Assembly: GCF_029960785.1 (NCBI RefSeq)
Contig: NZ_JASBQE010000029.1
Coordinates: 62,001 to 126,000 of the forward strand
Reading direction: 5' to 3'
DNA length: 64,000 nt
DNA from: Polyangium sp. 15x6
GTDB lineage: Bacteria > Myxococcota_A > Polyangia > Polyangiales > Polyangiaceae
Every line of letters starts with the position of its first letter. The stretch's first letter is position 1. The translations under genes and the position numbers were made by a program. This document shows positions 1-64,000 of the stretch, one piece after another. The notes beneath the pieces are model-generated. The model made no database searches, had not been told where the DNA came from, and was given only the letters and a program-made list of their open reading frames with translations.

Positions 1-1
1 C

Positions 2-634
2 AATCAGCTCGGCGCCGAGCAGCTCGAGCTCCTCGCGCCCTGCGCGAACACCGCGGCGCCCTCGCACTGCGTACCCGTGGAGCTCGTCGTCACCGACGGC
101 CTCACGAAGCCGCCCGTCTGCGAGTCCATCGGCGGCGCCGAAGGCCGCTGCATGTCGATCTGCGTCCCGCAGATCCATGCGAAGCAGGACCAGCTCCCGC
201 AGGACGTCTGCGAGGACGGAAAGCTCTGCGCGCCTTGCTACGACCCGTTCACGGGCGAGTCGAGCGGAGCGTGCGACGCGAGCGTCTGCGACGCCCCGGT
301 CGAGCCCCCGGTCACCTTCCCGACCTGTTGCGAGGGCAAGGGCGGTGGGAGCTGCGCGCCGCGGACGCTCGTACCCGACGACAAAGAAGAGAAGCTCGGC
401 GAAGATTCGTGCGGCGCAACCCCGGAGGACGACGTCTGCGTCCCGACGGGCTTCGGCGACACGAGCTACGTGCCGCCGACCTGTGACGCGGGCGTCATTC
501 TGGGCGAAGGTCGATGCCTCCCGACGTGCATCCCGCTGGTGAGCACCATCGACATCGTCTTGTCGCAGAAAGACTGCCCCGAGGCATTCCAGGTCTGCGT
601 TCCCTGCTCGCTCAACGGCGACTACTGCAACTGA
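2..634 (+). CDS. Cys-rich secreted protein, C-terminal part (5' end outside window)
   Basis: The frame is open from base 2 to the TGA ending at 634, so the gene starts before the window. The visible 210 residues are rich in Cys (about two dozen) with short repeated cores such as GRCMSICVPQ and GRCLPTCIPL, Gly/Pro/Asp-rich spacers and no catalytic motif. Such disulfide-rich proteins in myxobacteria are usually exported, but the signal peptide cannot be seen here. I do not recognise a named family and assign no function. The gene is followed directly by a tandem repeat array and nothing suggests an operon with the next gene. Confidence 0.75.
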   Translation, partial: NQLGAEQLELLAPCANTAAPSHCVPVELVVTDGLTKPPVCESIGGAEGRCMSICVPQIHAKQDQLPQDVCEDGKLCAPCYDPFTGESSGACDASVCDAPVEPPVTFPTCCEGKGGGSCAPRTLVPDDKEEKLGEDSCGATPEDDVCVPTGFGDTSYVPPTCDAGVILGEGRCLPTCIPLVSTIDIVLSQKDCPEAFQVCVPCSLNGDYCN

Positions 635-662
635 CGTAGGCTTCGCCGCTCCAACCCCGGGC

Positions 663-1160
663 ATTGCCGACAACCTCCGCGAGCCCGTCGACGAAGCCCC
701 CGACCGTTGCCGACAAGCGCGGCGAGCCTGTCGACGGAGCCCCCGGTCGTTGCCGACAAGCGCGGCGAGCCCGTCGACGAAGCCCCCGACCGTTGCCGAC
801 AAGCGCGCCGAGCCCGTCGACGAAGCCCCCAGCCGTTGCCGACGAGCGCGGCGAGCATGTCGACAATGACCCCAGCCGTTGCCGACGAGCGCGGCGAGCA
901 TGTCGACAATGACCCCAGCCGTTGCCGACAACCGCAGCGAGCATGTCGACAAAGCCCCCGCCCGTTGCCGACAACCGCAGCGAGCATGTCGACGGAGCCC
1001 CCGCCCGTTGCCGACAAGCACGGCGAGCCCGTCGACGAAGCCCCCGGCCGTTGCCGACAAGCGCGGCGAGCATGTCGAGAACGCCCCTCCTCGTTGCCGA
1101 CGAGCCCGGCGAGCACGTCGACAAAGCCCCTCCTCGTTGCCGACGAGCCCGGCGAGCATG
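663..1160. repeat. Tandem array, 12 copies of a 43-bp unit
   Basis: The core GTTGCCGAC (ATTGCCGAC in the first copy) recurs at 663, 706, 749, 792, 835, 878, 921, 964, 1007, 1050, 1093 and 1136, exactly every 43 bp. Most copies carry the SalI-type palindrome GTCGAC about 22-24 bases into the unit, followed by a C-rich run. Copies differ by substitutions only; no indel breaks the period. Because 43 is not a multiple of three and the unit holds no stop in any frame, long open frames appear on both strands, but they are artefacts. The last copy decays after about 1160. No protein-coding or RNA function is evident. Confidence 0.95.
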
Positions 1161-1290
1161 CCTTGGACCTCCCGGCACCTCGTTCACGGTTCACGGACGC
1201 GCCAAAAATGTGCTCCGAGCGGATGGTGAATACCCACCCTTCGTCGAACGCGCACACAGGGCCCACTCCCCTGCACGAAGGAGGATGACC

Positions 1291-1797
1291 ATGTCGGAGA
1301 ACGCAATCGGAAAGTATACGGGCAAGGGTGTCGTCGACGCGATGCCGTTCAAGCACAAGCTCGTCGACGTCAAGCAAGGCGAGCTTTCGAGGTTCAAGCG
1401 CTCGAAGCCGGGGTGCGCCGGCGTCCTCGCCGACCTCGCCGCCGCGATGCCCGAGCACGGCAACGTGGCGCGTATCCATCCGGATTGTTATGCCGAGATC
1501 GTCGATACGGCGCAGACCCTGGAGCAGATCCGCGCCCAGCGCCCCGAGGCCGACAAACTCGCCGAGGTCCTCCGGGAGAGCGAAGTCTACTACGAGGACA
1601 AACTCGAGGGGCTGATCAGCAGGCTCGCCAAGACCGTCCTCGATACCGCGAAGGACGAGAACAAGCCCGCCCTGCTCGCGATCTTCGAGTCCGCGATCCA
1701 GTACCGGACGCAATACGCGGACAAGGGGGTCGCCACCCGCCGCAAGAACCAGCAGAACGCAGGCGCGCCGGACGACGAGGCCCCGAGCGAGGTATGA
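1291..1797 (+). CDS. Hypothetical cytoplasmic protein, 168 aa
   Basis: I chose the ATG at 1291 (MSENAIGKYT...) because AAGGAGG at 1279-1284 sits about six bases ahead; the in-frame ATG at 1285 would overlap that ribosome site. The protein has no signal peptide or membrane segment. It looks mostly alpha-helical with many charged residues, and its C-terminal tail (from about residue 150) is acidic and probably disordered. I do not recognise a domain. It lies between the 43-bp array and the convergent radical SAM gene, so it is probably a single-gene unit. Confidence 0.75.
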   Translation: MSENAIGKYTGKGVVDAMPFKHKLVDVKQGELSRFKRSKPGCAGVLADLAAAMPEHGNVARIHPDCYAEIVDTAQTLEQIRAQRPEADKLAEVLRESEVYYEDKLEGLISRLAKTVLDTAKDENKPALLAIFESAIQYRTQYADKGVATRRKNQQNAGAPDDEAPSEV

Positions 1798-1836
1798 CGC
1801 GCCCGCATTGAAACGCCCCGCCTGACCCGCTCCCCT

Positions 1837-2958
1837 TCAATCCCCCGTCTCTCCACTGCCCGGCGGATACACATGCCTCCGCCCCCACGGGTCCTCGACC
1901 GTCCGCCGCCCGTCTTCCCCTTCCGCGCCCAGATACCCCGGCCCGATCGGCACTTTCCCGTAGCCGCCCGGGATATCCAGCACGTACGTCGGCTGCGCGA
2001 TCCCCGACAAAGTCTGCCGGAGCTCGCGCAGGATCGTTTGCCCCTCCGCGATGCTCGTCCGGAAATGCCCCGTTCCCACCGCCAGATCCCCGTGGTGCAG
2101 GTAATACGGTTTGACCCGTAAAACAACGAGCTCGCGGAACAGCTCCTTCAACGTCTCGGCGTCCGCGTTCACCCCCCGCAAGAGCACCGTCTGCGACAGC
2201 ATCGGGATGCCCGCGTCCACGATCCGCGCGCACGCCTCGCGCGCCTTCGGACCGAGCTCGCGGGGATGGTTGGTGTGCAAAACGACGTACGTCGTCAGAC
2301 CCGGCACGCGCAGCGCCTCGATCATCGCCTCGTCGATGCGCCCGGGCTCCATCACCGGCACGCGCGTGTGCACGCGCAGGATCCGCACGTGCTCGATCGC
2401 GGCGAGCGCGGAGGTGATCTCGGCGAGCTTGCGAGGCGGCAAGATCAGCGGATCGCCCCCGCTCAGGATCACCTCCCACACCTCCTCGTGCGCGCGCACG
2501 TACGCGAGCGCCGCCGCGAGCTCCTCGCGCGACAGCACCTCGCTGCCCGGACCGACCTTCTCGCGCCGGAAGCAGAAGCGGCAGTACGCGGGACAGACGT
2601 GGACCGGCTTCAAGAGCAGCCTGTCCGGGTAGCGGTGTGTGATCCCCTTGACTGGCGTGTGCGGATCGTCGCCGATCGGATCCACGCGTTCTTCCGGCAG
2701 GATCCGGAGCTCGCGTTTGCTTGGCAGGAACTGCTTCGCGATCGGGTCGTTCGGATCACCCGGCGTGACGAGGTCCACGAGATCGGGCGTGATGGCCACG
2801 CTGAAGCGTTCTGCGACACGCTCGAGCGCCTCGATCTCCCCGCGATCCACGAGACCCTTCTCGACCAGCTCGCTGACGCGTCGCGACGTCCGGCGCGCGT
2901 CTTCGTGCGCGCCCTCGCGCTCTTGCGCGCGTTCCACTTCGCATGCCCTCGCACCCAC
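1837..2958 (-). CDS. KamA-family radical SAM aminomutase
   Basis: This is a 373-aa member of the lysine 2,3-aminomutase family, which uses a 4Fe-4S cluster, SAM and PLP to move an amino group between adjacent carbons. The cluster motif CPAYCRFC has its cysteines at about residues 122, 126 and 129. The C-terminal IPGGYGKVPI segment holds the likely PLP lysine (about K335), and LSGGDPL is typical of the family. The start is the GTG at 2958, with AGGAGG seven bases upstream; the frame extends further 5' but lacks a better site. Clostridial KamA is about 416 aa and EpmB about 342 aa. This one is intermediate and lacks an obvious C-terminal Cys cluster, so the substrate (free lysine, glutamate or the EF-P lysine) is open. 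It diverges from the TPR/peptidase gene. Confidence 0.88.
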   Translation of the reverse strand: MGARACEVERAQEREGAHEDARRTSRRVSELVEKGLVDRGEIEALERVAERFSVAITPDLVDLVTPGDPNDPIAKQFLPSKRELRILPEERVDPIGDDPHTPVKGITHRYPDRLLLKPVHVCPAYCRFCFRREKVGPGSEVLSREELAAALAYVRAHEEVWEVILSGGDPLILPPRKLAEITSALAAIEHVRILRVHTRVPVMEPGRIDEAMIEALRVPGLTTYVVLHTNHPRELGPKAREACARIVDAGIPMLSQTVLLRGVNADAETLKELFRELVVLRVKPYYLHHGDLAVGTGHFRTSIAEGQTILRELRQTLSGIAQPTYVLDIPGGYGKVPIGPGYLGAEGEDGRRTVEDPWGRRHVYPPGSGETGD

Positions 2959-3104
2959 GGCGCCGCTCCTCCTAGTGTTCTTTCGGTCCAAAAGCCAGCG
3001 ACGTCGAGCCCTCGCGCCCCCGCTCGTCTGCTGGCTCTCCATCGCCCCTGGAAAGGGGACGGCCCGCGTCGTAAGAAAGAACCTGCCTTTCCGGCTCGAC
3101 GAAC

Positions 3105-5888
3105 ATGCGCACGAACCGCTCCTTTCTCGCTGCCCTCTTCGCTGCCACCCTGCTCGCTCCGGCCGGATCCTTCGCGGACGAATCGTCCGGCAAGGTCCTC
3201 GGGCGCGCCGCGATCCTCGCGCAGAAAGGCGACTACGCCGCCGCGCAGAAGGAGCTCGACGCCGTCAAGTCCGGGCCCGAGCGCGGCCCGGCCCTCCTCG
3301 AGAAGGCGCGGCTCGAGCTCCTCCAGGGTCGCTACGCCGACGCCGTGAAGACGGCGAAGAGCGCCGCGGCGCTCGGCAAGGACACGAAGATCCAGGCCGC
3401 GCCCATCATCGCCGAGGCGCTCGCGTCGCAAGGCAAGGTGAGCGAGGCGATCGACGCCGTGAAGGACGTCGCGGACGAGGATGCGGCGCACCGGGCGCGG
3501 CTCGTCCTCGGCGAGCTCTTGATCCGCAGCGGAAAACGCGGCGCGGCGAGCGTGCCGCTGCGCAGGCTCGTCGAGGCGTACAACGACGACACGATCAACG
3601 ATCGTGACGCCGAGGGCCTCTCGCTCGTCGGCCGCGCGGCGCACCTCCTGCGCTCGGCGCACGACGCGAACCAGGCCTACGGCGAGGCCGAGAAGGCGGG
3701 CGCGAAGACGCGCGTCGAGACGCTCCTCTGGCGCGCCGAGCTCTTCCTCGACAAGTACAACCCCGGCGAGGCGGGCGAGTCCGTCAAGGCCGCGCAGAAG
3801 ATCGCGCCCAAGGATCCGCGCGTCCACGTCGCCATGGCGCGCGTCAAGCTCGAGAACGCCATGGACTTCGAGGCGGCCGAGAGCGAGATCAAGCAGGCGC
3901 TCGAGGTGAACCCGAACCTCACCTCGGCGTACGTGATCCGCGCCGGCCTCGCGCTGCGCACGATGGACATCGCGGCGGCCGACGCGGCCGTCAAGCGTGG
4001 CCTCGAGGTCGACGCGACGAACCTGGAGCTGCTCTCGATGAAGGCGGCGACGCGCTTCCTCGCCGACGATCTCGCGGGCTACGAGGCCACGAAGAAGCAG
4101 GTCCCCTCGCTCTGCCCCGAGTACTCCGCGTTCTTTCAGATCGTCGCGGAGTACGCCGAGTGGGAGCATCGCTACGAGGACATCGTCCGCATGATGGACG
4201 AGGCCACGCAGGTCGACGCGCAGGACATGAAGGCCTTCGCGACGCTCGGCCTGAACAAGATCCGCCTCGGCGACGACGACGGCGGGCTCGATGCGCTCCG
4301 CAAGTCGTGGAAGAAGGATCGGTTCAACGTCCGCGCCTACAACACGCTGAACCTGTTCGAGAAGACGATCCCCGGGGAGTACGTCGCGACGAACGGCACG
4401 CGCTTCCGCATTCGTTACCACAAGGACGAGAAGCCCGTCCTCGAGCGCTACGTCCCGCGCATGCTCGACGAGGCGTGGGATTCGATGGTGAAGCGGTATG
4501 GCTTCACGCCGAAGATGCCCGTCTCGATCGAGCTCTACGCCGACTCGGAGCATTTCAGCATCCGCACGAGCGGCCTGCCGAACGTCGGCATCCAGGGCGT
4601 CTGCTTCGGGCAGTCGCTCGCGGCGCTCTCACCCGGCGCGGGGCCGTTCAACTGGGGCAACGTGCTCTGGCACGAGCTCGGGCACGTCTTCGCGATCCAG
4701 TATTCGAAGAGCCACGTCCCGCGCTGGTTCACCGAGGGCCTCAGCGAATACGAGACCATCATTCGCCGCCCCGAATGGCAACGCGAGGAGGACCCGGCGC
4801 TCTTCGCCGCGCTGAAGGGCGGGCGCATCCCGCCGCTCGACGGCTTCAATCGCGCCTTCACCCACGTCGACTCCGTGGAGGACGTGACGATGGCCTATTT
4901 CGCGGCGAGCCAGCTCGTCGTGTTCATGGCCGACAAGTACGGATTCGACAAGGTGGCGGCCATGCTGCCGCGCTGGGGCAAAGGCGAGCGCACGCCGGAC
5001 GTCATCAAGGGCGCGCTCGGCGTCCCGCACGACGAGGTCGATCGGCAGTTCCGCGAGTGGCTGAAGAAGCGGCTCGCGCGCTACGAAAAGCAATACGTGC
5101 CCGACCTGCACGCGCCGCCGCTCGACGAGGCGCGCAAGGCGCTGCGTACCGATCCGAAAAACCCGAAGAAGCTCGTGGAGCTCGCGCTCGCGCTCTTTTC
5201 GGACGGGCAGAAGCCGGAGGCGCTCGCGGTGCTCGACGAGGCGCTCGCGCTCGATCCGAAGCAGCCCGACGCGAACTTCGTGCGCCTGCGCCTCGCCATG
5301 GGCGAAAAGAAGCTCGACGACGCGGCGCGGATCCTCGACAAGATGGTGTCGAACGGCCACGACGGCTACGTCCTGCGCATGAAGGCCGCCGACCTCGCGG
5401 AGATGCGCAAGGACAAGGCGCGCATGAAGGCCTGCTTCGAGGCCGCGTTCAAGTTCGACCCGTCGCAGGCCGAGCCGCTCCAGGGCCTCTACGACCTCGC
5501 GAAGGAGCAGAAGGACGTCGCCGGGCAGCTCGACGCCTTGCGGCGGCTGTCGCTGCTCGATCAGCACGACCGGCGCGTGTGGGTGAAGCTTCTGGAGCTG
5601 CTCGTCGAGCGCGGCCTCTGGGAAGAGGCCGTCAAGGTGGGCGAGAGCGCGATCTACGTCGACGTCTCGAACACCAAGGTCCACCGCCTCTACGCCAAGG
5701 CCCTCGCGCGCTCTGGCCGGCAGATCTCGGCGATCTTCGAGCTGAACAGCGCGATCCTCACGAAGCCCGAGCCCGCCGAGATGACCCAGATCTACGAGGA
5801 GCTCGCGAAGGGCTACGACAAGCTCGGCAAAGCCGATTACGCCAAGCAGGCCCGCGACCTCGCGAAGCTCGTCGCGCCGAAGGGCTGA
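3105..5888 (+). CDS. Secreted TPR protein with gluzincin (peptidase MA-like) domain
   Basis: The 927-aa protein begins with a Sec signal (MRTNRS, hydrophobic stretch, AxxFADE around residues 20-26), so it should act in the periplasm or outside the cell. Residues about 30-440 and 660-925 are helical TPR-like repeats. A metallopeptidase domain lies between them: HELGH at 523-527 gives two zinc ligands and the catalytic Glu, and WFTEGLSEY (Glu about 544) matches the third ligand of the peptidase MA-like family. The architecture suggests a TPR scaffold that presents substrates to a zinc protease. It is probably monocistronic, ending at a strong hairpin at 5892-5931. The substrate is unknown. Confidence 0.85.
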   Translation: MRTNRSFLAALFAATLLAPAGSFADESSGKVLGRAAILAQKGDYAAAQKELDAVKSGPERGPALLEKARLELLQGRYADAVKTAKSAAALGKDTKIQAAPIIAEALASQGKVSEAIDAVKDVADEDAAHRARLVLGELLIRSGKRGAASVPLRRLVEAYNDDTINDRDAEGLSLVGRAAHLLRSAHDANQAYGEAEKAGAKTRVETLLWRAELFLDKYNPGEAGESVKAAQKIAPKDPRVHVAMARVKLENAMDFEAAESEIKQALEVNPNLTSAYVIRAGLALRTMDIAAADAAVKRGLEVDATNLELLSMKAATRFLADDLAGYEATKKQVPSLCPEYSAFFQIVAEYAEWEHRYEDIVRMMDEATQVDAQDMKAFATLGLNKIRLGDDDGGLDALRKSWKKDRFNVRAYNTLNLFEKTIPGEYVATNGTRFRIRYHKDEKPVLERYVPRMLDEAWDSMVKRYGFTPKMPVSIELYADSEHFSIRTSGLPNVGIQGVCFGQSLAALSPGAGPFNWGNVLWHELGHVFAIQYSKSHVPRWFTEGLSEYETIIRRPEWQREEDPALFAALKGGRIPPLDGFNRAFTHVDSVEDVTMAYFAASQLVVFMADKYGFDKVAAMLPRWGKGERTPDVIKGALGVPHDEVDRQFREWLKKRLARYEKQYVPDLHAPPLDEARKALRTDPKNPKKLVELALALFSDGQKPEALAVLDEALALDPKQPDANFVRLRLAMGEKKLDDAARILDKMVSNGHDGYVLRMKAADLAEMRKDKARMKACFEAAFKFDPSQAEPLQGLYDLAKEQKDVAGQLDALRRLSLLDQHDRRVWVKLLELLVERGLWEEAVKVGESAIYVDVSNTKVHRLYAKALARSGRQISAIFELNSAILTKPEPAEMTQIYEELAKGYDKLGKADYAKQARDLAKLVAPKG

Positions 5889-5891
5889 AAC

Positions 5892-5931
5892 GATCCCGCG
5901 GGCGCGGGGAGCCCTGCGCCCGCGCGGGATC
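5892..5931. terminator. Bidirectional hairpin terminator between convergent genes
   Basis: GATCCCGCGGGCGC at 5892 pairs with GCGCCCGCGCGGGATC ending at 5931, leaving a 2-base bulge and a short loop. The stem lies in the 51-bp gap between the stop of the plus-strand peptidase gene and the stop of the minus-strand helical protein. It is followed by GATTCCTTT on the plus strand, so it is a weak-tract intrinsic terminator serving mainly the plus-strand gene. Confidence 0.6.
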
Positions 5932-5939
5932 GATTCCTT

Positions 5940-6638
5940 TCAGGTGGAGCGTTTTTCCTTCGCGTCGGCGCGCTTCTGGGAGAGCTCGTCGAAGCCGCCG
6001 AAGATCCGCTCGTCGAGATCACGCGGCAGGTGCGGGTGCTCGATCAGCTCGTCGCGCAGCGCCGCGCGGAAACGGCCGAGCAGGCCGATCGTGGTCACGC
6101 GCAGCGCCGTCTGCTGGCGGAAATACTCGAACCCCGTCGCTTGCCCGCGTCCCGCGAGGAGCTGCGCGAGTTTGTCGCCGTGATCCACGAACGCGCTCGC
6201 CCAGTCGTAGAGCGTCTTTCCGTCGGGCGTCGGCGCGGCGCGCAGGTCGGCTTCGAGCTCCGCGAGCTTCGGCCGGTTCTGCTTCGCCGCGGCCGCCTCC
6301 TCCGCGTAGCTGTCGCTGAGCACGCCGAGGTCCCGGATGAACGCCTCGCGAATGCGACGCGCCGCCGCGCGCCGCTCCTCGGGCAGGAACGGATGGGAGA
6401 GGACGGCCTCGGTGTAATGCCAGATCGCCGTGCCGAGCCCGTCGTGCTGCGCGTCGGCCTCGGTCAGATCGGAGGCGGGCCTGCCCCCCGCGTCCTCGAG
6501 GTTCTCGATCGCCTTGCGCTTCGCGCCGAGGATCGGGCCATAAAGCTTGCCCGTCTGCGTGGCCTTCAGCGCCTCGTCGCGGTGATGGAACAGGTCCAAG
6601 AGGCCCGCGCGCAGGTCGGACAGGGTCAGGTTTCGCAT
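5940..6638 (-). CDS. Hypothetical helical protein, 232 aa
   Basis: I start the protein at the ATG at 6638 (MRNLTLSDLR), preceded by GGAGGG about eight bases upstream. It has no signal peptide or membrane span, is rich in Ala, Glu, Arg and Leu, and looks almost wholly alpha-helical, with a charged C-terminal end (KRADAKEKRST). No domain is recognised. It is transcribed from the direction of the TPR/kinase module but lies 74 bases downstream of it, so co-transcription is possible. Its role is unknown. Confidence 0.75.
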   Translation of the reverse strand: MRNLTLSDLRAGLLDLFHHRDEALKATQTGKLYGPILGAKRKAIENLEDAGGRPASDLTEADAQHDGLGTAIWHYTEAVLSHPFLPEERRAAARRIREAFIRDLGVLSDSYAEEAAAAKQNRPKLAELEADLRAAPTPDGKTLYDWASAFVDHGDKLAQLLAGRGQATGFEYFRQQTALRVTTIGLLGRFRAALRDELIEHPHLPRDLDERIFGGFDELSQKRADAKEKRST

Positions 6639-6712
6639 GACAAATCCCTCCGTGATCCTTCGTTCCAGACGGAGGGTACAGCCGTGCTCGGCGCGGGGGA
6701 AGGACGAGCGCC

Positions 6713-7681
6713 TCAGAATCGTCCGAGGAGGGAGACGCCGCCGCCGAGGGGGCCGACGGTGGGCACGACGGCCATGGCCGCGCCGCCGTCGCGCTTGGTC
6801 GGTCGCGTGACGAGCCAAAGGACGCCCGCAGCCACCACGCTCGCCCCGCCGAGCCCGATGCCGACCGCGGACGTGGCGCGTGTCGTACCGGACAAACCTC
6901 CCGTCGCCAGGGCCACCCCGGCAATCCCCGCGCCCGCGAGGAAGGCGCTGGCGCCGCCGACCCCGAGCACGAGCGCGGTCGTGGTGTGCCCGCTCGGGGC
7001 CGAGGTTTCCGCGCGCGAATGCGTCGAGGGAATCGTGATGTCGGCTGGAGGCGCGGGGGGCGCTTCGTGCTCGCCGCGCAGGGAAGGCACGCTGAGCTCG
7101 ATGGGCACGGACGTGTCCTGCACGGGCACGACGCGACGATAGGGCTTTCGCCCGGGCGCCATGGCTTCGAGCACGTGCTCGCCGAGCTCGACGGGGAGCG
7201 GATCGCCGGTCCACGCCGCGCGATCGAGCGGCCTGCCGTCGATCGTGACCTCGAGATCGGGCGTCTCCGCGACCTCCTTCGGCACCCAGACGACGAGCCG
7301 CGCGAGCATCGCCGAAAGCGCCTCGCTGCGCAGGCGCGCCCGGCTCTCCCGATCGGTCATGCCGGCGCGCTTCGCCTCGATCGCGACCTCGGTGTAGAGC
7401 CGATACGCCGGCTCACGCCGGTTGGTTTTTTCATAACATTCCGCGAGCCTGTACCGCGTGCCCATGGCCGGATCGAGCTCGAGGCTCTGCTCGAGCATGG
7501 GACAGGCCTCGGTGTCGCGTCCCTCGGTCGCGAGCTCCATCGCGCGGGTGAAGAGCACCTCGGCGCGCTCGACCGGGCCGAGCTCATGTGTCGACGCGGG
7601 CTCCTCGGCGCGCGCGGCCGTCATCGTGCAGAAAAGGGCGATCGCCGTGAACAGCGCGGCTCTTGTGTGCTTTCCGGACAT
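6713..7681 (-). CDS. TPR/PEGA-like exported protein of the kinase module
   Basis: The 322-aa protein has a Sec signal (TAIALFCTMTAARAEE) and a TPR region (about residues 35-125, with LFTRAMELATEGRD and ACPMLEQSLELDP). A PEGA-like beta domain follows (DLEVTIDGRPL, then a GEHVLEA-type motif), and after a Pro/Thr-rich stretch come two hydrophobic segments near the C-terminus (VLGVGGASAFLAGAGIAGVAL and a later VGIGLGGASVVAAGVLWLV). It begins 27 bases after the kinase gene on the same strand, so the two are probably one operon. The second kinase locus at 49.3-51.9 kb has the same order and a partner of the same architecture. It is likely an envelope partner or sensor; its biochemical role is unproved. 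Confidence 0.8.
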   Translation of the reverse strand: MSGKHTRAALFTAIALFCTMTAARAEEPASTHELGPVERAEVLFTRAMELATEGRDTEACPMLEQSLELDPAMGTRYRLAECYEKTNRREPAYRLYTEVAIEAKRAGMTDRESRARLRSEALSAMLARLVVWVPKEVAETPDLEVTIDGRPLDRAAWTGDPLPVELGEHVLEAMAPGRKPYRRVVPVQDTSVPIELSVPSLRGEHEAPPAPPADITIPSTHSRAETSAPSGHTTTALVLGVGGASAFLAGAGIAGVALATGGLSGTTRATSAVGIGLGGASVVAAGVLWLVTRPTKRDGGAAMAVVPTVGPLGGGVSLLGRF

Positions 7682-7708
7682 GTCGAAACTCCTTTTTCGA
7701 TCGCCGCG

Positions 7709-9265
7709 TCAATGGCGCCCCGTGAAGGGGTCGTAAGGGCGGTGCCCCGCCGGAACGGGTTTGGCGGGGCTCGTCGCCGTGGGCGTCGATGCGGGCGATT
7801 TTCGCGCGGGCGTACGGCCCGCGTCGGCGGACGCCGAAGCGGTCGGCGCGGGCTCGATCTCGATCTCGATATCCATTGCGTCCGCCGCGGGCGTCACCGT
7901 GGACACGGGCGCGGGCGGCTGCGCCGCGGGCATGGGGAGCGCTTCCCGCGTGGTCGTGAAAGGCACGTGCACGCCGAGGGCTCTCGTCTCCTGGGTTCGT
8001 TGCGGCATGCTCCGGAAGGCGGGCCATTGCACGCCGATCGCCGCGACCCCCGCGCCTGCGAGCGCCGAGAGCGCGGTCAAGCCCGCGACGAGCACGAGGC
8101 GTACCGGCCGTGAAGCGGGTTTGGATTGCGGGCCCTCCCAGGGCCCCATGCTCCTCTCGTCCTTCTCGATCATCTCGGCCGCGGGCATCTGTTCCCCGAC
8201 CAAGGTGATGGGAGGACGGCTCGGCATGCGCACGGGCCCCGAGGGGGGCGTGGACGTCCGCGTCGGCGTCGGGGGCGACGATTCGAGGGTTTCTCGCGGC
8301 GTGACCAGCCGGAGTCGGCCGGGCGGAATGCTGCTGCGGCGCGCGAGGGTGCAAAGGCGGGTCGCGTCCTCGTCCTCCTCGAGCGTCATACCCCAGGGCC
8401 CGAACGGCCGGAGCGCGGCGAGCAGCTCGCCGGCCGAGGGATACCGGCGGGAGGGATGTTTGTCCAGGCAACGCATGACGACGTTGTCGAGGCCGCGCGG
8501 GACGTCGGGCCGGATCGCGGAGGGCAGCTTGACGGGTTTGGCGAGGACGGCCGCGAAGATCTCGGGGACCGTGGCGGCCTGGAACGGAGCTCGTCCCGTG
8601 AGCAATTTGTAGAGAATGGCGCCGAGGGCCCAGACGTCGGCCCGCGCGCAAACCTTGCTCGCCGAGCGCATCTGCTCGGGCGCCATGTAAAGTGGAGAGC
8701 CCATGAGGTCGCGCGCACCGGTCATCTCCGGATCGTCCCCCTCGGGTCTCGTGTGCTTGGAGATCCCGAAATCAAGGACCTTGATGCAAGGCGTTCCGTC
8801 CGCGCGGCGCGTGAGGAAGAGGTTTCCGGGCTTCAAATCGCGGTGGACGATCCCGGCGCCGTGGGCCTCCGCGAGCGCGTGGCAGGCTTGCGAGACGTAC
8901 AGGACGGCCTCCTCGATGGGGAAGGCGCCGCGACGCTTTTGCATCGCAGCGAGGTCCTGTCCTTCGAGCATCTCCATCACGATGTAGGGCGCGCCGGAGT
9001 CGAGGCGGCCGACGTCGTACACCTCGGCGACGTGCTCGCTGCGCAGGCGAACGACGGCGCGCGCCTCGCGCAGGAAGCGCTCGACGGATTGCTCGCTCGA
9101 CGCCTCGGGACGCATGAGCTTCACGGCCCGGACCTCGCGCAGGTCGAGGTGCGTGGCCGCGACGACGACGCCCATTCCGCCCATCCCGAGCACCTTCTCC
9201 ACGCGGTATTTGCCGGCGAGGACGTCCCCCACCGAAACGATGCTCGATGCCTCCTGCTTCGACAT
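7709..9265 (-). CDS. Transmembrane eukaryotic-type Ser/Thr protein kinase
   Basis: This 518-aa kinase phosphorylates Ser/Thr on unknown targets. The Gly loop GMGGMG is at residues 27-32, the catalytic Lys about 49 (AVKLM), HRDLKPGN at 141-148, DFG at 165-167 and an APE motif (YMAPEQ) further on, so all key residues are present. A Pro/Ser/Thr-rich linker leads to one membrane span at about 390-412. The external tail of about 106 residues carries MDIEIEIEPAPT and ends in HRPYDPF. The start ATG (MSKQEAS) directly follows a roughly 440-bp region without genes. The TPR/PEGA partner follows 27 bases downstream. The tail resembles that of the kinase at 49.3 kb. Confidence 0.93.
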   Translation of the reverse strand: MSKQEASSIVSVGDVLAGKYRVEKVLGMGGMGVVVAATHLDLREVRAVKLMRPEASSEQSVERFLREARAVVRLRSEHVAEVYDVGRLDSGAPYIVMEMLEGQDLAAMQKRRGAFPIEEAVLYVSQACHALAEAHGAGIVHRDLKPGNLFLTRRADGTPCIKVLDFGISKHTRPEGDDPEMTGARDLMGSPLYMAPEQMRSASKVCARADVWALGAILYKLLTGRAPFQAATVPEIFAAVLAKPVKLPSAIRPDVPRGLDNVVMRCLDKHPSRRYPSAGELLAALRPFGPWGMTLEEDEDATRLCTLARRSSIPPGRLRLVTPRETLESSPPTPTRTSTPPSGPVRMPSRPPITLVGEQMPAAEMIEKDERSMGPWEGPQSKPASRPVRLVLVAGLTALSALAGAGVAAIGVQWPAFRSMPQRTQETRALGVHVPFTTTREALPMPAAQPPAPVSTVTPAADAMDIEIEIEPAPTASASADAGRTPARKSPASTPTATSPAKPVPAGHRPYDPFTGRH

Positions 9266-9704
9266 GGTGCCTTCCGATCAAATGAAGAAAGGTAGGTATG
9301 GCCCCACGCCCCCCCGAGGGCGCGCGGCGGCGAGCGCACGAATCCCCGGCGTCCGACGCTGAATCAGCGTCACGGACGTTGGGTCGTGGCATGGCCTTGC
9401 CGGTCGGGCCGTAATGTGTCCCACCCCTGGAGCTTTGCAAGTCTCTGCAAAACCGGGCCGACCCGAGATCGCGGAGAAAACCACGAAATCATGCAAAAGG
9501 ATTTTTTTCGTGGTCGGCAGCCTTCTACCCGGGTCGTCCGGGCAGCGGCGCATGTCCGCGTCATGCAGGGGCTTTCCCCTGATGCGGGGCGTTCCTGAAG
9601 GAAACACGCGATCAGGGCGAGATCGCGGTGTCGTGGGGCGGTAAGGAGGGAATGCGGGGGGAAAACGAGGTGCGCCGCGACGGACGCGCGCGCGCCCGGA
9701 ACGA
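9266..9704. other. Intergenic region with a TTTGCA/TGCAAA dyad
   Basis: No gene is supported in these 439 bases: open frames here lack ribosome sites and recognisable motifs. A perfect dyad, TTTGCA-N6-TGCAAA at 9434-9451, is an operator candidate. The region presumably contains the promoter of the minus-strand kinase. The minus-strand gene to its right ends at 9705, so its transcription runs into this region. Confidence 0.5.
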
Positions 9705-10631
9705 TTACTTCCGCGGCAGCGACACGCGCACGACCTCGCCGCCGCTCGTCCCGACCCAAACCCAGGCCGAGCCTTTGTTCGTGACGAGCATCGTGGTCGG
9801 CTCCCCGCGCGCGCCGAGCGAAAGGGAGTGTGTCGGGGTCATCGGCCCGCCGCCCGCGGCGTCGAGCGTCGCGCCGTCGAAGAGCGCCGCGCGTCCGTCG
9901 GCGAAGCCCACGACGAGGCTCGTCTCGCTCACCGCCGCGCACGTGATCGGCACGCCGATGTCGACCATCTTCGCGGCCAGCCGTCCGCCGCGCTGGGTCA
10001 CGATGCACGCCGCGCTGTCGCCCTTCTTGTAAAGCACGTGCTGGGCCGTGCCGCTGTTCAGGCGGTCGAACTTCTTCGCCTCGGCGGGCAGATTCACGCG
10101 TCCGTTCGCGCCGGGCTCCGGCGTCGGGCCGGGGTGCATGCGCAGCTCGAGCCCGCCCGAGACTTCCACGACGACCGTGGTATCGGCGGCGCCGAGGTCG
10201 GCGGCCTTCACGTTTCCGCGCAGCACGAAGGGCCGCGCCTCGACCTCGTTGCCCGATACGGAGAGCTGGATGGCGTTGCCGTCCCAGGTGAGCGCGAGCG
10301 CGTGTTCGCCCGAGGAGCGACCGCGCAGCGAGCGCACGTCGCCGGCGACGCGCTCGAGCTTGGCGCGGTGGTGGATGTCGAGCACCGCCCAGACCTCGTT
10401 TTCGCTTCGCACGAGGGCCACGTCGCGCGACAGCATCGCGACTTCGTCGCCCTGGCCGAGCGAGAGGTTCACCGTCTTGTTCGTGCCGCTGCCGATCGGC
10501 ACGACGGCGAGGCGCGCGGGCGCGGCGGAGACCATGGCCACGAGGCCCGGATTGTCGATCGCGGCCACGCCGCGGACATCCGCGTCGAGGGACTCGACAC
10601 GACGGGGAGCAGAGAGGCTTTTGTAGGGCAT
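9705..10631 (-). CDS. Hypothetical beta-propeller-like protein, 308 aa
   Basis: I start at the ATG at 10631 (MPYKSLSAPR); the longer frame upstream consists of Pro/Ala-rich antisense of the divergent lipoprotein gene and is rejected. There is no signal peptide. The sequence shows repeated beta-strand stretches with Trp-containing blades (NEVWAVLDI, GSAWVWVGTS), suggestive of a propeller of 5-7 blades, but I cannot name a family. No strong ribosome site is seen. It is divergent from the M1 peptidase gene, with 97 bases between the starts. Confidence 0.7.
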   Translation of the reverse strand: MPYKSLSAPRRVESLDADVRGVAAIDNPGLVAMVSAAPARLAVVPIGSGTNKTVNLSLGQGDEVAMLSRDVALVRSENEVWAVLDIHHRAKLERVAGDVRSLRGRSSGEHALALTWDGNAIQLSVSGNEVEARPFVLRGNVKAADLGAADTTVVVEVSGGLELRMHPGPTPEPGANGRVNLPAEAKKFDRLNSGTAQHVLYKKGDSAACIVTQRGGRLAAKMVDIGVPITCAAVSETSLVVGFADGRAALFDGATLDAAGGGPMTPTHSLSLGARGEPTTMLVTNKGSAWVWVGTSGGEVVRVSLPRK

Positions 10632-10728
10632 CGCGAGGAGCGTAATGGATCCCGTGCCCGTTGCGGAAGCACCTTTCGCCCATCCGCGCGCATCTTCTCG
10701 GGTGGACAATTTCCTGTACGATGCCCCC

Positions 10729-12483
10729 ATGCGCTTCCCCTCCCGCTCCTGCCTCGATTCGCCCCGAAAGCTCTTTGCCGGCCTCACGGCGCTCGCCTTG
10801 CTCGTCAGCGGTTGCAGCGACCCCCCGAGCAACTGCGGTGTTGCCGGGTGTGGCGAGGGTGGTGCGGGCGGCGGCGGCGGCGCGGGCGGAGGCGGAGGAG
10901 GTGGCGGCGGCACGGGCCTGACCGGGGACATCACGGCGAACGTCGTCCGGTACGACTACACGTTCGACCTCGTCACGGCCGAAGCGCGGTCGCTCCTCGC
11001 GCTCGACGTCGCGGCGCCGGGCGGGGATTGCTACAGCGTATCGTGCGAGGCCTCCTCGCTCACGGACGTCACGTGGAACGACGGTTCCGCAGGATCCGCC
11101 GAATTCGCGAGCAACGTGCTCGAAGCGTGTGGCGCAGGCGTGCCCGCGGGCCCGACGGTCACGGTCGGGGCACGCACGACGGTTTCGAAGGATACGTGGT
11201 GGGGCCTCGACGTCGGGTTCTCGCGCAAGAAAGACCTCGCGGGCGGGGAATTTTCCTATCTGCTCTCGTGGGTCGGCGGCTGCGACAGGTTCGGCCCTTG
11301 CGACGACGATCCCGCGCGCATGAGCGATTTTCATTTCGAGGTCACGCACCCCGCGGGCACCGTGGTGCTCTGCCCGGGGACGCTCACGGCGGGCGAGACG
11401 AAGACGACGTGCGACGTCACGAATGCGCCGACCTATTCCGCGTTCGCGATCGCCGCCGATCCGCTGTGGGAACGCGCGCCCTATGGCACGTTCGCGGACG
11501 TCGAGCTCGTGTTTTACGAGGTCCCGCTCGGCACGATCGCCGCGTCGCTCGACAAGGCGAGCGTCGGCGCGTTCATGGACTGGATCACCGCGCTGCTCGG
11601 GCCGTTCCCGTATGGCAAGGAGCTGCGCATCGCGGGCGGGCCGACGGCGTGGCTCGGCTTCGAGCACCCGGGCAACATCGTCTTGCAGGAGCAGCTCGAC
11701 AAACTCCAGACCGATTACGCCGATGCCACGATGCACGTGCTGATGCACGAAATCGTCCATCAATGGGCCGGCGACCACACGACGCTCGCGTCCGCGACCG
11801 ATTTCGTCTGGAAGGAGGCGACGGCGGAGTATCTCGCCTACGTCTTCGAGGATCTGGCGCGCCCCGAGGGCGAGGCGGCGGCGACGCGCGCCTACTGGGA
11901 CGGCGTCTCGCCGTTCTCCACGCACTGGCCCCGCCCCACGGACGAGCCCGCGCCCGAGGTGCAGGACTTTTACGGGGACGTGTATGGCCCCGGGCCGATG
12001 GTGCTTTATCTCCAGCTCGAACCGCTCATCGGCAGGAACGCGGTGCTCGCGGGCATCGCGGACTTCCTCTCGAAATCGGGCGGGCGCAGCGTGGCGGAGC
12101 TCAGGGACGCGCTCGAAGCCGCGTCCGGGCAGGACCTCGACGTTTATTTCGACGCGTGGGTCTTCGGCAAAGGCGCGCCGGTCTGGCCCACGTTCGACGT
12201 CTCGGCGACGCAGCTCGACGGCGTGGCCACGATCACGGTCACCCAGCAAAACCCGGCTGGAAAGCTCTTCCCCTGCGTCGTCGAGGTCGAGGTGAAGGGC
12301 GCGACGGAGACGGCGCGCGTCAACGTCGATTTCGGCCTCGCTCCCCAGGACGCCGCGGCCACGATGCAGGTCCCGTTCACCGAGCCGGTCGAGACCGTCA
12401 CGCTCGATCCGGATCACCGCCTCCTCGGCACGAAGGCGGGCGTGCAGCCGATCCTGATCGAGCGGCCGGTCTGGATTTTCTGA
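10729..12483 (+). CDS. M1-type zinc metallopeptidase lipoprotein
   Basis: The start is the ATG at 10729 (MRFPSRS). The lipobox LLVSGC predicts lipid attachment at about residue 27, followed by a Gly-rich tether. The 584-aa protein carries HEIVHQWAGDH followed by WKEATAEY. This is the HExxH-x18-E pattern of M1 family (gluzincin) aminopeptidases, which remove N-terminal residues from peptides. The exopeptidase GxMEN motif is not evident, so the activity could differ from a classical aminopeptidase. The N-terminal third is a beta-rich domain with paired Cys, as in the M1 N-domain. It probably sits on the outer membrane and takes part in extracellular protein digestion. Confidence 0.85.
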   Translation: MRFPSRSCLDSPRKLFAGLTALALLVSGCSDPPSNCGVAGCGEGGAGGGGGAGGGGGGGGGTGLTGDITANVVRYDYTFDLVTAEARSLLALDVAAPGGDCYSVSCEASSLTDVTWNDGSAGSAEFASNVLEACGAGVPAGPTVTVGARTTVSKDTWWGLDVGFSRKKDLAGGEFSYLLSWVGGCDRFGPCDDDPARMSDFHFEVTHPAGTVVLCPGTLTAGETKTTCDVTNAPTYSAFAIAADPLWERAPYGTFADVELVFYEVPLGTIAASLDKASVGAFMDWITALLGPFPYGKELRIAGGPTAWLGFEHPGNIVLQEQLDKLQTDYADATMHVLMHEIVHQWAGDHTTLASATDFVWKEATAEYLAYVFEDLARPEGEAAATRAYWDGVSPFSTHWPRPTDEPAPEVQDFYGDVYGPGPMVLYLQLEPLIGRNAVLAGIADFLSKSGGRSVAELRDALEAASGQDLDVYFDAWVFGKGAPVWPTFDVSATQLDGVATITVTQQNPAGKLFPCVVEVEVKGATETARVNVDFGLAPQDAAATMQVPFTEPVETVTLDPDHRLLGTKAGVQPILIERPVWIF

Positions 12484-12656
12484 TTCTCCGCATTTGACGC
12501 CATTTCGCGTCAGTTCTCCCGCGCCCGCAAGCCCTGATGACCACGCCGCCCGCCGGGCGTCCGTTGGCATCATCCTGGCAATCGCTTCCGGACGAGGGGC
12601 CCGTTTGCCTGGGGCGCGCGCAAAACGCGCTCCCTCGGCAGGGCCGCTGGAGGGAT

Positions 12657-13184
12657 ATGGTCAGGTCCAAAGGTACGGGACTCGGTCGACTCGCAGCATT
12701 CGCGCTTCTTCCGCTTTCCGGCGTGGCACTCGCGGATACGGTCTCGCTCCTGGCGCAGCGAGGCGGGCCCGACGGAGGGGCCGAGGCTCCACCACCGCCG
12801 GACGGGCCAAGTGTTTCGTCGTTCTGGGCCTACGACGAGCTTTTCACGTTTCCCCTCGATAACGGCTGCTGGTACAGCGCCAGCATTCGCGGCACGGTGC
12901 GACCGATCGTCGCGGGCCGCGATGCGGGGCAAAAGGTCGAGCCCGACCTCGCGGTGACGGCCTCGCTCTCCTGCCAGGGCGCGGCGACGGTCAAGGTCTC
13001 CGAGCGTGTCGCGAGCACGGGGCCGATCACGCGGGCGCAGGTGGAACACCTGCTCGAATGGCGCGCGAGCATTCTGACCGACGAGGCCGGGAAGAAATGT
13101 TCGTACGTGCCGGAAATCGATCTCGTGGGCGAAGGGCTCGTGGGGGCGGGCGTCACCTACCTTTGCCCGCTTCAGAGGCCGTAA
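12657..13184 (+). CDS. Small secreted protein, 175 aa
   Basis: The ATG at 12657 follows GGAGGG at 12649-12654, which is unusually close. The N-terminus has a Sec-like signal (LGRLAAFALLPLSGVALAD), then a Gly/Pro linker, then a compact domain with four Cys (GCWYSAS, LSCQGA, KKCSYVP, TYLCPL) that could form two disulfides. No family is recognised. It lies 173 bases downstream of the peptidase gene on the same strand and converges with the sugar transporter operon. An exported function is inferred only from the signal sequence. Confidence 0.7.
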   Translation: MVRSKGTGLGRLAAFALLPLSGVALADTVSLLAQRGGPDGGAEAPPPPDGPSVSSFWAYDELFTFPLDNGCWYSASIRGTVRPIVAGRDAGQKVEPDLAVTASLSCQGAATVKVSERVASTGPITRAQVEHLLEWRASILTDEAGKKCSYVPEIDLVGEGLVGAGVTYLCPLQRP

Positions 13185-13200
13185 ATTCGCGCGAAATCGC

Positions 13201-14061
13201 TCAGCCCTTCACGCCACCTGCCGTGAGGCCGGCGACGAGGTGACGCTGCGCCACGTAAAAGAGCGCCATCACCGGGAGCGAGACGACGAGCGCGCCCGCG
13301 GCGAACTTTTCCCATTGCGCGTCGTACTCGCCGATGAACCGCTGCAGCATCACGGGCAGCGTGAACATCTCTTCCTTGTCGAGCAGCGTCGCGGCGAGGA
13401 TGAACTCGTTGTAGGCGCCCATGAACGCGAAGAGCGCGGTCACGGCGATCGCGGGGCGCGCCGCCGGCAAGACCACGCGGACGAAGGCGGAGAAACGCGT
13501 GGCGCCGTCGACCATCGCGGCCTCTTCGAGGTCGACCGGGATCGCCTCGAATGCCGCGCGGAGCTGGAAGATCGAGAAGGGCACGCTCGTCGAGGCATAA
13601 CAGACGACGAGGCCCGTCCGCGAGTTCAAGAGGCCGAGGTAATTGAGGATCATGTAGAGCGGGATCGCGCTCGCCACGGCCGGGAACATCTGCGTGGCGA
13701 GCAGCGCCCGCACGCCCGACTCCTTGCCGGCGAAGCGGAACCGCGCGAGGGCATACGCCGTCGGAATGGCGATGAGCACGCCGACGAGCGCCGTCGCGAG
13801 CGAGACGACGAGCGAATTCGCGAGCTGGCGGCCGAAGAGCCAGATGTCGACGCCGTCGACCTTGCGCGTGGCGCCCACGACGGCCGAGAGGTGCGCGAGC
13901 GTCGGCGCCTCCGGAACGGGAATCACGCGGGGCGAAGGCGTTTGCGTGCCCGAAAATGCGAGCGCGACGACCCAGAGGACGGGATACAGCGCGAACGACA
14001 CCGCAAGCACGAGGACGACGTGAGACGCAGCCGATTCGAAGAACGAAGGCTTCTTGTTCAC
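13201..14061 (-). CDS. ABC sugar permease, MalG-type
   Basis: The 286-aa inner-membrane permease starts with GTG at 14061, with GGGAGGT upstream. The start overlaps the TGA of the preceding fusion gene by four bases (GTGA), which implies translational coupling. It has six membrane spans and the EAA loop EEAAMVDGATR...VVLPAARP that contacts the ATPase, as in CUT1-type (maltose, maltodextrin, sn-glycerol-3-phosphate) transporters. Together with the permease half of the fused protein and the ATPase it would form the importer. The substrate is inferred from the neighbouring alpha-amylase. Confidence 0.92.
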   Translation of the reverse strand: MNKKPSFFESAASHVVLVLAVSFALYPVLWVVALAFSGTQTPSPRVIPVPEAPTLAHLSAVVGATRKVDGVDIWLFGRQLANSLVVSLATALVGVLIAIPTAYALARFRFAGKESGVRALLATQMFPAVASAIPLYMILNYLGLLNSRTGLVVCYASTSVPFSIFQLRAAFEAIPVDLEEAAMVDGATRFSAFVRVVLPAARPAIAVTALFAFMGAYNEFILAATLLDKEEMFTLPVMLQRFIGEYDAQWEKFAAGALVVSLPVMALFYVAQRHLVAGLTAGGVKG

Positions 14062-16319
14062 GCCGCACCTCCCGCCGCCTTCGCCATCGCCGCCGCCGAG
14101 GCCTCCTTTTCGCGCGCCTCGCGTCGCTCCGCGCGCCAATCCGAGATCCGGGTCCGGCCGAAGAGCAGGAGGAAGATCAGCACGGCATACGCCGCGGCGT
14201 ACCCGTATTGCGCATTGCGGGTGAAGGCCCAGCGATAGGCCTCGGTGACGAGGATCTCGGTCGTCCCGTCGGGCTCGCCGCCCGAGACGAGGAAGACGAC
14301 GTTGAACATGTTGAACGTCCAGACCGCGCCCATCGTCACGGCGGGCAAGAGGCTCGGCCGGATCATCGGGAGCGTGACGAGCCAGAGCCTTTGCCAGCGG
14401 CTCGCGCCGTCGACCTTCGCCGCTTCGAGCACGTCGTCCGGCACCGCCGTGAGCGCGCCGATCGTCACGACCATCATGAAGGGAAAGCCGAGCCAGACGT
14501 TCGTCGCCACGTTCGCCGCGAATGCGGTGGAGAAGCGAGCGAACCACGAAATGGGCTCGAGGCTCGTGCCGAAGGTCTCGTTGAGGGCCTGGATGAGGCC
14601 CGTGACGGCCCCGAATTGGCGGTGGAACATGCCCTTCCACGCGAGCGCGGTCACGTAGCTCGGCACGGCCCAGGGGATGATCAAGAGCACGCGATAGAGC
14701 GCGCGGAGCCGCAGCATCGGCCGGGAGAGCAGGAGCGCGAGCGCGACGCCGATCGCGACGTGGAAAAACACGTTGAGCACGGTCCAGAGGACGGTGACGA
14801 GCAGGACCACGTAAAACGATCCCGTCGAGAGGAGCGGGCCGCCGCGCGCCGTGAGGATCTGGACGAAATTGTGGAGGCCGACGTAATTGTTCCAGCCGAC
14901 CTCTTTCAGATTCTGGATCGAGCCGCCGAGCAGCGACGTGAGCGCGCCGAGCACGAGCGGCAAGACCACGAGGACGCCGACCGCGATCACGGCATGCGCG
15001 ACGTACGCATACGCCGGCAGCGAGCGCTTCACGTCTCTCCGGAACTCGGGCTCCTTCGCGCGCCGGACGAGCGAAACGGCGCCGAGCAAGAGCAGCGCGC
15101 CGAACACGACGAGCCCGGGCGTGCGCGAGGCGGGCGGCGGCGCCGGGCGGCGCACGTCGTCGAATCGACGCTTGGCCTCGGAGAGCGCGAGGGCGGGGAG
15201 CGCGTCGCGGCGGAGGACCTTGCGAATGGCCCGGTCGGAAGGCTCCCACACGGCGTTCATCGCGAGCGACGAGGGCATCGCAATCGAGGACCGGGCTTGC
15301 TCGGCGAATGCGGCGAGGAAAGCGTCCTCCGGCGGCAAGGGGACGTCGATGCGGGCGGGCAAGGTGCGCGCTCGTTCGAGGCGGATCTTCGTGGCCTCGG
15401 GGCTCGCGAGCAGCCGCGCGAGCGCGCGGACCTCCGGGCGCGTCGCGCCTTTGGGCGTGAGCATGACGGCCTCGACGCCGAGATAAGGCTGGAGGGGTTT
15501 TCCGGCCGCGCGAACATGCGGCAGCGGCGCCACGCGGTAATGGAGCAAGGGCGCGTCTGCCAGGCTCGTCGCGAGCCACGGGCCGTCGATCGCGAACGCC
15601 GCCTTGCCGGAGCGGAACAGGTTCGTGACGACCGAGACGTCGGTATCCTCGGCGACCACCTTTTTCGCGCGCAGGTCGAGGACGAAATCGAGCGATTTCT
15701 CCGCGGCGGGCCCAACGAATCCGAACTGATCGTCGGGCGTCAGCATGAGCCCGCCGAACGCGTGGACGAACCCGGCGTGGTAATACGTCGACTGCGAATA
15801 GTAGGCGAGGGGAACGACCCCGGCCGGGAGATGCTCGGCCAGCGCGGCGATCGATTCGAGGTCGGCTGGGATTTCCTTGACGAGGTCCGTGTTCACGTAA
15901 AGAGCGATGCTCTTCTGCGTGATCGGAACGCCATACGGCTCGCCGTGGAGCGAGACGGCGGCGAGCGTGGGGCCGGCGAACGCATTTCGGTCGAGCGCGT
16001 CGCCCACGGGCGCGACGACCTTGCGGCCGTCGTAATCACCGAGCTTGTCGTGCGCGTCGAGGAAGAGGTCCGGCCCCTCGCCGAACTGGACGGCGGCGGA
16101 GACCTTGGACTTGAAGGCGTCCGAGGGGAGCGCGAGCAATTCGACGCGCTCGCCCTGGAAGCGCGCGACGATCTCTTCGAGCGCTTTTTGCTCGTCGCCG
16201 CGCTGCGCGTGCCAGAGCCGGATGGGCTCGGCCCGGGCCGCGGGCGCGAAAAAGACGACCACGAAGAGCAGTGCGAAGGCCCAACACCCGCGGAACGGTC
16301 GCCGCTCGGTCGATTTCAC
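14058..16319 (-). CDS. Fused sugar-binding protein and MalF-type permease
   Basis: One uninterrupted 753-aa frame joins two proteins that are normally separate. After a signal peptide (WAFALLFVVVFFAPAARAE), residues about 30-395 are a cluster-1 solute-binding protein (IRLWHAQRGDEQ, GPDLFLDAHD, YVNTDLVKEIP, AAFAIDGPW). A membrane span near residues 415-435 (LVVFGALLLLGAVSLV) joins it to a MalF-type permease of about 320 residues with the EAA loop LEAAKVDGASRWQRL...LPMIRP. The start is GTG at 16319, four bases after the ATPase stop. The binding domain would be tethered on the periplasmic side instead of free or lipid-anchored. No frameshift or internal stop suggests an artefact. Confidence 0.9.
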   Translation of the reverse strand: MKSTERRPFRGCWAFALLFVVVFFAPAARAEPIRLWHAQRGDEQKALEEIVARFQGERVELLALPSDAFKSKVSAAVQFGEGPDLFLDAHDKLGDYDGRKVVAPVGDALDRNAFAGPTLAAVSLHGEPYGVPITQKSIALYVNTDLVKEIPADLESIAALAEHLPAGVVPLAYYSQSTYYHAGFVHAFGGLMLTPDDQFGFVGPAAEKSLDFVLDLRAKKVVAEDTDVSVVTNLFRSGKAAFAIDGPWLATSLADAPLLHYRVAPLPHVRAAGKPLQPYLGVEAVMLTPKGATRPEVRALARLLASPEATKIRLERARTLPARIDVPLPPEDAFLAAFAEQARSSIAMPSSLAMNAVWEPSDRAIRKVLRRDALPALALSEAKRRFDDVRRPAPPPASRTPGLVVFGALLLLGAVSLVRRAKEPEFRRDVKRSLPAYAYVAHAVIAVGVLVVLPLVLGALTSLLGGSIQNLKEVGWNNYVGLHNFVQILTARGGPLLSTGSFYVVLLVTVLWTVLNVFFHVAIGVALALLLSRPMLRLRALYRVLLIIPWAVPSYVTALAWKGMFHRQFGAVTGLIQALNETFGTSLEPISWFARFSTAFAANVATNVWLGFPFMMVVTIGALTAVPDDVLEAAKVDGASRWQRLWLVTLPMIRPSLLPAVTMGAVWTFNMFNVVFLVSGGEPDGTTEILVTEAYRWAFTRNAQYGYAAAYAVLIFLLLFGRTRISDWRAERREAREKEASAAAMAKAAGGAA

Positions 16320-16323
16320 GCTT

Positions 16324-17406
<1,083 letters not shown>

Positions 17407-17423
17407 CGATGGGAGCTCCGGGG

Positions 17424-19355
17424 CTAGCGCTGGGACTCGGGGACGAGGACGGCGCCGCTCGAAGGCGGCAGCTTGATCGAGAGGCGGCCATCGTTCGTGA
17501 CGGGATAGGTTTGTCCGCCCTCATTGAGCACGTCGACGAGCACCGTGCCGGGCGCGGCGCCGACCTGCATGGGCTGGCCGCCGAACTCGGGCGAGCCTTC
17601 CTTCTCGATGTTCGCGTTGATCACGACGATCGAATAGGAGTCGCCCGCGTCGCCGCCCGTGCGCTCGAATGCGAAGACGTTCGCGTCGGGATCACTCGGG
17701 CCCGTGCGATCGCTGGCCCAGAGGATCTGGAGATCGCCCTTGCTGAGGGCGGGGTACTTGCGCCGGATCTCCGAGAGGCGGCGAATCCACTGGAACGTGG
17801 GCGCCGCCATGTCGTAGCCGGACGTCCAGAGGTCCTCGCGATTGCCGGGATCGTTGCCGCCCTGGAAATCCTGCTCGGTGCCGTAATACACGCAGGGAAT
17901 GCCCTCCTCGGTGAAGAGGAAGAGCAGCGCGTTGTGCAGCATCTTCCGGCGCGTCTCCAGCGAGAGCGGCGTGCCGAAGATCGGATCCTCGGGGTACATG
18001 CCCGCGCCCGTGAAGAGGAAGCGCGGCACGTCGTGGTTGTCGAGGAAGTTGACGAGCAGCTTCTGCGGCGAGACGCCCTGGCCCGACGCGTTCACCGCGC
18101 CGCCCTGCGCCGGCGTCACGCCGTAATTGACGGCGCGGTCGGCCCAGAGCTTCTGGATGTTCGAGGTGGGCCCGCGATAACGGAAGACGTCGCGGATGAC
18201 CTGGAATTGCTGCGGGAAGTAAAACACGCTGTCGAGCATGTCCGCCGTCAGCGGGACGCCGTCGGTCACGCACTGGTTGTCCGTGGCGAGCTCGTCGGCC
18301 GGCGGCGGGGCGTCGTTTCCATTCTTCGTGAACGAACCGACGAGCTGATCGCGGCCGTCGAACGCCTCGCCGAACATGAAGAAGTTCGTCTTGCCCTTCG
18401 CGGCCAGGCGCTGCCGCACCTTCTGCGTGAAATGCCGCCAGAAGCCGTTCTCGACGTGCTTGACCGTGTCGATGCGGAAGCCGTCGATGTCGGTGAGCTC
18501 GATCCAGCGCGTGTAGGCGTCGACCATCGCGTCGCGGATCGGGCAGAGCTCCGTGTTGACGTCCTTCAATCCGCCCGGGAAGTCGCCGCGCACGAGCTGA
18601 TCGGGGTCGTCGAAATTGTACGTGCGGCCCTTGCGGTTGTAGGCGAGCGGGTTTTGCAGGATCTCCGGGAACGGCGGCATGTGGTTCGACGCCGGGTCGT
18701 GCGCGAAGATGATCGGCGCGAGGCCCGATTCCCCGAGGGAGGTCTCCGCCTGCACGCCGCGGACGTCGTACGTCGGGTCGTACTCGTTCTCCTTGAAGAC
18801 ATTGGGCGTGCCGGGCACGGATTGGTTGAGCGGGTCGTCCGCCTGCCCATTGCCGTTGATGTCGTAGAAGAAGAGCTGCCCCATGTGGTTCGTGACGATG
18901 TCCAGGATGACCTTGATGTTGCGGCCATGCGCCGCCTTCACGAGGCTCTGGAGCGCCGCGAGGTCACCGAACTGCGGGGCCGGCTGGGTGAGGTCCTGCG
19001 CCCAGTAGCCGTGGTACGCGTCGAATCCAGCGTCCGTGTAGACGTTCTTCACGACGGGGGAGATCCACAGCGTGGTGACGCCGAGCTCGTCGAGGTAATC
19101 GAGCCGCTGCTCGAGCCCCTTCCAGTCGCCGCCGTGCCATTTGCCGGGCGCCGAAGGATAGACGGAGAAGTTATTTCCCCAGTCGCCGTCGGCGAAGCGG
19201 TCGATGAGGACCTGGTAGATGATCTCCTCGCGCCAGTCGACGACGTTCGTCTTGAGCTCGACCTCCGGCGGGTCCTCGAACTCCATGCAGCCAGTCGATC
19301 CGAATCCGGAGACGACGAGGCCGAGGATTGCGGCCGATGAACGCGCTCGATTCAT
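17424..19355 (-). CDS. Alpha-amylase (GH13) lipoprotein
   Basis: The 643-aa enzyme hydrolyses alpha-1,4-glucans. The start is the ATG at 19355, preceded by AAGGAG; further Met codons upstream lack a site. A lipobox (GSTGC, Cys about residue 23) predicts membrane anchoring. The GH13 regions are present: IVTNHMGQ, GFRIDTVKH with the nucleophile Asp at about 296, FMFGEAFD with the acid/base Glu at about 330, and FLDNHD with Asp at about 442. DINGNGQADD may bind calcium. The C-terminal beta domain has the usual Phe-rich strands. It sits between the porin and the transporter genes and would feed maltodextrins to them. Confidence 0.94.
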   Translation of the reverse strand: MNRARSSAAILGLVVSGFGSTGCMEFEDPPEVELKTNVVDWREEIIYQVLIDRFADGDWGNNFSVYPSAPGKWHGGDWKGLEQRLDYLDELGVTTLWISPVVKNVYTDAGFDAYHGYWAQDLTQPAPQFGDLAALQSLVKAAHGRNIKVILDIVTNHMGQLFFYDINGNGQADDPLNQSVPGTPNVFKENEYDPTYDVRGVQAETSLGESGLAPIIFAHDPASNHMPPFPEILQNPLAYNRKGRTYNFDDPDQLVRGDFPGGLKDVNTELCPIRDAMVDAYTRWIELTDIDGFRIDTVKHVENGFWRHFTQKVRQRLAAKGKTNFFMFGEAFDGRDQLVGSFTKNGNDAPPPADELATDNQCVTDGVPLTADMLDSVFYFPQQFQVIRDVFRYRGPTSNIQKLWADRAVNYGVTPAQGGAVNASGQGVSPQKLLVNFLDNHDVPRFLFTGAGMYPEDPIFGTPLSLETRRKMLHNALLFLFTEEGIPCVYYGTEQDFQGGNDPGNREDLWTSGYDMAAPTFQWIRRLSEIRRKYPALSKGDLQILWASDRTGPSDPDANVFAFERTGGDAGDSYSIVVINANIEKEGSPEFGGQPMQVGAAPGTVLVDVLNEGGQTYPVTNDGRLSIKLPPSSGAVLVPESQR

Positions 19356-19380
19356 GAGGCTCCTTCGATTCGCTTTCATG

Positions 19381-21066
19381 TCATCCACCGTAGGTCGTCT
19401 GCGCGTTGAACCACCACTCGACCCCGACGCCGAAGAAATGCTCCCATTCCCGCAGGCTGAACACGTCGTCCTTCGGGTACATCGAGCGCGCCCCCTCGTC
19501 GCGGTGCGTGAGGAGGTAAATGAGGCGGAGCTGCGGGCGGCTGTAGCTGCCCTTGCCCGCGGGATTCAGGAAAGGCACGAAGCCGATGCGGAAGAGGCCG
19601 CCCATGACTGGATCGTTCGTGGGCGCCGGAATGGGCTGGCCCGGCGGCGTGGGCGGTTGGTACCGGACGCCGCGCTGCTGCGCCTGGTAGGAGATCTCCG
19701 TCGCGATGCCGCCCCACTCCGTGAGGAAGAAATGGGGACGGGCCATGATGATGCCCTCGTCGACGTCATTGTAATCGAGGCCCTCGCTCGCATCCCGGAA
19801 GCTCCGGAAATAGCCGGCCGCCATGAGCCCGAGCGGGCCCGTCTCCCAGTTGCCGCTCAGGGTGATCCAGAGCTCGCGCGCGCCCGCCGAGGTGCGGTCC
19901 GGCGCGAGCTGGAACGGCGTGCCGAACTCGCCGTACGCCGCGGCGCCGCCCGCATACCGGATGAACAGGTTCACGTGCGAGGCGTCGCGCCCCGTGAACG
20001 CGCCGAATTGCGCGCCGACCACGTACCCGAAATCCGCCGGCAGGGTCTCGAACGCGCCCTTCACCTCGGTCTCGCGCTGGCCCGAGGGGATGTCGTGGAG
20101 CTCGCCGTAAAGGACCGCCTTCACGCCGGCCGTCTCTCCGACCTTGACGACATGGCTCGCCTTCAGGCTCGTGATGAACTTCTGCCGGTCGAGGATGTTG
20201 ACGTTCGCCGCGCCGACCTGGTTCAAGGCCGGCGTGCGCGCGACGGTTTGGCTGAAGAAACCCGTGCGCGGCTGGTTCAGGCCGGCGTGCCAGGCGATGA
20301 AGGTGCGGCCATTGGCGAAATCGTAGCGCAGGCCGCCGCCCATCGTGTTCAGGTTGTCGAGGGGCCAGTAATCGATGAGGTAGGCGTCGTCGCCGCGGTA
20401 CATGCGCGAGCCGACCCAGGCCGAGAGGCCCTTCGTGACGATGTTGTTCGCCTGGAGGAACAGGTTCCGGACCGCCATGCGGATGGTGAAGTCCGCATTG
20501 TAATGAAAGAGCGGCGCCGAGGTGCCGAGCGTGATGACGGCCCGCGTCGTCGTGCCCGTGGCTTTCCAGTAATCCTGGCGCTGGACGTCGAGCTCGAAAT
20601 AAGGCGATTCGTCGAGGCGCGAGCCACGCGCGACGAGGTCGGCGTCGCGACCGGGGCGCTTTCGGAAATCGGTGGCCGCACCGACGCGGCCGTACGAGCC
20701 CAGGAAAAACCCGCTCTCCGGCGGCGGAGGTTCGGCCGCTTTCGGCGCCTCGGCGGCTTTGGGCGCCTCCGCCTTGGGCTCGGCCGGCTTCACGTCGCCC
20801 GCGCCTTCGCGCTTTTGCGCCGCTGCGCCGTCGTTCGTGGCGGGCGGATCCGCCTGCTTGCCCGCTTCGGGCGCTGGCGGCGGCGCCGGCGGCGCGTCGG
20901 CCGGCGGCGGCGCGCCTTCGGACGTAGCAGGCTTCGGGTCTACGGTGGGCTCGGTTTGCGCTGCCGCGAGAGACGGGGAGGCACAGAGCGCCGCGGCGAG
21001 GAGGGCCGAGGGGACGCCGTGAAGACGGCTCCTTCGCGGCCCGAATTCGGGTCCGGATCGTCGCAC
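19381..21066 (-). CDS. Outer-membrane carbohydrate porin (LamB-like)
   Basis: I place the start at the GTG at 21066, which puts the hydrophobic signal (SALLAAALCASPSLAAAQ) near the N-terminus; the frame could also start with GTG at 21123. A long Pro/Ala/Glu-rich, probably periplasm-spanning segment precedes a beta-barrel of about 400 residues with GSYGRVGAATD, many aromatic strand ends and a LamB-like region (YLIDYWPLDNLNTMGG). The chain ends in an aromatic-rich strand. By analogy with maltoporin it would let maltodextrins across the outer membrane. The assignment rests on general LamB resemblance plus the adjacent amylase and importer genes. It is the first gene of the sugar locus and follows the GT39-like gene closely. 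Confidence 0.75.
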   Translation of the reverse strand: MRRSGPEFGPRRSRLHGVPSALLAAALCASPSLAAAQTEPTVDPKPATSEGAPPPADAPPAPPPAPEAGKQADPPATNDGAAAQKREGAGDVKPAEPKAEAPKAAEAPKAAEPPPPESGFFLGSYGRVGAATDFRKRPGRDADLVARGSRLDESPYFELDVQRQDYWKATGTTTRAVITLGTSAPLFHYNADFTIRMAVRNLFLQANNIVTKGLSAWVGSRMYRGDDAYLIDYWPLDNLNTMGGGLRYDFANGRTFIAWHAGLNQPRTGFFSQTVARTPALNQVGAANVNILDRQKFITSLKASHVVKVGETAGVKAVLYGELHDIPSGQRETEVKGAFETLPADFGYVVGAQFGAFTGRDASHVNLFIRYAGGAAAYGEFGTPFQLAPDRTSAGARELWITLSGNWETGPLGLMAAGYFRSFRDASEGLDYNDVDEGIIMARPHFFLTEWGGIATEISYQAQQRGVRYQPPTPPGQPIPAPTNDPVMGGLFRIGFVPFLNPAGKGSYSRPQLRLIYLLTHRDEGARSMYPKDDVFSLREWEHFFGVGVEWWFNAQTTYGG

Positions 21067-21133
21067 GCCGGCACGGTACACCAAGGTGCGGCCCCGCGTG
21101 AAGATTGCATCGTCGCGACGCACGACCCCATCG

Positions 21134-22453
21134 TCAAACCCGGACGCTGCGCGGCAGGATGCTGCGGACCCACCCGAGCAAGCGCGTGTACCCGTCGAAT
21201 GCGAGGGCGATCACGATGCCGTCGTAGGGTACGCGATACCGTACGTCTCCAAAGTAAATCATCGCCATGAGCACGAGCGCGACGAGGTGCGCGGAGAGCA
21301 GCGCGTGTCGCGCGAGGTGGCGGCGGACGGAGGCGGCGAAGGCCACGAGCATCGGCGGCAGGAGCAACACGTTGTGCAGATCGATCGCGCGCCGCATGAG
21401 GCGGCGATACTCGTCGGTGCCCGAGTCGGGCCAGACGATATTGTAACCCCAGAGCAGCACCACGTGGCCGAGGGCGTATCGCGCTTGCCGGACGAGGCCG
21501 GTCGTCGCGACGCACTTCCTCGCGAGCGCGTGGAACGGGCCCTCATTCCACATCGTGCCCTGGACGGTGAGCTTCACGCCGAGCGCAGGATCGAGCCGGA
21601 CGAACGCGCCCGGGTATTTCTTGTCGCGATAGGCGAGGTAGCCCATCGGAGGCGGCCCGAACGAGGCGTAGTAGCCGCGCGTGCGCGCTTCGATGTCGAC
21701 GGCGTGGCAGCGGCCGAACGCGTAATTGAGGGGGCCGTTCGCGGAGATCAGGCCGACGCGGCCCATGTGGTGGTGAAAACGCGCGGCGGACACGGCGAGC
21801 ACGAGGACGATGGGCACGAGCGCGCGCGCGAGGTGCGCCGGGCGGACGCGCGGCAAGGCGCGGCGGCGCGCGAGCCAGACGAGGGAAAGCAGCGGGAGCG
21901 AGAGCAGGATCTGCGGGCGGAAGGTGGCCCCGAGCGCGACGGCCGCGCCGAAGAGATAGGCCTCACGCGCGCGCCCCGTATCCACGAGGCGGAGCGAAAA
22001 GAGCGCGGCGGCGGTGACGCACACCGTGAAGGGCAGCTCGCTCAGGAAGTATCCGCCGAGCGAGATCCACGGATAATAGAAGCAAGCGACGAGCGCGGCG
22101 ATCCGCGGCGCGATCCGGCCGCGGCCGATCCGCTCCACGAGGAGCGAGACGAGCGGCACGAGCGAGGCGCCGAGGAGCGCGTAGAGGACGGCCGGCGCCG
22201 CATGGTTTTCCCGGCCAAACACGGCGCGGACGAGGGCGAGGAGGACGTGCGTGCCGTAGGGGAAGAAGGCGGCGGAGGGGTCCTTGCGGAGCGGGGCGTC
22301 GAGCAGCGCCGTCGAGCGCTCGAAGTAGCCCGCCATGTCGGAGTAGATGTGCTCGGCAGGCGGATGGACGACGAGGTTCCACACGAGCCGCAGCGCGAGC
22401 GCGAGGAGCGTGACGGCGACGAGGAACGGGCGGCGCGGAGGCCGGATCGTCAT
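21134..22453 (-). CDS. GT39-like polytopic membrane glycosyltransferase
   Basis: The 439-aa protein has about 10-11 hydrophobic spans and an early acidic pair in HIYSDMAGYF, as in the first external loop of protein-mannosyltransferase-type (GT39/GT83) enzymes that transfer sugars from lipid-phosphate donors. A short-hydrophobic, Arg-rich pattern (FRPQILLSLPLL) also fits ArnT/PMT relatives. The ATG at 22453 overlaps the TGA of the upstream BtpA-family gene by four bases, implying coupled translation. Donor and acceptor are unknown. Confidence 0.75.
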   Translation of the reverse strand: MTIRPPRRPFLVAVTLLALALRLVWNLVVHPPAEHIYSDMAGYFERSTALLDAPLRKDPSAAFFPYGTHVLLALVRAVFGRENHAAPAVLYALLGASLVPLVSLLVERIGRGRIAPRIAALVACFYYPWISLGGYFLSELPFTVCVTAAALFSLRLVDTGRAREAYLFGAAVALGATFRPQILLSLPLLSLVWLARRRALPRVRPAHLARALVPIVLVLAVSAARFHHHMGRVGLISANGPLNYAFGRCHAVDIEARTRGYYASFGPPPMGYLAYRDKKYPGAFVRLDPALGVKLTVQGTMWNEGPFHALARKCVATTGLVRQARYALGHVVLLWGYNIVWPDSGTDEYRRLMRRAIDLHNVLLLPPMLVAFAASVRRHLARHALLSAHLVALVLMAMIYFGDVRYRVPYDGIVIALAFDGYTRLLGWVRSILPRSVRV

Positions 22454-23238
22454 CGACGCGAGGCGCGGAAAGCTTCGGCGAAGCGCGCGGCGAGGTCGCG
22501 ATCGATCGGCGCGCCGGCGCGACCGCCTGCGCGGAGCGCGGAGCCGACGATGATGCCGTGGGCTCTCCGGACCGCGGAGAGGTTTTCCGTCGTGACGCCG
22601 CTCGCGACGTAGACGGGGACGGAGACGGCGCGCGAGACCGTGTCGAGATCGGCCTCGGAGGCGGCGCGCCCGGTGCCGCTGCCCGTGACGAGCAGGGCGT
22701 CGGCGAGGCCGCGCTCGGCGAGGTCGTGCGCTTCTTCCTCGATGGGACGCGGCGCGAGGGGCGCGGAGTGCTTGACGTCGACGTCGCAGAAGATGCGGAC
22801 GCGATCGGCCGAGAGCGCGCGGCGCGTGCGCAGCGTGTGGTGCGCGGCGCCTTGCACGAGGCCCTGATCGGTGACGCGCGCGCCGGTGTGCACGTTGACG
22901 CGGATCATGTCGGCGTGCGCGGCGACGGCCACGGCGAGCGCGGCGTCGGCGTCGTTGCGCAGGATGTTCACGCCGAGGAAGAGGCCCTTTGCGCCTTCCC
23001 GCGCGGCGCGCGCGCAGGCGGTCATGCACGCGATCGTGATCGGCGGGACGGGGCCGGGGAAGAAGGGCGCGTCGCCGAAGTTCTCGATGACGATGCCGTC
23101 GTAGCCCGTGGCCACGAGCAGCTCCGCCTCGCGAAAGGCGCGCTCTTCGGCGGGGCCGAGATCGCCGTCGGATCGAGGGCTGCCGGGAAGGGGCGGGAGG
23201 TGGATGACGCCGAGGAGGCTGGGGAGGACGCTCGTCAC
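22450..23238 (-). CDS. BtpA/SgcQ-family TIM-barrel protein
   Basis: The 262-aa protein begins MTSVLPSLLGVIHLPPLPGSP, the family's hallmark start. Further blocks follow: ENFGDAPFF, VNVHTGARVTDQG, FCDVDVKHS, ADALLVTGSGTG and VYVASGVT. BtpA is known as a photosystem I biogenesis factor in cyanobacteria. In non-phototrophs the family consists of uncharacterised (beta/alpha)8 proteins often placed near sugar metabolism genes, so a photosynthetic role is not implied. Its end overlaps the start of the GT39-like gene. Confidence 0.88.
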   Translation of the reverse strand: MTSVLPSLLGVIHLPPLPGSPRSDGDLGPAEERAFREAELLVATGYDGIVIENFGDAPFFPGPVPPITIACMTACARAAREGAKGLFLGVNILRNDADAALAVAVAAHADMIRVNVHTGARVTDQGLVQGAAHHTLRTRRALSADRVRIFCDVDVKHSAPLAPRPIEEEAHDLAERGLADALLVTGSGTGRAASEADLDTVSRAVSVPVYVASGVTTENLSAVRRAHGIIVGSALRAGGRAGAPIDRDLAARFAEAFRASRR

Positions 23239-23260
23239 GCGGAGACCCTTATCACGTCGA

Positions 23261-24103
23261 TCACGAAGATCGCTTCTTCGCCGTGAACTGGTTGTAGGTC
23301 ATCCGGATCGTCTCCTTCTGACCGCGGTTCAGATAGGGATCGCCGTCGAGGGCCGCGAGGAAATCTCCAGCGCCGCCGCCGCTCGCCGCCGCGGTCGCCG
23401 CGGGCGTCTTCGTCGCCTCTTCGCGGGCTTTTCCGAGCTCGGCTTCGAGGGCCGTCGCCTTCTCCTGGGCTTCCTTCGCTGCCGCTTCACGCTCGCGTAG
23501 CTTCGTCTCGATCTCCGAGAGTTGCTTCTTCGCGGCGACGGCCCCCTCCTCGGCGGCCTTCTTCTGCCGCTCCACGTCGGTGAGCTTCTTCGCGGCGGCT
23601 GCGGCCTCGGTGCGCGCGGCGCTCTCGGCCTTCGAGAGCTCGCTGATCTTCTGCTCGCTCGCGGCCGCTGCGCTGCGACCTTCCTCGGCGACGCGGGCGA
23701 GCTCGGCGATGGTCTTCTGCGCGACGTCGCCTTCGAAGGCCTTCGCTTCGAGCGCGCGTTTTGCTTCTTCCTGTGCCTTCTGCGCCGCGTCCCGCTCCTC
23801 TGCGAGCCGCGCGACCTCGGCCTCGATCGCTTCGAGCTTCTGCTGTGCGTCGGCGGCGGCCTCGGCTTCCTTCTTCGCGGCCTCGGCCTCTTTCTTCGCG
23901 GCCTCGGCTTCCTTTTCGGCGGCGGCGCGCTGGGATTTCAGGTGGATGAGTTCGCTCGTGGCGCGCTCGCGATCCTTGCGCTCTTCGAGGAGCTGCCGCT
24001 GCGCGGTCTTGAGGCGCGCGACGGTTTGTCGCCGGAGCAGCGAGAGCATCACGCAGAGGCCGAGGGCGATGAGGGTGAGCCAGTAGAGCGTGGACTGCGG
24101 CAT
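23261..24103 (-). CDS. Membrane-anchored coiled-coil protein
   Basis: The ATG at 24103 gives a 280-aa protein with an N-terminal membrane span (LYWLTLIALGLCVMLSLL). A long heptad-rich coiled coil follows from about residue 35 to 220, with KEAEAAKKEAEAAKKEAEAA repeated units and many Ala/Glu/Lys. A short C-terminal segment (GDFLAALDGDPYLNRGQKETIRMTYNQ) may be a folded tail. No enzyme motif is visible. It ends 22 bases upstream of the BtpA-family gene and is divergent from the acidic-tail protein at 24.2 kb. A structural or scaffold role is inferred only from the architecture. Confidence 0.78.
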   Translation of the reverse strand: MPQSTLYWLTLIALGLCVMLSLLRRQTVARLKTAQRQLLEERKDRERATSELIHLKSQRAAAEKEAEAAKKEAEAAKKEAEAAADAQQKLEAIEAEVARLAEERDAAQKAQEEAKRALEAKAFEGDVAQKTIAELARVAEEGRSAAAASEQKISELSKAESAARTEAAAAAKKLTDVERQKKAAEEGAVAAKKQLSEIETKLREREAAAKEAQEKATALEAELGKAREEATKTPAATAAASGGGAGDFLAALDGDPYLNRGQKETIRMTYNQFTAKKRSS

Positions 24104-24127
24104 CGAGCTTTGGGGTCTACGGTAACG

Positions 24128-24145
24128 GAAACGGCGCTTCGTTTC
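24128..24145. promoter_or_regulatory. GAAACG-N6-CGTTTC dyad in a divergent promoter region
   Basis: A perfect 6+6 inverted repeat with the centre GCGCTT lies in the 115-bp gap between the divergent starts at 24103 and 24219. Such placement suits a shared operator. The motif is short and could occur by chance. Confidence 0.35.
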
Positions 24146-24218
24146 ACCTCCCGTGGCCCGGATCGGTCCACCTCGATCCTGTGGGAAAAATCCCGAAGAC
24201 GGACTAGGCTCCGCCGCC

Positions 24219-25112
24219 ATGTGGTGGCTGTGGATCGTCGCGCCGATCGCCGCGGGGCTCATCTTCGTGCTCACGGGGCAGGTCGACAAGCGAGCACTTT
24301 CGGCAATCGAAGCGTGGCGTGACGCGCTCGGCGCGCGGCGGACCGGGCAGGGCAAGGCCCGATCGAAGGCGGCGGGCGCGAAAAAGAAGAAGGGCAAGGA
24401 CGCGCGTCCGAAGCGCGTCGGGAACCTCCCGCCCGTGCTCGGGCCGGTGGCGGAGCTCGCGGGCGGCGGGAAGTTGCTCGGCGATTACGAGCTCGTGCCG
24501 AAGGTGGCGTACGCGCGGTTCGTCCAGGGAGACCTGGCGGGCAGCAGCGATCACCAGACGGTGATCGTGGCGCTGGAGGAGGCGGGCCCCACGTTCACGG
24601 CGCGGCCGCTCCCGTTCGTGGACGGCAAACCCGCGCCGAACACGGGCATCCAGTTCCGCAAGCACCCGGAGTTCATGGAGGGCTACGTCGTCGAGGGATC
24701 GACGGCGGTCGCGAAGGCGATCGGCAAGTGGCTGACGCGCCCGCTGCGCGATCTTCTGTGCGAGTCGGGCGAGGTGTGGGTGCGCGTGGAGGGGAAGGCC
24801 ATGGCGCTTTCGATCTACGGGGCGGTGCGCGAGGAGAAGATCGCGGCGCTGCTCGAGGTCGCCGACGTGTTCGTCGCGGAGCACGGCGCGGCAGGCGGGC
24901 CGTCGCTGTTCGGTGAGGACGAGGAGACGCGCGCGGCGCGGCTCGCCGAGGACGAGAGCGACGACGAGGACGACGAGGACGAGGACGAAGAAGAGGACGA
25001 GGACGAAGAAGAGGACGACGAGGAAGAAGAGCCCGCGAAGCCTGCGGCGAAGGCGCCGGCGAAGTCTGCGGCCAAGGCGCCGGCGAAGTCCTCGAAGCCG
25101 GCGAAGGGCTGA
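24219..25112 (+). CDS. Membrane-anchored protein with acidic, Lys/Ala-rich tail
   Basis: The ATG at 24219 gives 297 aa. An N-terminal membrane span (WWLWIVAPIAAGLIFVLTG) is followed by a basic stretch (KKKKGKDARPKR). A beta-rich domain of about 150 residues resembles DUF3137-type proteins, with YELVPKVAYARFVQGDL and WVRVEGKAMALSIYG. A tail from about residue 245 begins with a run of Asp/Glu and ends in repeats of PAK(S/A)AAKAP. The tail is low complexity and could bind cations, nucleic acids or partners. No family function is known to me. Confidence 0.75.
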   Translation: MWWLWIVAPIAAGLIFVLTGQVDKRALSAIEAWRDALGARRTGQGKARSKAAGAKKKKGKDARPKRVGNLPPVLGPVAELAGGGKLLGDYELVPKVAYARFVQGDLAGSSDHQTVIVALEEAGPTFTARPLPFVDGKPAPNTGIQFRKHPEFMEGYVVEGSTAVAKAIGKWLTRPLRDLLCESGEVWVRVEGKAMALSIYGAVREEKIAALLEVADVFVAEHGAAGGPSLFGEDEETRAARLAEDESDDEDDEDEDEEEDEDEEEDDEEEEPAKPAAKAPAKSAAKAPAKSSKPAKG

Positions 25113-25324
25113 GGGGCCGGCGCCTAGATCCGATCGGGCGGGCTTGTCAAGCCTGGGCGGGGAGGGACGCGTCCTCGGACGGGGCTCCGCTCTGCATGGC
25201 GGCTTTGTCATTCTCGGCATCCTCGCCGTGTTCGCTTTCGGGGGCGCTCCGACACGAGATCGCTCGGTTTGCCAAGGGGTGATGCTTCGCGGTTGCGCCT
25301 CGGGGCTGCGTTACGTTCCTCGGC

Positions 25325-26245
25325 ATGAGCGCCCCGCCGGTCCCTCGCCTGCGCGCCGTCGACCTAAACCTCCTGACGGTCCTGGATGCCCTGCTCGTCG
25401 AGCGCAGCGTGACACGGGCGGCCGATCGCCTCGGCATGACCCAGCCGGCCGTGAGCAACGCCTTGACCCGGCTGCGGCTGCTGTTCGACGACGAGCTTTT
25501 CGTGCGCCACGGCAAGGCAATGGCGCCAACGCCCCGCGCTCTCTCGCTCGCCGGCCCGATCCGCAAGGCGCTCGAGCTGATCCAAGCCTCGTTGGCGCAC
25601 GCCGATGCCTTCGATTGCACGGCGAACCGTACATTCACGCTCGGCCTGCAAGACATCGGAGAGGCCATCCTCCTGCCGCGCTTCTTGCAGCGGCTCGAAC
25701 AGCTCGGCGCAGGTATCCGTCTCGATATCCGGCGTGAACCGGGGGCCGCGCTGCATGACGAAATGCGCCTCGGCAAGGTCGAGCTCGTCCTCGATTACGT
25801 CGTCATCTCGGGCGAGGAGTTCCGGCGCAAGCGCGTCCTCGACCTGACGATGGTGCCGCTCGTGCGCCGGGATCATCCGGTCGTAGGAGAATCGCTGACC
25901 CTTGACGAGTTCCTCGGGCTGGAGCACCTGATCCTCGAGCCACGGGAGGGCCAGACGAACCCATCCGAGCAGGCCCTGGCTGTCCTTGGGCGCTCGCGGC
26001 ACGTGCGGATGCAGGTGCCCCACTTTCTATCGATGCCGCTCCTCGTGTCGCGATCGAACCTCGTGTGCACGATGCCTCTGCCGCTGGCGCGCCTGTGCGA
26101 GCAGCACTTTCCCGTGCGGGCGGTGAGCTGCCCGCTGCCCGTCGGCCCGATACCGTTCTTCATGATGTGGCATGCCCACCAGGACGCCGACCCGGCTCAT
26201 CAATGGCTCCGGCAAACGATCGTCGAGCTATGCGGGCTCATCTGA
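25325..26245 (+). CDS. LysR-family transcriptional regulator
   Basis: The 306-aa protein has the LysR winged helix at about residues 12-70 (LNLLTVLDALLVERSVTRAA, MTQPAVSNALTRLR) and a substrate-binding domain behind it. The N-terminal pattern resembles the NahR/NodD/LeuO branch, which responds to aromatic or related small molecules. It lies directly upstream of, and on the same strand as, the reductase and hydroxylase genes, and a perfect dyad occurs in the gap that follows. It is therefore probably their regulator; the effector is unknown. Base composition is lower in G+C than in most neighbours (38/60 in one line counted). Confidence 0.9.
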   Translation: MSAPPVPRLRAVDLNLLTVLDALLVERSVTRAADRLGMTQPAVSNALTRLRLLFDDELFVRHGKAMAPTPRALSLAGPIRKALELIQASLAHADAFDCTANRTFTLGLQDIGEAILLPRFLQRLEQLGAGIRLDIRREPGAALHDEMRLGKVELVLDYVVISGEEFRRKRVLDLTMVPLVRRDHPVVGESLTLDEFLGLEHLILEPREGQTNPSEQALAVLGRSRHVRMQVPHFLSMPLLVSRSNLVCTMPLPLARLCEQHFPVRAVSCPLPVGPIPFFMMWHAHQDADPAHQWLRQTIVELCGLI

Positions 26246-26280
26246 CGGGCCTCGAGCATTCACGCCGGCAATGGTTCTCA

Positions 26281-26299
26281 TACCAATTCTCGATTGGTA
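26281..26299. promoter_or_regulatory. Perfect dyad TACCAAT-N5-ATTGGTA, likely LysR operator
   Basis: The 7+7 inverted repeat with centre TCTCG lies 46 bases before the reductase start and 36 bases after the LysR stop. Each half supplies a T-N11-A pair (26281/26293 and 26287/26299), the loose LysR box pattern. Its A/T-rich arms stand out against the GC-rich background and argue against a terminator. Confidence 0.55.
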
Positions 26300-26344
26300 A
26301 CTCCTCGGGCGGCGACGCATGGTGTCGCGCAGAGGATGAAAAAC

Positions 26345-27448
26345 ATGACCATGTTCGGACTCAAATCGTCCCCCAAGCAGAGCGGACGAGGAGGCGCCCT
26401 TCATATCGCTGGCAGCGATCGCGTCGCTTCCATTGCGGCTGGTGAGACGCTCCTCGGCGCGGCCGTGCGGGAGGACATCCCGTTTCCCCGGATGTGCAAC
26501 GTGGGCGAGTGCGGAGCCTGCAAGTGCCGCCTCACGCGAGGACACGTCCGCCTCAAAAAGGATATTTCGCTCCACGTTTCCCCCGAGGAGCTCTCGTCCG
26601 GCTTCATTCTCGCTTGCCAGAGCGTGGCCGAGTCGGCCGAGGTGGAGGTGGAGGTGCTGGGAGCGGGCGACGATGACGCGGGGAAGCAAGCGCCGAGGAA
26701 GATGGACGCGAGCATCACGCAGATGACCATGCTCACGCCGGACGTCTGCGAACTCGAGCTGAGTCTCGCCGTGGACATCGATTACGTAGCGGGCCAATAC
26801 GCGCAGCTCACCGTCCCCGGGGTCATGGGCCTCGACGAGCCGCGCTGCTATTCGTTCGCCGAGGCGCCGACCGGGCGGAGCTCGAAACGCCGGGCCATTT
26901 TTCATATCAGGCACGTGCCGGGCGGAGCCTTCACCGGCTGGCTCTTCGCCGCGGATCGGACGGGCGATCGTTTATGTCTGTCTGGGCCGCACGGAGGCCT
27001 TTGCTATCGAGAGGCCGAGCGGCCGCTCTTGTGTGTGGCGGCGGGTACGGGCCTCGCGCCCATCAAGGCGATCCTGGAGCAAGGGCTCGCGGAGGGGTTC
27101 ACCCATGATGTGACGCTCGTCGTCGGGGCGCGTACCCGGCGGGATCTTTATGCGATCGATTCCATCCTCGCGATTCAGGAGCGATGGCACGGCTCGTTCG
27201 CGTTCGTCCCCGTGCTTTCGCAGGAGTCCGAAGACTCGGCTTGGAGGGGGAGGCGGGGGCGCGTCACCGATTACCTGCGCGAGCGAGAAAAGAGCCTCGC
27301 CGATTGCGCGGCGTACCTCTGCGGCCCGCCTGCGATGATCGACTCCGCGCTCGAAGTGCTGCGCCACAGGATCCCGCCGAAGCATTTGCATCACGACAGG
27401 TTTTTGGACCGCGGCTCGATCGCCACGGCCGCGTCTGCGGTTGCCTGA
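26345..27448 (+). CDS. Ferredoxin-type 2Fe-2S/FAD/NAD(P)H oxidoreductase
   Basis: The 367-aa protein transfers electrons from NAD(P)H through FAD and a 2Fe-2S cluster to an oxygenase. The plant-ferredoxin-type cluster is N-terminal: Cys 51, 56, 59 and 91 (RMCNVGECGACKC ... ACQSV). Next come the FAD motif RCYSFAE and the NAD(P) motif GTGLAPIKA, with a C-terminal YLCGPPAMID. This order is that of benzoate dioxygenase, phenol hydroxylase and XylA-type reductases. I chose the ATG at 26345 with AGAGGA eight bases upstream; ATG 26336 overlaps that site. The next gene encodes a membrane hydroxylase, the probable electron acceptor. Confidence 0.92.
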   Translation: MTMFGLKSSPKQSGRGGALHIAGSDRVASIAAGETLLGAAVREDIPFPRMCNVGECGACKCRLTRGHVRLKKDISLHVSPEELSSGFILACQSVAESAEVEVEVLGAGDDDAGKQAPRKMDASITQMTMLTPDVCELELSLAVDIDYVAGQYAQLTVPGVMGLDEPRCYSFAEAPTGRSSKRRAIFHIRHVPGGAFTGWLFAADRTGDRLCLSGPHGGLCYREAERPLLCVAAGTGLAPIKAILEQGLAEGFTHDVTLVVGARTRRDLYAIDSILAIQERWHGSFAFVPVLSQESEDSAWRGRRGRVTDYLREREKSLADCAAYLCGPPAMIDSALEVLRHRIPPKHLHHDRFLDRGSIATAASAVA

Positions 27449-27480
27449 TCGCGGTCATACGCCCGAAAGGAGGATAAGTC

Positions 27481-28386
27481 ATGTTCGATACGATTCTGAT
27501 CACGACCGGCATCATCGTGCTCTTCGGCGCCATCGAATTCGGATACGGCCTTCATCGGCGGCCCGGCGTGCTCACGATGCGGGAGCTCGGCACGAGCCTC
27601 GTCTCCCTTGGCGCCAGTTTCCTGATCCGCGTAGCGGTCAACGTCGCCGTGCTCCTGCCGCTCGGGAGGCTCTGGCCGGGCTCCAAGGGGGCGCTTGCTG
27701 GCTATGGCCCGTGGCCCTTCGCGGTGCTCTACCTGCTGCTCGTCGATTATGGGTTTTACTGGGTGCACCGAAAGTGCCACGAGGTACCGTGGCTCTGGCG
27801 CCTCCACAAGCCTCACCACGTTTCGGAGCAGCTCCACGCCGCCGTCACGTACCGGGAAAACTGGATCTTCAACCTGCTGCTGCCGCACGCCTGGGTAGGC
27901 CCGCTCATGGTCTGGCTCGGCCAGCCTGGAGCCTATCTAGCGGGAACGGCTTTCTATACCCTGATCGCAGTGTCGCTGCACTGCGATCTTCGCTGGGATC
28001 TGCACCTCCAGCGCAATCGCTTCCTGCGCCCCTTCATGTGGGTGGTCGAGCGCGTCATCACGCTGCCCGACGTCCACCACGTCCACCACGGACTGGGCCG
28101 ATACGGCAATGCCATGAAAAACTATGGCGGATCACTCGCCATCTTCGATCTGTTGCACGGGACGCTCGTGATCCCGCATGCCCGCCAGGAGGGCTTTGGT
28201 TTGCCCAAGGGCGCGTCGATCGAACCGTGGAGCGAGCAGATCTTCTGGCCGCTCGTGCGCTCGAAGAAGAAGGAGAGAGTCACGGAAGAGCTTTCGCCGG
28301 ACGGCGAAGCGCCGACGGCGGGTGCGCTCGCAATGGCAAAGGCGGTCATCTACACGGCGGATGGTCGCGCCATCATCGTGAGCTGA
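27481..28386 (+). CDS. Fatty acid hydroxylase/sterol desaturase-family membrane enzyme
   Basis: The 301-aa integral membrane protein hydroxylates or desaturates a lipid-like substrate with a di-iron centre. The His clusters are HRKCH (96-100), HKPHH (109-113) and HHVHH (199-203), with an additional His further on. Four hydrophobic segments surround them. AAAGGAGG precedes the ATG by about seven bases, one of the best ribosome sites in the window. The gene starts 32 bases after the reductase gene, forming a two-component oxygenase unit under a LysR gene. The substrate (sterol, fatty acid, carotenoid or xenobiotic) cannot be told. Confidence 0.92.
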   Translation: MFDTILITTGIIVLFGAIEFGYGLHRRPGVLTMRELGTSLVSLGASFLIRVAVNVAVLLPLGRLWPGSKGALAGYGPWPFAVLYLLLVDYGFYWVHRKCHEVPWLWRLHKPHHVSEQLHAAVTYRENWIFNLLLPHAWVGPLMVWLGQPGAYLAGTAFYTLIAVSLHCDLRWDLHLQRNRFLRPFMWVVERVITLPDVHHVHHGLGRYGNAMKNYGGSLAIFDLLHGTLVIPHARQEGFGLPKGASIEPWSEQIFWPLVRSKKKERVTEELSPDGEAPTAGALAMAKAVIYTADGRAIIVS

Positions 28387-28454
28387 GTCGAGGTTTCACG
28401 CAGCGCGCGCGGCGACGTGCTCCACGCCGACAGCGGCGTGCTATCCTCGGAGCC

Positions 28455-29117
28455 ATGCGGATCGTTGCCGTCGCAGACACGCACCTCTATCACACGCAGC
28501 TCGTGGTCCCACGAGGCGACGTGTTCGTTCACGCGGGAGACCTGTGCCGGTTCGGGGATCTCGACGAGCTCGCCGAAGCCGCCGCGTGGATCCGAAGTCT
28601 GCCCCATCGGTACAAGGTCGTGGTCGCGGGAAACCACGACTGGGCCTTCGTCCACCATCCGCGCGAAGCACGCGCGCTGCTCGGCAAGGGTGTCGTTTAC
28701 CTGGAGGATTCCGGGGTCTGTATCGATGGCATCACCTTCTGGGGCAGCCCCTGGCAGCCGGCGTTCCACGACTGGGCGTTCAATCTCCCGCGGGGCGAGG
28801 CGCTCGCGGAGAAATGGGCCGCCATTCCCGAGGGGATCGATGTCCTGATCACGCACTCGCCCCCGTTCGGAATCGGTGATCGCTCGTGGTCCGAGGTGCG
28901 GCATGGCTGTGCGGATCTGATGGCACGTGTTCGTCAGGTGAAGCCCCGTCTCCACATCTTCGGCCATATCCATGAGGATGGGGGTGTGTTTCGCGAGGAG
29001 GAGGGCGTCACTTGCTTCGCGAACGTGACGACCTGGGAGTGCGCGCGGCGTCCAACGGTGCTCGATATCGCGGGCGAGGTCGTCACGGAGATCGACGTTC
29101 CGAAGGCGCGGCGCTGA
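28455..29117 (+). CDS. Metallophosphoesterase, MPPED-like
   Basis: The 220-aa protein starts at the ATG at 28455 (MRIVAVADTH). The calcineurin-like metal motifs are all there: D8-x-H10, HAGDL, GNHDW, THSPP and GHIHED. The short length and the pattern of motifs resemble MPPED1/MPPED2-type phosphodiesterases that hydrolyse cyclic nucleotides or other phosphodiesters. There is no signal peptide, so it acts in the cytoplasm. It lies 68 bases downstream of the hydroxylase on the same strand; a functional tie is uncertain. Confidence 0.88.
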   Translation: MRIVAVADTHLYHTQLVVPRGDVFVHAGDLCRFGDLDELAEAAAWIRSLPHRYKVVVAGNHDWAFVHHPREARALLGKGVVYLEDSGVCIDGITFWGSPWQPAFHDWAFNLPRGEALAEKWAAIPEGIDVLITHSPPFGIGDRSWSEVRHGCADLMARVRQVKPRLHIFGHIHEDGGVFREEEGVTCFANVTTWECARRPTVLDIAGEVVTEIDVPKARR

Positions 29118-29171
29118 GGAACAGCTCGCCGCCCGTTCGCTGGGCTCGGCGGGGACCGGACGCCCATTGCA

Positions 29172-29807
29172 TCAAAGCGAGAAGAGCAGCGCGCGCACGG
29201 GGCTCGCCTCGAGCGCGACCGGCAGAGGCGGGCAAACGAGCGTGTAGCTGCCCGCCGTGACGCCATCGAGATCGAGCGCGACGAGCGCGGGCAGCCCCGC
29301 GGACGCAAGGCGGGTGTGGGCGGGGAAGGTCGTGGAATCGAGAGGGTCGAGGCTGTAGGCATCGAATCCGACGAGGACGGGGCGGCGCGCGAGCAGCGCG
29401 TCGATCGCCTGCGGATCCAGAAAGGCGAGGTCGACCGCGGGGGGAGGAGCATGCCAGCAGGCGCTGTTGCGCGTGCGGAGGAGGAGGCGGCTCCGGCGCG
29501 GGATGCGGGTGAGGTCGCCGAGGTCCGAGGCCTCGATGCGGTCCTTGGGGAGGCGCGCGAGATCCACGACGAAGGCGGGGCCGACGAAGGTGTCGGGCGG
29601 AAAGGCGGAGAGATCCGGGGCGCCGAGGAGGAAATGGGAGGGCGCGTCGAGGTGGGTGCCGACATGGGCGTGAAGGTGGAGGCTGGAGACGTCGAGCGGG
29701 TCGCCGTCACGAATGCGCGCGAGGGGACGCAGTTCCGGGGGGGGATCCCCGGGGAAGACGGGGGTCGTCGCGGCAAGGGAGAGCGAGAGGTCCTTGACGA
29801 GGCGCAT
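29172..29807 (-). CDS. Cyclase-family (kynurenine formamidase-like) hydrolase
   Basis: The 211-aa protein has the family motif HVGTHLDAPSHF, with metal ligands at about H48, H52, D54 and H58. It starts MRLVKDLSLSL, a usual opening for the family. Members hydrolyse N-formylkynurenine or related amides with a metal ion. An alternative start at 29876 (MADPAFTV) would add 23 residues; neither has a clear ribosome site. It converges with the metallophosphoesterase gene. The substrate is not resolved because no tryptophan-catabolism genes lie nearby. Confidence 0.85.
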   Translation of the reverse strand: MRLVKDLSLSLAATTPVFPGDPPPELRPLARIRDGDPLDVSSLHLHAHVGTHLDAPSHFLLGAPDLSAFPPDTFVGPAFVVDLARLPKDRIEASDLGDLTRIPRRSRLLLRTRNSACWHAPPPAVDLAFLDPQAIDALLARRPVLVGFDAYSLDPLDSTTFPAHTRLASAGLPALVALDLDGVTAGSYTLVCPPLPVALEASPVRALLFSL

Positions 29808-29876
29808 GGCTTGCGAGGGTAGCCGGCCGAGCGGGGAGGTGTCGAGGGATCGAACGGTGAACGCGGGGTCGGCCAT

Positions 29877-30448
29877 CCTTGGGCGCTTTGGCTTGTGATT
29901 CTCGGCAGGCTGTGGGGGATGGCTGTGCCACGCCGAAAGATCACCTCTCCTCTTCCTTATTCTTACGACGGTGGAGGCGCGTAGCCGGGACTTGCGCCTC
30001 GATTGAAACATTTTGCTCTCACGGCTCGCCGAGGCGAGCGCGGGGAGTGAGGAAGAGTCGCCCAGCCGGCTCGCGCATCGACTCCGGCCACTTCCAGATT
30101 CCCCACCTACACGATTCGCTCGCCGCCATTCGCGCCGCCCCTCCGCGCATTGCCGCGACTGTCGTCGCCTGGACGTGCCTGCGGGCAATCCCGTCCCCTG
30201 CGCAGCCCGCTTCGCTGCTCTGCCTCCACGAAATCCGAGCGAGAAAGCCCAGAGCGCCCGAACAGCCACCTCTCGCTGCCCATTCCGCGCTCGAGGGCGG
30301 GCTCGAGCGCCTCGCGCCATGGGCCTCGGGAGGCCGCGTCGAGCATTACGCGGAGAGGCCTGCGAGGTCCCGCCGCGATGCCGTGCTCAATGTGGACCGA
30401 AGTCCAAAAACTCGTTGACGATGATGTGTATCGCGGACATATTCAGGT
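29877..30448. other. Gene-free region upstream of the tail-spike-like gene
   Basis: No frame here shows recognisable protein or a ribosome site. A small perfect hairpin (GCTCGC-CGAG-GCGAGC) occurs near 30025-30040. At the right end TTGACG (30415-30420), a 17-base spacer and CATATT (30438-30443) resemble a sigma-70 promoter, but it would leave essentially no leader before the ATG at 30449. Confidence 0.4.
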
Positions 30449-32650
30449 ATGACTTCTTGGAAATCTACGCTTGGTTCCTCCATCGTCCGCGCGGTGGCAA
30501 CGCAGAACAATGCCCAGTATGGGGTACAGACGCTCGACGGCGTTTCCTTGGCTGTCGGCGATCGAGTCCTGTGTACCGGCCAAACCCTCGCGGCCGGGAA
30601 CGGAATCTTCATCGTCGATAACGAGAGCTGGCGACGCGCGCAGGATATGGCGACGTCCGCCGACTGTGTGCCGGGCACCCACGTGTACGTCTCGGAAGGG
30701 ACCCTCTTCAAGAATACGGATTGGTACCTTCAGACGGCCAGTCCGATTACGCTCGGGACCACGGCGCTCAACTTCCAGCGCTCGTTTCCCGACTACAACG
30801 TCCACCGCTTCGGCGCCGTCGGCGATGGGAAGACGATCACCGACGGCGCGACGACCGCGGGCTCCGCGATCTTGACCTCGGCGACCGCGGCGTTTACCGC
30901 GGCCGATACGGGCAAGCCTCTCCTGATCAACATGCCGTCGAATCCGGCGACCGGGACCGTCGCCCTGCAGAACGGAAGTACGATCGTCAACGGTACGGGT
31001 ACTCAGTTCCTGACCGATTTCTCGGCGCCGTATTACGAAGCCGTCATGATCAACGGTGTCCTGTACACCGTAACGAACGTCATCAGCGATACCCAGCTCA
31101 CGGTGAGGTACGCGCCCACTTCCCCCGGTATCATCTCCGGTTTGACGATTTACCGTGACGTCCAGACGCAGACGACGATCACGTACGTGAGCGCGACGCA
31201 AGTCACGATGGGCGTAACAGCCACGACCACAGCCTCCGGTCTCACGGCGACCTACGGCACGGACGACACGACGGCCATCCAGGCAGCGATGACGGCCGCT
31301 ACCGCCGATGGCAATGGAAATGCAAGGGTGACGTTCCACGCCAAGATGTACATCGTCTCCGAAAATCTCGGTGTGACCTCGGCCGCTGGTGTCACCATCG
31401 AGGGCGCCGGCATGGATCGAACGATCATCAAAGACATTCGTCCGTCGACGGTGAATCCGAGCGCGGGTTATGGGGGGCAGCTCTCCTTCGTCACGTGCAG
31501 AAACTGCCAGGTCCGCGATCTGACAGTCGATGGCTCCATCCCCGAGGTCGTGGTCGCCGTCACGACGCCAGCCAGGAGGAAGGGCATCTTCTTCGATGCA
31601 TCGTCCGATTGCAAGGTGTATCGTGTGAAGACGACTCGACATCGGCACGAGTCGATCTATGCGCATCACGACTGTAAAAATTGGCACGTCTTCGAGTGCG
31701 TCGTGACGAGGACGAATAGCAACGCCATCAATCTGAATTCAGACGGGACGGCGTGCGAAGGGTGCAACATCTCCAACAACAAGATTGATTCCTTCGCAGG
31801 AAGCGCAATTCTGGTCGGAGCCCTATCCGCGGTGATCATTGGAAACGACTGCACGTTCGTGGCGCCCGGATCCGTCGGGGCTGGGATGATCGGGGTCGAC
31901 TCCTCGGCTCGAGCGATCATCGCCAACAACATCCTCCATGATTTCATAACGGATTCGGCGGGTGTGGGGGCCATCGACATCTACGGGGCCGTCAACGATC
32001 ACGCGTGCATCAACATCGTGGGCAATGTGTTCACCAACATCCAGAGCGGATGGCATGCGGGCACGGGGGCTGCCGTTTCGCTCAACAATGTCGCCGGAAC
32101 GACGTTTGTCACCGGAAATCTGGTCGACGACTGCACCGCCGTGGTCGCCGGCGGCAAGTTCGTGAACATCGCAGGAGCGAATACCGGAAAGGTCCACGTC
32201 GCCGGAAACACGTTCAACGCTCGTGCGGGATCGAATCTCACCGTAGGCATCAACGTCGCCTCGACAGTGCCCGCTGGCGCTGTCGCCATCGGACCGAACC
32301 ACTACTCGCCGGCGGTGACCACTCCTTATGCACTCGGCGCCGCGGCTGCGCTTCTCGGGATGCGCCGAACGGTGTCATCCACCGGAACGACCGCGCTCGC
32401 CGCGAGCGATGACGATGTCTTCGTCACGGCGAATGGCGCAGTGACGGTTACGCTGCCCGATCCCACGCTGTTCAGTGGCGGGGGGAAGCGGATCATGGTC
32501 AAGAACACGTCGGCGCAGACGGGAACGACGACGATCGGCACAGCCGCCGGAACGATTGACGGGAATACGACGGTTTCCTTGGCGGGGGCGAACCTCAGCT
32601 ATACGGTCGAGTCCGACGGTTCGAACTGGCAGATCGTCGCGAAGGTATAA
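30449..32650 (+). CDS. Phage tail-spike-like right-handed beta-helix protein
   Basis: The 733-aa protein has no signal peptide. Residues about 10-115 match the pattern of phage tail fibre N-domains (VSLAVGDRVL, AGNGIFIVDN, VYVSEGTLFKNTDWYL). NVHRFGAVGDG near residue 117 opens a pectate-lyase-3 type beta-helix running to about 630 with many N/G turns. The C-terminal 80 residues (VTVTLPDP, KRIMVKNTS, SNWQIVAKV) are again typical of phage tail proteins. Base composition is far lower in G+C than in host genes (32/60 in one line counted). No other phage structural gene is present. It is probably a relic or recruited spike with glycan-binding or lyase capacity; catalytic residues cannot be identified by eye. 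Confidence 0.82.
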   Translation: MTSWKSTLGSSIVRAVATQNNAQYGVQTLDGVSLAVGDRVLCTGQTLAAGNGIFIVDNESWRRAQDMATSADCVPGTHVYVSEGTLFKNTDWYLQTASPITLGTTALNFQRSFPDYNVHRFGAVGDGKTITDGATTAGSAILTSATAAFTAADTGKPLLINMPSNPATGTVALQNGSTIVNGTGTQFLTDFSAPYYEAVMINGVLYTVTNVISDTQLTVRYAPTSPGIISGLTIYRDVQTQTTITYVSATQVTMGVTATTTASGLTATYGTDDTTAIQAAMTAATADGNGNARVTFHAKMYIVSENLGVTSAAGVTIEGAGMDRTIIKDIRPSTVNPSAGYGGQLSFVTCRNCQVRDLTVDGSIPEVVVAVTTPARRKGIFFDASSDCKVYRVKTTRHRHESIYAHHDCKNWHVFECVVTRTNSNAINLNSDGTACEGCNISNNKIDSFAGSAILVGALSAVIIGNDCTFVAPGSVGAGMIGVDSSARAIIANNILHDFITDSAGVGAIDIYGAVNDHACINIVGNVFTNIQSGWHAGTGAAVSLNNVAGTTFVTGNLVDDCTAVVAGGKFVNIAGANTGKVHVAGNTFNARAGSNLTVGINVASTVPAGAVAIGPNHYSPAVTTPYALGAAAALLGMRRTVSSTGTTALAASDDDVFVTANGAVTVTLPDPTLFSGGGKRIMVKNTSAQTGTTTIGTAAGTIDGNTTVSLAGANLSYTVESDGSNWQIVAKV

Positions 32651-32652
32651 TA

Positions 32653-32742
32653 CGGCGCGCGCTCGAGCTCGCGCGCGTCCTGCGTCGTCGCCAGGTTCTC
32701 ATGCCCCGCCATCCGCTGCACCCCATGCACCGGCACTCCATT
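32653..32742 (-). pseudogene. Remnant of a tyrosine recombinase C-terminus
   Basis: On the minus strand the frame reads NGVPVHGVQRMAGHENLATT followed by QDARELERAP. The GVPVHxVQRxAGHxxLATTQ block is the standard second half of phage-type integrases. The catalytic RxxH upstream and the Tyr downstream are absent, so this is only a fragment of about 30 codons between the tail-spike-like gene and the rifampin phosphotransferase gene. Confidence 0.6.
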
Positions 32743-32845
32743 ACCGCTCCCGCTCCCGCCTCGGGTTCCAGCGCCCCTCACCCGTCGTAACCGCTTTTTC
32801 GGAGCGGGTGTCGACGATGGCCGCAAATCCGGTCCTGACGCCAAT

Positions 32846-32874
32846 TTGAACGTCGCGGAGATCCGCGTTATAGT
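32846..32874 (+). promoter_or_regulatory. Sigma-70-type promoter of the rifampin phosphotransferase gene, with spacer dyad
   Basis: TTGAAC (32846-32851), a 17-base spacer and TATAGT (32869-32874) form a near-consensus promoter, rare in this GC-rich DNA. The spacer holds the dyad CGCGGA-GA-TCCGCG (32854-32867), placed where a bound repressor would block RNA polymerase. Transcription would start near 32881, and GGAGGTGAG precedes the ATG at 32903. Confidence 0.65.
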
Positions 32875-32902
32875 GGCGCCCTTCGAGGAGGGAGGTGAGC
32901 CG

Positions 32903-35521
32903 ATGCGTGCTTCCGTACTTGGTTTCCAAGAGGTCGACCGGACGCGGATCATGGATGTCGGGGGGAAAGGCGCCAGCCTGGGGGAGCTTTCCAGGTTGGA
33001 AGGCATCCGCGTGCCGGATGGCTTCTGTGTTTCGACCGAAGCCTTCAAGCGGATCCTGGGAGAAGCGCCGTCGCTTGGCGAATGGCTCGATCGGTTGTCG
33101 CGTCTGAAGGCGGAAGACCGCGACGGAATCCGGGAGCTCAGCGCGGAGATCCGCAGCATCATCGAAGAGATCGCCATCCCTGATGACTTGCAGGATGTGA
33201 TCACCCGCTATCTCTCGAGGCTTGGCGAGGAAGGGGCCTATGCCGTACGGTCCAGCGCGACGGCGGAGGATCTGCCGGCGGCTTCCTTTGCAGGCCAGCA
33301 GGATACGTATCTGAACGTCATCGGGAAGCCGGCGATCCTGAAGCACATCAGCCGGTGCTGGGCATCGCTCTTCACCGAGCGGGCGGTGACCTACCGCCTT
33401 CGACACGGCTTCGACCACCGCAAGGTCCACATGGCGGTGGTGGTGCAGAAGCTGATCGTCCCGCAGGCGGCCGGAATCCTGTTCACGGCCGATCCCGTCA
33501 CCTCGAACCGGAAGGTGTCATTCATCGAGGCTGGCTTCGGCCTGGGGGAGGCCCTGGTCTCCGGCCTGGTGAACGCCGATGGCTACAAGGTGCGAAGCGG
33601 CCAGGTCATCGAGAAGGCGATCGCCACCAAGAAGCTTTCGACCTGGGCCTCGAAGGAGGGCGGTACGAAGGAGCTGGCGATCGAGCCCGAGCGGCAGAAC
33701 CGGCCCGTGCTGACGGATGAGCAGATCGGGCGGCTCGAGCGTCTGGGCAGGCGGATCGAAGGGCATTTCGGTCGCCCCCAGGACATCGAATGGTGCCTGG
33801 TCGAGGATGATTTCTACATCGTCCAGAGCCGGCCGATCACGACCTTGTTCCCCATCCCCGAGGCTTTTGACCAAGGCCAGCACGTCTATGTATCCGTCGG
33901 CCATCAACAAATGATGACCGACCCCATGAAGCCCTTGGGGCTGTCCTTGTTCCAGTTGACCGCTGCTCGCCCCATGTATGAAGCGGGTGGGAGGTTGTTC
34001 ATCGATCTCACGAAGGAGCTGGCTTCACCGGTCAGCAGAGACGCCGTCTTGAATGGCTTGGGCCGATCCGATCCGCTCATCAGGGACGCTCTGACGACCG
34101 TCATCGAGCGGGGGGATTTCATCGAATCGGTGCCGGCTGATCCGCAAGCATCGGGTCCCGGTCGAGGCAAGCCAGGTATGCCGCCTGCGGGTTTCCAGGC
34201 GCCCATCGAAGACGATGCGGCGATCGTGGCTGATTTGATCGCGCGCAGCCAGACGTCGCTCGAAGCGCTGAAGCAGAACATCCGAACGAAATCCGGAACG
34301 GAGTTGTTCGATTTCATCCTGGAAGACGTTCAGCAGCTCACGAAGAGCTTCACGGATCCGCGAAGCTTGGGCGTGATCATGGCCGCGGTGAATGCTTCCT
34401 CATGGATCAATGAGAAGATGATGGAATGGCTGGGTGAGAAGAACGCAGCCGACACGCTTTCTCAGTCCGTACCGAACAACATCACCTCGGAAATGGGGCT
34501 GGCGCTCTTGGACGTCGCGGACGTGATCCGTCCTCGTCCGGAGGTGATTGCTCATTTGCAAACGGCAAAGGATGATGGCTTCTTGGAGGGCTTGACCCGG
34601 CTCACGGGTGGACCGGAAGCCTACGAAGCCATCTGCGCTTACCTCGACAAATACGGCATGCGCTGCGTCGGGGAAATCGATGTGACGAGAACGCGTTGGA
34701 GCGAAAGCCCCACGACACTCGTCCCCTTGATCCTCAGCAACATCAAGAACTTCGAGCCTGGGGCCGGCAGCCGGAAGTTCGAGCAAGGGCGGCAGGAGGC
34801 CTCGAAGAAGGAACAAGCGTTACTGGATCGATTGAAACGATTGCCGGAGGGGGACCAAAAGGCCGGAGAAGCGGAGCGGATGATCCGCCGGCTCCGGAAC
34901 GTCCTCGGCTATCGTGAATACCCGAAGTACGACATCGTCAACCGCTACTTCGTCTACAAGCAGGCCTTGCTGAAAGAAGCCGAGCAGCTCGTGCGGGCCA
35001 ACGTGATCCGTGAGAAAGCAGATATCTACTATCTCACGTTCCAGGAGCTTCGCGAGGTCGTGCGCACGAACGAGCTGGATGACCAGATCGTCCGCCAGCG
35101 CAAGGACGAGCACGAGCTCTATCGGAAGCTGACGCCACCGCGGGTGATCACGTCCGATGGTGAAATCGTCGCAGGTGCGTACAAGCGCGCCGATCTCCCC
35201 GCTGGCGCCATCGTCGGTCTACCGGTTTCTTCTGGTGTCGTCGAGGGACGCGCCCGCGTCCTCTTGGATATGGCCGATGCCGATCTGGCCGAGGGGGATA
35301 TCCTCGTCACCTCCTTCACGGACCCTAGCTGGACCCCCTTGTTCGTGTCCATCAAGGGCCTGGTGACCGAAGTGGGGGGACGGATGACCCACGGCGCGGT
35401 GATCGCCCGTGAATACGGCTTGCCGGCCGTCGTGGGCGTGGAGCATGCGACCACGCTGATCAAGGATGGGCAACGCATTCGCGTGCATGGAACGGAAGGG
35501 TACGTCGAGATCCTGCCGTAG
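32903..35521 (+). CDS. rph: Rifampin phosphotransferase
   Basis: The 872-aa enzyme transfers the beta-phosphate of ATP to rifamycins and inactivates them. It has the three-part layout of the family: an ATP-grasp domain (about 1-320; GGKGASLGELS, AVRSSATAEDLP), a rifampin-binding domain marked by SVGHQQMMTDPMKPLGLS, and a C-terminal swivelling His domain with GGRMTHGAVIAREYG, whose catalytic His is about 830. Length fits the roughly 870 aa of characterised Rph proteins, whereas PEP synthase lacks the SVGHQQMMTD block. The ATG at 32903 has a strong GGAGGTGAG site. Sequence and composition (37/60 G+C in two lines counted) look less host-like, and an integrase remnant lies just upstream, suggesting transfer. 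Confidence 0.93.
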   Translation: MRASVLGFQEVDRTRIMDVGGKGASLGELSRLEGIRVPDGFCVSTEAFKRILGEAPSLGEWLDRLSRLKAEDRDGIRELSAEIRSIIEEIAIPDDLQDVITRYLSRLGEEGAYAVRSSATAEDLPAASFAGQQDTYLNVIGKPAILKHISRCWASLFTERAVTYRLRHGFDHRKVHMAVVVQKLIVPQAAGILFTADPVTSNRKVSFIEAGFGLGEALVSGLVNADGYKVRSGQVIEKAIATKKLSTWASKEGGTKELAIEPERQNRPVLTDEQIGRLERLGRRIEGHFGRPQDIEWCLVEDDFYIVQSRPITTLFPIPEAFDQGQHVYVSVGHQQMMTDPMKPLGLSLFQLTAARPMYEAGGRLFIDLTKELASPVSRDAVLNGLGRSDPLIRDALTTVIERGDFIESVPADPQASGPGRGKPGMPPAGFQAPIEDDAAIVADLIARSQTSLEALKQNIRTKSGTELFDFILEDVQQLTKSFTDPRSLGVIMAAVNASSWINEKMMEWLGEKNAADTLSQSVPNNITSEMGLALLDVADVIRPRPEVIAHLQTAKDDGFLEGLTRLTGGPEAYEAICAYLDKYGMRCVGEIDVTRTRWSESPTTLVPLILSNIKNFEPGAGSRKFEQGRQEASKKEQALLDRLKRLPEGDQKAGEAERMIRRLRNVLGYREYPKYDIVNRYFVYKQALLKEAEQLVRANVIREKADIYYLTFQELREVVRTNELDDQIVRQRKDEHELYRKLTPPRVITSDGEIVAGAYKRADLPAGAIVGLPVSSGVVEGRARVLLDMADADLAEGDILVTSFTDPSWTPLFVSIKGLVTEVGGRMTHGAVIAREYGLPAVVGVEHATTLIKDGQRIRVHGTEGYVEILP

Positions 35522-35586
35522 CCACATGCCGCAGGAGCCACGCCCACGGCCTGCGGCGACCGTTTCGCCGGCGAGCCCGCCGCCGT

Positions 35587-35715
35587 GATCGGACTCCGCC
35601 GCTTGCCTCGTCGGCGAGACCCCCGCCCTGATCGGACCTCGCCGGGGCCTCGTCGACCAGGCACCCGACGAGGTCCGATCTCCTCGGGGGTCTCGTCGAC
35701 GAGGGATCCGGGTGA
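35587..35715. repeat. Three imperfect copies of a 43-bp unit
   Basis: The cores GATCGGAC at 35587 and 35630 and GTCCGATC at 35673 repeat every 43 bases. Each copy has a CTCGTCG(G/A)C block about 20-29 bases in, followed by a C- or G-rich stretch. The phase and the GTCG-CGA block match the longer array at 663-1160, so the two may belong to one repeat family. The copies lie in the 279-bp gap between the rifampin phosphotransferase gene and the next gene. Confidence 0.7.
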
Positions 35716-35800
35716 ACCTTACGTTGTGGTTGCGTGTAGGTGCGAAGGCCAGGATGGCCTGCGGCGGGCGAATTGCACAGTCGGGCCGACAGGATTTACG

Positions 35801-36457
35801 ATGAGCGTCCCCATGGCCGAGCACCTTCCTCGGACGGTCGATTATTTTCTGGTGCTGGCCCGCGCACGCGACCTCCTGCCAGATGCAAAGGCAATTCTCG
35901 ACGAGAGGGCTCTCGTGAGCCCCGACCTGATGGCTGAAGCATTGCGGATGTGCGGCATTACGCCGGCCTGGGCGACCTTCGATCCCGAAGATGCCTCGCA
36001 CCTCGAACGGCTGATCGAGGCGGTCGGCGGGGACGTCTATGTCGTTGGTGATTCCGCGTATTCTGCCGGCTTGCAAGTGATTCACGTTCGACATGACGAA
36101 TGGAATGACATCCAGCTCGACGTCGGTCTTGGTTTCGACGCCACGCTGACCGGAGTCACCGCTCCAGCAATCGCTCTCATTCATCACGAAGGACTGTGCG
36201 CAGTCGTGACCGACCTCAGAGCCCACGGGTCGCCCGAAGACGCGCGAGAGCTCGAACGACAGTTGGTGGAGCAAGCCGAGCGACGACGTGGCGAAGCGCT
36301 GGAGCGATTGCCACTGGCCGTGCGGGAGGGCATGCTGGCGATTCTCGAAGAGAAGAGGAGCATCGATGCCATCAAGTATCTTCGAGAACAGCTCGGGTAT
36401 TCGCTGTCGACCGCGAAAGACATCGTCGACGCCGTTCGGCGATCCGCGATTCGATGA
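35801..36457 (+). CDS. Hypothetical protein with L7/L12-like C-terminal helix motif
   Basis: The ATG at 35801 (MSVPMAEHL) has AGGA seven bases upstream. The 218-aa protein has no signal. Residues about 10-150 form an unrecognised domain. The C-terminal 30 residues (SIDAIKYLREQLGYSLSTAK, then DIVDAVRR) match the ribosomal L7/L12 C-terminal pattern (IKxxREQTGLxLxxAKxxV), a module also found in non-ribosomal proteins. Composition is low in G+C (30/60 in one line counted). The next gene starts seven bases later, so they form a pair. Confidence 0.75.
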   Translation: MSVPMAEHLPRTVDYFLVLARARDLLPDAKAILDERALVSPDLMAEALRMCGITPAWATFDPEDASHLERLIEAVGGDVYVVGDSAYSAGLQVIHVRHDEWNDIQLDVGLGFDATLTGVTAPAIALIHHEGLCAVVTDLRAHGSPEDARELERQLVEQAERRRGEALERLPLAVREGMLAILEEKRSIDAIKYLREQLGYSLSTAKDIVDAVRRSAIR

Positions 36458-36464
36458 GGGCGCA

Positions 36465-37265
36465 ATGGCTACGTCCCCTTCCGACATCGAGAACATCCCC
36501 GGGTTCATGGACTGGTTCGTAGGGGAGCCACCCGCATCGCGCGGGGCGCCGGCCGAGGTCATCGAGGTTCATGGCCTGGGCTGCACGTTCTCTCGATCGC
36601 TCACCGAAAAAGAGCGGGCCGAGGTCCTCAGCTTCCTTCACCGCCACGTCGACGCACACAAGGAGTACCGATTGATCGGGACCCTCTCGATGCCTCTCGC
36701 GGAGATCTCCGTGGAGCGCATCGACGAAGTCCGCACCGTCGCGCGCGGAATCGAGATCGCCGGCGGTCATGGCGGCCACTGGCTGAGTTTGGAATCGAGG
36801 GTAATTCTCTATTTCGGCACGCGTCGCGACGCCGCCGAGAAGAAGCTCGCGACGCTCGGGCCCAGGGTGTACGGCAGGCGGATCGTGGACAGCGACGGAG
36901 AATGCCTCTTGATCGGGCAGCTCCAGATTCCACTCCGCGAGGACCTGGGGACGAGCGCCGAGGTCGAGCGGTACATCGAGCTCGCACGAAAAGAGATCGG
37001 CAACGACGAGTTCGAGGCCCCGCCGAGGTTTCTTGCCGAAGTATCCATGCTCTTCGACGAGCGCGCTGCGGCCGAGGCCATGCGTCCGCGGTTCGGGGCC
37101 ATCGGGCTCGGGACCAAGGTCGTCGAGGAAATCCACGAAATCGCGCGCTCGAAGGTCGTCGCGTGGCAAGAACGCCGGCGGGTCGAGACGGGGCGCGTCG
37201 AAGAGCTGATGCAACCCCGCAGGCAGCACGGGGGCGGATGGTGGGCTCGGTTGTGGCGGCGTTGA
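36465..37265 (+). CDS. Hypothetical protein, 266 aa
   Basis: The ATG at 36465 follows GAGGG by four bases, a close but usable site; the gene begins seven bases after the preceding stop. The protein has no signal or membrane span. It contains mixed alpha/beta blocks (EVIEVHGLGCTFSR, KEYRLIGTLSM, ECLLIGQLQIPL) that look like two copies of one fold at about residues 25-115 and 125-200, and a Trp/Arg-rich C-terminus (HGGGWWARLWRR). I do not recognise the family. It is the partner of the upstream gene with the L7/L12-like end. Confidence 0.72.
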   Translation: MATSPSDIENIPGFMDWFVGEPPASRGAPAEVIEVHGLGCTFSRSLTEKERAEVLSFLHRHVDAHKEYRLIGTLSMPLAEISVERIDEVRTVARGIEIAGGHGGHWLSLESRVILYFGTRRDAAEKKLATLGPRVYGRRIVDSDGECLLIGQLQIPLREDLGTSAEVERYIELARKEIGNDEFEAPPRFLAEVSMLFDERAAAEAMRPRFGAIGLGTKVVEEIHEIARSKVVAWQERRRVETGRVEELMQPRRQHGGGWWARLWRR

Positions 37266-37293
37266 AGCGCCGGGCTCCGAGCGCCGGCGTACC

Positions 37294-38295
37294 TCAATCC
37301 TCCCGCACGAGCAGCTTCCGCAAGAGCTCCAGCGGATGGAAGCCGAGCATCTCCTCGAGCTCTCCATGCTGCGCGCTCTTCGCCGCCCGATCCCACAATC
37401 GCTCGATCGACCCGGCTACCACGCCGTTCGAATCGACGCGCTCCATCACCTTGCGCACCGCCAAAAATGCCGCGCGGCTCGCGTCGATCCCCAGCGGGAT
37501 CGCCATCGGCGCGGGCAACGGCGAAAGAATGATGTCACGCACGAACGCCGCGCGCGCCCACGCGCCCGGGCTCGGATCCACTTCGAGCGCGCGGAACGTC
37601 GCCGTCTCCGCGTAACAGCCGAACGCGATCGGCCCGACGCGATCCTCGATCGCGTGTGACAGGTGCCGGTAGTCGCGGCGCCAGTCGCCCGAGAGCAGGC
37701 CCATGTCGCCGCGGATCTCGTCGGGGCCGAGGATCAAGCTGATGCCGTCCTGACCACGACGCAGCGCCACGCTCGTCCAGAGCTCGCCGCCCTCGAAGAT
37801 GCCGAGCACCAGCGCCTTGCCGATCGGGCACACTGCGTCGAGGCTCGTGCGCACCATGCCCGGCGTCGGGATCGGCACGCCGCGCAGGCGCAGCGGCCAC
37901 GCCGAGAGACGGCCCGCCGCGAGCTCGGCTTGCGCGAGCGAGAAGAGCGTGACCGTCTGTGTCGCGAGGTCGTCGCCCTTGCGCGAGCGCGACGCGAAGC
38001 GCTCCATGATCCGTTCGAGCGTGCCGCTCTCGAGCACGATGCAGAAGCTCGCATCGTTTCGCTTCGCGAGGTCTTCGGCCGTCATCGGCCACTCGATGTC
38101 CTCGATCCCGAGGCGACCTACGTTCGTGTGCAGGAGCTTGCGCAGGCGGCCGCGGTCGTGGATGGCGATCACGCCGCCGCGCGGGCGGTTCGGATCACGC
38201 AGCTCGCCCGTGGTGCGACGCGGCCGGAAGAGCGACAGGACGCGGACCCAGTCCGTCGCGGTGAACCCCTCGAAGCGTACGTGGGGGGAGAGCAC
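37294..38295 (-). CDS. Conserved-looking hypothetical protein, 333 aa
   Basis: The frame starts with GTG at 38295 (VLSPHVRFEGF) without a clear ribosome site. The sequence has strong host codon use. It contains hydrophobic beta stretches (GKALVLGIFEGGELWTSVAL, GVIAIHDRGRL) and an Arg/Leu-rich C-terminus (FHPLELLRKLLVRED). There is no signal peptide and no known motif. It ends convergent with the preceding pair and starts 33 bases after the VanW gene stops, on the same strand, so co-transcription with VanW is possible. Confidence 0.75.
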   Translation of the reverse strand: MLSPHVRFEGFTATDWVRVLSLFRPRRTTGELRDPNRPRGGVIAIHDRGRLRKLLHTNVGRLGIEDIEWPMTAEDLAKRNDASFCIVLESGTLERIMERFASRSRKGDDLATQTVTLFSLAQAELAAGRLSAWPLRLRGVPIPTPGMVRTSLDAVCPIGKALVLGIFEGGELWTSVALRRGQDGISLILGPDEIRGDMGLLSGDWRRDYRHLSHAIEDRVGPIAFGCYAETATFRALEVDPSPGAWARAAFVRDIILSPLPAPMAIPLGIDASRAAFLAVRKVMERVDSNGVVAGSIERLWDRAAKSAQHGELEEMLGFHPLELLRKLLVRED

Positions 38296-38328
38296 GGCGG
38301 CGGAGGGTACCCCGACGCGTGGAGGTTG

Positions 38329-40032
38329 TCAGGTCCCGCTCTCGGCCGCGGGCTTCTTCTTCTTGCGCTTCTTCTTCTTGCCCTTGTCGTCCTCGGGCTT
38401 CTTGGCCTTGTCGCCTTCCTTCGCGTCCGCCGAGGCAGGCTGCGCCGCCGGCGCCTCGCCCTCGCTCGCGCCTTCGGCCGTGTCCTTGCTGCGGTAGTGC
38501 GAGAAGCCGAGCTTCTCGTAGTAGCCCGCCTTGCCCGTCTGTCCGGGCTCGCGGCTCTCGATCGTGCCGCCGCCCGGCTGGGGCTCGGGGACGCCCGGCG
38601 TGCGGATGTCGGGGCCCTGCGTGACCACGAGGTACTCGTCCACGACGTACTCGGGGTGCTCGTCGTCCTTCGCGTTGACGTCGAGCTCCTTCGGGCCCGT
38701 GCCGACGTTGATGATCTGCGCCGTCGGCGGGTACGAGTCGCTCCACTTGTAACGAAGCGCGTGCGCGCCGTCGCGCACGACGCGCGAGCTCGTGGTCTTG
38801 AAGCCGGGGATGCCGCGCTGCGCGAGCACGCGCGTGCCCTCGGGGAGTTTTGGTGTTTGGCGCTCGACCTCCTCGAACGGCAGGACCTCGTCGATGCGCC
38901 GGAAGTACGTGACCGTGTGGCGGCGCTCGGGGCCGAGGATCTCGGCGCGCACGACGCCGTTCGACACCGTCTCGTGCAGGACGATCGGGAAGTCGAAGGG
39001 GTTGCGGAAGCGGAAGCTGATCGTCGGATAGACGACGGTCGCGTCGAGGCCGAGCTTGATGTAGGAGCTCGGCCGCGAGTGCGGGTACCGCTCGACGATG
39101 TCGAGCCCCGCGAAGAAGGCCGCGCCGTGCAGCGTGCCGGAGATCTGGCAGGTGCCGCCGCCGAGGCCGTCGACGAGCTCGCCCTGCGCGATGACGGTCG
39201 CGACGCGGTAGCCGTGCGCCTCGTCGCGCGGGCCGACGACGTCGTTGAAGTCGAAGACCTCGCCGGGCATGACCACGGCGCCGTCGAGCTTCGAGGCCGC
39301 GAGGCGGAGGTTGTACGTGCGGTCCCTCGTGCGCTCGCCTTGCGTGTAGCGCGTCTCGAAGTAGCCGAGCACGTGGTCGAACTTCACGTTGCCCATCTGC
39401 TCGGCGCGGCGCTTGGGCGGGACGTTCTCCACCGCGGCCGCGACCTCGTCCGCGCCCTGGCGGAAGGCCGCGTCGATGCGCGCGATCGTGCCGTAGACGT
39501 CGAGCCTGTGGCCGTCCTTCTCGGGGACGAGTTTTTTCTGGGCGAGGTCGACGTACGCGTCGGTCGCGGCCGCGTCGAGCTCGCTCTTCAGCGCGAGGAG
39601 TTTGTCGACGGCGGCCTCGGCGTCGAGGATGAGCGGCAGGGGGACGTCGAGCGGCTTGCCGGGGTTCGTCTGGTCGTGGGCGCGGCGGAGGGGGCTCTCG
39701 GGGCGAAGCGCCTCGCGCACGAAGCCCGCGAGGCGGACGCGATCGATCTCGGCGCCGAGCGCGCCGCGGCGGATCTTGCGGCCCGTGCCGTCGGGCAGCT
39801 TGATCGTGATCTCGCCGGAGGCGTACCTGCGCACGAGGTCGAGCGCGTTCGCGACCGGGTCGCCCTGCATCGGCACGGCCATGCCGGCGACGCGCAGCTC
39901 GGGCGTGGGATGCACGACGGGCGCCTCGGGCGCGGGCGGCAAGAGCAGCCACGTGATGCCGAGCCCGGAGGCGATCGCCACGGCCGCCATCGCCGCGTAA
40001 CGTTTTACCTCGGAGGATCGCGGGGTCCGCAT
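38329..40032 (-). CDS. VanW-family envelope protein
   Basis: The 567-aa protein starts at the ATG at 40032 with a basic end followed by one membrane span (YAAMAAVAIASGLGITWLLL). A peptidoglycan-binding-4-like region comes next (ITIKLPDGTGRKIRRG). The VanW domain begins near residue 245 (NLRLAASKLDGAVVMPGEVF, GGGTCQISGTLHGAAFFAGL, RHSRPSSY-like block). The C-terminus is a Lys-rich, low-complexity tail (KGKKKKRKKKKPAAE). VanW is linked to vancomycin operons by name, but its biochemical role is unknown; here it is an anchored periplasmic protein. Confidence 0.88.
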   Translation of the reverse strand: MRTPRSSEVKRYAAMAAVAIASGLGITWLLLPPAPEAPVVHPTPELRVAGMAVPMQGDPVANALDLVRRYASGEITIKLPDGTGRKIRRGALGAEIDRVRLAGFVREALRPESPLRRAHDQTNPGKPLDVPLPLILDAEAAVDKLLALKSELDAAATDAYVDLAQKKLVPEKDGHRLDVYGTIARIDAAFRQGADEVAAAVENVPPKRRAEQMGNVKFDHVLGYFETRYTQGERTRDRTYNLRLAASKLDGAVVMPGEVFDFNDVVGPRDEAHGYRVATVIAQGELVDGLGGGTCQISGTLHGAAFFAGLDIVERYPHSRPSSYIKLGLDATVVYPTISFRFRNPFDFPIVLHETVSNGVVRAEILGPERRHTVTYFRRIDEVLPFEEVERQTPKLPEGTRVLAQRGIPGFKTTSSRVVRDGAHALRYKWSDSYPPTAQIINVGTGPKELDVNAKDDEHPEYVVDEYLVVTQGPDIRTPGVPEPQPGGGTIESREPGQTGKAGYYEKLGFSHYRSKDTAEGASEGEAPAAQPASADAKEGDKAKKPEDDKGKKKKRKKKKPAAESGT

Positions 40033-40242
40033 CGCCCCGGCATCTTGGAAAGAGAGGCGGGAGGCGTCAAGGGAACGGCGCAATGCAACACTGTTGCAAA
40101 AGCATCCGAAGTGGTTTAGAAGGGACGTCGTGGTACGGCGGTTCGTTGGTCGACCGCCGTGCGTCACGGCGCTCGCGGGGGCGCGGGTTTCCCGGACCCC
40201 TTCTTCCCCGCGCCCTCGCGAGCGTTTTTTCTGCGCGGCGTT

Positions 40243-41340
40243 CTAGCGCGCTTCGTCAGCGACGAAACCCTTCCAGCGCCGCATGTAGTCGATGAACCTC
40301 GGGCTGAGGCCACGCTCGGAGAGCTCCTCGGCCGTCATCGGAGGGCGCCTCGGCTCCCACGTGGCGTCGCGCACGCGGAGCGGCCAGTCGGGGTTCAGGA
40401 TGGCGACGCGGGCGAGCGAGACGCCGTCGGCGCCGAGGGCGAGGAGCGACTCGGCCTCGGCGCGCGTCCAGATCTTGCCCGCGACGAAGAGCGGGATGGA
40501 ATCCGGGAGAGCGCGGCGAAAGAGCGGGATGGGATGCTCGTCGGGGCGCTTCTTCGTGCTCGCGAAACTGTCCCAGAGCGAGACGCCGAGGAAGTCGATG
40601 CCGTCCTCGGCGAGCCATCCCGCGAGCGTCGAGCTCTCGTCGAGGTCGAGGCCCTTCGCCTGGCCCCAGTCCTCGGGCGAGATGCGCACGCCGACGAGGA
40701 ACGACGCAGGGACGGCGGCGCGCACGGCGCGCGTGGCTTCGCGGAGGAGCCGCGCGCGGTTCTCGAAGGAGCCGCCGTAGGCGTCGTCGCGCTTGTTGCC
40801 GGTGGCGCTCAAGAACTGGCCGAAGAGGTAGCCGTGCGCGCCGTGGAGCTGGACGCCGTCGAAGCCCGCGCGGTGCGCGCGCACGGCGGCGTCGCGGAAG
40901 GCGGCGATCACGCGCTCGATGTCCTCGGGCGTGGCCGCGCGGGGGTTCGCGGGGTCGCCTTCGATCTCGCTCGCGCTCCACGGGCGCTCGCCGGTGACGC
41001 TCGCGTCGGCGCGGGCGCCGCCGTGGTAGAGCTGCACGATGGAGAGGGCGCCGCGCTCGCGGAGCGCCGCGGCGAGGCGCGTGAGGCCCGGCAGGAGCGC
41101 GTCGTCGTAGATGCCGAGCTCGCCGGGCCAGCCCTGGCCGTCCAGCGTGACGTGCGCCGCGCACGTGGCGACGATGCCGAAGCCTCCCTCGGCCCGCAGG
41201 GCGAGCCAGCGGAGCTCGTCGTCGGAGAGCGTGCCGTCGGCGTGGCTCTGCTGGTTCGTCATGGGGGCGAGGGCGATGCGATTGCGCGCCGTGCGGCCGT
41301 TGCGAAACGCGAGCGGTTCGAGGAGGTCTTTCGAGGCCAT
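40243..41340 (-). CDS. Old Yellow Enzyme-type NADH:flavin oxidoreductase
   Basis: The 365-aa FMN enzyme reduces activated C=C bonds. The OYE features include RNRIALAPMTN near the start, QLYHGGARAD, FDGVQLHGAHGYLFGQFLS, NKRDDAYGGSFENRARLL and the C-terminal ALGADGVSLARVAILNPDW phosphate-binding block. Length fits the family. It is divergent from the TPR-like gene, and a perfect dyad sits in between. Related enzymes (NemA, YqjM) act in detoxification; the native substrate here is unknown. Confidence 0.93.
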   Translation of the reverse strand: MASKDLLEPLAFRNGRTARNRIALAPMTNQQSHADGTLSDDELRWLALRAEGGFGIVATCAAHVTLDGQGWPGELGIYDDALLPGLTRLAAALRERGALSIVQLYHGGARADASVTGERPWSASEIEGDPANPRAATPEDIERVIAAFRDAAVRAHRAGFDGVQLHGAHGYLFGQFLSATGNKRDDAYGGSFENRARLLREATRAVRAAVPASFLVGVRISPEDWGQAKGLDLDESSTLAGWLAEDGIDFLGVSLWDSFASTKKRPDEHPIPLFRRALPDSIPLFVAGKIWTRAEAESLLALGADGVSLARVAILNPDWPLRVRDATWEPRRPPMTAEELSERGLSPRFIDYMRRWKGFVADEAR

Positions 41341-41378
41341 CGTGCGGCGAGGCTAGCAGCGCTCCCGCGTGGGGCCAT

Positions 41379-41401
41379 GCTCGGACATTATGCGTCCGAG
41401 C
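41379..41401. promoter_or_regulatory. Perfect dyad GCTCGGAC-N7-GTCCGAGC in a divergent promoter
   Basis: The 8+8 inverted repeat with an A/T-rich centre (ATTATGC) lies 38 bases upstream of the Old Yellow Enzyme start and about 150 bases before the plus-strand gene. This is a typical place for a repressor operator. No regulator gene is adjacent. Confidence 0.5.
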
Positions 41402-41552
41402 GAAGGGCCTCGTGCATTGAAATGAGCCCGGCGATCCATTAAAGAGAGCAGACGCACCGCGGTCGGTAGAGGGACGCGGCGAGGGCGGGCCGGACACGCC
41501 GGTTGCCCGCGCCGCGCGGCGCGCGGACCCATGCTTTTTCCACGAGGCTCGC

Positions 41553-42776
41553 ATGAACCTTGCTGCACAGCGCTCGCCCGCGGCGCGCTCGGGCGTGGAC
41601 GATCGATTCGTCGCCGATGAATTCCTCACCCTTCGCGGCCGCGCGGTCCGATGGGAGCTCGCCGCCTGGTCGGGGGCGATCACGCAGGCGCTCGCGCGGG
41701 CGCTCGCGCAGAGCCGTGAGGACAGGGTCGCGGCGCTCGCCCCGTGCTTCGAGGAGGCCGCGATCGTCGCAGGTCACCTCGGCCGTCACGAGGACGCGCG
41801 CCGCGTCGCGGAGGCCGCTGTCCGGTTCTATGCAGCAATCGCCCGGCAAAAACGATCGGCCGAGGCGCTCTCCTTCGCCGTGTCGGCGCTCGTCGGGCTC
41901 GGCGCCGCGGAGCGCGCGGCAGGTCGGCTCGACGAGGCGCTCTTGCACCTCGGGCGGGTGCGTTCGCTCGGGCTCGGCGCGGAGATCGGCGCGGGGCAGC
42001 TCCGCGTGTCGCGCGCGCAATGGGAGAGCGTGCTCGCGCTGGAGCCGGCCGCGGCGCGGGCGATCGCGCTCGCGTCGGCGACGGAGACGCTCTCGGCGCT
42101 GCTCGCGGCGCGCAGGCTCGAGGACGTGGTATCGCTCGCGCTCGTCTCGCGGCGCGGCGCGACGGATCCTCCGTCGCTCGAATGGGCGCGCAAGGAGGCC
42201 GCGCTCTCTGCGCTTTGCCATCTCGGCCGCCCCGACGAGGCGCTCGCGCTCGCCGCGCGTTACACCGTCGAGGCCGGCGAAGCCGAGCGGCTCGTCTTCG
42301 AGCTGCGCCGGGCCGAGGTGCTCGCGTGTTTCGGCGACGCCGTGAAGGCGCGCGCGCTCGCCGAGGTGGTGCTCGGGCAACTCGAACGGAAATGGCGCGC
42401 GCGCCCCGGCACGCTCGAAGACGTGCGGCTCGCCGCGCGCGTGGCGAGGCTCTGCGCGCTGCTCGGCGAGGCGACCTCGGCCGATTTCTGCTGGGCCGCG
42501 CTGGCCGAGGCGCTCGCGATCGGCGACGTGCCGCTGCAAGCGGAGCTGCTCGTGTCCATCGTGGAGACGGATTGGGATCAGGAGCGGCGCGAGGACGCGT
42601 CGGATCTCCTGCGCGCGGTGGCGCTCGGCTCGGGTTATCGATTGCCCGCGGCCGAGCGTCTTCTTTCGCCCGAGGACGGACCACGCTCGTCGCGCTCGGC
42701 CGACGAGCGCGCGCCGGGCTTCACCTCGCTCGTCGCCTCGCTCTGTGCGCTCGACCCGAGCAAGCGCACGTCGTGA
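41553..42776 (+). CDS. TPR-like helical protein, 407 aa
   Basis: The ATG at 41553 has GAGG about six bases upstream. The protein is nearly all alpha-helix with repeated 30-40-residue Ala/Leu/Glu-rich units (ALSFAVSALVGLGAAERAAG, EALLHLGRVRSLG, ALSALCHLGRPDEALALAAR) typical of TPR/SEL1-like solenoids from about residue 40 to 360. There is no signal, membrane span or enzyme motif. It may be a scaffold or regulatory adaptor. It precedes the VIT/VWA gene by 46 bases on the same strand. Confidence 0.75.
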   Translation: MNLAAQRSPAARSGVDDRFVADEFLTLRGRAVRWELAAWSGAITQALARALAQSREDRVAALAPCFEEAAIVAGHLGRHEDARRVAEAAVRFYAAIARQKRSAEALSFAVSALVGLGAAERAAGRLDEALLHLGRVRSLGLGAEIGAGQLRVSRAQWESVLALEPAAARAIALASATETLSALLAARRLEDVVSLALVSRRGATDPPSLEWARKEAALSALCHLGRPDEALALAARYTVEAGEAERLVFELRRAEVLACFGDAVKARALAEVVLGQLERKWRARPGTLEDVRLAARVARLCALLGEATSADFCWAALAEALAIGDVPLQAELLVSIVETDWDQERREDASDLLRAVALGSGYRLPAAERLLSPEDGPRSSRSADERAPGFTSLVASLCALDPSKRTS

Positions 42777-42822
42777 CCCTCGAAAGCCGCGCCGATCCGT
42801 GTAGCATCGGTGTCGGCACGCC

Positions 42823-45800
42823 ATGACCGATCCCACGACCGACCGAATCACCCAGGGGACGATGCGCACGCCCGGCGGCGCGCCTTTGCCGCTCGAGCAC
42901 ACCGACGTCGAGGCCAAGATCAGCGGCCCCGTCGCGAGCGTCACGCTGAAGCAGCGCTTTCGCAACACGACGGGCGGCCCGATCGAGGCCGAATACCTCT
43001 TCCCGCTGCCGCACGATGCGTCGGTGCACACGATGCGTTTTCGCATCGGCGCGCGCACGGTCGAGGCCGTCGTCAAGGAAAAGGAAGAGGCGAAGCGCGC
43101 CTACGAGGCCGCGCGGCGCGAGGGGCGCAGCGCGACCTTGCTCGAACAGGATCGGCCGAACCTGTTCACGCTGAGCGTCGCGAACATCCCGGACGGCGAG
43201 ACGATCGAGGTCACGCTCGGTTATCAGGAGAAGCTCGCGTTCGACGAGGGCGAGTGGCGCTTCGTGTTCCCCATGGTGACGACCGAGCGTTACCACGCGA
43301 GGACGGCCGCCGAGGTGCCGGACGCGAGGGCGGTTCGGCCGCCGCGCGCGGCGACGGGCGAGCGGAAAGCGGACGTGAGCGTCAGCGTGGAGATCCGCCC
43401 CGGCGTGCCGATCGAGCCGCCGCGCTCGCCCTCGCACCGGATCGACCTCGAGCCCCTCGAAGGCGGCGCATTCCGGGTGAAGCTGCACGCGTCGGAGACC
43501 GTCCCGAACCGGGATTTTGTCGTTGCTTATCATGCGCAACACGACAAGGGCGTGCGGCCGCGGGTGCATTTCGAGCGCCAGGCCGACAAGATGGGCACGT
43601 TCCTGCTCGTCGTGACGCCGCCCGTTGCGCCGATCGAGGATCTCTCGCTCGCGGAAGCCGGCCCGGCCGGCGATCACCGCACGTTCCGCTGCAACAACTG
43701 CGGCGGCGCGCTCCGGGACCCTTCGGTCGTGAAGGAATGGCCGGGCCTCGGGCCGGCGTGGAAATGCGAGTATTGCGGCGCCGTCGTGGCGGCGACGCGC
43801 GAGCTCGCCAAGGTCGGGCTCCCGCGCGACGTCGTCTTCCTCGTCGATCGCTCGTGCTCGATGCGCGGCCAGAGCCTCGCGCAGGCGCGGCGCGCGGTGC
43901 GCTCGATCCTCGATCACCTCGGGCCGGCCGATCGCGCGCAGGTCTTCGTGTTCGATCACGACCGGATCGCCGCGGACCAGCAAGGAGAAAAATTCGTTCC
44001 GATCACGAAAGAATGGGTCGAGCAGATCGACGTGTTCCTTCGAGGCATGACGGCGCGCGGCGGCACGGAGCTCGAAGAGGCGCTCGTCCGCGCGGCGAAA
44101 TTGCAATCCGAGAAGGGCCGGACGCGGCTCGTCGTCTTGCTGACGGACGGCGCCGTGGGCAACGAGGGCCGGATCTTCCGGCGTGCGCCGGAGATCCTCG
44201 GCAAGGAGACGCGCCTGTACGTGCTCGGCGTGGGGCCTTCGGTGAATCGTTATCTCGTCGAGCGGCTCGCGCGGGCGGGCGGAGGCGCGAGCGACGTGCT
44301 CTTGCCCGGCGAGGACGTCGAGACCGTCGTGCCACGTTTCGCGCGCCGCGTCCGCCAGGCCGGCCCCGTGCTCACGAACCTGCGTTTGTCCTGGGACGAC
44401 GCGATGCCCGTGGACGTGTATCCGCAGCCGGCGCCCGAGCTCTTTGGAGGACAAACCGTGCAACTCCTCGGGCGTTTTGCCGGGTCGGGGAAGAGCCGGC
44501 TCGTGCTCACGGCCGAGCGCGCGACGGGGGAGCCGTTCCGGCAGGAGGTCGACGTGGAGCTGCCGGAGCAATCCGATCAGATCCCGGGGCTCGAAAGGCT
44601 CTGGGCGAGGCTCCGCATCGACGCACGACTGGCCCGGCTCGCCGAGGCGCCCGGGGAGGCGGCCGAGGTGCGCATGGAGGTGCTCGCGCTCGCGCTCAAG
44701 CACAAATTGCTGAGCCCGTACACGGCGCTCGTGGCCGAGGACAGCGAAAAACGCGTCGAGGGGCCCGCGAAGAAGGTGCAAATGGAGGCCGTGGCCTCGC
44801 ACGAGGAGGAGGCAGTAGACGAACCGGTCGCGGAAGGCGCCGGAGAGTTCGTCGAGAAAATGGCGAAGGGCGGCGGAGCAAGGCGGGAGAGAGGGGGCGG
44901 CGGCGCGATGGATATGCTCTCCGCCCGTTCGATCTCCTTCGAGGACGAGGACGCGTTCGAGGATGGCGCGGAGGAGCGTTCCAGGAGCACGCGCGCCGGC
45001 ACGATTCGAACGTCTGCGCCCGCCCTTGCGGCCCCGCGTGCCGCCCCCGCCGCGCCGGCGCGCCCCGCGATGGCCGCGCCTCCCGCGCCGGGAGGGGCGC
45101 CTCGGTCGCGAGCAACGCTTGGCGGGCCAAGCACCGCCAAGCCTGCGCCGCCGCTCGCGAAGTCGGCATTCGTCCCCGAGTCGGTCGAAGCGCCCAAGCG
45201 AGGCGGAGGGTTTTTTTCGAAGGTGAAGGAAGCCTTCGGGCTCGGCGAGAAAGAAGAGGCGCCGCCCCCGGCGCCAGCAATGGACTTCATGCCGATGGAA
45301 GAGGACGACGCGCCGACCACGTCGCGCGAGCTCGCGGAGATCGATGCACGTATCTCCCCGGAACCCGTGGATACGCCGGTTCCGGTCGGTCGGGCGCAGC
45401 AAGGCCGGTCGCAAGGCGCGCCGCCCTTGCAATCGAGCGACTCCGAGGCGTATTCGCCCGAGATGCTCGCCCGCGTGGCGAGCGCCGGGGTCGGCGAGCT
45501 CGATCTCGTGTTCCTCGTCGACGAGACGGGCAGCATGGGCGAATACATCGAGGAGGTGAAGCGCAGGCTCGTCGAGATCATCGACGCGCTCCGGCGCGCC
45601 CCGCTTTGCCGCAGCCTGCGCCTCGGCCTCGTGAGTTATCGCGACCATCCTCCGCAAGATCGCTCCTTCGCGAGCCGCGTCGTGCCCCTCACCGACGATA
45701 TCGCGTCGATCAAGAAGGGCGTCGAGCGAATGCAAGCCTCGGGCGGCGGTGATGGCCCCGAATCGGTGACGGACGGGCTGTACGACCTCGTGCGGCTCGA

Positions 45801-46359
45801 CTGGCGGCCCCGCGCGGCGCGTGTCGTCGTCTGGGTCGGCGACGCGCCGCCGCACGGCGTGGAGCCCTCGGGCGACGCCTTCCCCCAGGGCTGCCCCTGC
45901 GGGCACCACTGGTATGCGCAGGCCGAGAACGCCCGCGAGATGGGCATCGTCATTCACGCCGTCGGCTGCCTGCCCACGCTGCGCCAGTACGTGGGCGCCG
46001 AGGACGTGTTCAAGACGGTGGCGCGGACGGCCCGCGGCCTTTACTTGCCGCTCGAGCGCGCGAACCTCTTGATCCCGATCATCACCGGCGTCGCCGAGAC
46101 CGAGCTCGACAAGCAACGCATCGAGGAGCACATCGCCGAGGTGCTCGCGAAATACGAAAATGAGCTCGTCCCGGCCGATCAGGAGGAGCGCGTCCGTTTC
46201 GTGACCGACGTCCTCCGCCAGGGGAACGTGCGCCCGCGCGGCCTCGTCTACGACCCTGAGAAATCCGGCCCCTCGCCGCTCCGCTTCCGCGACATCACGC
46301 CCGCCGACGTGGAGGAAGGAATCGAGCGGCTCCGCAGGGTCGCCCGTACCTCCCTGTAA
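42823..46359 (+). CDS. VIT domain protein with zinc ribbon and two VWA domains
   Basis: The 1178-aa protein opens with a VIT domain (about 10-140; KQRFRNTTGGPIEAEYLFPL). A four-Cys ribbon follows (CNNC 290-293, CEYC 315-318). The first VWA has the MIDAS triad D342-x-S344-x-S346, with a later DGAVGNEG. After a region of about 200 residues rich in Ala/Pro/Glu comes a second VWA with DETGS (900-904) and an SYRDHPPQ block. No Sec signal or membrane span is evident, so it looks cytoplasmic. VIT-VWA pairs are known from inter-alpha-trypsin inhibitors and bacterial proteins; the ribbon and second VWA are additions. It probably assembles protein complexes in a metal-dependent way. Confidence 0.9.
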   Translation: MTDPTTDRITQGTMRTPGGAPLPLEHTDVEAKISGPVASVTLKQRFRNTTGGPIEAEYLFPLPHDASVHTMRFRIGARTVEAVVKEKEEAKRAYEAARREGRSATLLEQDRPNLFTLSVANIPDGETIEVTLGYQEKLAFDEGEWRFVFPMVTTERYHARTAAEVPDARAVRPPRAATGERKADVSVSVEIRPGVPIEPPRSPSHRIDLEPLEGGAFRVKLHASETVPNRDFVVAYHAQHDKGVRPRVHFERQADKMGTFLLVVTPPVAPIEDLSLAEAGPAGDHRTFRCNNCGGALRDPSVVKEWPGLGPAWKCEYCGAVVAATRELAKVGLPRDVVFLVDRSCSMRGQSLAQARRAVRSILDHLGPADRAQVFVFDHDRIAADQQGEKFVPITKEWVEQIDVFLRGMTARGGTELEEALVRAAKLQSEKGRTRLVVLLTDGAVGNEGRIFRRAPEILGKETRLYVLGVGPSVNRYLVERLARAGGGASDVLLPGEDVETVVPRFARRVRQAGPVLTNLRLSWDDAMPVDVYPQPAPELFGGQTVQLLGRFAGSGKSRLVLTAERATGEPFRQEVDVELPEQSDQIPGLERLWARLRIDARLARLAEAPGEAAEVRMEVLALALKHKLLSPYTALVAEDSEKRVEGPAKKVQMEAVASHEEEAVDEPVAEGAGEFVEKMAKGGGARRERGGGGAMDMLSARSISFEDEDAFEDGAEERSRSTRAGTIRTSAPALAAPRAAPAAPARPAMAAPPAPGGAPRSRATLGGPSTAKPAPPLAKSAFVPESVEAPKRGGGFFSKVKEAFGLGEKEEAPPPAPAMDFMPMEEDDAPTTSRELAEIDARISPEPVDTPVPVGRAQQGRSQGAPPLQSSDSEAYSPEMLARVASAGVGELDLVFLVDETGSMGEYIEEVKRRLVEIIDALRRAPLCRSLRLGLVSYRDHPPQDRSFASRVVPLTDDIASIKKGVERMQASGGGDGPESVTDGLYDLVRLDWRPRAARVVVWVGDAPPHGVEPSGDAFPQGCPCGHHWYAQAENAREMGIVIHAVGCLPTLRQYVGAEDVFKTVARTARGLYLPLERANLLIPIITGVAETELDKQRIEEHIAEVLAKYENELVPADQEERVRFVTDVLRQGNVRPRGLVYDPEKSGPSPLRFRDITPADVEEGIERLRRVARTSL

Positions 46360-46371
46360 AACCCATTCCTC

Positions 46372-47151
46372 TCAGTAGCAGAGCTCGGGCCGCGAGCTCC
46401 GCGGGCTCGAGGGCCGCTCGCCCGTGATCGCGCGGGCGCTCGCCTGCGCGGCTTGCACGCATTCGCGCAAAAAATGCCGGTAGATGTCGAGCGCGCCCGC
46501 GCCGATCTCCGCGAGCTGCTCGGCGGCCTCGGGCATTCCGTCGAGGATCTTCTCCAGCGTCGAGGCATGAAGCGCCGCGCGCCCCACGCCGACCGGCGCG
46601 CGCTTTCGCAGCCACGGGAGCCGCTCGGCCATGTCCGCGCCGAGCACCCGCTGGGCCTGGATCATGAGCCCGACGGAGAGCGCGCTCGTGACGCGCTCGA
46701 TCTCGTACTGGATCGCCGCGTACCCGAGGGGAAGGTCGGCCCCGAGGACCTCCTCGTTGAGCACGCGATAGGCCCGCATGACCACGGTCGGGCGCTCGGC
46801 GAGCATGGCGACGTCGATCGCGATGCCGCACCGAATGCTGATGATCTGGGCGACGGCGCGCGCGTCGCGCAGGACGAGCGAGGCGCGGGCGTCTTCCTCC
46901 GCCGCGTGCTCGCGGAACGACTGGGCGACGGCGTGGAGCCTGAGCTTTTCGCATTGCTCGGCGGCGCGCCGCGACCAGCGCGCCGTCGGCTGCGTGAGGT
47001 AGGGCGTCCGGGCGAACCATTCGAGCAAAAAGCACTCGACCAGGACGGGGGATGCGTCAGCCGCCAGGATCTCCCCGAGGACGTGATCATTCTCGACCTC
47101 CGCGCGGAGTGAAAGGACACGTGGCTCGTAGAGGGTCTTCAAGCTGTTCAT
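46372..47151 (-). CDS. Helical protein, possible heme-oxygenase-like fold
   Basis: The ATG at 47151 (MNSLKTLYEPR) has GAGG eight bases upstream. The 259-aa protein is mainly helical, with His/Glu-bearing helices (SFREHAAEEDARASLVLRDA; IQYEIERVTSALSVGLMIQA). These recall the TENA/heme-oxygenase-like superfamily, in which such residues bind di-iron or cofactors. The match is by pattern only and may be wrong. It converges with the VIT/VWA gene, 12 bases apart, so the two terminators must overlap. Confidence 0.65.
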   Translation of the reverse strand: MNSLKTLYEPRVLSLRAEVENDHVLGEILAADASPVLVECFLLEWFARTPYLTQPTARWSRRAAEQCEKLRLHAVAQSFREHAAEEDARASLVLRDARAVAQIISIRCGIAIDVAMLAERPTVVMRAYRVLNEEVLGADLPLGYAAIQYEIERVTSALSVGLMIQAQRVLGADMAERLPWLRKRAPVGVGRAALHASTLEKILDGMPEAAEQLAEIGAGALDIYRHFLRECVQAAQASARAITGERPSSPRSSRPELCY

Positions 47152-47674
47152 AGGAATGCCTCGCACGGATGAATTTGCATTCGCCATGCCACGAGCGAAA
47201 ATGGCCGGGAAATTGGAACCGTCACGGGATTGTCGAGCCGATTCTGCTCGATTGGCGCTTCGAGGGCCCTCGTTGGGGCGAGATCGTACTGACGCGCGTG
47301 CCCTACGGTGATGCTTCGCCTCATCAGGGATGCGACGCAGGCTCCCCATCGGGCGCGCACCTCCGCACCCGAGGTCGATTGGTGCATTCTCACACAACGA
47401 ACTTGACTGTTGACAAGGAAACGTTTTTCGTGTGGAGGGCCTGTCCGGTGTCCTCGCAGCCTGGACGGAGTGAGCGGGGACGCCGGGAGAAGGGAAGCGA
47501 GCCCACCGTGACCATGTCCGACAGCCGCTTCGCGAGGCCACGCACGGCGCGGGCCCACCGCGGGGGTGGTTCGAAGCGACCACGCAGGCGCATGGTGGCT
47601 TGCGTTTCGGGGCGTGCTCGACCTACGGTTCCGCGAGCGGTGCTTTCCATCGGAACGAAGGGAACGACGAGAAC
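47152..47674. other. Gene-free region between divergent genes
   Basis: These 523 bases separate divergent genes and hold no supported gene. A plus-strand open frame (47169-47678) has mixed codon use, no ribosome site and no recognisable motif. TTGACT and TTGACA occur at 47403-47414, but no matching -10 element follows at 16-18 bases. No sigma-54 promoter (GG-N10-GC) was found close to the activator gene. Confidence 0.4.
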
Positions 47675-49114
<1,440 letters not shown>

Positions 49115-49264
49115 GGTCGGGTTTGCCGTTGGGGGCGTAGCTCGGCGAGCCGAGTCACGCCCCATACCCCCGAGGGGTGTCGGGATCCGGATCGCGCGCG
49201 AAGCGCACGATCTTGGTCCCGCGCGCCCGAACTCTGGCATAATGGGGAATAATTCGAGGAACGC

Positions 49265-50707
49265 ATGGGCGCGCCGAGCGTGGTCTTTCTCCCGACTGGA
49301 ACGCTATTTCACGAGCGTTATCGTGTCCTTCGGGGCATCAAGGCGGGCGCGATGGGCGCGGTGCACGAGGCGCGCGACGAGCGCACCCACGGCCTCTGCG
49401 CGCTCAAGGTCATGCTTCCCGGCGTGCTCGAGGACGCGGTGCTGCGGGAGCGGTTCGCCCAGGAAGCGCGGATCACCGGCGAACTCCGGAGCGATCACGT
49501 CGTGCGCGTGACCGACGCGGGCATCGATCAAACGACGAGCATGCCGTTCCTCGTGATGGAGCTGCTCCACGGCGAGGAGGTCGGCGCGATGCTGAAGAAG
49601 CGCGGCCACATCCCGATCGACGAGGCGCTCGTCTACCTCGGGCAGGTCGCGTTCGCGCTCGACAAGGCCCACGCCGGGGGCATCGTCCACCGTGATCTGA
49701 AGCCGGGCAACCTCTTCATCACGGAGCGCGACGACGGCACGCCGTGCGTGAAGATCCTCGATTTCGGCATCGCGAAGATCGTCTCCGAAGGGACGAACTC
49801 GAACATGACGCAGGCCGTCGGCACGCCGACGTACATGGCCCCCGAGCAGATCGCCGGCAAGAGCAGCCAGATCGGGCCCGCGACCGACATCCACGCGCTC
49901 GGCCACATCACCTACACGATGCTCACGGGCGAGGCGTACTGGCAGGAAGACGCGCGCGAGCACGGCGTCTACGCGCTCATCCGCCGCGTCGTCGAGGGGC
50001 CGGAGGAGATGCCCACGGCGCGCGCGCTCCGGCGCCGCGGCATGGTCTTGCCGCCCTGGTTCGACGGCTGGTTCGCCCGCGCGACGGCGCTCCACCCCGA
50101 GGATCGTTTCCAGCGCGCGACGGAGGCGATCGCGGAGCTGCGTGATCAGTATGCGGAGTCGGGGCCGGATTCGTTCCGGATGAACCTGACGATCCCGCTC
50201 GTGCGGCGCTCCGACGGGCCGGAGCGGCCGCTCGAGGAGGCGTCGACGACGCGCGCCTCGGTGGCCTTGATTCAGGCCTCGACGCCGCCCGCGCCGCCGC
50301 CTGCGCGGGCGCGCTGGGGGACGGCCGTGCTCGTCGCGCTCGTTTGTAGCGTGCTCACCCTCGTGGGAGGGCTCGGGGTGCAGGCGCTCGTCGGCGCGGC
50401 GCCGCTCTCGGTCGCGCGTGCGGGGTTGCCCGATACGGTGCCGCTCCCGCCGATCGCGGCGGGCGAGGTGCCGCGCACCGAGCCCACGAATCCCGCGCCC
50501 GAGGCTTCCGCCGAGGCGATCGATATCGACCCTGCCCCGGCGGCCGGCACGCCCGCGGCTGCGCAGACGGCTGCGTTGTCCGGAAAAACCGGAACGGTCG
50601 GGCAAACGGTACGCCCGGCTTCCACCGGGGCACAGCCTCCCTCCACGAAGAGCACGGGGACGAAGCCGACCCGCAAGCCCTACGAGCCTCCGAGCTCGAT
50701 CGATTAG
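49265..50707 (+). CDS. Transmembrane eukaryotic-type Ser/Thr protein kinase
   Basis: The 480-aa kinase has a slightly altered Gly loop (GIKAGAMG, 24-31), Lys 48 (CALKVM), HRDLKPGN at 142-149, DFG at 166-168 and YMAPEQ. It has one membrane span at about 354-376 and an external Pro/Ala/Thr-rich tail of about 104 residues. That tail contains AIDIDPAPAA and ends RKPYEPPSSID, recalling the tail of the kinase at 7.7-9.3 kb. It follows the FHA activator by 150 bases and leads into a TPR partner gene nine bases later. Signal and target are unknown. Confidence 0.93.
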   Translation: MGAPSVVFLPTGTLFHERYRVLRGIKAGAMGAVHEARDERTHGLCALKVMLPGVLEDAVLRERFAQEARITGELRSDHVVRVTDAGIDQTTSMPFLVMELLHGEEVGAMLKKRGHIPIDEALVYLGQVAFALDKAHAGGIVHRDLKPGNLFITERDDGTPCVKILDFGIAKIVSEGTNSNMTQAVGTPTYMAPEQIAGKSSQIGPATDIHALGHITYTMLTGEAYWQEDAREHGVYALIRRVVEGPEEMPTARALRRRGMVLPPWFDGWFARATALHPEDRFQRATEAIAELRDQYAESGPDSFRMNLTIPLVRRSDGPERPLEEASTTRASVALIQASTPPAPPPARARWGTAVLVALVCSVLTLVGGLGVQALVGAAPLSVARAGLPDTVPLPPIAAGEVPRTEPTNPAPEASAEAIDIDPAPAAGTPAAAQTAALSGKTGTVGQTVRPASTGAQPPSTKSTGTKPTRKPYEPPSSID

Positions 50708-50716
50708 GAGACCGCT

Positions 50717-51862
50717 TTGCCCATGATGAGCGGAAAACCAAGCGCGTGGATCGTTCGTTCGTTCGTCGCGCTCGGGGTCATCCTCGTCGCGCCGGGCGCG
50801 CGCGCGGGAGACCCGGCCGACGAGGCGCGGGCGAATGCGCTGTTCCAGGAGGCGCGCGCGGCGTTCATCGCGGAGGATTACGCGACGGCGTGCCCGAAAT
50901 ACGAGGAGGTCGTCAAGCTGCGCCCGGGCCTCGGCGCGCGCATCGGCCTCGGCGATTGTTATCGCAGAATGGGCCGTCTCGCGCGGGCCTGGGAGACGTA
51001 CCGGGGCATCGTGGACGACGCGGCGCGCGTTGCTTCGACATCGAAGAGTTTTACCGAGAAGTCGACGGCCCAGAAGCGCGGGAGCGAGGCGAAATCGCGC
51101 ATGGGCGAGATCGAGCCGCGGCTCGGCTGGATCACGGTCTCCGTGCCCGAGGCGGTCCTCGCGCTCCCGAACCTCGTGGTCACGCTGGACGGGGTCCCGC
51201 TCGCGCGGGAGGTGTTCGGCACGCGCCTGCCGGCCGAGCGCGGCGAGCACGTGGTCGACGCCGGCGCGCCCGGGAAAAAGTCCTGGGAAAAGAGCCTGGC
51301 CATCGCCGAGGGCGCGGAGCTGACGGTCGCGGTGCAGGCGCTCGAGGACGAGGCCGCGCCGAAGCCCGAGCCGAAATCGTCCCCGGAGACGAAGGGGCAG
51401 GAGCCGCCCAAGGGGACGAATCCGGCGACGTCGACGACTGCGAATGCGGCGACGACGACGCAGGGCCCCTCCGGGCTGCTCGGGCCCCGCGAGCCGGACC
51501 GCATTCCGGAAGCGCCGAAGGAGAGCTTTTTCAGCACCCAGCGCATCATCGGGCTCGGGCTCGGGATCGCGGGGCTCGGGGCAGGCGCCGTCGGCACGTA
51601 TTTCGGTCTCCGCGCGATCGACAAGCGCGACGAGAGCGAGGTGGACGGGCATTGCGCCGGCAACACCTGCAACGAGTTCGGCTACGACGCGCGCAAGGAT
51701 GCTTATCAGTCGGGAAACCTCTCCACGGGGCTCCTCGTCGCGGGCGGCGTCGTATTCGCCGGCGGCCTCGCCCTCTTCTTGACCGCGCCGAAGCGCACGA
51801 AGACGCAGACGACGTCGCTCGTCGTGGGTCCTTCTTCTTTGTACTGGACGGGGCAGTTCTAG
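50717..51862 (+). CDS. TPR/PEGA-like exported protein of the second kinase module
   Basis: A TTG at 50717 lies six bases after AGGAG and fits as the start; ATG 50723 lies 12 bases from it. The 381-aa product has a signal (FVALGVILVAPGARAGD), a TPR region (LFQEARAAFIAEDYATACPK), a PEGA-like part (LVVTLDGVPLAREV, GEHVVDAGAPG), a Thr/Pro-rich linker and two hydrophobic segments near the end (IGLGLGIAGLGAGAVGTYFG; LLVAGGVVFAGGLALFL). The same architecture occurs in the partner of the other kinase. It shares an operon with the kinase and is followed by the MopE-like lipoprotein gene 21 bases later. Confidence 0.82.
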   Translation: MPMMSGKPSAWIVRSFVALGVILVAPGARAGDPADEARANALFQEARAAFIAEDYATACPKYEEVVKLRPGLGARIGLGDCYRRMGRLARAWETYRGIVDDAARVASTSKSFTEKSTAQKRGSEAKSRMGEIEPRLGWITVSVPEAVLALPNLVVTLDGVPLAREVFGTRLPAERGEHVVDAGAPGKKSWEKSLAIAEGAELTVAVQALEDEAAPKPEPKSSPETKGQEPPKGTNPATSTTANAATTTQGPSGLLGPREPDRIPEAPKESFFSTQRIIGLGLGIAGLGAGAVGTYFGLRAIDKRDESEVDGHCAGNTCNEFGYDARKDAYQSGNLSTGLLVAGGVVFAGGLALFLTAPKRTKTQTTSLVVGPSSLYWTGQF

Positions 51863-51883
51863 CGCCCGAAAGGGAACTCGGTC

Positions 51884-54595
51884 ATGCGGCGTGCATTGGT
51901 GCTTGGGCTCGTGCTCGTGGGGTTTGGGGCGGGGGCCGTCGGGTGCAATGCAGCCCTCGGGGTCGACGATCCGGTGCTCGTGCAGACGGGGCCCGGCGGC
52001 ACGGGCAGCGGCGGCCAGGGCGGCGCCGGAGGCCAGGGCGGGAGCGGCGGGTCGGAGTGCACGGCCGTGGAGACGGCCTGCGACGGGCTCGACGACGATT
52101 GCAATGGCACGATCGACGACCTGCCTCTCGCGAGCTGCGGGGAGGGCGTCTGCCGCGTGACCGTGGAGGCGTGCGTCGACGGTATGCCCGTGCCGTGCGT
52201 GCCCGGCTCGCCGTCGCAGGACGAGCTCTGCGACGACGACAACGACGGCATCGACGACAACTGCAATGGTCAGGTCGACGAGGGCTGCCCCTGCAAGATC
52301 GGCGAGACGCAGGCTTGTTATACCGGCTCGCCGGACACGCGGAACATCGGCGCGTGCAAGGACGGCTCGCAGACGTGCATCGCGGAGAACACGTGGGGGC
52401 CCTGCGAGGGCGACACGCTCCCCTCGCTCGAGACCTGCAATGCGGTCGACGACGATTGCGACAACATCGTCGACGACGGCTTCCCGGAGATCGTCTGCGG
52501 CGAGGGCGCTTGCCAGGTGACCGTGTCCACCTGCAACCCGGCCGGCGGCGATCCGCCAGAATGCACGCCGAAGGACCCGGTCGAGGAGACCTGCAACGGC
52601 CTGGACGACGATTGCAACGGCATCGTCGACAACGGCGATCCGGGCGGCGGCGGGGCGTGCATGTCGGGGGTGCCGGGGCAATGTGCCACGGGGACGTACC
52701 ATTGTGATGGCGGCGCGCTCAACTGCATCCCCGACGCGAAGCCCACGATGGAGACCTGCAACAACGCCGACGACGACTGTGATGGCACGACGGACGAGGA
52801 CAACCCGGGCGGCGGCATCGATTGCCCGACGGGCCAGATGGGCGAGTGCGCGTTCGGCAAGACGAAGTGCTTCGTGGGCTCCTTGATCTGCGCCGCGCCG
52901 CCGCCGGTGGACGAGATCTGCGACGGCAAGGACAACGACTGCGACGGCGAGATCGACACGCACGGCGTCGACGCCGACAAACCGTGCACGACGGACATGC
53001 CGGGCGAGTGCTCGTCGGGCAAGACCCTGTGCGTGGCGGGCGAGCTCCAGTGCAAGCCTTCGAAGTTGCCCGAAATGGAGTATTGCGACGGCAAGGACAA
53101 CGACTGCGACGGGACGACCGACGAGGGCAACCCGAACGGCGGCGCGGCTTGCACGCTCTCCTTCAACAAGGGCGTGTGCGCGGCGGGGACCGAGACGTGC
53201 GTGGGCGGCATCGTCACCTGCGTGCAGAACGTGCAGCCGTCGGCCGAGGTCTGCGACGGCCTCGACAACGATTGCGACGGCGACGTGGACGAGAGCCTCG
53301 CCTGCGGCGCCTGCGGCTCGTCGACGATCGCCTCGGGGAGCTGCGCGAGCTTCGCGATCCCCGCGCAAAACCCGCTCACGACGAATTGCGAGCAGGTCTT
53401 CCCCCCGGCGTCGAGCATCGCGCTCTCGATCGCCGAGACGGCCGTCAAGTATTACGTCAATGCTGCGGGCGGCAACGACAACAATGACGGCAAGAGCCCC
53501 GCGAAGGCCTGGGCGACGCTCTGCAAGGCCGTGGCGATGGCCCCCGCGGGCAGCACGATCCTCGTCGCGCAGGGCGGCTACGCGTCGACCTCGGTCATCG
53601 TGGCCAAGGAGCTCACGATCAAGGGCGGGTTCAGCTCCTCGTTCGCGAACTGGAACCCGGACACGTATCCCACTGCGTTCTACGGGCAGCTCACGCTCGA
53701 CCACAACAAGGCGGTCTGGGGCGGCTTCAGGATGCTCGCGTCACCCACGAGCTCGCTCACGCAGCACAACCTCCGCGCCGGCACGTTCGTGCGCAATTAC
53801 GTGCAGACGCTGTTCAGCGGCGGCGCCACGACCTCGGCGGCCCTCGGCGCGACGGCTTGCCCGGGGAGCACGTCGACGCTCTTCGGCAATGACCTGTATG
53901 CCCGCTCCACCACCTCCACCACGCACGCGGCCATCCAGTTCGGCAACCAGCGCGGCACGACGATCCTCGATTCGAACCGCGTCTGCGTCGAGGGCAAGAG
54001 CAACGGCGCCACGACCTACGCCATCAATGGATCCGGCCCGAACACGGCCAGCGTGGCCTCCCTGATCGTCCGGAACAACGTGCTCGAGGCGGCGAGCAAC
54101 AATGCCTACCTCGTCAATTTCCTGGGCAGCAGCGGGGGCGTCGATTTCAACCTGATCTTCACGAACAACACGATGTTCGCCCGCACGTACGGCGTCTGGG
54201 GCGCCGCGGCGTCGAGCGGCAAGATGCGCTGGCGGCTGACGAACAACATCCTGTTCAGCATCACGGGCGGCAGCACGGCGGTGAACCTCGGCGCGGGCGC
54301 GGGCGTCTCGCTCGACTCGGCGGAGGGCAACCTCGTCTTCGGGTTCAACAACAACCTCTTCAGCGCGCCCGTCCCCCTGGCCTCGTCCGGCAACGACACG
54401 ACGAACACGCCCACGGTGACGAGCGTCTTCATCAATGCGACGGGCGGCGATCTCCGGCTGAAGAACGGCGGTCAGGGCGACGGTACCGGGAAAAACGTCT
54501 ACAACCAGGCCACGTACGGTACGGTCACGACGGACATCCAGCAATCGGCGCGGCCCCAGGCGGGGGTCTGGGATCGCGGGGCGTTCATGAATTGA
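51884..54595 (+). CDS. MopE-like Asp/Cys-repeat lipoprotein with beta-helix domain
   Basis: The 903-aa protein carries a lipobox (GAGAVGC, Cys about 21) and a Gly-rich tether. It then has eight copies of the Cys/Asp pattern CDGxDDDCDGxxD between residues about 60 and 470 (for example CDGLDDDCNG, CDGKDNDCDG). This pattern is that of MopE-type metal-binding proteins. From about residue 520 a right-handed beta-helix of the DUF1565/pectin-lyase type begins (KYYVNAAGGNDNNDGKSPAK) and runs to the end. A surface-exposed role is inferred. It is third in the kinase operon. Confidence 0.87.
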   Translation: MRRALVLGLVLVGFGAGAVGCNAALGVDDPVLVQTGPGGTGSGGQGGAGGQGGSGGSECTAVETACDGLDDDCNGTIDDLPLASCGEGVCRVTVEACVDGMPVPCVPGSPSQDELCDDDNDGIDDNCNGQVDEGCPCKIGETQACYTGSPDTRNIGACKDGSQTCIAENTWGPCEGDTLPSLETCNAVDDDCDNIVDDGFPEIVCGEGACQVTVSTCNPAGGDPPECTPKDPVEETCNGLDDDCNGIVDNGDPGGGGACMSGVPGQCATGTYHCDGGALNCIPDAKPTMETCNNADDDCDGTTDEDNPGGGIDCPTGQMGECAFGKTKCFVGSLICAAPPPVDEICDGKDNDCDGEIDTHGVDADKPCTTDMPGECSSGKTLCVAGELQCKPSKLPEMEYCDGKDNDCDGTTDEGNPNGGAACTLSFNKGVCAAGTETCVGGIVTCVQNVQPSAEVCDGLDNDCDGDVDESLACGACGSSTIASGSCASFAIPAQNPLTTNCEQVFPPASSIALSIAETAVKYYVNAAGGNDNNDGKSPAKAWATLCKAVAMAPAGSTILVAQGGYASTSVIVAKELTIKGGFSSSFANWNPDTYPTAFYGQLTLDHNKAVWGGFRMLASPTSSLTQHNLRAGTFVRNYVQTLFSGGATTSAALGATACPGSTSTLFGNDLYARSTTSTTHAAIQFGNQRGTTILDSNRVCVEGKSNGATTYAINGSGPNTASVASLIVRNNVLEAASNNAYLVNFLGSSGGVDFNLIFTNNTMFARTYGVWGAAASSGKMRWRLTNNILFSITGGSTAVNLGAGAGVSLDSAEGNLVFGFNNNLFSAPVPLASSGNDTTNTPTVTSVFINATGGDLRLKNGGQGDGTGKNVYNQATYGTVTTDIQQSARPQAGVWDRGAFMN

Positions 54596-54672
54596 CGGCC
54601 AGACCTCGAGGAACGGCGCGGTTCGTGCGCCCGGCCTCTTGCGATGCGCCGCGGATCGAGGCTCAATGAGGC

Positions 54673-55236
54673 ATGCACAAGCCGCTCCCCGGCGCGCGCA
54701 TGGACCGCCGTGTCGCGCTCCAGAACCTCATCCTCGCGGTCGCGGCAGCCGTCGTCACGAGCTGCGACAACATCGATAATTTCGAAGTGGATGTCGGCGC
54801 CAAGGCGACGATCCCCGCCGGCACCGTCCTCGACGAGCTGCTCGGCGTCCTCGCGTTCGACGAATTCCAGAGCATCAACCTCACGCAGGAGCTCGACAAC
54901 CAGGGCGTCACGAAGGACGACGTCGATTCCGTACGCATGATCTCGCTCTCGCTCGTCATCGACGGGCCTGCGGGGGCGAACTTCGATTTCCTCGAATCGC
55001 TCGCGTTCCACGCGGAGACCGAGGGACAACCCAAGGTGCTCGTGGCCGAGATCGATCCCGTCCCGAAGGGGCAGACCTCCCTCGAGCTCGTCGTGTCCGG
55101 CGCCGAGCTGAAGCCGTACGTCGTCGCGCCCTCGATGAAGCTCACGGCCACGACGAAGGGCAAGCGCCCGCCGAAGGAGACGATGGTCACGGCCGCGGCG
55201 GTGCTCGACGTCGACGTCACCGTGCCCGGTTGCTGA
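54673..55236 (+). CDS. Putative lipoprotein, 187 aa
   Basis: The gene has two Met candidates: MHKPLPGAR at 54673 and MDRRVALQNL at 54700. The hydrophobic AVAAAVVTSC gives a plausible lipobox. The mature part is beta-rich, with many Val/Leu/Asp (FEVDVGAKATIPAGT, VRMISLSLVIDGPAG) and a final Cys. No family is recognised. It lies 78 bases downstream of the MopE-like gene on the same strand. Confidence 0.72.
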   Translation: MHKPLPGARMDRRVALQNLILAVAAAVVTSCDNIDNFEVDVGAKATIPAGTVLDELLGVLAFDEFQSINLTQELDNQGVTKDDVDSVRMISLSLVIDGPAGANFDFLESLAFHAETEGQPKVLVAEIDPVPKGQTSLELVVSGAELKPYVVAPSMKLTATTKGKRPPKETMVTAAAVLDVDVTVPGC

Positions 55237-55270
55237 GCTTGACGACGGCGCCGAGCACGCTTTTCATGGC

Positions 55271-57199
55271 GTGGTGAGGATCGTCGCGCTCGCTCTTTTT
55301 CTTCCCCTCCTCTTCGACGGATGCGCGGAGGCGCCTTCCCCCGCGGCGCCCCCGCGCGCGCCGCGGCCGCGGGCGCCTTGCGCGGAGCGCGTGCCCACAC
55401 GCGTACCGCTCTATGGCGATCTTCACGTCCACACGGCATTTTCTTTCGACGCGCGTTCGTACGACACCGTGGTCACGCCGGCCGACGCGTATCGCTTCGC
55501 GCGCGGCGAGGCGATCCTCCTGCCGCCGCTCGACGCGTCGGGCAAGGGCACGCGCGAGGCGCGGATCGACAGGCCGCTCGATTTCGTGGCCGTCACCGAT
55601 CACGGCGAGTTCCTCGGCGAGATGTACCATTGCACCACGCCCACCTCGCCCAAGTACGACACGTTCACCTGCCAGACGTATCGCGAGAAGGTCGGGCAGG
55701 GCGCCTCCACGTTCGCCGTGCGCCTCTCCCAGCCAAACCCGATGCGCGTGGGCGAGCTCTGCGGCGAGGGCAAGGACTGCGAGGCCGCGGCGCGCGAGCG
55801 CTGGCAGGCCATGCAGGACGCGGCCGAGGCGGCCTACGATCGCACGGCGTCCTGCTCGTTCACCTCATTCGTCGGGTACGAATACACGAACACGCTCGGA
55901 ATCTCGAACCTGCACCGGAACGTGATCTTCGTGAACGACATCGTGCCCGACCTGCCCGTCACGTATTTCGAGGCCCCGACGGCGCTCGACCTCTGGACGC
56001 TCTTGCGCGACGGATGCAAGAACGCCGAGAATGGCTGCGACGTGCTGGTCTTGCCGCACAACTCGAACCTCTCGAACGGCCAGCTCTTCGACCCCAGGTA
56101 TCCCGGCGGCGCGACGATCGAGGAGGAGGCCTCGCGCGCGGCGCTCCGGGCGGAGATGGAGCCCGTCGCCGAGATCTTTCAGCACAAAGGATCGAGCGAG
56201 TGCCGCAATGGCTTCCTCGACGTCGAGGCCGACGTCGATCCGCTCTGCGACTTCGAGGAGCTCCGGCCCGACGACGACGAGCAATGCGGCGACAAACCCG
56301 GCTCGGGCGGCATGCGCCTCTGGGGCTGCACGCACCGGCACGATTTTCTCCGGTATGTCCTGAAAACCGGCCTCCTCGAAGCCGAGCGCCTCGGCGCGAA
56401 CCCGTTTCAGTTCGGCCTCATCGGCTCGACCGACACCCACAACGGCACGCCGGGCAACACCTCCAGCGTGGGGTTCCCCGGGCACGTCGGGCTCGTCGAC
56501 GATACCCCGGACAAACGCCTCGGCGTCGGCACGGAGACGCACGACGGCGTCATCAACAACCCCGGCGGCCTCGCGGGGGTCTGGGCCGAGGAGAACTCGC
56601 GCGAGTCGATCTTCGAGGCGATCCGCCGCCGCGAGACCTTCGCCACGAGCGGCCCCCGCATTCCGATCCGCTTCTTCGGCGGCTTCGGCTACGACGCGGG
56701 CCTCTGCGGGCGTCCCGAGCGGCTCGAAGAGGCCTACGCCGCCGGCGCTCCCATGGGCGGGATGCTCGGAGCGTCGTCGGGATCGGATCCGACGTTTTTC
56801 GTGCAGGCGAGCGCCGATCCCGGCACGGCGAGCTGGCCGGGTCGGCCGCTCGAGCGGCTCCAGATCATCAAAGGTTACGTGCGCGAAGGAAAGGTGCACG
56901 AGAAGGTCTACGACGTCGCGGGCGCGGCCGCCGCGGAGCCCGCCGTGGATACGTCGACATGCGAGGTGCTGGCCGAGGGCGCGGAGGAGCTCTGCGTGGT
57001 CTGGACGGACCCCGATTTCGATCCGAAAGAGCGCGCCTTCTATTATGCCCGCGCCGTCGAGGTGCCGAGCTGCCGCTACAGCACGTACGAATGCAACGGG
57101 CTCGATCCGGCCTCGGCGCCCGCGGCGTGCGCCGATGCGTCCCTCCCGAAGACGGTGCAGCACCGCGCCTGGAGCTCGCCGATCTGGTACGGGCCGTGA
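55271..57199 (+). CDS. DUF3604 lipoprotein with PHP-like fold
   Basis: The GTG start at 55271 gives 642 aa with a short signal and lipobox (LFLPLLFDGC). The DUF3604 hallmark YGDLHVHTAFSFDA near residue 48 and the later VTDHGEFLG, HKGSSECRN, GSTDTHNGTPGNT and TSGPRIPIRFFGG carry the His/Asp pattern of PHP-type metal phosphoesterases. Paired Cys suggest export. The family is uncharacterised; a metal-dependent hydrolase in the envelope is inferred. Confidence 0.88.
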   Translation: MVRIVALALFLPLLFDGCAEAPSPAAPPRAPRPRAPCAERVPTRVPLYGDLHVHTAFSFDARSYDTVVTPADAYRFARGEAILLPPLDASGKGTREARIDRPLDFVAVTDHGEFLGEMYHCTTPTSPKYDTFTCQTYREKVGQGASTFAVRLSQPNPMRVGELCGEGKDCEAAARERWQAMQDAAEAAYDRTASCSFTSFVGYEYTNTLGISNLHRNVIFVNDIVPDLPVTYFEAPTALDLWTLLRDGCKNAENGCDVLVLPHNSNLSNGQLFDPRYPGGATIEEEASRAALRAEMEPVAEIFQHKGSSECRNGFLDVEADVDPLCDFEELRPDDDEQCGDKPGSGGMRLWGCTHRHDFLRYVLKTGLLEAERLGANPFQFGLIGSTDTHNGTPGNTSSVGFPGHVGLVDDTPDKRLGVGTETHDGVINNPGGLAGVWAEENSRESIFEAIRRRETFATSGPRIPIRFFGGFGYDAGLCGRPERLEEAYAAGAPMGGMLGASSGSDPTFFVQASADPGTASWPGRPLERLQIIKGYVREGKVHEKVYDVAGAAAAEPAVDTSTCEVLAEGAEELCVVWTDPDFDPKERAFYYARAVEVPSCRYSTYECNGLDPASAPAACADASLPKTVQHRAWSSPIWYGP

Positions 57200-57360
57200 A
57201 GGCCGCCCGCCTGTCCATCCCGGGCGGCGGTCGCGGGCCCTCGACAACGTCCGCCGTCGCGCCTACGAACTTTCCGGAGTCGTACGCGCCCGATTCGTAT
57301 CGAGACGAGAGGAGGCCGGAATGGAGCAGAACGAGGAGCAATGGGTAGCGCGAGGAGCCC

Positions 57361-58980
57361 ATGACGGAACACGTCTTCTCCGGCATTCATGACCTTACCG
57401 CCGAGGCCGTCCTTCTCCTCCGCAGCGCCCTCGACGTGCTCGACGAGGCGATCGTCATGGCGGATCAGACCGGCCGGATCGTCGCGTGGAACAAGACTGC
57501 GGCGCGCCTCGTCGGTCTGCCCGTCGACGCCCCACCCGAGGCGTGGAACGAGGCCTTTGGCATTTTCCTGCCGGACGAGCGGACGCCTTGCCCCGCCGAG
57601 ACCGTCCCGCTCTGGCGAGCGCTCCAGGGCGAACGCGTGGACGACGTCGAGCTTTACGTGAAGAACCCGCGTATGTCGCAGGGGGTTCACGTCCTCGTCT
57701 CCGCGCGGCCCATCCCGGGCGAGCAAGGGCGCGTCCGCGGGGGCGTCGCGGTCTTTCAGGACGCGACGTTCACCAGGCTCGCGCAGGTCGCGCGGAGGCA
57801 TGCCGAGGCGCGCCTGCGCGCGATCGTCGCCAACACGCCGAACGTCGCGATCGAGGGGTACGACATGCAAGGCCGGGTTCTCTACTGGAATCGCGCGGCC
57901 GAGCGTCTCTTCGGCTGGTCCGAGGAGGAGGTCGTGGGCAAGACGCTCGACGGCATGATGCTGGATACGCCTTCCACGCAGAAGTTCGTGGAGACGCTCG
58001 AGGAGATTGCGCGCACGGGGAACCCGAACGGGCCCAATGAATGGTCGTGCCACCGCAAGGACGGCGGCGAGATCTGGGTCTACTCGACGATCTTTGCGAT
58101 CCCGACCATCACGGGGGATACCGAATTCGTTTGCATGGACGTGGACGTGACGCCGCTCAAGCTCGCCGAGGACCGGATCCGCGAGCAGGCGAAGCAGATG
58201 GAGGCGCAGGCCATCGGCAACGCGAACCTCTTTCACGAGGCGCTGCAGGCGATCTCGGCGCGCGACGACTTTCTCGCCGTCGCCTCGCACGAGCTCCGCA
58301 CGCCGCTCACGCCGCTCAAGCTGCAGCTCGAGCGCCTCGTGCGCGACGCGCGCGCGGGCGTCTCGCAGGAGCGCATGGCGCCCGCGCTCGAGGTGGCCTA
58401 TCGCCAGGTCGGTCGGCTCGCGGCGCTCATCGATCGCCTGCTCGACGTCTCGCGCATCACGGCCGGCAAGCTCGATCTCTGCCTCGACGACGTCGATCTC
58501 TGCGCGCTCGTGCACGATGTCGTCACGCGCTTCGGGCGCGAGGCCGAGGAGGCCGGGTGTCCCCTCGCGTTTCACCATGACAAACCTATCTGGGGCACGT
58601 GGGATCGGCTGCGGATCGAGCAGGTGGTCACGAACCTCCTCGGCAATGCGATCAAGTACGGCCGCGGCAAGCCGATCGAGCTCGAGCTCGAGGCGGACGA
58701 GGGCATGGCGCGCCTCACGGTCCGCGACCACGGCGTCGGCATCGCGCCCGAGGATCAGGGCAAGATCTTCGAGCGATTCGAGCGCGCCGTCACGAACCAG
58801 TCCTTCGGCGGCCTCGGGCTCGGGCTGTGGATCGTGCGGCAGATCGTGGAGACGCACGGCGGGACCGTGCGGGTGGAGAGCGCGCCGGGCGTGGGCTCCA
58901 CGTTCCGGGTGGAGCTGCCGCGGCGGGAGAAAGCGCTCGACGAATCGCACGGCACGATTTCGATTTCTCCGGAGACGTGA
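57361..58980 (+). CDS. Soluble PAS-PAS hybrid-free histidine kinase
   Basis: The 539-aa kinase has no membrane span. PAS 1 (about 20-140; AIVMADQTGRIVAWN), PAS 2 (about 150-275; IEGYDMQGRVLYWNRAAERL) and a PAC-like end are followed by the HisKA box ASHELRTPL (phospho-accepting His 310). The ATP domain shows the N box (NLLGNAIKYGRG), G1 (DHGVGIAPED) and G2 (GGLGLGLWI). No receiver domain and no adjacent response regulator gene are seen, so it is an orphan kinase. PAS domains imply sensing of redox, light or a ligand in the cytoplasm. Confidence 0.93.
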   Translation: MTEHVFSGIHDLTAEAVLLLRSALDVLDEAIVMADQTGRIVAWNKTAARLVGLPVDAPPEAWNEAFGIFLPDERTPCPAETVPLWRALQGERVDDVELYVKNPRMSQGVHVLVSARPIPGEQGRVRGGVAVFQDATFTRLAQVARRHAEARLRAIVANTPNVAIEGYDMQGRVLYWNRAAERLFGWSEEEVVGKTLDGMMLDTPSTQKFVETLEEIARTGNPNGPNEWSCHRKDGGEIWVYSTIFAIPTITGDTEFVCMDVDVTPLKLAEDRIREQAKQMEAQAIGNANLFHEALQAISARDDFLAVASHELRTPLTPLKLQLERLVRDARAGVSQERMAPALEVAYRQVGRLAALIDRLLDVSRITAGKLDLCLDDVDLCALVHDVVTRFGREAEEAGCPLAFHHDKPIWGTWDRLRIEQVVTNLLGNAIKYGRGKPIELELEADEGMARLTVRDHGVGIAPEDQGKIFERFERAVTNQSFGGLGLGLWIVRQIVETHGGTVRVESAPGVGSTFRVELPRREKALDESHGTISISPET

Positions 58981-59022
58981 TCGCTGTTGCCAGCGGCGCG
59001 CCGGGGAGCGATCCTCGCGTGC

Positions 59023-60225
59023 ATGCAGAAGCTCGCGCTTGCGTCCTTTGCCTCCTTCGCTCTCTTCGCCCTCGCTTGCAGCTCGCCTTCGGGCGGGGGA
59101 AGCTCGCAGGGATCGGGCTCGGGGGGCGGTGGCGGTGGCTCCTCGTCATCGAGCGGCAGCGCGTCGTCGAGCGGCATGTCGTCCTCCTCGGGCTCCTCGT
59201 CGTCGAGCGGCGCCGGGGGCGGCGGCCCCATGGCGGAGGTGCATTTCATCGGTCGATTCACGAACGAGGCGGACCCGCGTTTCGCCTGGCCGGGCAGCAC
59301 GATCGTCGCGCGTTTTTCGGGCACGGGCCTCGACGTGCGCCTCGCGGACGCCGGCAACAACCATTTCGCGGTGGTGATCGACGATGGGCCGCCGACCGAC
59401 CTCGCGACGAGCAGCGCGAAGGATACGTACACGCTCGCGGCGAACCTGCCCGCCGGGGAGCACACGGTCCTGCTCGAAAAGCGCACCGAGTCGTTCGTGG
59501 GCGTCGTGCAGTTCAAGGGCTTCGTGCCGGCGCCCGGCGGCGCGCTCGTCCCCACGCCCGAGCCGTGGAGCCGCAAGATCGAGCTCGTCGGCGACTCGAT
59601 CACCTGCGGTTATGGTAACACCGGCGCGGGCCCGCTCTGCCCATTCTCGCCCGAGACCGAGGACGAGTATTCGGCCTACGGCGCCATCGCGGCGCGCAAG
59701 CTCGGGGCCGCGCACGTGGGGATCTCGTATTCGGGGATCGGCGTGTATCGCGATTACGGAGGCGTGACGGAGAACCAGATGCCCGTCCGCTTCGAGCGCA
59801 CGCTCGCCGATGATCCCGCCTCGACCTGGAGTTTTTCCTACATCCCGGACGTCGTCGTCGTGAACCTCGGGACGAACGATTTTGCCAAGGGCGACCCCGG
59901 GCAGGCGTACGTCGACGCGCTCTCCGGGTTCCTGGACAAACTGCGCGGGCATTACCCGAACGCGTACTTGCTCTGCGCCGTGGGCTCCATGCTCACCGAC
60001 ACGTACCCGGCCGGCGCGATGCACCTGACGAAGGCGAAGCAGCATATCAACACGGCGGTCGAATCCCGCAAGGCGAAGGGCGACACGAACGTGGGGTTCG
60101 TGGACCTCGGCGAGCAGAACTCGGCCGTGGACGGGATTGGCTGCGATTATCACCCGAGCGTCGCGACGCACCAGAAGATGGCGGACAAGCTCGCGGCCGC
60201 CATTCAAACGGCCAAGGGCTGGTGA
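59023..60225 (+). CDS. SGNH/CE2-like acetyl esterase lipoprotein
   Basis: The start is the ATG at 59023 (MQKLALASF); the lipobox ALFALAC is followed by a Ser/Gly linker of about 50 residues. Residues about 75-180 form the beta-sandwich N-domain of CE2 enzymes (AEVHFIGRF, NHFAVVIDDG). The SGNH domain follows with GDSITCGYG (catalytic Ser about 192), LGTNDFA and CDYHPS with the catalytic His. CE2 enzymes remove acetyl groups from xylan or other polysaccharides. It is probably anchored outside the cell. Confidence 0.88.
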   Translation: MQKLALASFASFALFALACSSPSGGGSSQGSGSGGGGGGSSSSSGSASSSGMSSSSGSSSSSGAGGGGPMAEVHFIGRFTNEADPRFAWPGSTIVARFSGTGLDVRLADAGNNHFAVVIDDGPPTDLATSSAKDTYTLAANLPAGEHTVLLEKRTESFVGVVQFKGFVPAPGGALVPTPEPWSRKIELVGDSITCGYGNTGAGPLCPFSPETEDEYSAYGAIAARKLGAAHVGISYSGIGVYRDYGGVTENQMPVRFERTLADDPASTWSFSYIPDVVVVNLGTNDFAKGDPGQAYVDALSGFLDKLRGHYPNAYLLCAVGSMLTDTYPAGAMHLTKAKQHINTAVESRKAKGDTNVGFVDLGEQNSAVDGIGCDYHPSVATHQKMADKLAAAIQTAKGW

Positions 60226-60229
60226 GGCG

Positions 60230-62578
60230 TCAAGGCGAGGGGGCGCGGTCCGGGGTCACGGTCCGCGCCCACCGCTCGATGGGCCCTCGCTCCGGCGGCG
60301 CGAGGCCGAGCGCGCGGGCGACGAGGTCGTCGAGCGCGTCCTGCTCGGACCGGCGGATGCCCTGATTGCGGGCGCCGAAGTTCTCGGCGAGCGCCTCGAT
60401 TTCCGGGACGAGCTCGGGATGGGCCGGCGCGGGGAGCGCGCGCAGGTGGGTGATCTTCACCTGCGGCATTCCCTGCCGGGCGTCGCGGTGCCGCATGTAA
60501 TGGTAGAAGCGAACGGGGCTCGCGTTGAGCCAGCCGAGCAGGAACGCCGCGCTCCATTGATCGTCGGAGAAACCCGCGAGGATCGAATTCCGGAAGGCGA
60601 GGCCGTCGGACAGCGCGACCATCGGGAAGCGGGCCGTCTGGCGGATGAGGAGGCGCACGGCGAGCCATTCGACGTCCTTGCGAAAGCGACCGGCGAAATC
60701 GGTGGGATCGCAATAAAGGCGCGGAGGACGCCGGGAAAACGGCTCGATGTCGCCGCCCACGCGCAGGCCGATCTGGAAACGCCCGTCGGGCGCCTCGCGC
60801 TCGTGCAGGTGCCGGACGTCGTCGCCGTTGCTCTGAAAACCCCGCTCGCCGAAGAGGTGCGGCGGGAGCTTCGGCAGGGCCGAGAGTTTTTCGAGGAGGG
60901 CCTTCGTCTCGGCGTCGAGGTCCGAGCGCGAAAGCGGCCAGGCGAGGGCCGTGCCCAGCGAGGTTTTTTCGTTTCGGCGCGTGGAGAGCAGGCCCATGCT
61001 CGGCTGAAAGACGCCTTCGAAGGCGTCCCCGAAATCGGGCAGCTCGTCGTCGCACGCGCAGAGCACGTCGTGCGCGCGGCGCGAGGGCTCGTAGCCGCCG
61101 AGGTCGGACATCGACGTGGGCAAGACGAGCCCGAGCCGACCTCCGGGACGGAGCATGCGGGCGCACTGGTGGACGAAGAGGCCCTGCAGATTGCGATATC
61201 CCGCGAAGGCGGGATTCGTGCGTCGATAGAATTCGCGAAGATCGTCCGCGAGGGGCTGCGCGGCGCGGCCGGCGTACGAGACCCAGGGCGGGTTTCCCAC
61301 GAAAGCGTCGAAGCCGCCGCGGCCGAAGACCTCGGGCAGCTCGATGTGCCAGTGAAACGGAGAGCGGGTGGTCGCGAGCGCCGCGGCCTCGGCTTCGAGC
61401 TCGGCGACGCCCTCGCCGGCGAGATGACGCGTGGCGAGATCGGGCAGGGCGGCGAGGCGTTCTTTCTGGGCTTCTTTCTCCGAGGCGAAATGCGCGGAGA
61501 GCAGGGCATGGCTCACGGTGCGGAGCGGCGCGATGGCACGATCGGCTTCGGCGAGGTGGTCCGGATCGGCCGTCTCGAAAAAACGTCGCCGCACTGCCGC
61601 GGCCTCGGCCAGGCGTTCGCGTACCAGCGCGGGGGAGACGTCTTCGAGCTCCTCGCGCCCGAGGCCCACGAGCGAATCCCCGTGGCGCAGGCTGGCTTCG
61701 AGGAACGAAAATGGATGCGTCTTCGGCGCCGTGAGCAGCCACAGCGAGACGCGGGCCAGGTCCACGGCGATGGGATTGCGATCCACGCCGTACAGGCAAA
61801 CCTCGGCGACGCGCCTCCGCGCGTGGGATTGCGGGTCCTCGTCGGGCGGCGCGTCCGTGGGCATTCCTGCGCGCTCCCAGGCGGCGACGAGGCGATCGGC
61901 GAGCCACCGACAAACCTGCACGAGAAACGCGCCCGCGCCCATGGCGGGATCGCAGACCGAGAGGCCGAGAATCTCTTCGGGGCTCGCGTCCGGGCGCACG
62001 AGCGGAGCAAGCGTGCGCTCGACCATGATCCGCGTGAGGAGAGGCGAGGTGTAATGGGCGCCGAGGCGGCGTCGCTCCTCGGAAAAACCCATCAGGGTCT
62101 CGTAGACGGTGCCGAGATGCTCGACGTCGAGGTCGGCGTAGACGAGGCGCTCGCCCGCGGCGAGGAGGAGTTTGTCGAGGATACGCAGGACGACGGCGTC
62201 GGAGAGCGGCCCTTCGAGGAAGGGATACGCGTCCGCGTCGAAGAGCGAGCCGCACCGGGCAGGGCTCGGGGGCGGAGTTTGTCCGATGGTGCCTTCGTGA
62301 AGACGGCGAAACAGGGCGAGGATACGCGGCCAGGCGTCGTGACGATCGGCGAGCGAGGCGCGGTCGGCCGCGCTGAGCTCGGCGTGGAGGGCGCCGAGGT
62401 CGTCGCCTGGAATGAGCCCGCGCGACGACGCGAAAAGGACGACGACGAGGCGCAGGATCGCGCTCACGAGCCCCGCGGCGTCCGCTCCCGGAAATCCGGA
62501 GGCGAGCTCGCGCAGGGCGAGGGGGGCCTGTTCTCGCAAAACGCCCGCGCCTCGGGCCGCCTTCACGTTCTCCGTCAC
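60230..62578 (-). CDS. N6-adenine DNA methylase, Eco57I/type II-like
   Basis: The 782-aa protein has the SAM motif DPAMGAGAFL (D210) and the catalytic NPPW (429-432), as in N6-adenine methylases of the Eco57I/BREX-PglX kind. The LGAHYTSPLLTRIMVE block before the SAM motif is also typical. The GTG start at 62578 overlaps the stop of the upstream secreted-protein gene (GTGA). I see no PD-(D/E)xK-type nuclease motif, and the N-terminal 200 residues are shorter than in fused restriction enzymes, so it may be a modification-only or truncated protein. The C-terminal 300 residues resemble a target-recognition domain. No partner nuclease is visible in the window. Confidence 0.85.
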   Translation of the reverse strand: MTENVKAARGAGVLREQAPLALRELASGFPGADAAGLVSAILRLVVVLFASSRGLIPGDDLGALHAELSAADRASLADRHDAWPRILALFRRLHEGTIGQTPPPSPARCGSLFDADAYPFLEGPLSDAVVLRILDKLLLAAGERLVYADLDVEHLGTVYETLMGFSEERRRLGAHYTSPLLTRIMVERTLAPLVRPDASPEEILGLSVCDPAMGAGAFLVQVCRWLADRLVAAWERAGMPTDAPPDEDPQSHARRRVAEVCLYGVDRNPIAVDLARVSLWLLTAPKTHPFSFLEASLRHGDSLVGLGREELEDVSPALVRERLAEAAAVRRRFFETADPDHLAEADRAIAPLRTVSHALLSAHFASEKEAQKERLAALPDLATRHLAGEGVAELEAEAAALATTRSPFHWHIELPEVFGRGGFDAFVGNPPWVSYAGRAAQPLADDLREFYRRTNPAFAGYRNLQGLFVHQCARMLRPGGRLGLVLPTSMSDLGGYEPSRRAHDVLCACDDELPDFGDAFEGVFQPSMGLLSTRRNEKTSLGTALAWPLSRSDLDAETKALLEKLSALPKLPPHLFGERGFQSNGDDVRHLHEREAPDGRFQIGLRVGGDIEPFSRRPPRLYCDPTDFAGRFRKDVEWLAVRLLIRQTARFPMVALSDGLAFRNSILAGFSDDQWSAAFLLGWLNASPVRFYHYMRHRDARQGMPQVKITHLRALPAPAHPELVPEIEALAENFGARNQGIRRSEQDALDDLVARALGLAPPERGPIERWARTVTPDRAPSP

Positions 62579-63429
62579 AGTTTCTCGCAATGGACGAGCT
62601 CGATCCAGGGGAGCGCCGCCTCGCTCGCGTCCGTCTCCGCTGGGCTCGTGGACGTGTCGTTTCGCGCATACCCGGTCGCGGCGCCGTTGCTCACGAGCCC
62701 GATGCCGTGGGAGGTCGTGGCGAGCGAGACCTCGCCTCCGTGAATATGCGTGCGCGGGGTCGCGCTCGAAAGAGGTTCGCCGCCGAACGAGAGATCCGGA
62801 GGCGCGTCTTTCGGCAGGCCCACGACGAGCCGGCCTTGCGTCGCGGCGGCCTGCTGGAAGCCCGTGGGGCACTTGGGGCCGTCGTAAAAGATCTGCATGC
62901 CTTTCGGCAAAGGTTTGACCCCGGCGACGGGCTCCGCGAGCTTCTTGCACGCGAGGAGCTGTACGTAAGGCAAACCCGTGGTCGATTCCTCGGAGGTCGT
63001 CGCGAATTCGACCGTGCCGGCCGCGGCGACGCCCTGGTTGCCGCCGCCCGGGGCGCCCGCATACGTGATGGGGACGAGGTCGAACGTCGCATGCACGCCG
63101 TGCGTGTGGGGCCGCTCTTCGCCGCTGAGGAGCGGCTCGCCCACGGTCGTGCCGCCCGACGCGTCGGCGATCGTCGGCAAGATCGTTCGTCCGGCCGCGG
63201 CCTTGTACGGCTCCCATCCGCTCGGGCAGGCGGGTACCTGGAAAAACCCGATCGTATTCGTGGGCAATGCGTCGCCGCGCGCCCCGGGGCCGCCGCCCGC
63301 GCTGCCGCCGCCGCTCCCGCCGCTTCCATTCCCGCCGGCGCCCTCCGATGCTCCGCCGGTCGTCGAGACCGAGCCGGCCGCGCAAGCGGTGACGAGGGCG
63401 ATCGCCGCGATCGTGGCCACGCTTTTCAT
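62575..63429 (-). CDS. Tail-collar-like lipoprotein
   Basis: The ATG at 63429 overlaps the previous gene's stop by four bases. The 284-aa product has a lipobox (ALVTAC, Cys about 16), a Gly-rich tether and two tandem repeats of a domain. Each repeat has a CPSGWEPYKAAAGRTIL or CPTGFQQAAATQGRLVV opening, then G(E)PL followed by HTHG or HIHG, and a closing LPYVQLLAC or LPWIELVHC. This resembles phage tail-collar/microcystin-dependent protein modules (P-GW, GRF, HxHx). Function is unknown. Confidence 0.75.
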   Translation of the reverse strand: MKSVATIAAIALVTACAAGSVSTTGGASEGAGGNGSGGSGGGSAGGGPGARGDALPTNTIGFFQVPACPSGWEPYKAAAGRTILPTIADASGGTTVGEPLLSGEERPHTHGVHATFDLVPITYAGAPGGGNQGVAAAGTVEFATTSEESTTGLPYVQLLACKKLAEPVAGVKPLPKGMQIFYDGPKCPTGFQQAAATQGRLVVGLPKDAPPDLSFGGEPLSSATPRTHIHGGEVSLATTSHGIGLVSNGAATGYARNDTSTSPAETDASEAALPWIELVHCEKL

Positions 63430-63872
63430 TGCTTGACGCATGCGATCACCTGCACGAAAGGAAGGCCCGACACACCCGGGTCGGTGGTCCCTGCAATGGC
63501 GTACGTTTGCGCCTGCGCCCCCGACTGGTTGCTCCCGTCGGCGGCCGCGATCGCCTTCGAGGGCAGGACGATCTCCCCCGCATAGTCGTGGGTGTGCGTG
63601 CGATCCTCGCGGTCTCCGAGCGGCTCGCCGACCTGCACGCCGACATCCTTGCCCTCGGCGACCGCCACGACGAGACGTCCCTCGATGTTCGGCGCGGGGG
63701 CCCATCCAGGGGGACAAACACCACCTTCGACGTGAGCCACCATGCCGGGCGGCACACCATCTTCCTCCACGGGCTCCCCGGACGCGCTCCGGCTCGCGAC
63801 GAGCCCGAGGCCAAGACCGAGGCCGAGGAGCAGAAACCTTCCTGTCGTCGTACCCGAGATTGGTTTGTGCAT
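63426..63872 (-). CDS. Secreted single-domain tail-collar-like protein
   Basis: The start is the ATG at 63872 (MHKPISGTTTGR). A hydrophobic stretch (FLLLGLGLGLGLVASRSASG) serves as signal. The remaining 110 residues have the same layout as each half of the downstream lipoprotein: CPPGWAPAPNIEGRLVVAV, VGEPLGDREDRTHTHD and LPFVQVIAC. It is thus a one-domain paralogue. Its stop overlaps the next start (ATGA). No good ribosome site is seen at the start. Confidence 0.75.
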   Translation of the reverse strand: MHKPISGTTTGRFLLLGLGLGLGLVASRSASGEPVEEDGVPPGMVAHVEGGVCPPGWAPAPNIEGRLVVAVAEGKDVGVQVGEPLGDREDRTHTHDYAGEIVLPSKAIAAADGSNQSGAQAQTYAIAGTTDPGVSGLPFVQVIACVKQ

Positions 63873-63917
63873 GTGCGAGGGGTATCGACCCGCTCCGGCG
63901 GCGTCAACGGGTAGCGT

Positions 63918-64000
63918 ATGACGCACCGCTCCCGTGTCCGGCTTCTCCGCGTCGACGTCCCTTCCATTTTTCCCATCGATCCCGTGCCTTTTGAGATAGG
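63918..64000 (+). CDS. Possible start of a gene running off the window
   Basis: From ATG 63918 the frame stays open to the window end (MTHRSRVRLLRVDVPSIFP...), divergent from the tail-collar-like gene. Only a weak GGGTAG-like site precedes it, and 27 codons are too few to identify a family. Confidence 0.3.
   Translation, partial: MTHRSRVRLLRVDVPSIFPIDPVPFEI

Follow-up and report, generated by a model that had tools for sequence, protein, structure and literature searches.

A MalE-type binding domain fused to a MalF-type permease in Polyangium sp. 15x6 and other Myxococcota

In Gram-negative bacteria, the receptor of a sugar importer is usually viewed as a free protein present in large excess. 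This holds for the MalEFGK2 system of E. coli, in which MalE is free and in excess and MalF carries a large P2 domain. Tethered receptors are found in importers of other families. In the mollicute PotCD (MMSYN1_0195, a permease/substrate-binding protein), which belongs to the polyamine family and not to CUT1, one receptor is fused to one of the two permeases of a heteromeric importer. In OpuA and GlnPQ of Lactococcus, which serve other substrate families, the receptor is tethered to the membrane domain by a short linker, 11 residues long in OpuA (PMC11065425), and OpuA has an anchoring helix too. The design is also already known from a MalE–MalF precedent, the maltose/maltodextrin importer that Licht et al. 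characterised in 2019 (Res Microbiol 170:1–12), in which, according to the title as cited in PMC7756565 and PMC9045158, a single MalE domain is fused to MalF; the passage in PMC7756565 reports the fused protein to be transport-competent. The doubt expressed in the sequence-only reading of the present locus about a CUT1 example is therefore outdated. PDB entry 6FFL contains the Bdellovibrio bacteriovorus MalE domain with maltotriose and was deposited as 'Maltose/maltodextrin transport permease homologue'. The characterised importer is presumably that of B. bacteriovorus, judging from the title of the report and this entry.

The window, that is, the whole stretch of 64,000 nucleotides analysed here, comes from a host genome of 13.4 Mb whose nearest named relatives are Polyangium. 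It carries a fused MalE–MalF gene at positions 14058–16319 of the minus strand (753 codons plus the stop), translated into 753 residues from a GTG start, with an SD-like GAGGTGA just 5′ of it, within the end of malK. The sequence-only reading had placed this single frame exactly, leaving the strand unstated, and its division into a binding protein, a transmembrane linker and a MalF-type permease agrees with Pfam, which finds both domains. The signal peptide (residues 1–30, 16230–16319, minus strand) is hydrophobic over residues 12–30 and has a model helix at 9–22. It is followed by the MalE-type (SBP_bac_1) substrate-binding domain (residues ~32–390, 15150–16226, minus), delimited by Pfam, structure comparison and pLDDT, with a PF01547 match at residues 42–310 (8.8e-25). 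A short periplasmic linker with about 33% proline (residues ~391–399, 15123–15149, minus) leads to a single anchoring transmembrane helix (residues ~400–421, 15057–15122, minus), assigned an N-out/C-in orientation from hydropathy, charge and the model. The MalF-type permease core (residues ~437–740, 14100–15011, minus) is defined by Pfam, with a BPD_transp_1 match at residues 524–720 (3e-18), and by the match of the permease part to E. coli MalF (2r6g_F, E=2.4e-42). The structure prediction that the sequence-only reading had proposed as a check gave the same succession: the AlphaFold2 model (65 aligned sequences, mean pLDDT 84.3) presents a binding domain with pLDDT mostly above 90, one isolated helix at residues ~400–421 and the permease.

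The fused gene is included in an operon transcribed entirely from the minus strand, in the order LamB, GH13 amylase, MalK, fused MalE–MalF and MalG. The LamB-type maltoporin (19381–21123; Pfam LamB 1.1e-24) has an uncertain start codon, and the GH13 alpha-amylase family enzyme (17424–19388; Pfam Alpha-amylase 5e-46) has a lipoprotein-like signal, as read off the sequence. Directly upstream of the fused gene lies a MalK/UgpC-type ATPase (16324–17406), which exceeds the PRK11650 cut-off and carries PF00005, PF17912 and PF08402, i.e., an ATPase with an OB/TOBE regulatory domain. Directly downstream, a separate MalG-type permease of 278 residues (13201–14037) has BPD_transp_1 only, so that the partner permease bears no second binding domain. 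The locus thus combines a cluster 1 SBP_bac_1 domain, heteromeric MalF- and MalG-type permeases and a MalK-type ATPase, which are the features of CUT1; the MalF and MalG models score best for the two permeases, yet below their equivalog cut-offs. The receptor, permeases and ATPase are homologous to those of E. coli MalEFGK2, with LamB and an amylase in the same pathway, but a search of the Polyangium genome for the P2 domain of MalF (PF14785) gave no match. In Polyangiaceae and Nannocystaceae the gene order matches that of the window, LamB and GH13 amylase included, and in more distant relatives these two neighbours are frequently undetected.

We consider it very probable that the operon encodes a complete CUT1 importer of the maltodextrin type, in which a single gene combines malE and malF and each importer has one tethered receptor. 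The LamB porin and the exported GH13 amylase would supply malto-oligosaccharides to the periplasm, where the binding domain, attached through about 9–11 linker residues and one membrane helix, would capture them and dock on the MalF–MalG pair, unable to leave, and ATP hydrolysis by MalK2 would drive uptake. With one MalF, one MalG and two MalK, there would be exactly one receptor per importer, because only MalF carries it, in contrast to the two receptors of each OpuA complex; nor is the homodimeric permease with two or more receptors of the OpuA/GlnPQ type encoded here. The idea in the sequence-only reading that fusion fixes the stoichiometry and keeps the receptor at the importer would follow from this anatomy.

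Long spurious frames are abundant in high-GC genomes, and the sequence-only reading had itself raised a missed stop codon or frameshift, here between malE and malF, as the error to look for. Such an artefact is ruled out by conservation and keeps a negligible probability. Relatives were searched in 59 genomes first and then in 379 sampled Myxococcota genomes; the full-length fused orthologues range from 96% to about 40% identity, and a match spanning both domains was found in ~140 of the 379, a hand count of printed match rows. All 80 of the best-matching named genomes, isolates and complete genomes included, encode the two domains in a single open frame; these loci are the best matches to the fused query and are no measure of how common unfused forms are. 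They include Myxococcus xanthus, M. vastator, Sorangium cellulosum So0157-2 (complete), Nannocystis exedens, Plesiocystis pacifica and Enhygromyxa salina. The junction between MalE and MalF can be aligned without breaks across relatives. Because of these 80 named genomes and the ~140 sampled genomes spanning both domains, the conservation is far beyond chance; the in-frame fusion is real and widespread in Myxococcota. In a plasmid search for the fusion, a single record, from Cetobacterium, reached a query coverage of 80% or more, and its match consists of two separate genes.

The same alignments bear on whether the protein works as a single chain. One chain could be made and its linker then cut in the periplasm, releasing MalE as a free protein and leaving MalF with one additional helix, and the linker is indeed short and presumably exposed. 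Nevertheless, across aligned relatives it is better conserved than the binding domain (mean identity of 59% vs 45%), and relatives have separate malE and malF genes, which makes cutting a roundabout way to obtain the same proteins; we regard cleavage as very improbable and a lasting tether as the expected state. Of 65 aligned rows, 64 have a hydrophobic anchor helix, and in all 65 a net positive charge follows it on the C-terminal side, a pattern consistent with a receptor in the periplasm and a turn in the cytoplasm preceding the permease. An internal translation restart at the junction was also considered and rejected, since fewer loci have an in-frame start with an SD-like sequence there (13 of 143) than in a control stretch (37/143).

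Regarding the substrate, malto-oligosaccharides are likely, since LamB and GH13 genes adjoin, and the exact sugar is uncertain. The nearest solved folds to the binding domain are maltodextrin-binding proteins with maltotriose or maltotetraose (VIA Z ~42), in an alignment whose rows are mostly MBP chimeras, so that the absence of other families from it is uninformative. The equivalents of MalE W230 and W340, which provide aromatic stacking, are mostly kept in the fused proteins. On the other hand, an invariant Lys (Lys136) stands in place of the maltose-contact residue E111, and W62 is not retained, which suggests that the preferred sugar may differ from maltose. These changes, together with the frequent lack of detected LamB and GH13 neighbours in more distant relatives, could indicate import of a sugar other than malto-oligosaccharides, but this is unlikely given the maltoporin and amylase in the operon, here and in Polyangiaceae and Nannocystaceae, and the oligosaccharides held by the closest solved folds. 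The same Lys occurs in the unfused relative L084 and may therefore predate the fusion.

Several Myxococcota families present the gene order MalK–MalE–MalF–MalG with malE and malF separate. Their unfused MalF has a first transmembrane helix, about 100–150 periplasmic residues, two or three more helices and then the permease core. No Pfam family matches the N-terminal periplasmic segment in these unfused Myxococcota proteins, which is possibly a sensor-like domain; the N-terminal parts of the unfused MalF at loci L079–L093 show recurrent motifs such as 'GTDEFGI' and 'DKLLYDAA'. Fused and unfused forms share the final helix ahead of the permease core, which indicates that the receptor occupies the place of the first helices and the periplasmic segment of unfused MalF. 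In the permease tree, for which two outside rows served as root, one branch with a support of 98 contains the fused sequences and lies within a grade of unfused relatives, and in the binding-domain tree the main fused clade has a support of 99; both are 'quick' builds in which several forks lack resolution. From these comparisons, the Myxococcota fusion would have arisen from malE and malF genes lying side by side, and the receptor probably took the place of the N-terminal periplasmic segment of MalF.

A variant of the fusion, represented by family f46 (L089, 5499–8099, minus strand, and L211–L217), has three helices between receptor and core and is conserved in the seven genomes examined (7/7). 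It lies inside the fused clade, as part of its single branch, in the permease tree and outside it, without a resolved place, in the first binding-domain tree; an alternative permease tree that puts it outside the fused clade is not rejected (p-AU 0.376). In view of this conflicting placement, the three-helix variant may represent a separate second junction event.

The relationship with the Bdellovibrio fusion was considered in the same way. Both are of the CUT1 maltose/maltodextrin type, with a single MalE domain placed before MalF in one polypeptide, and both groups are predatory bacteria, as could be expected from one ancestral fusion. However, 6FFL and the window binding-domain model, although similar in fold (Z 41.9), share only 21% identity, and against the fused domain of M. 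xanthus 6FFL scores 108 bits, below free maltose-binding proteins at 119–146 bits, such as those of Thermotoga (146), the 4hs7 protein (132), Thermus (130), Alicyclobacillus and others. As unfused forms, moreover, root the Myxococcota clade, a common origin seems rather unlikely, and the two fusions are possibly separate events, as far as a comparison of the binding domains alone can tell.

A second CUT1 receptor–permease fusion is present in the same Polyangium genome (L003/L210, 3079–9265), where the binding protein is joined to the first permease; a MalG-type permease, a GntR-family regulator and MalK come next. A full-length match to it was found in four of six genomes of the genus, and the remaining sampled genomes gave none at that threshold. 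Its permease and that of the window share only about 27% identity, so this fusion looks independent.

Tentatively, then, CUT1 fusion may have evolved more than once, as independent events in Bdellovibrio, in the main clade of Myxococcota, perhaps in the three-helix variant and in the unrelated CUT1 system of the same genus, with a maltose-type receptor replacing the N-terminal periplasmic segment of MalF in Myxococcota. If so, the repeated fusions would suggest that selection has favoured a single captive receptor per importer in all these cases, perhaps in connection with predatory life. What is new here is the breadth of the fusion in Myxococcota, its inferred route, the second unrelated CUT1 fusion in the genus and the signs of repeated fusion, among them slight evidence that the one in Bdellovibrio is separate. 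A lineage of the phylum, with the genetically tractable M. xanthus among its members, appears to hold the number of receptors at one per importer, so that the purpose of receptor excess and the need for receptor release could be tested in vivo, with the unfused relatives that have the same operon as natural controls.

Two further loci show other joined frames. At L084 (7327–9912, minus strand), MalK and the binding protein are encoded in one frame of 861 amino acids, separated by a Lys-rich linker and a hydrophobic segment, in the one genome from that order; this is a possible MalK–TM–MalE fusion, which would be another way to tether a receptor. In a Myxococcaceae MAG (L194, 1–4488), MalK, MalE and MalF form a single frame with no stop between MalK and MalE, which represents either a triple fusion or an assembly frameshift.
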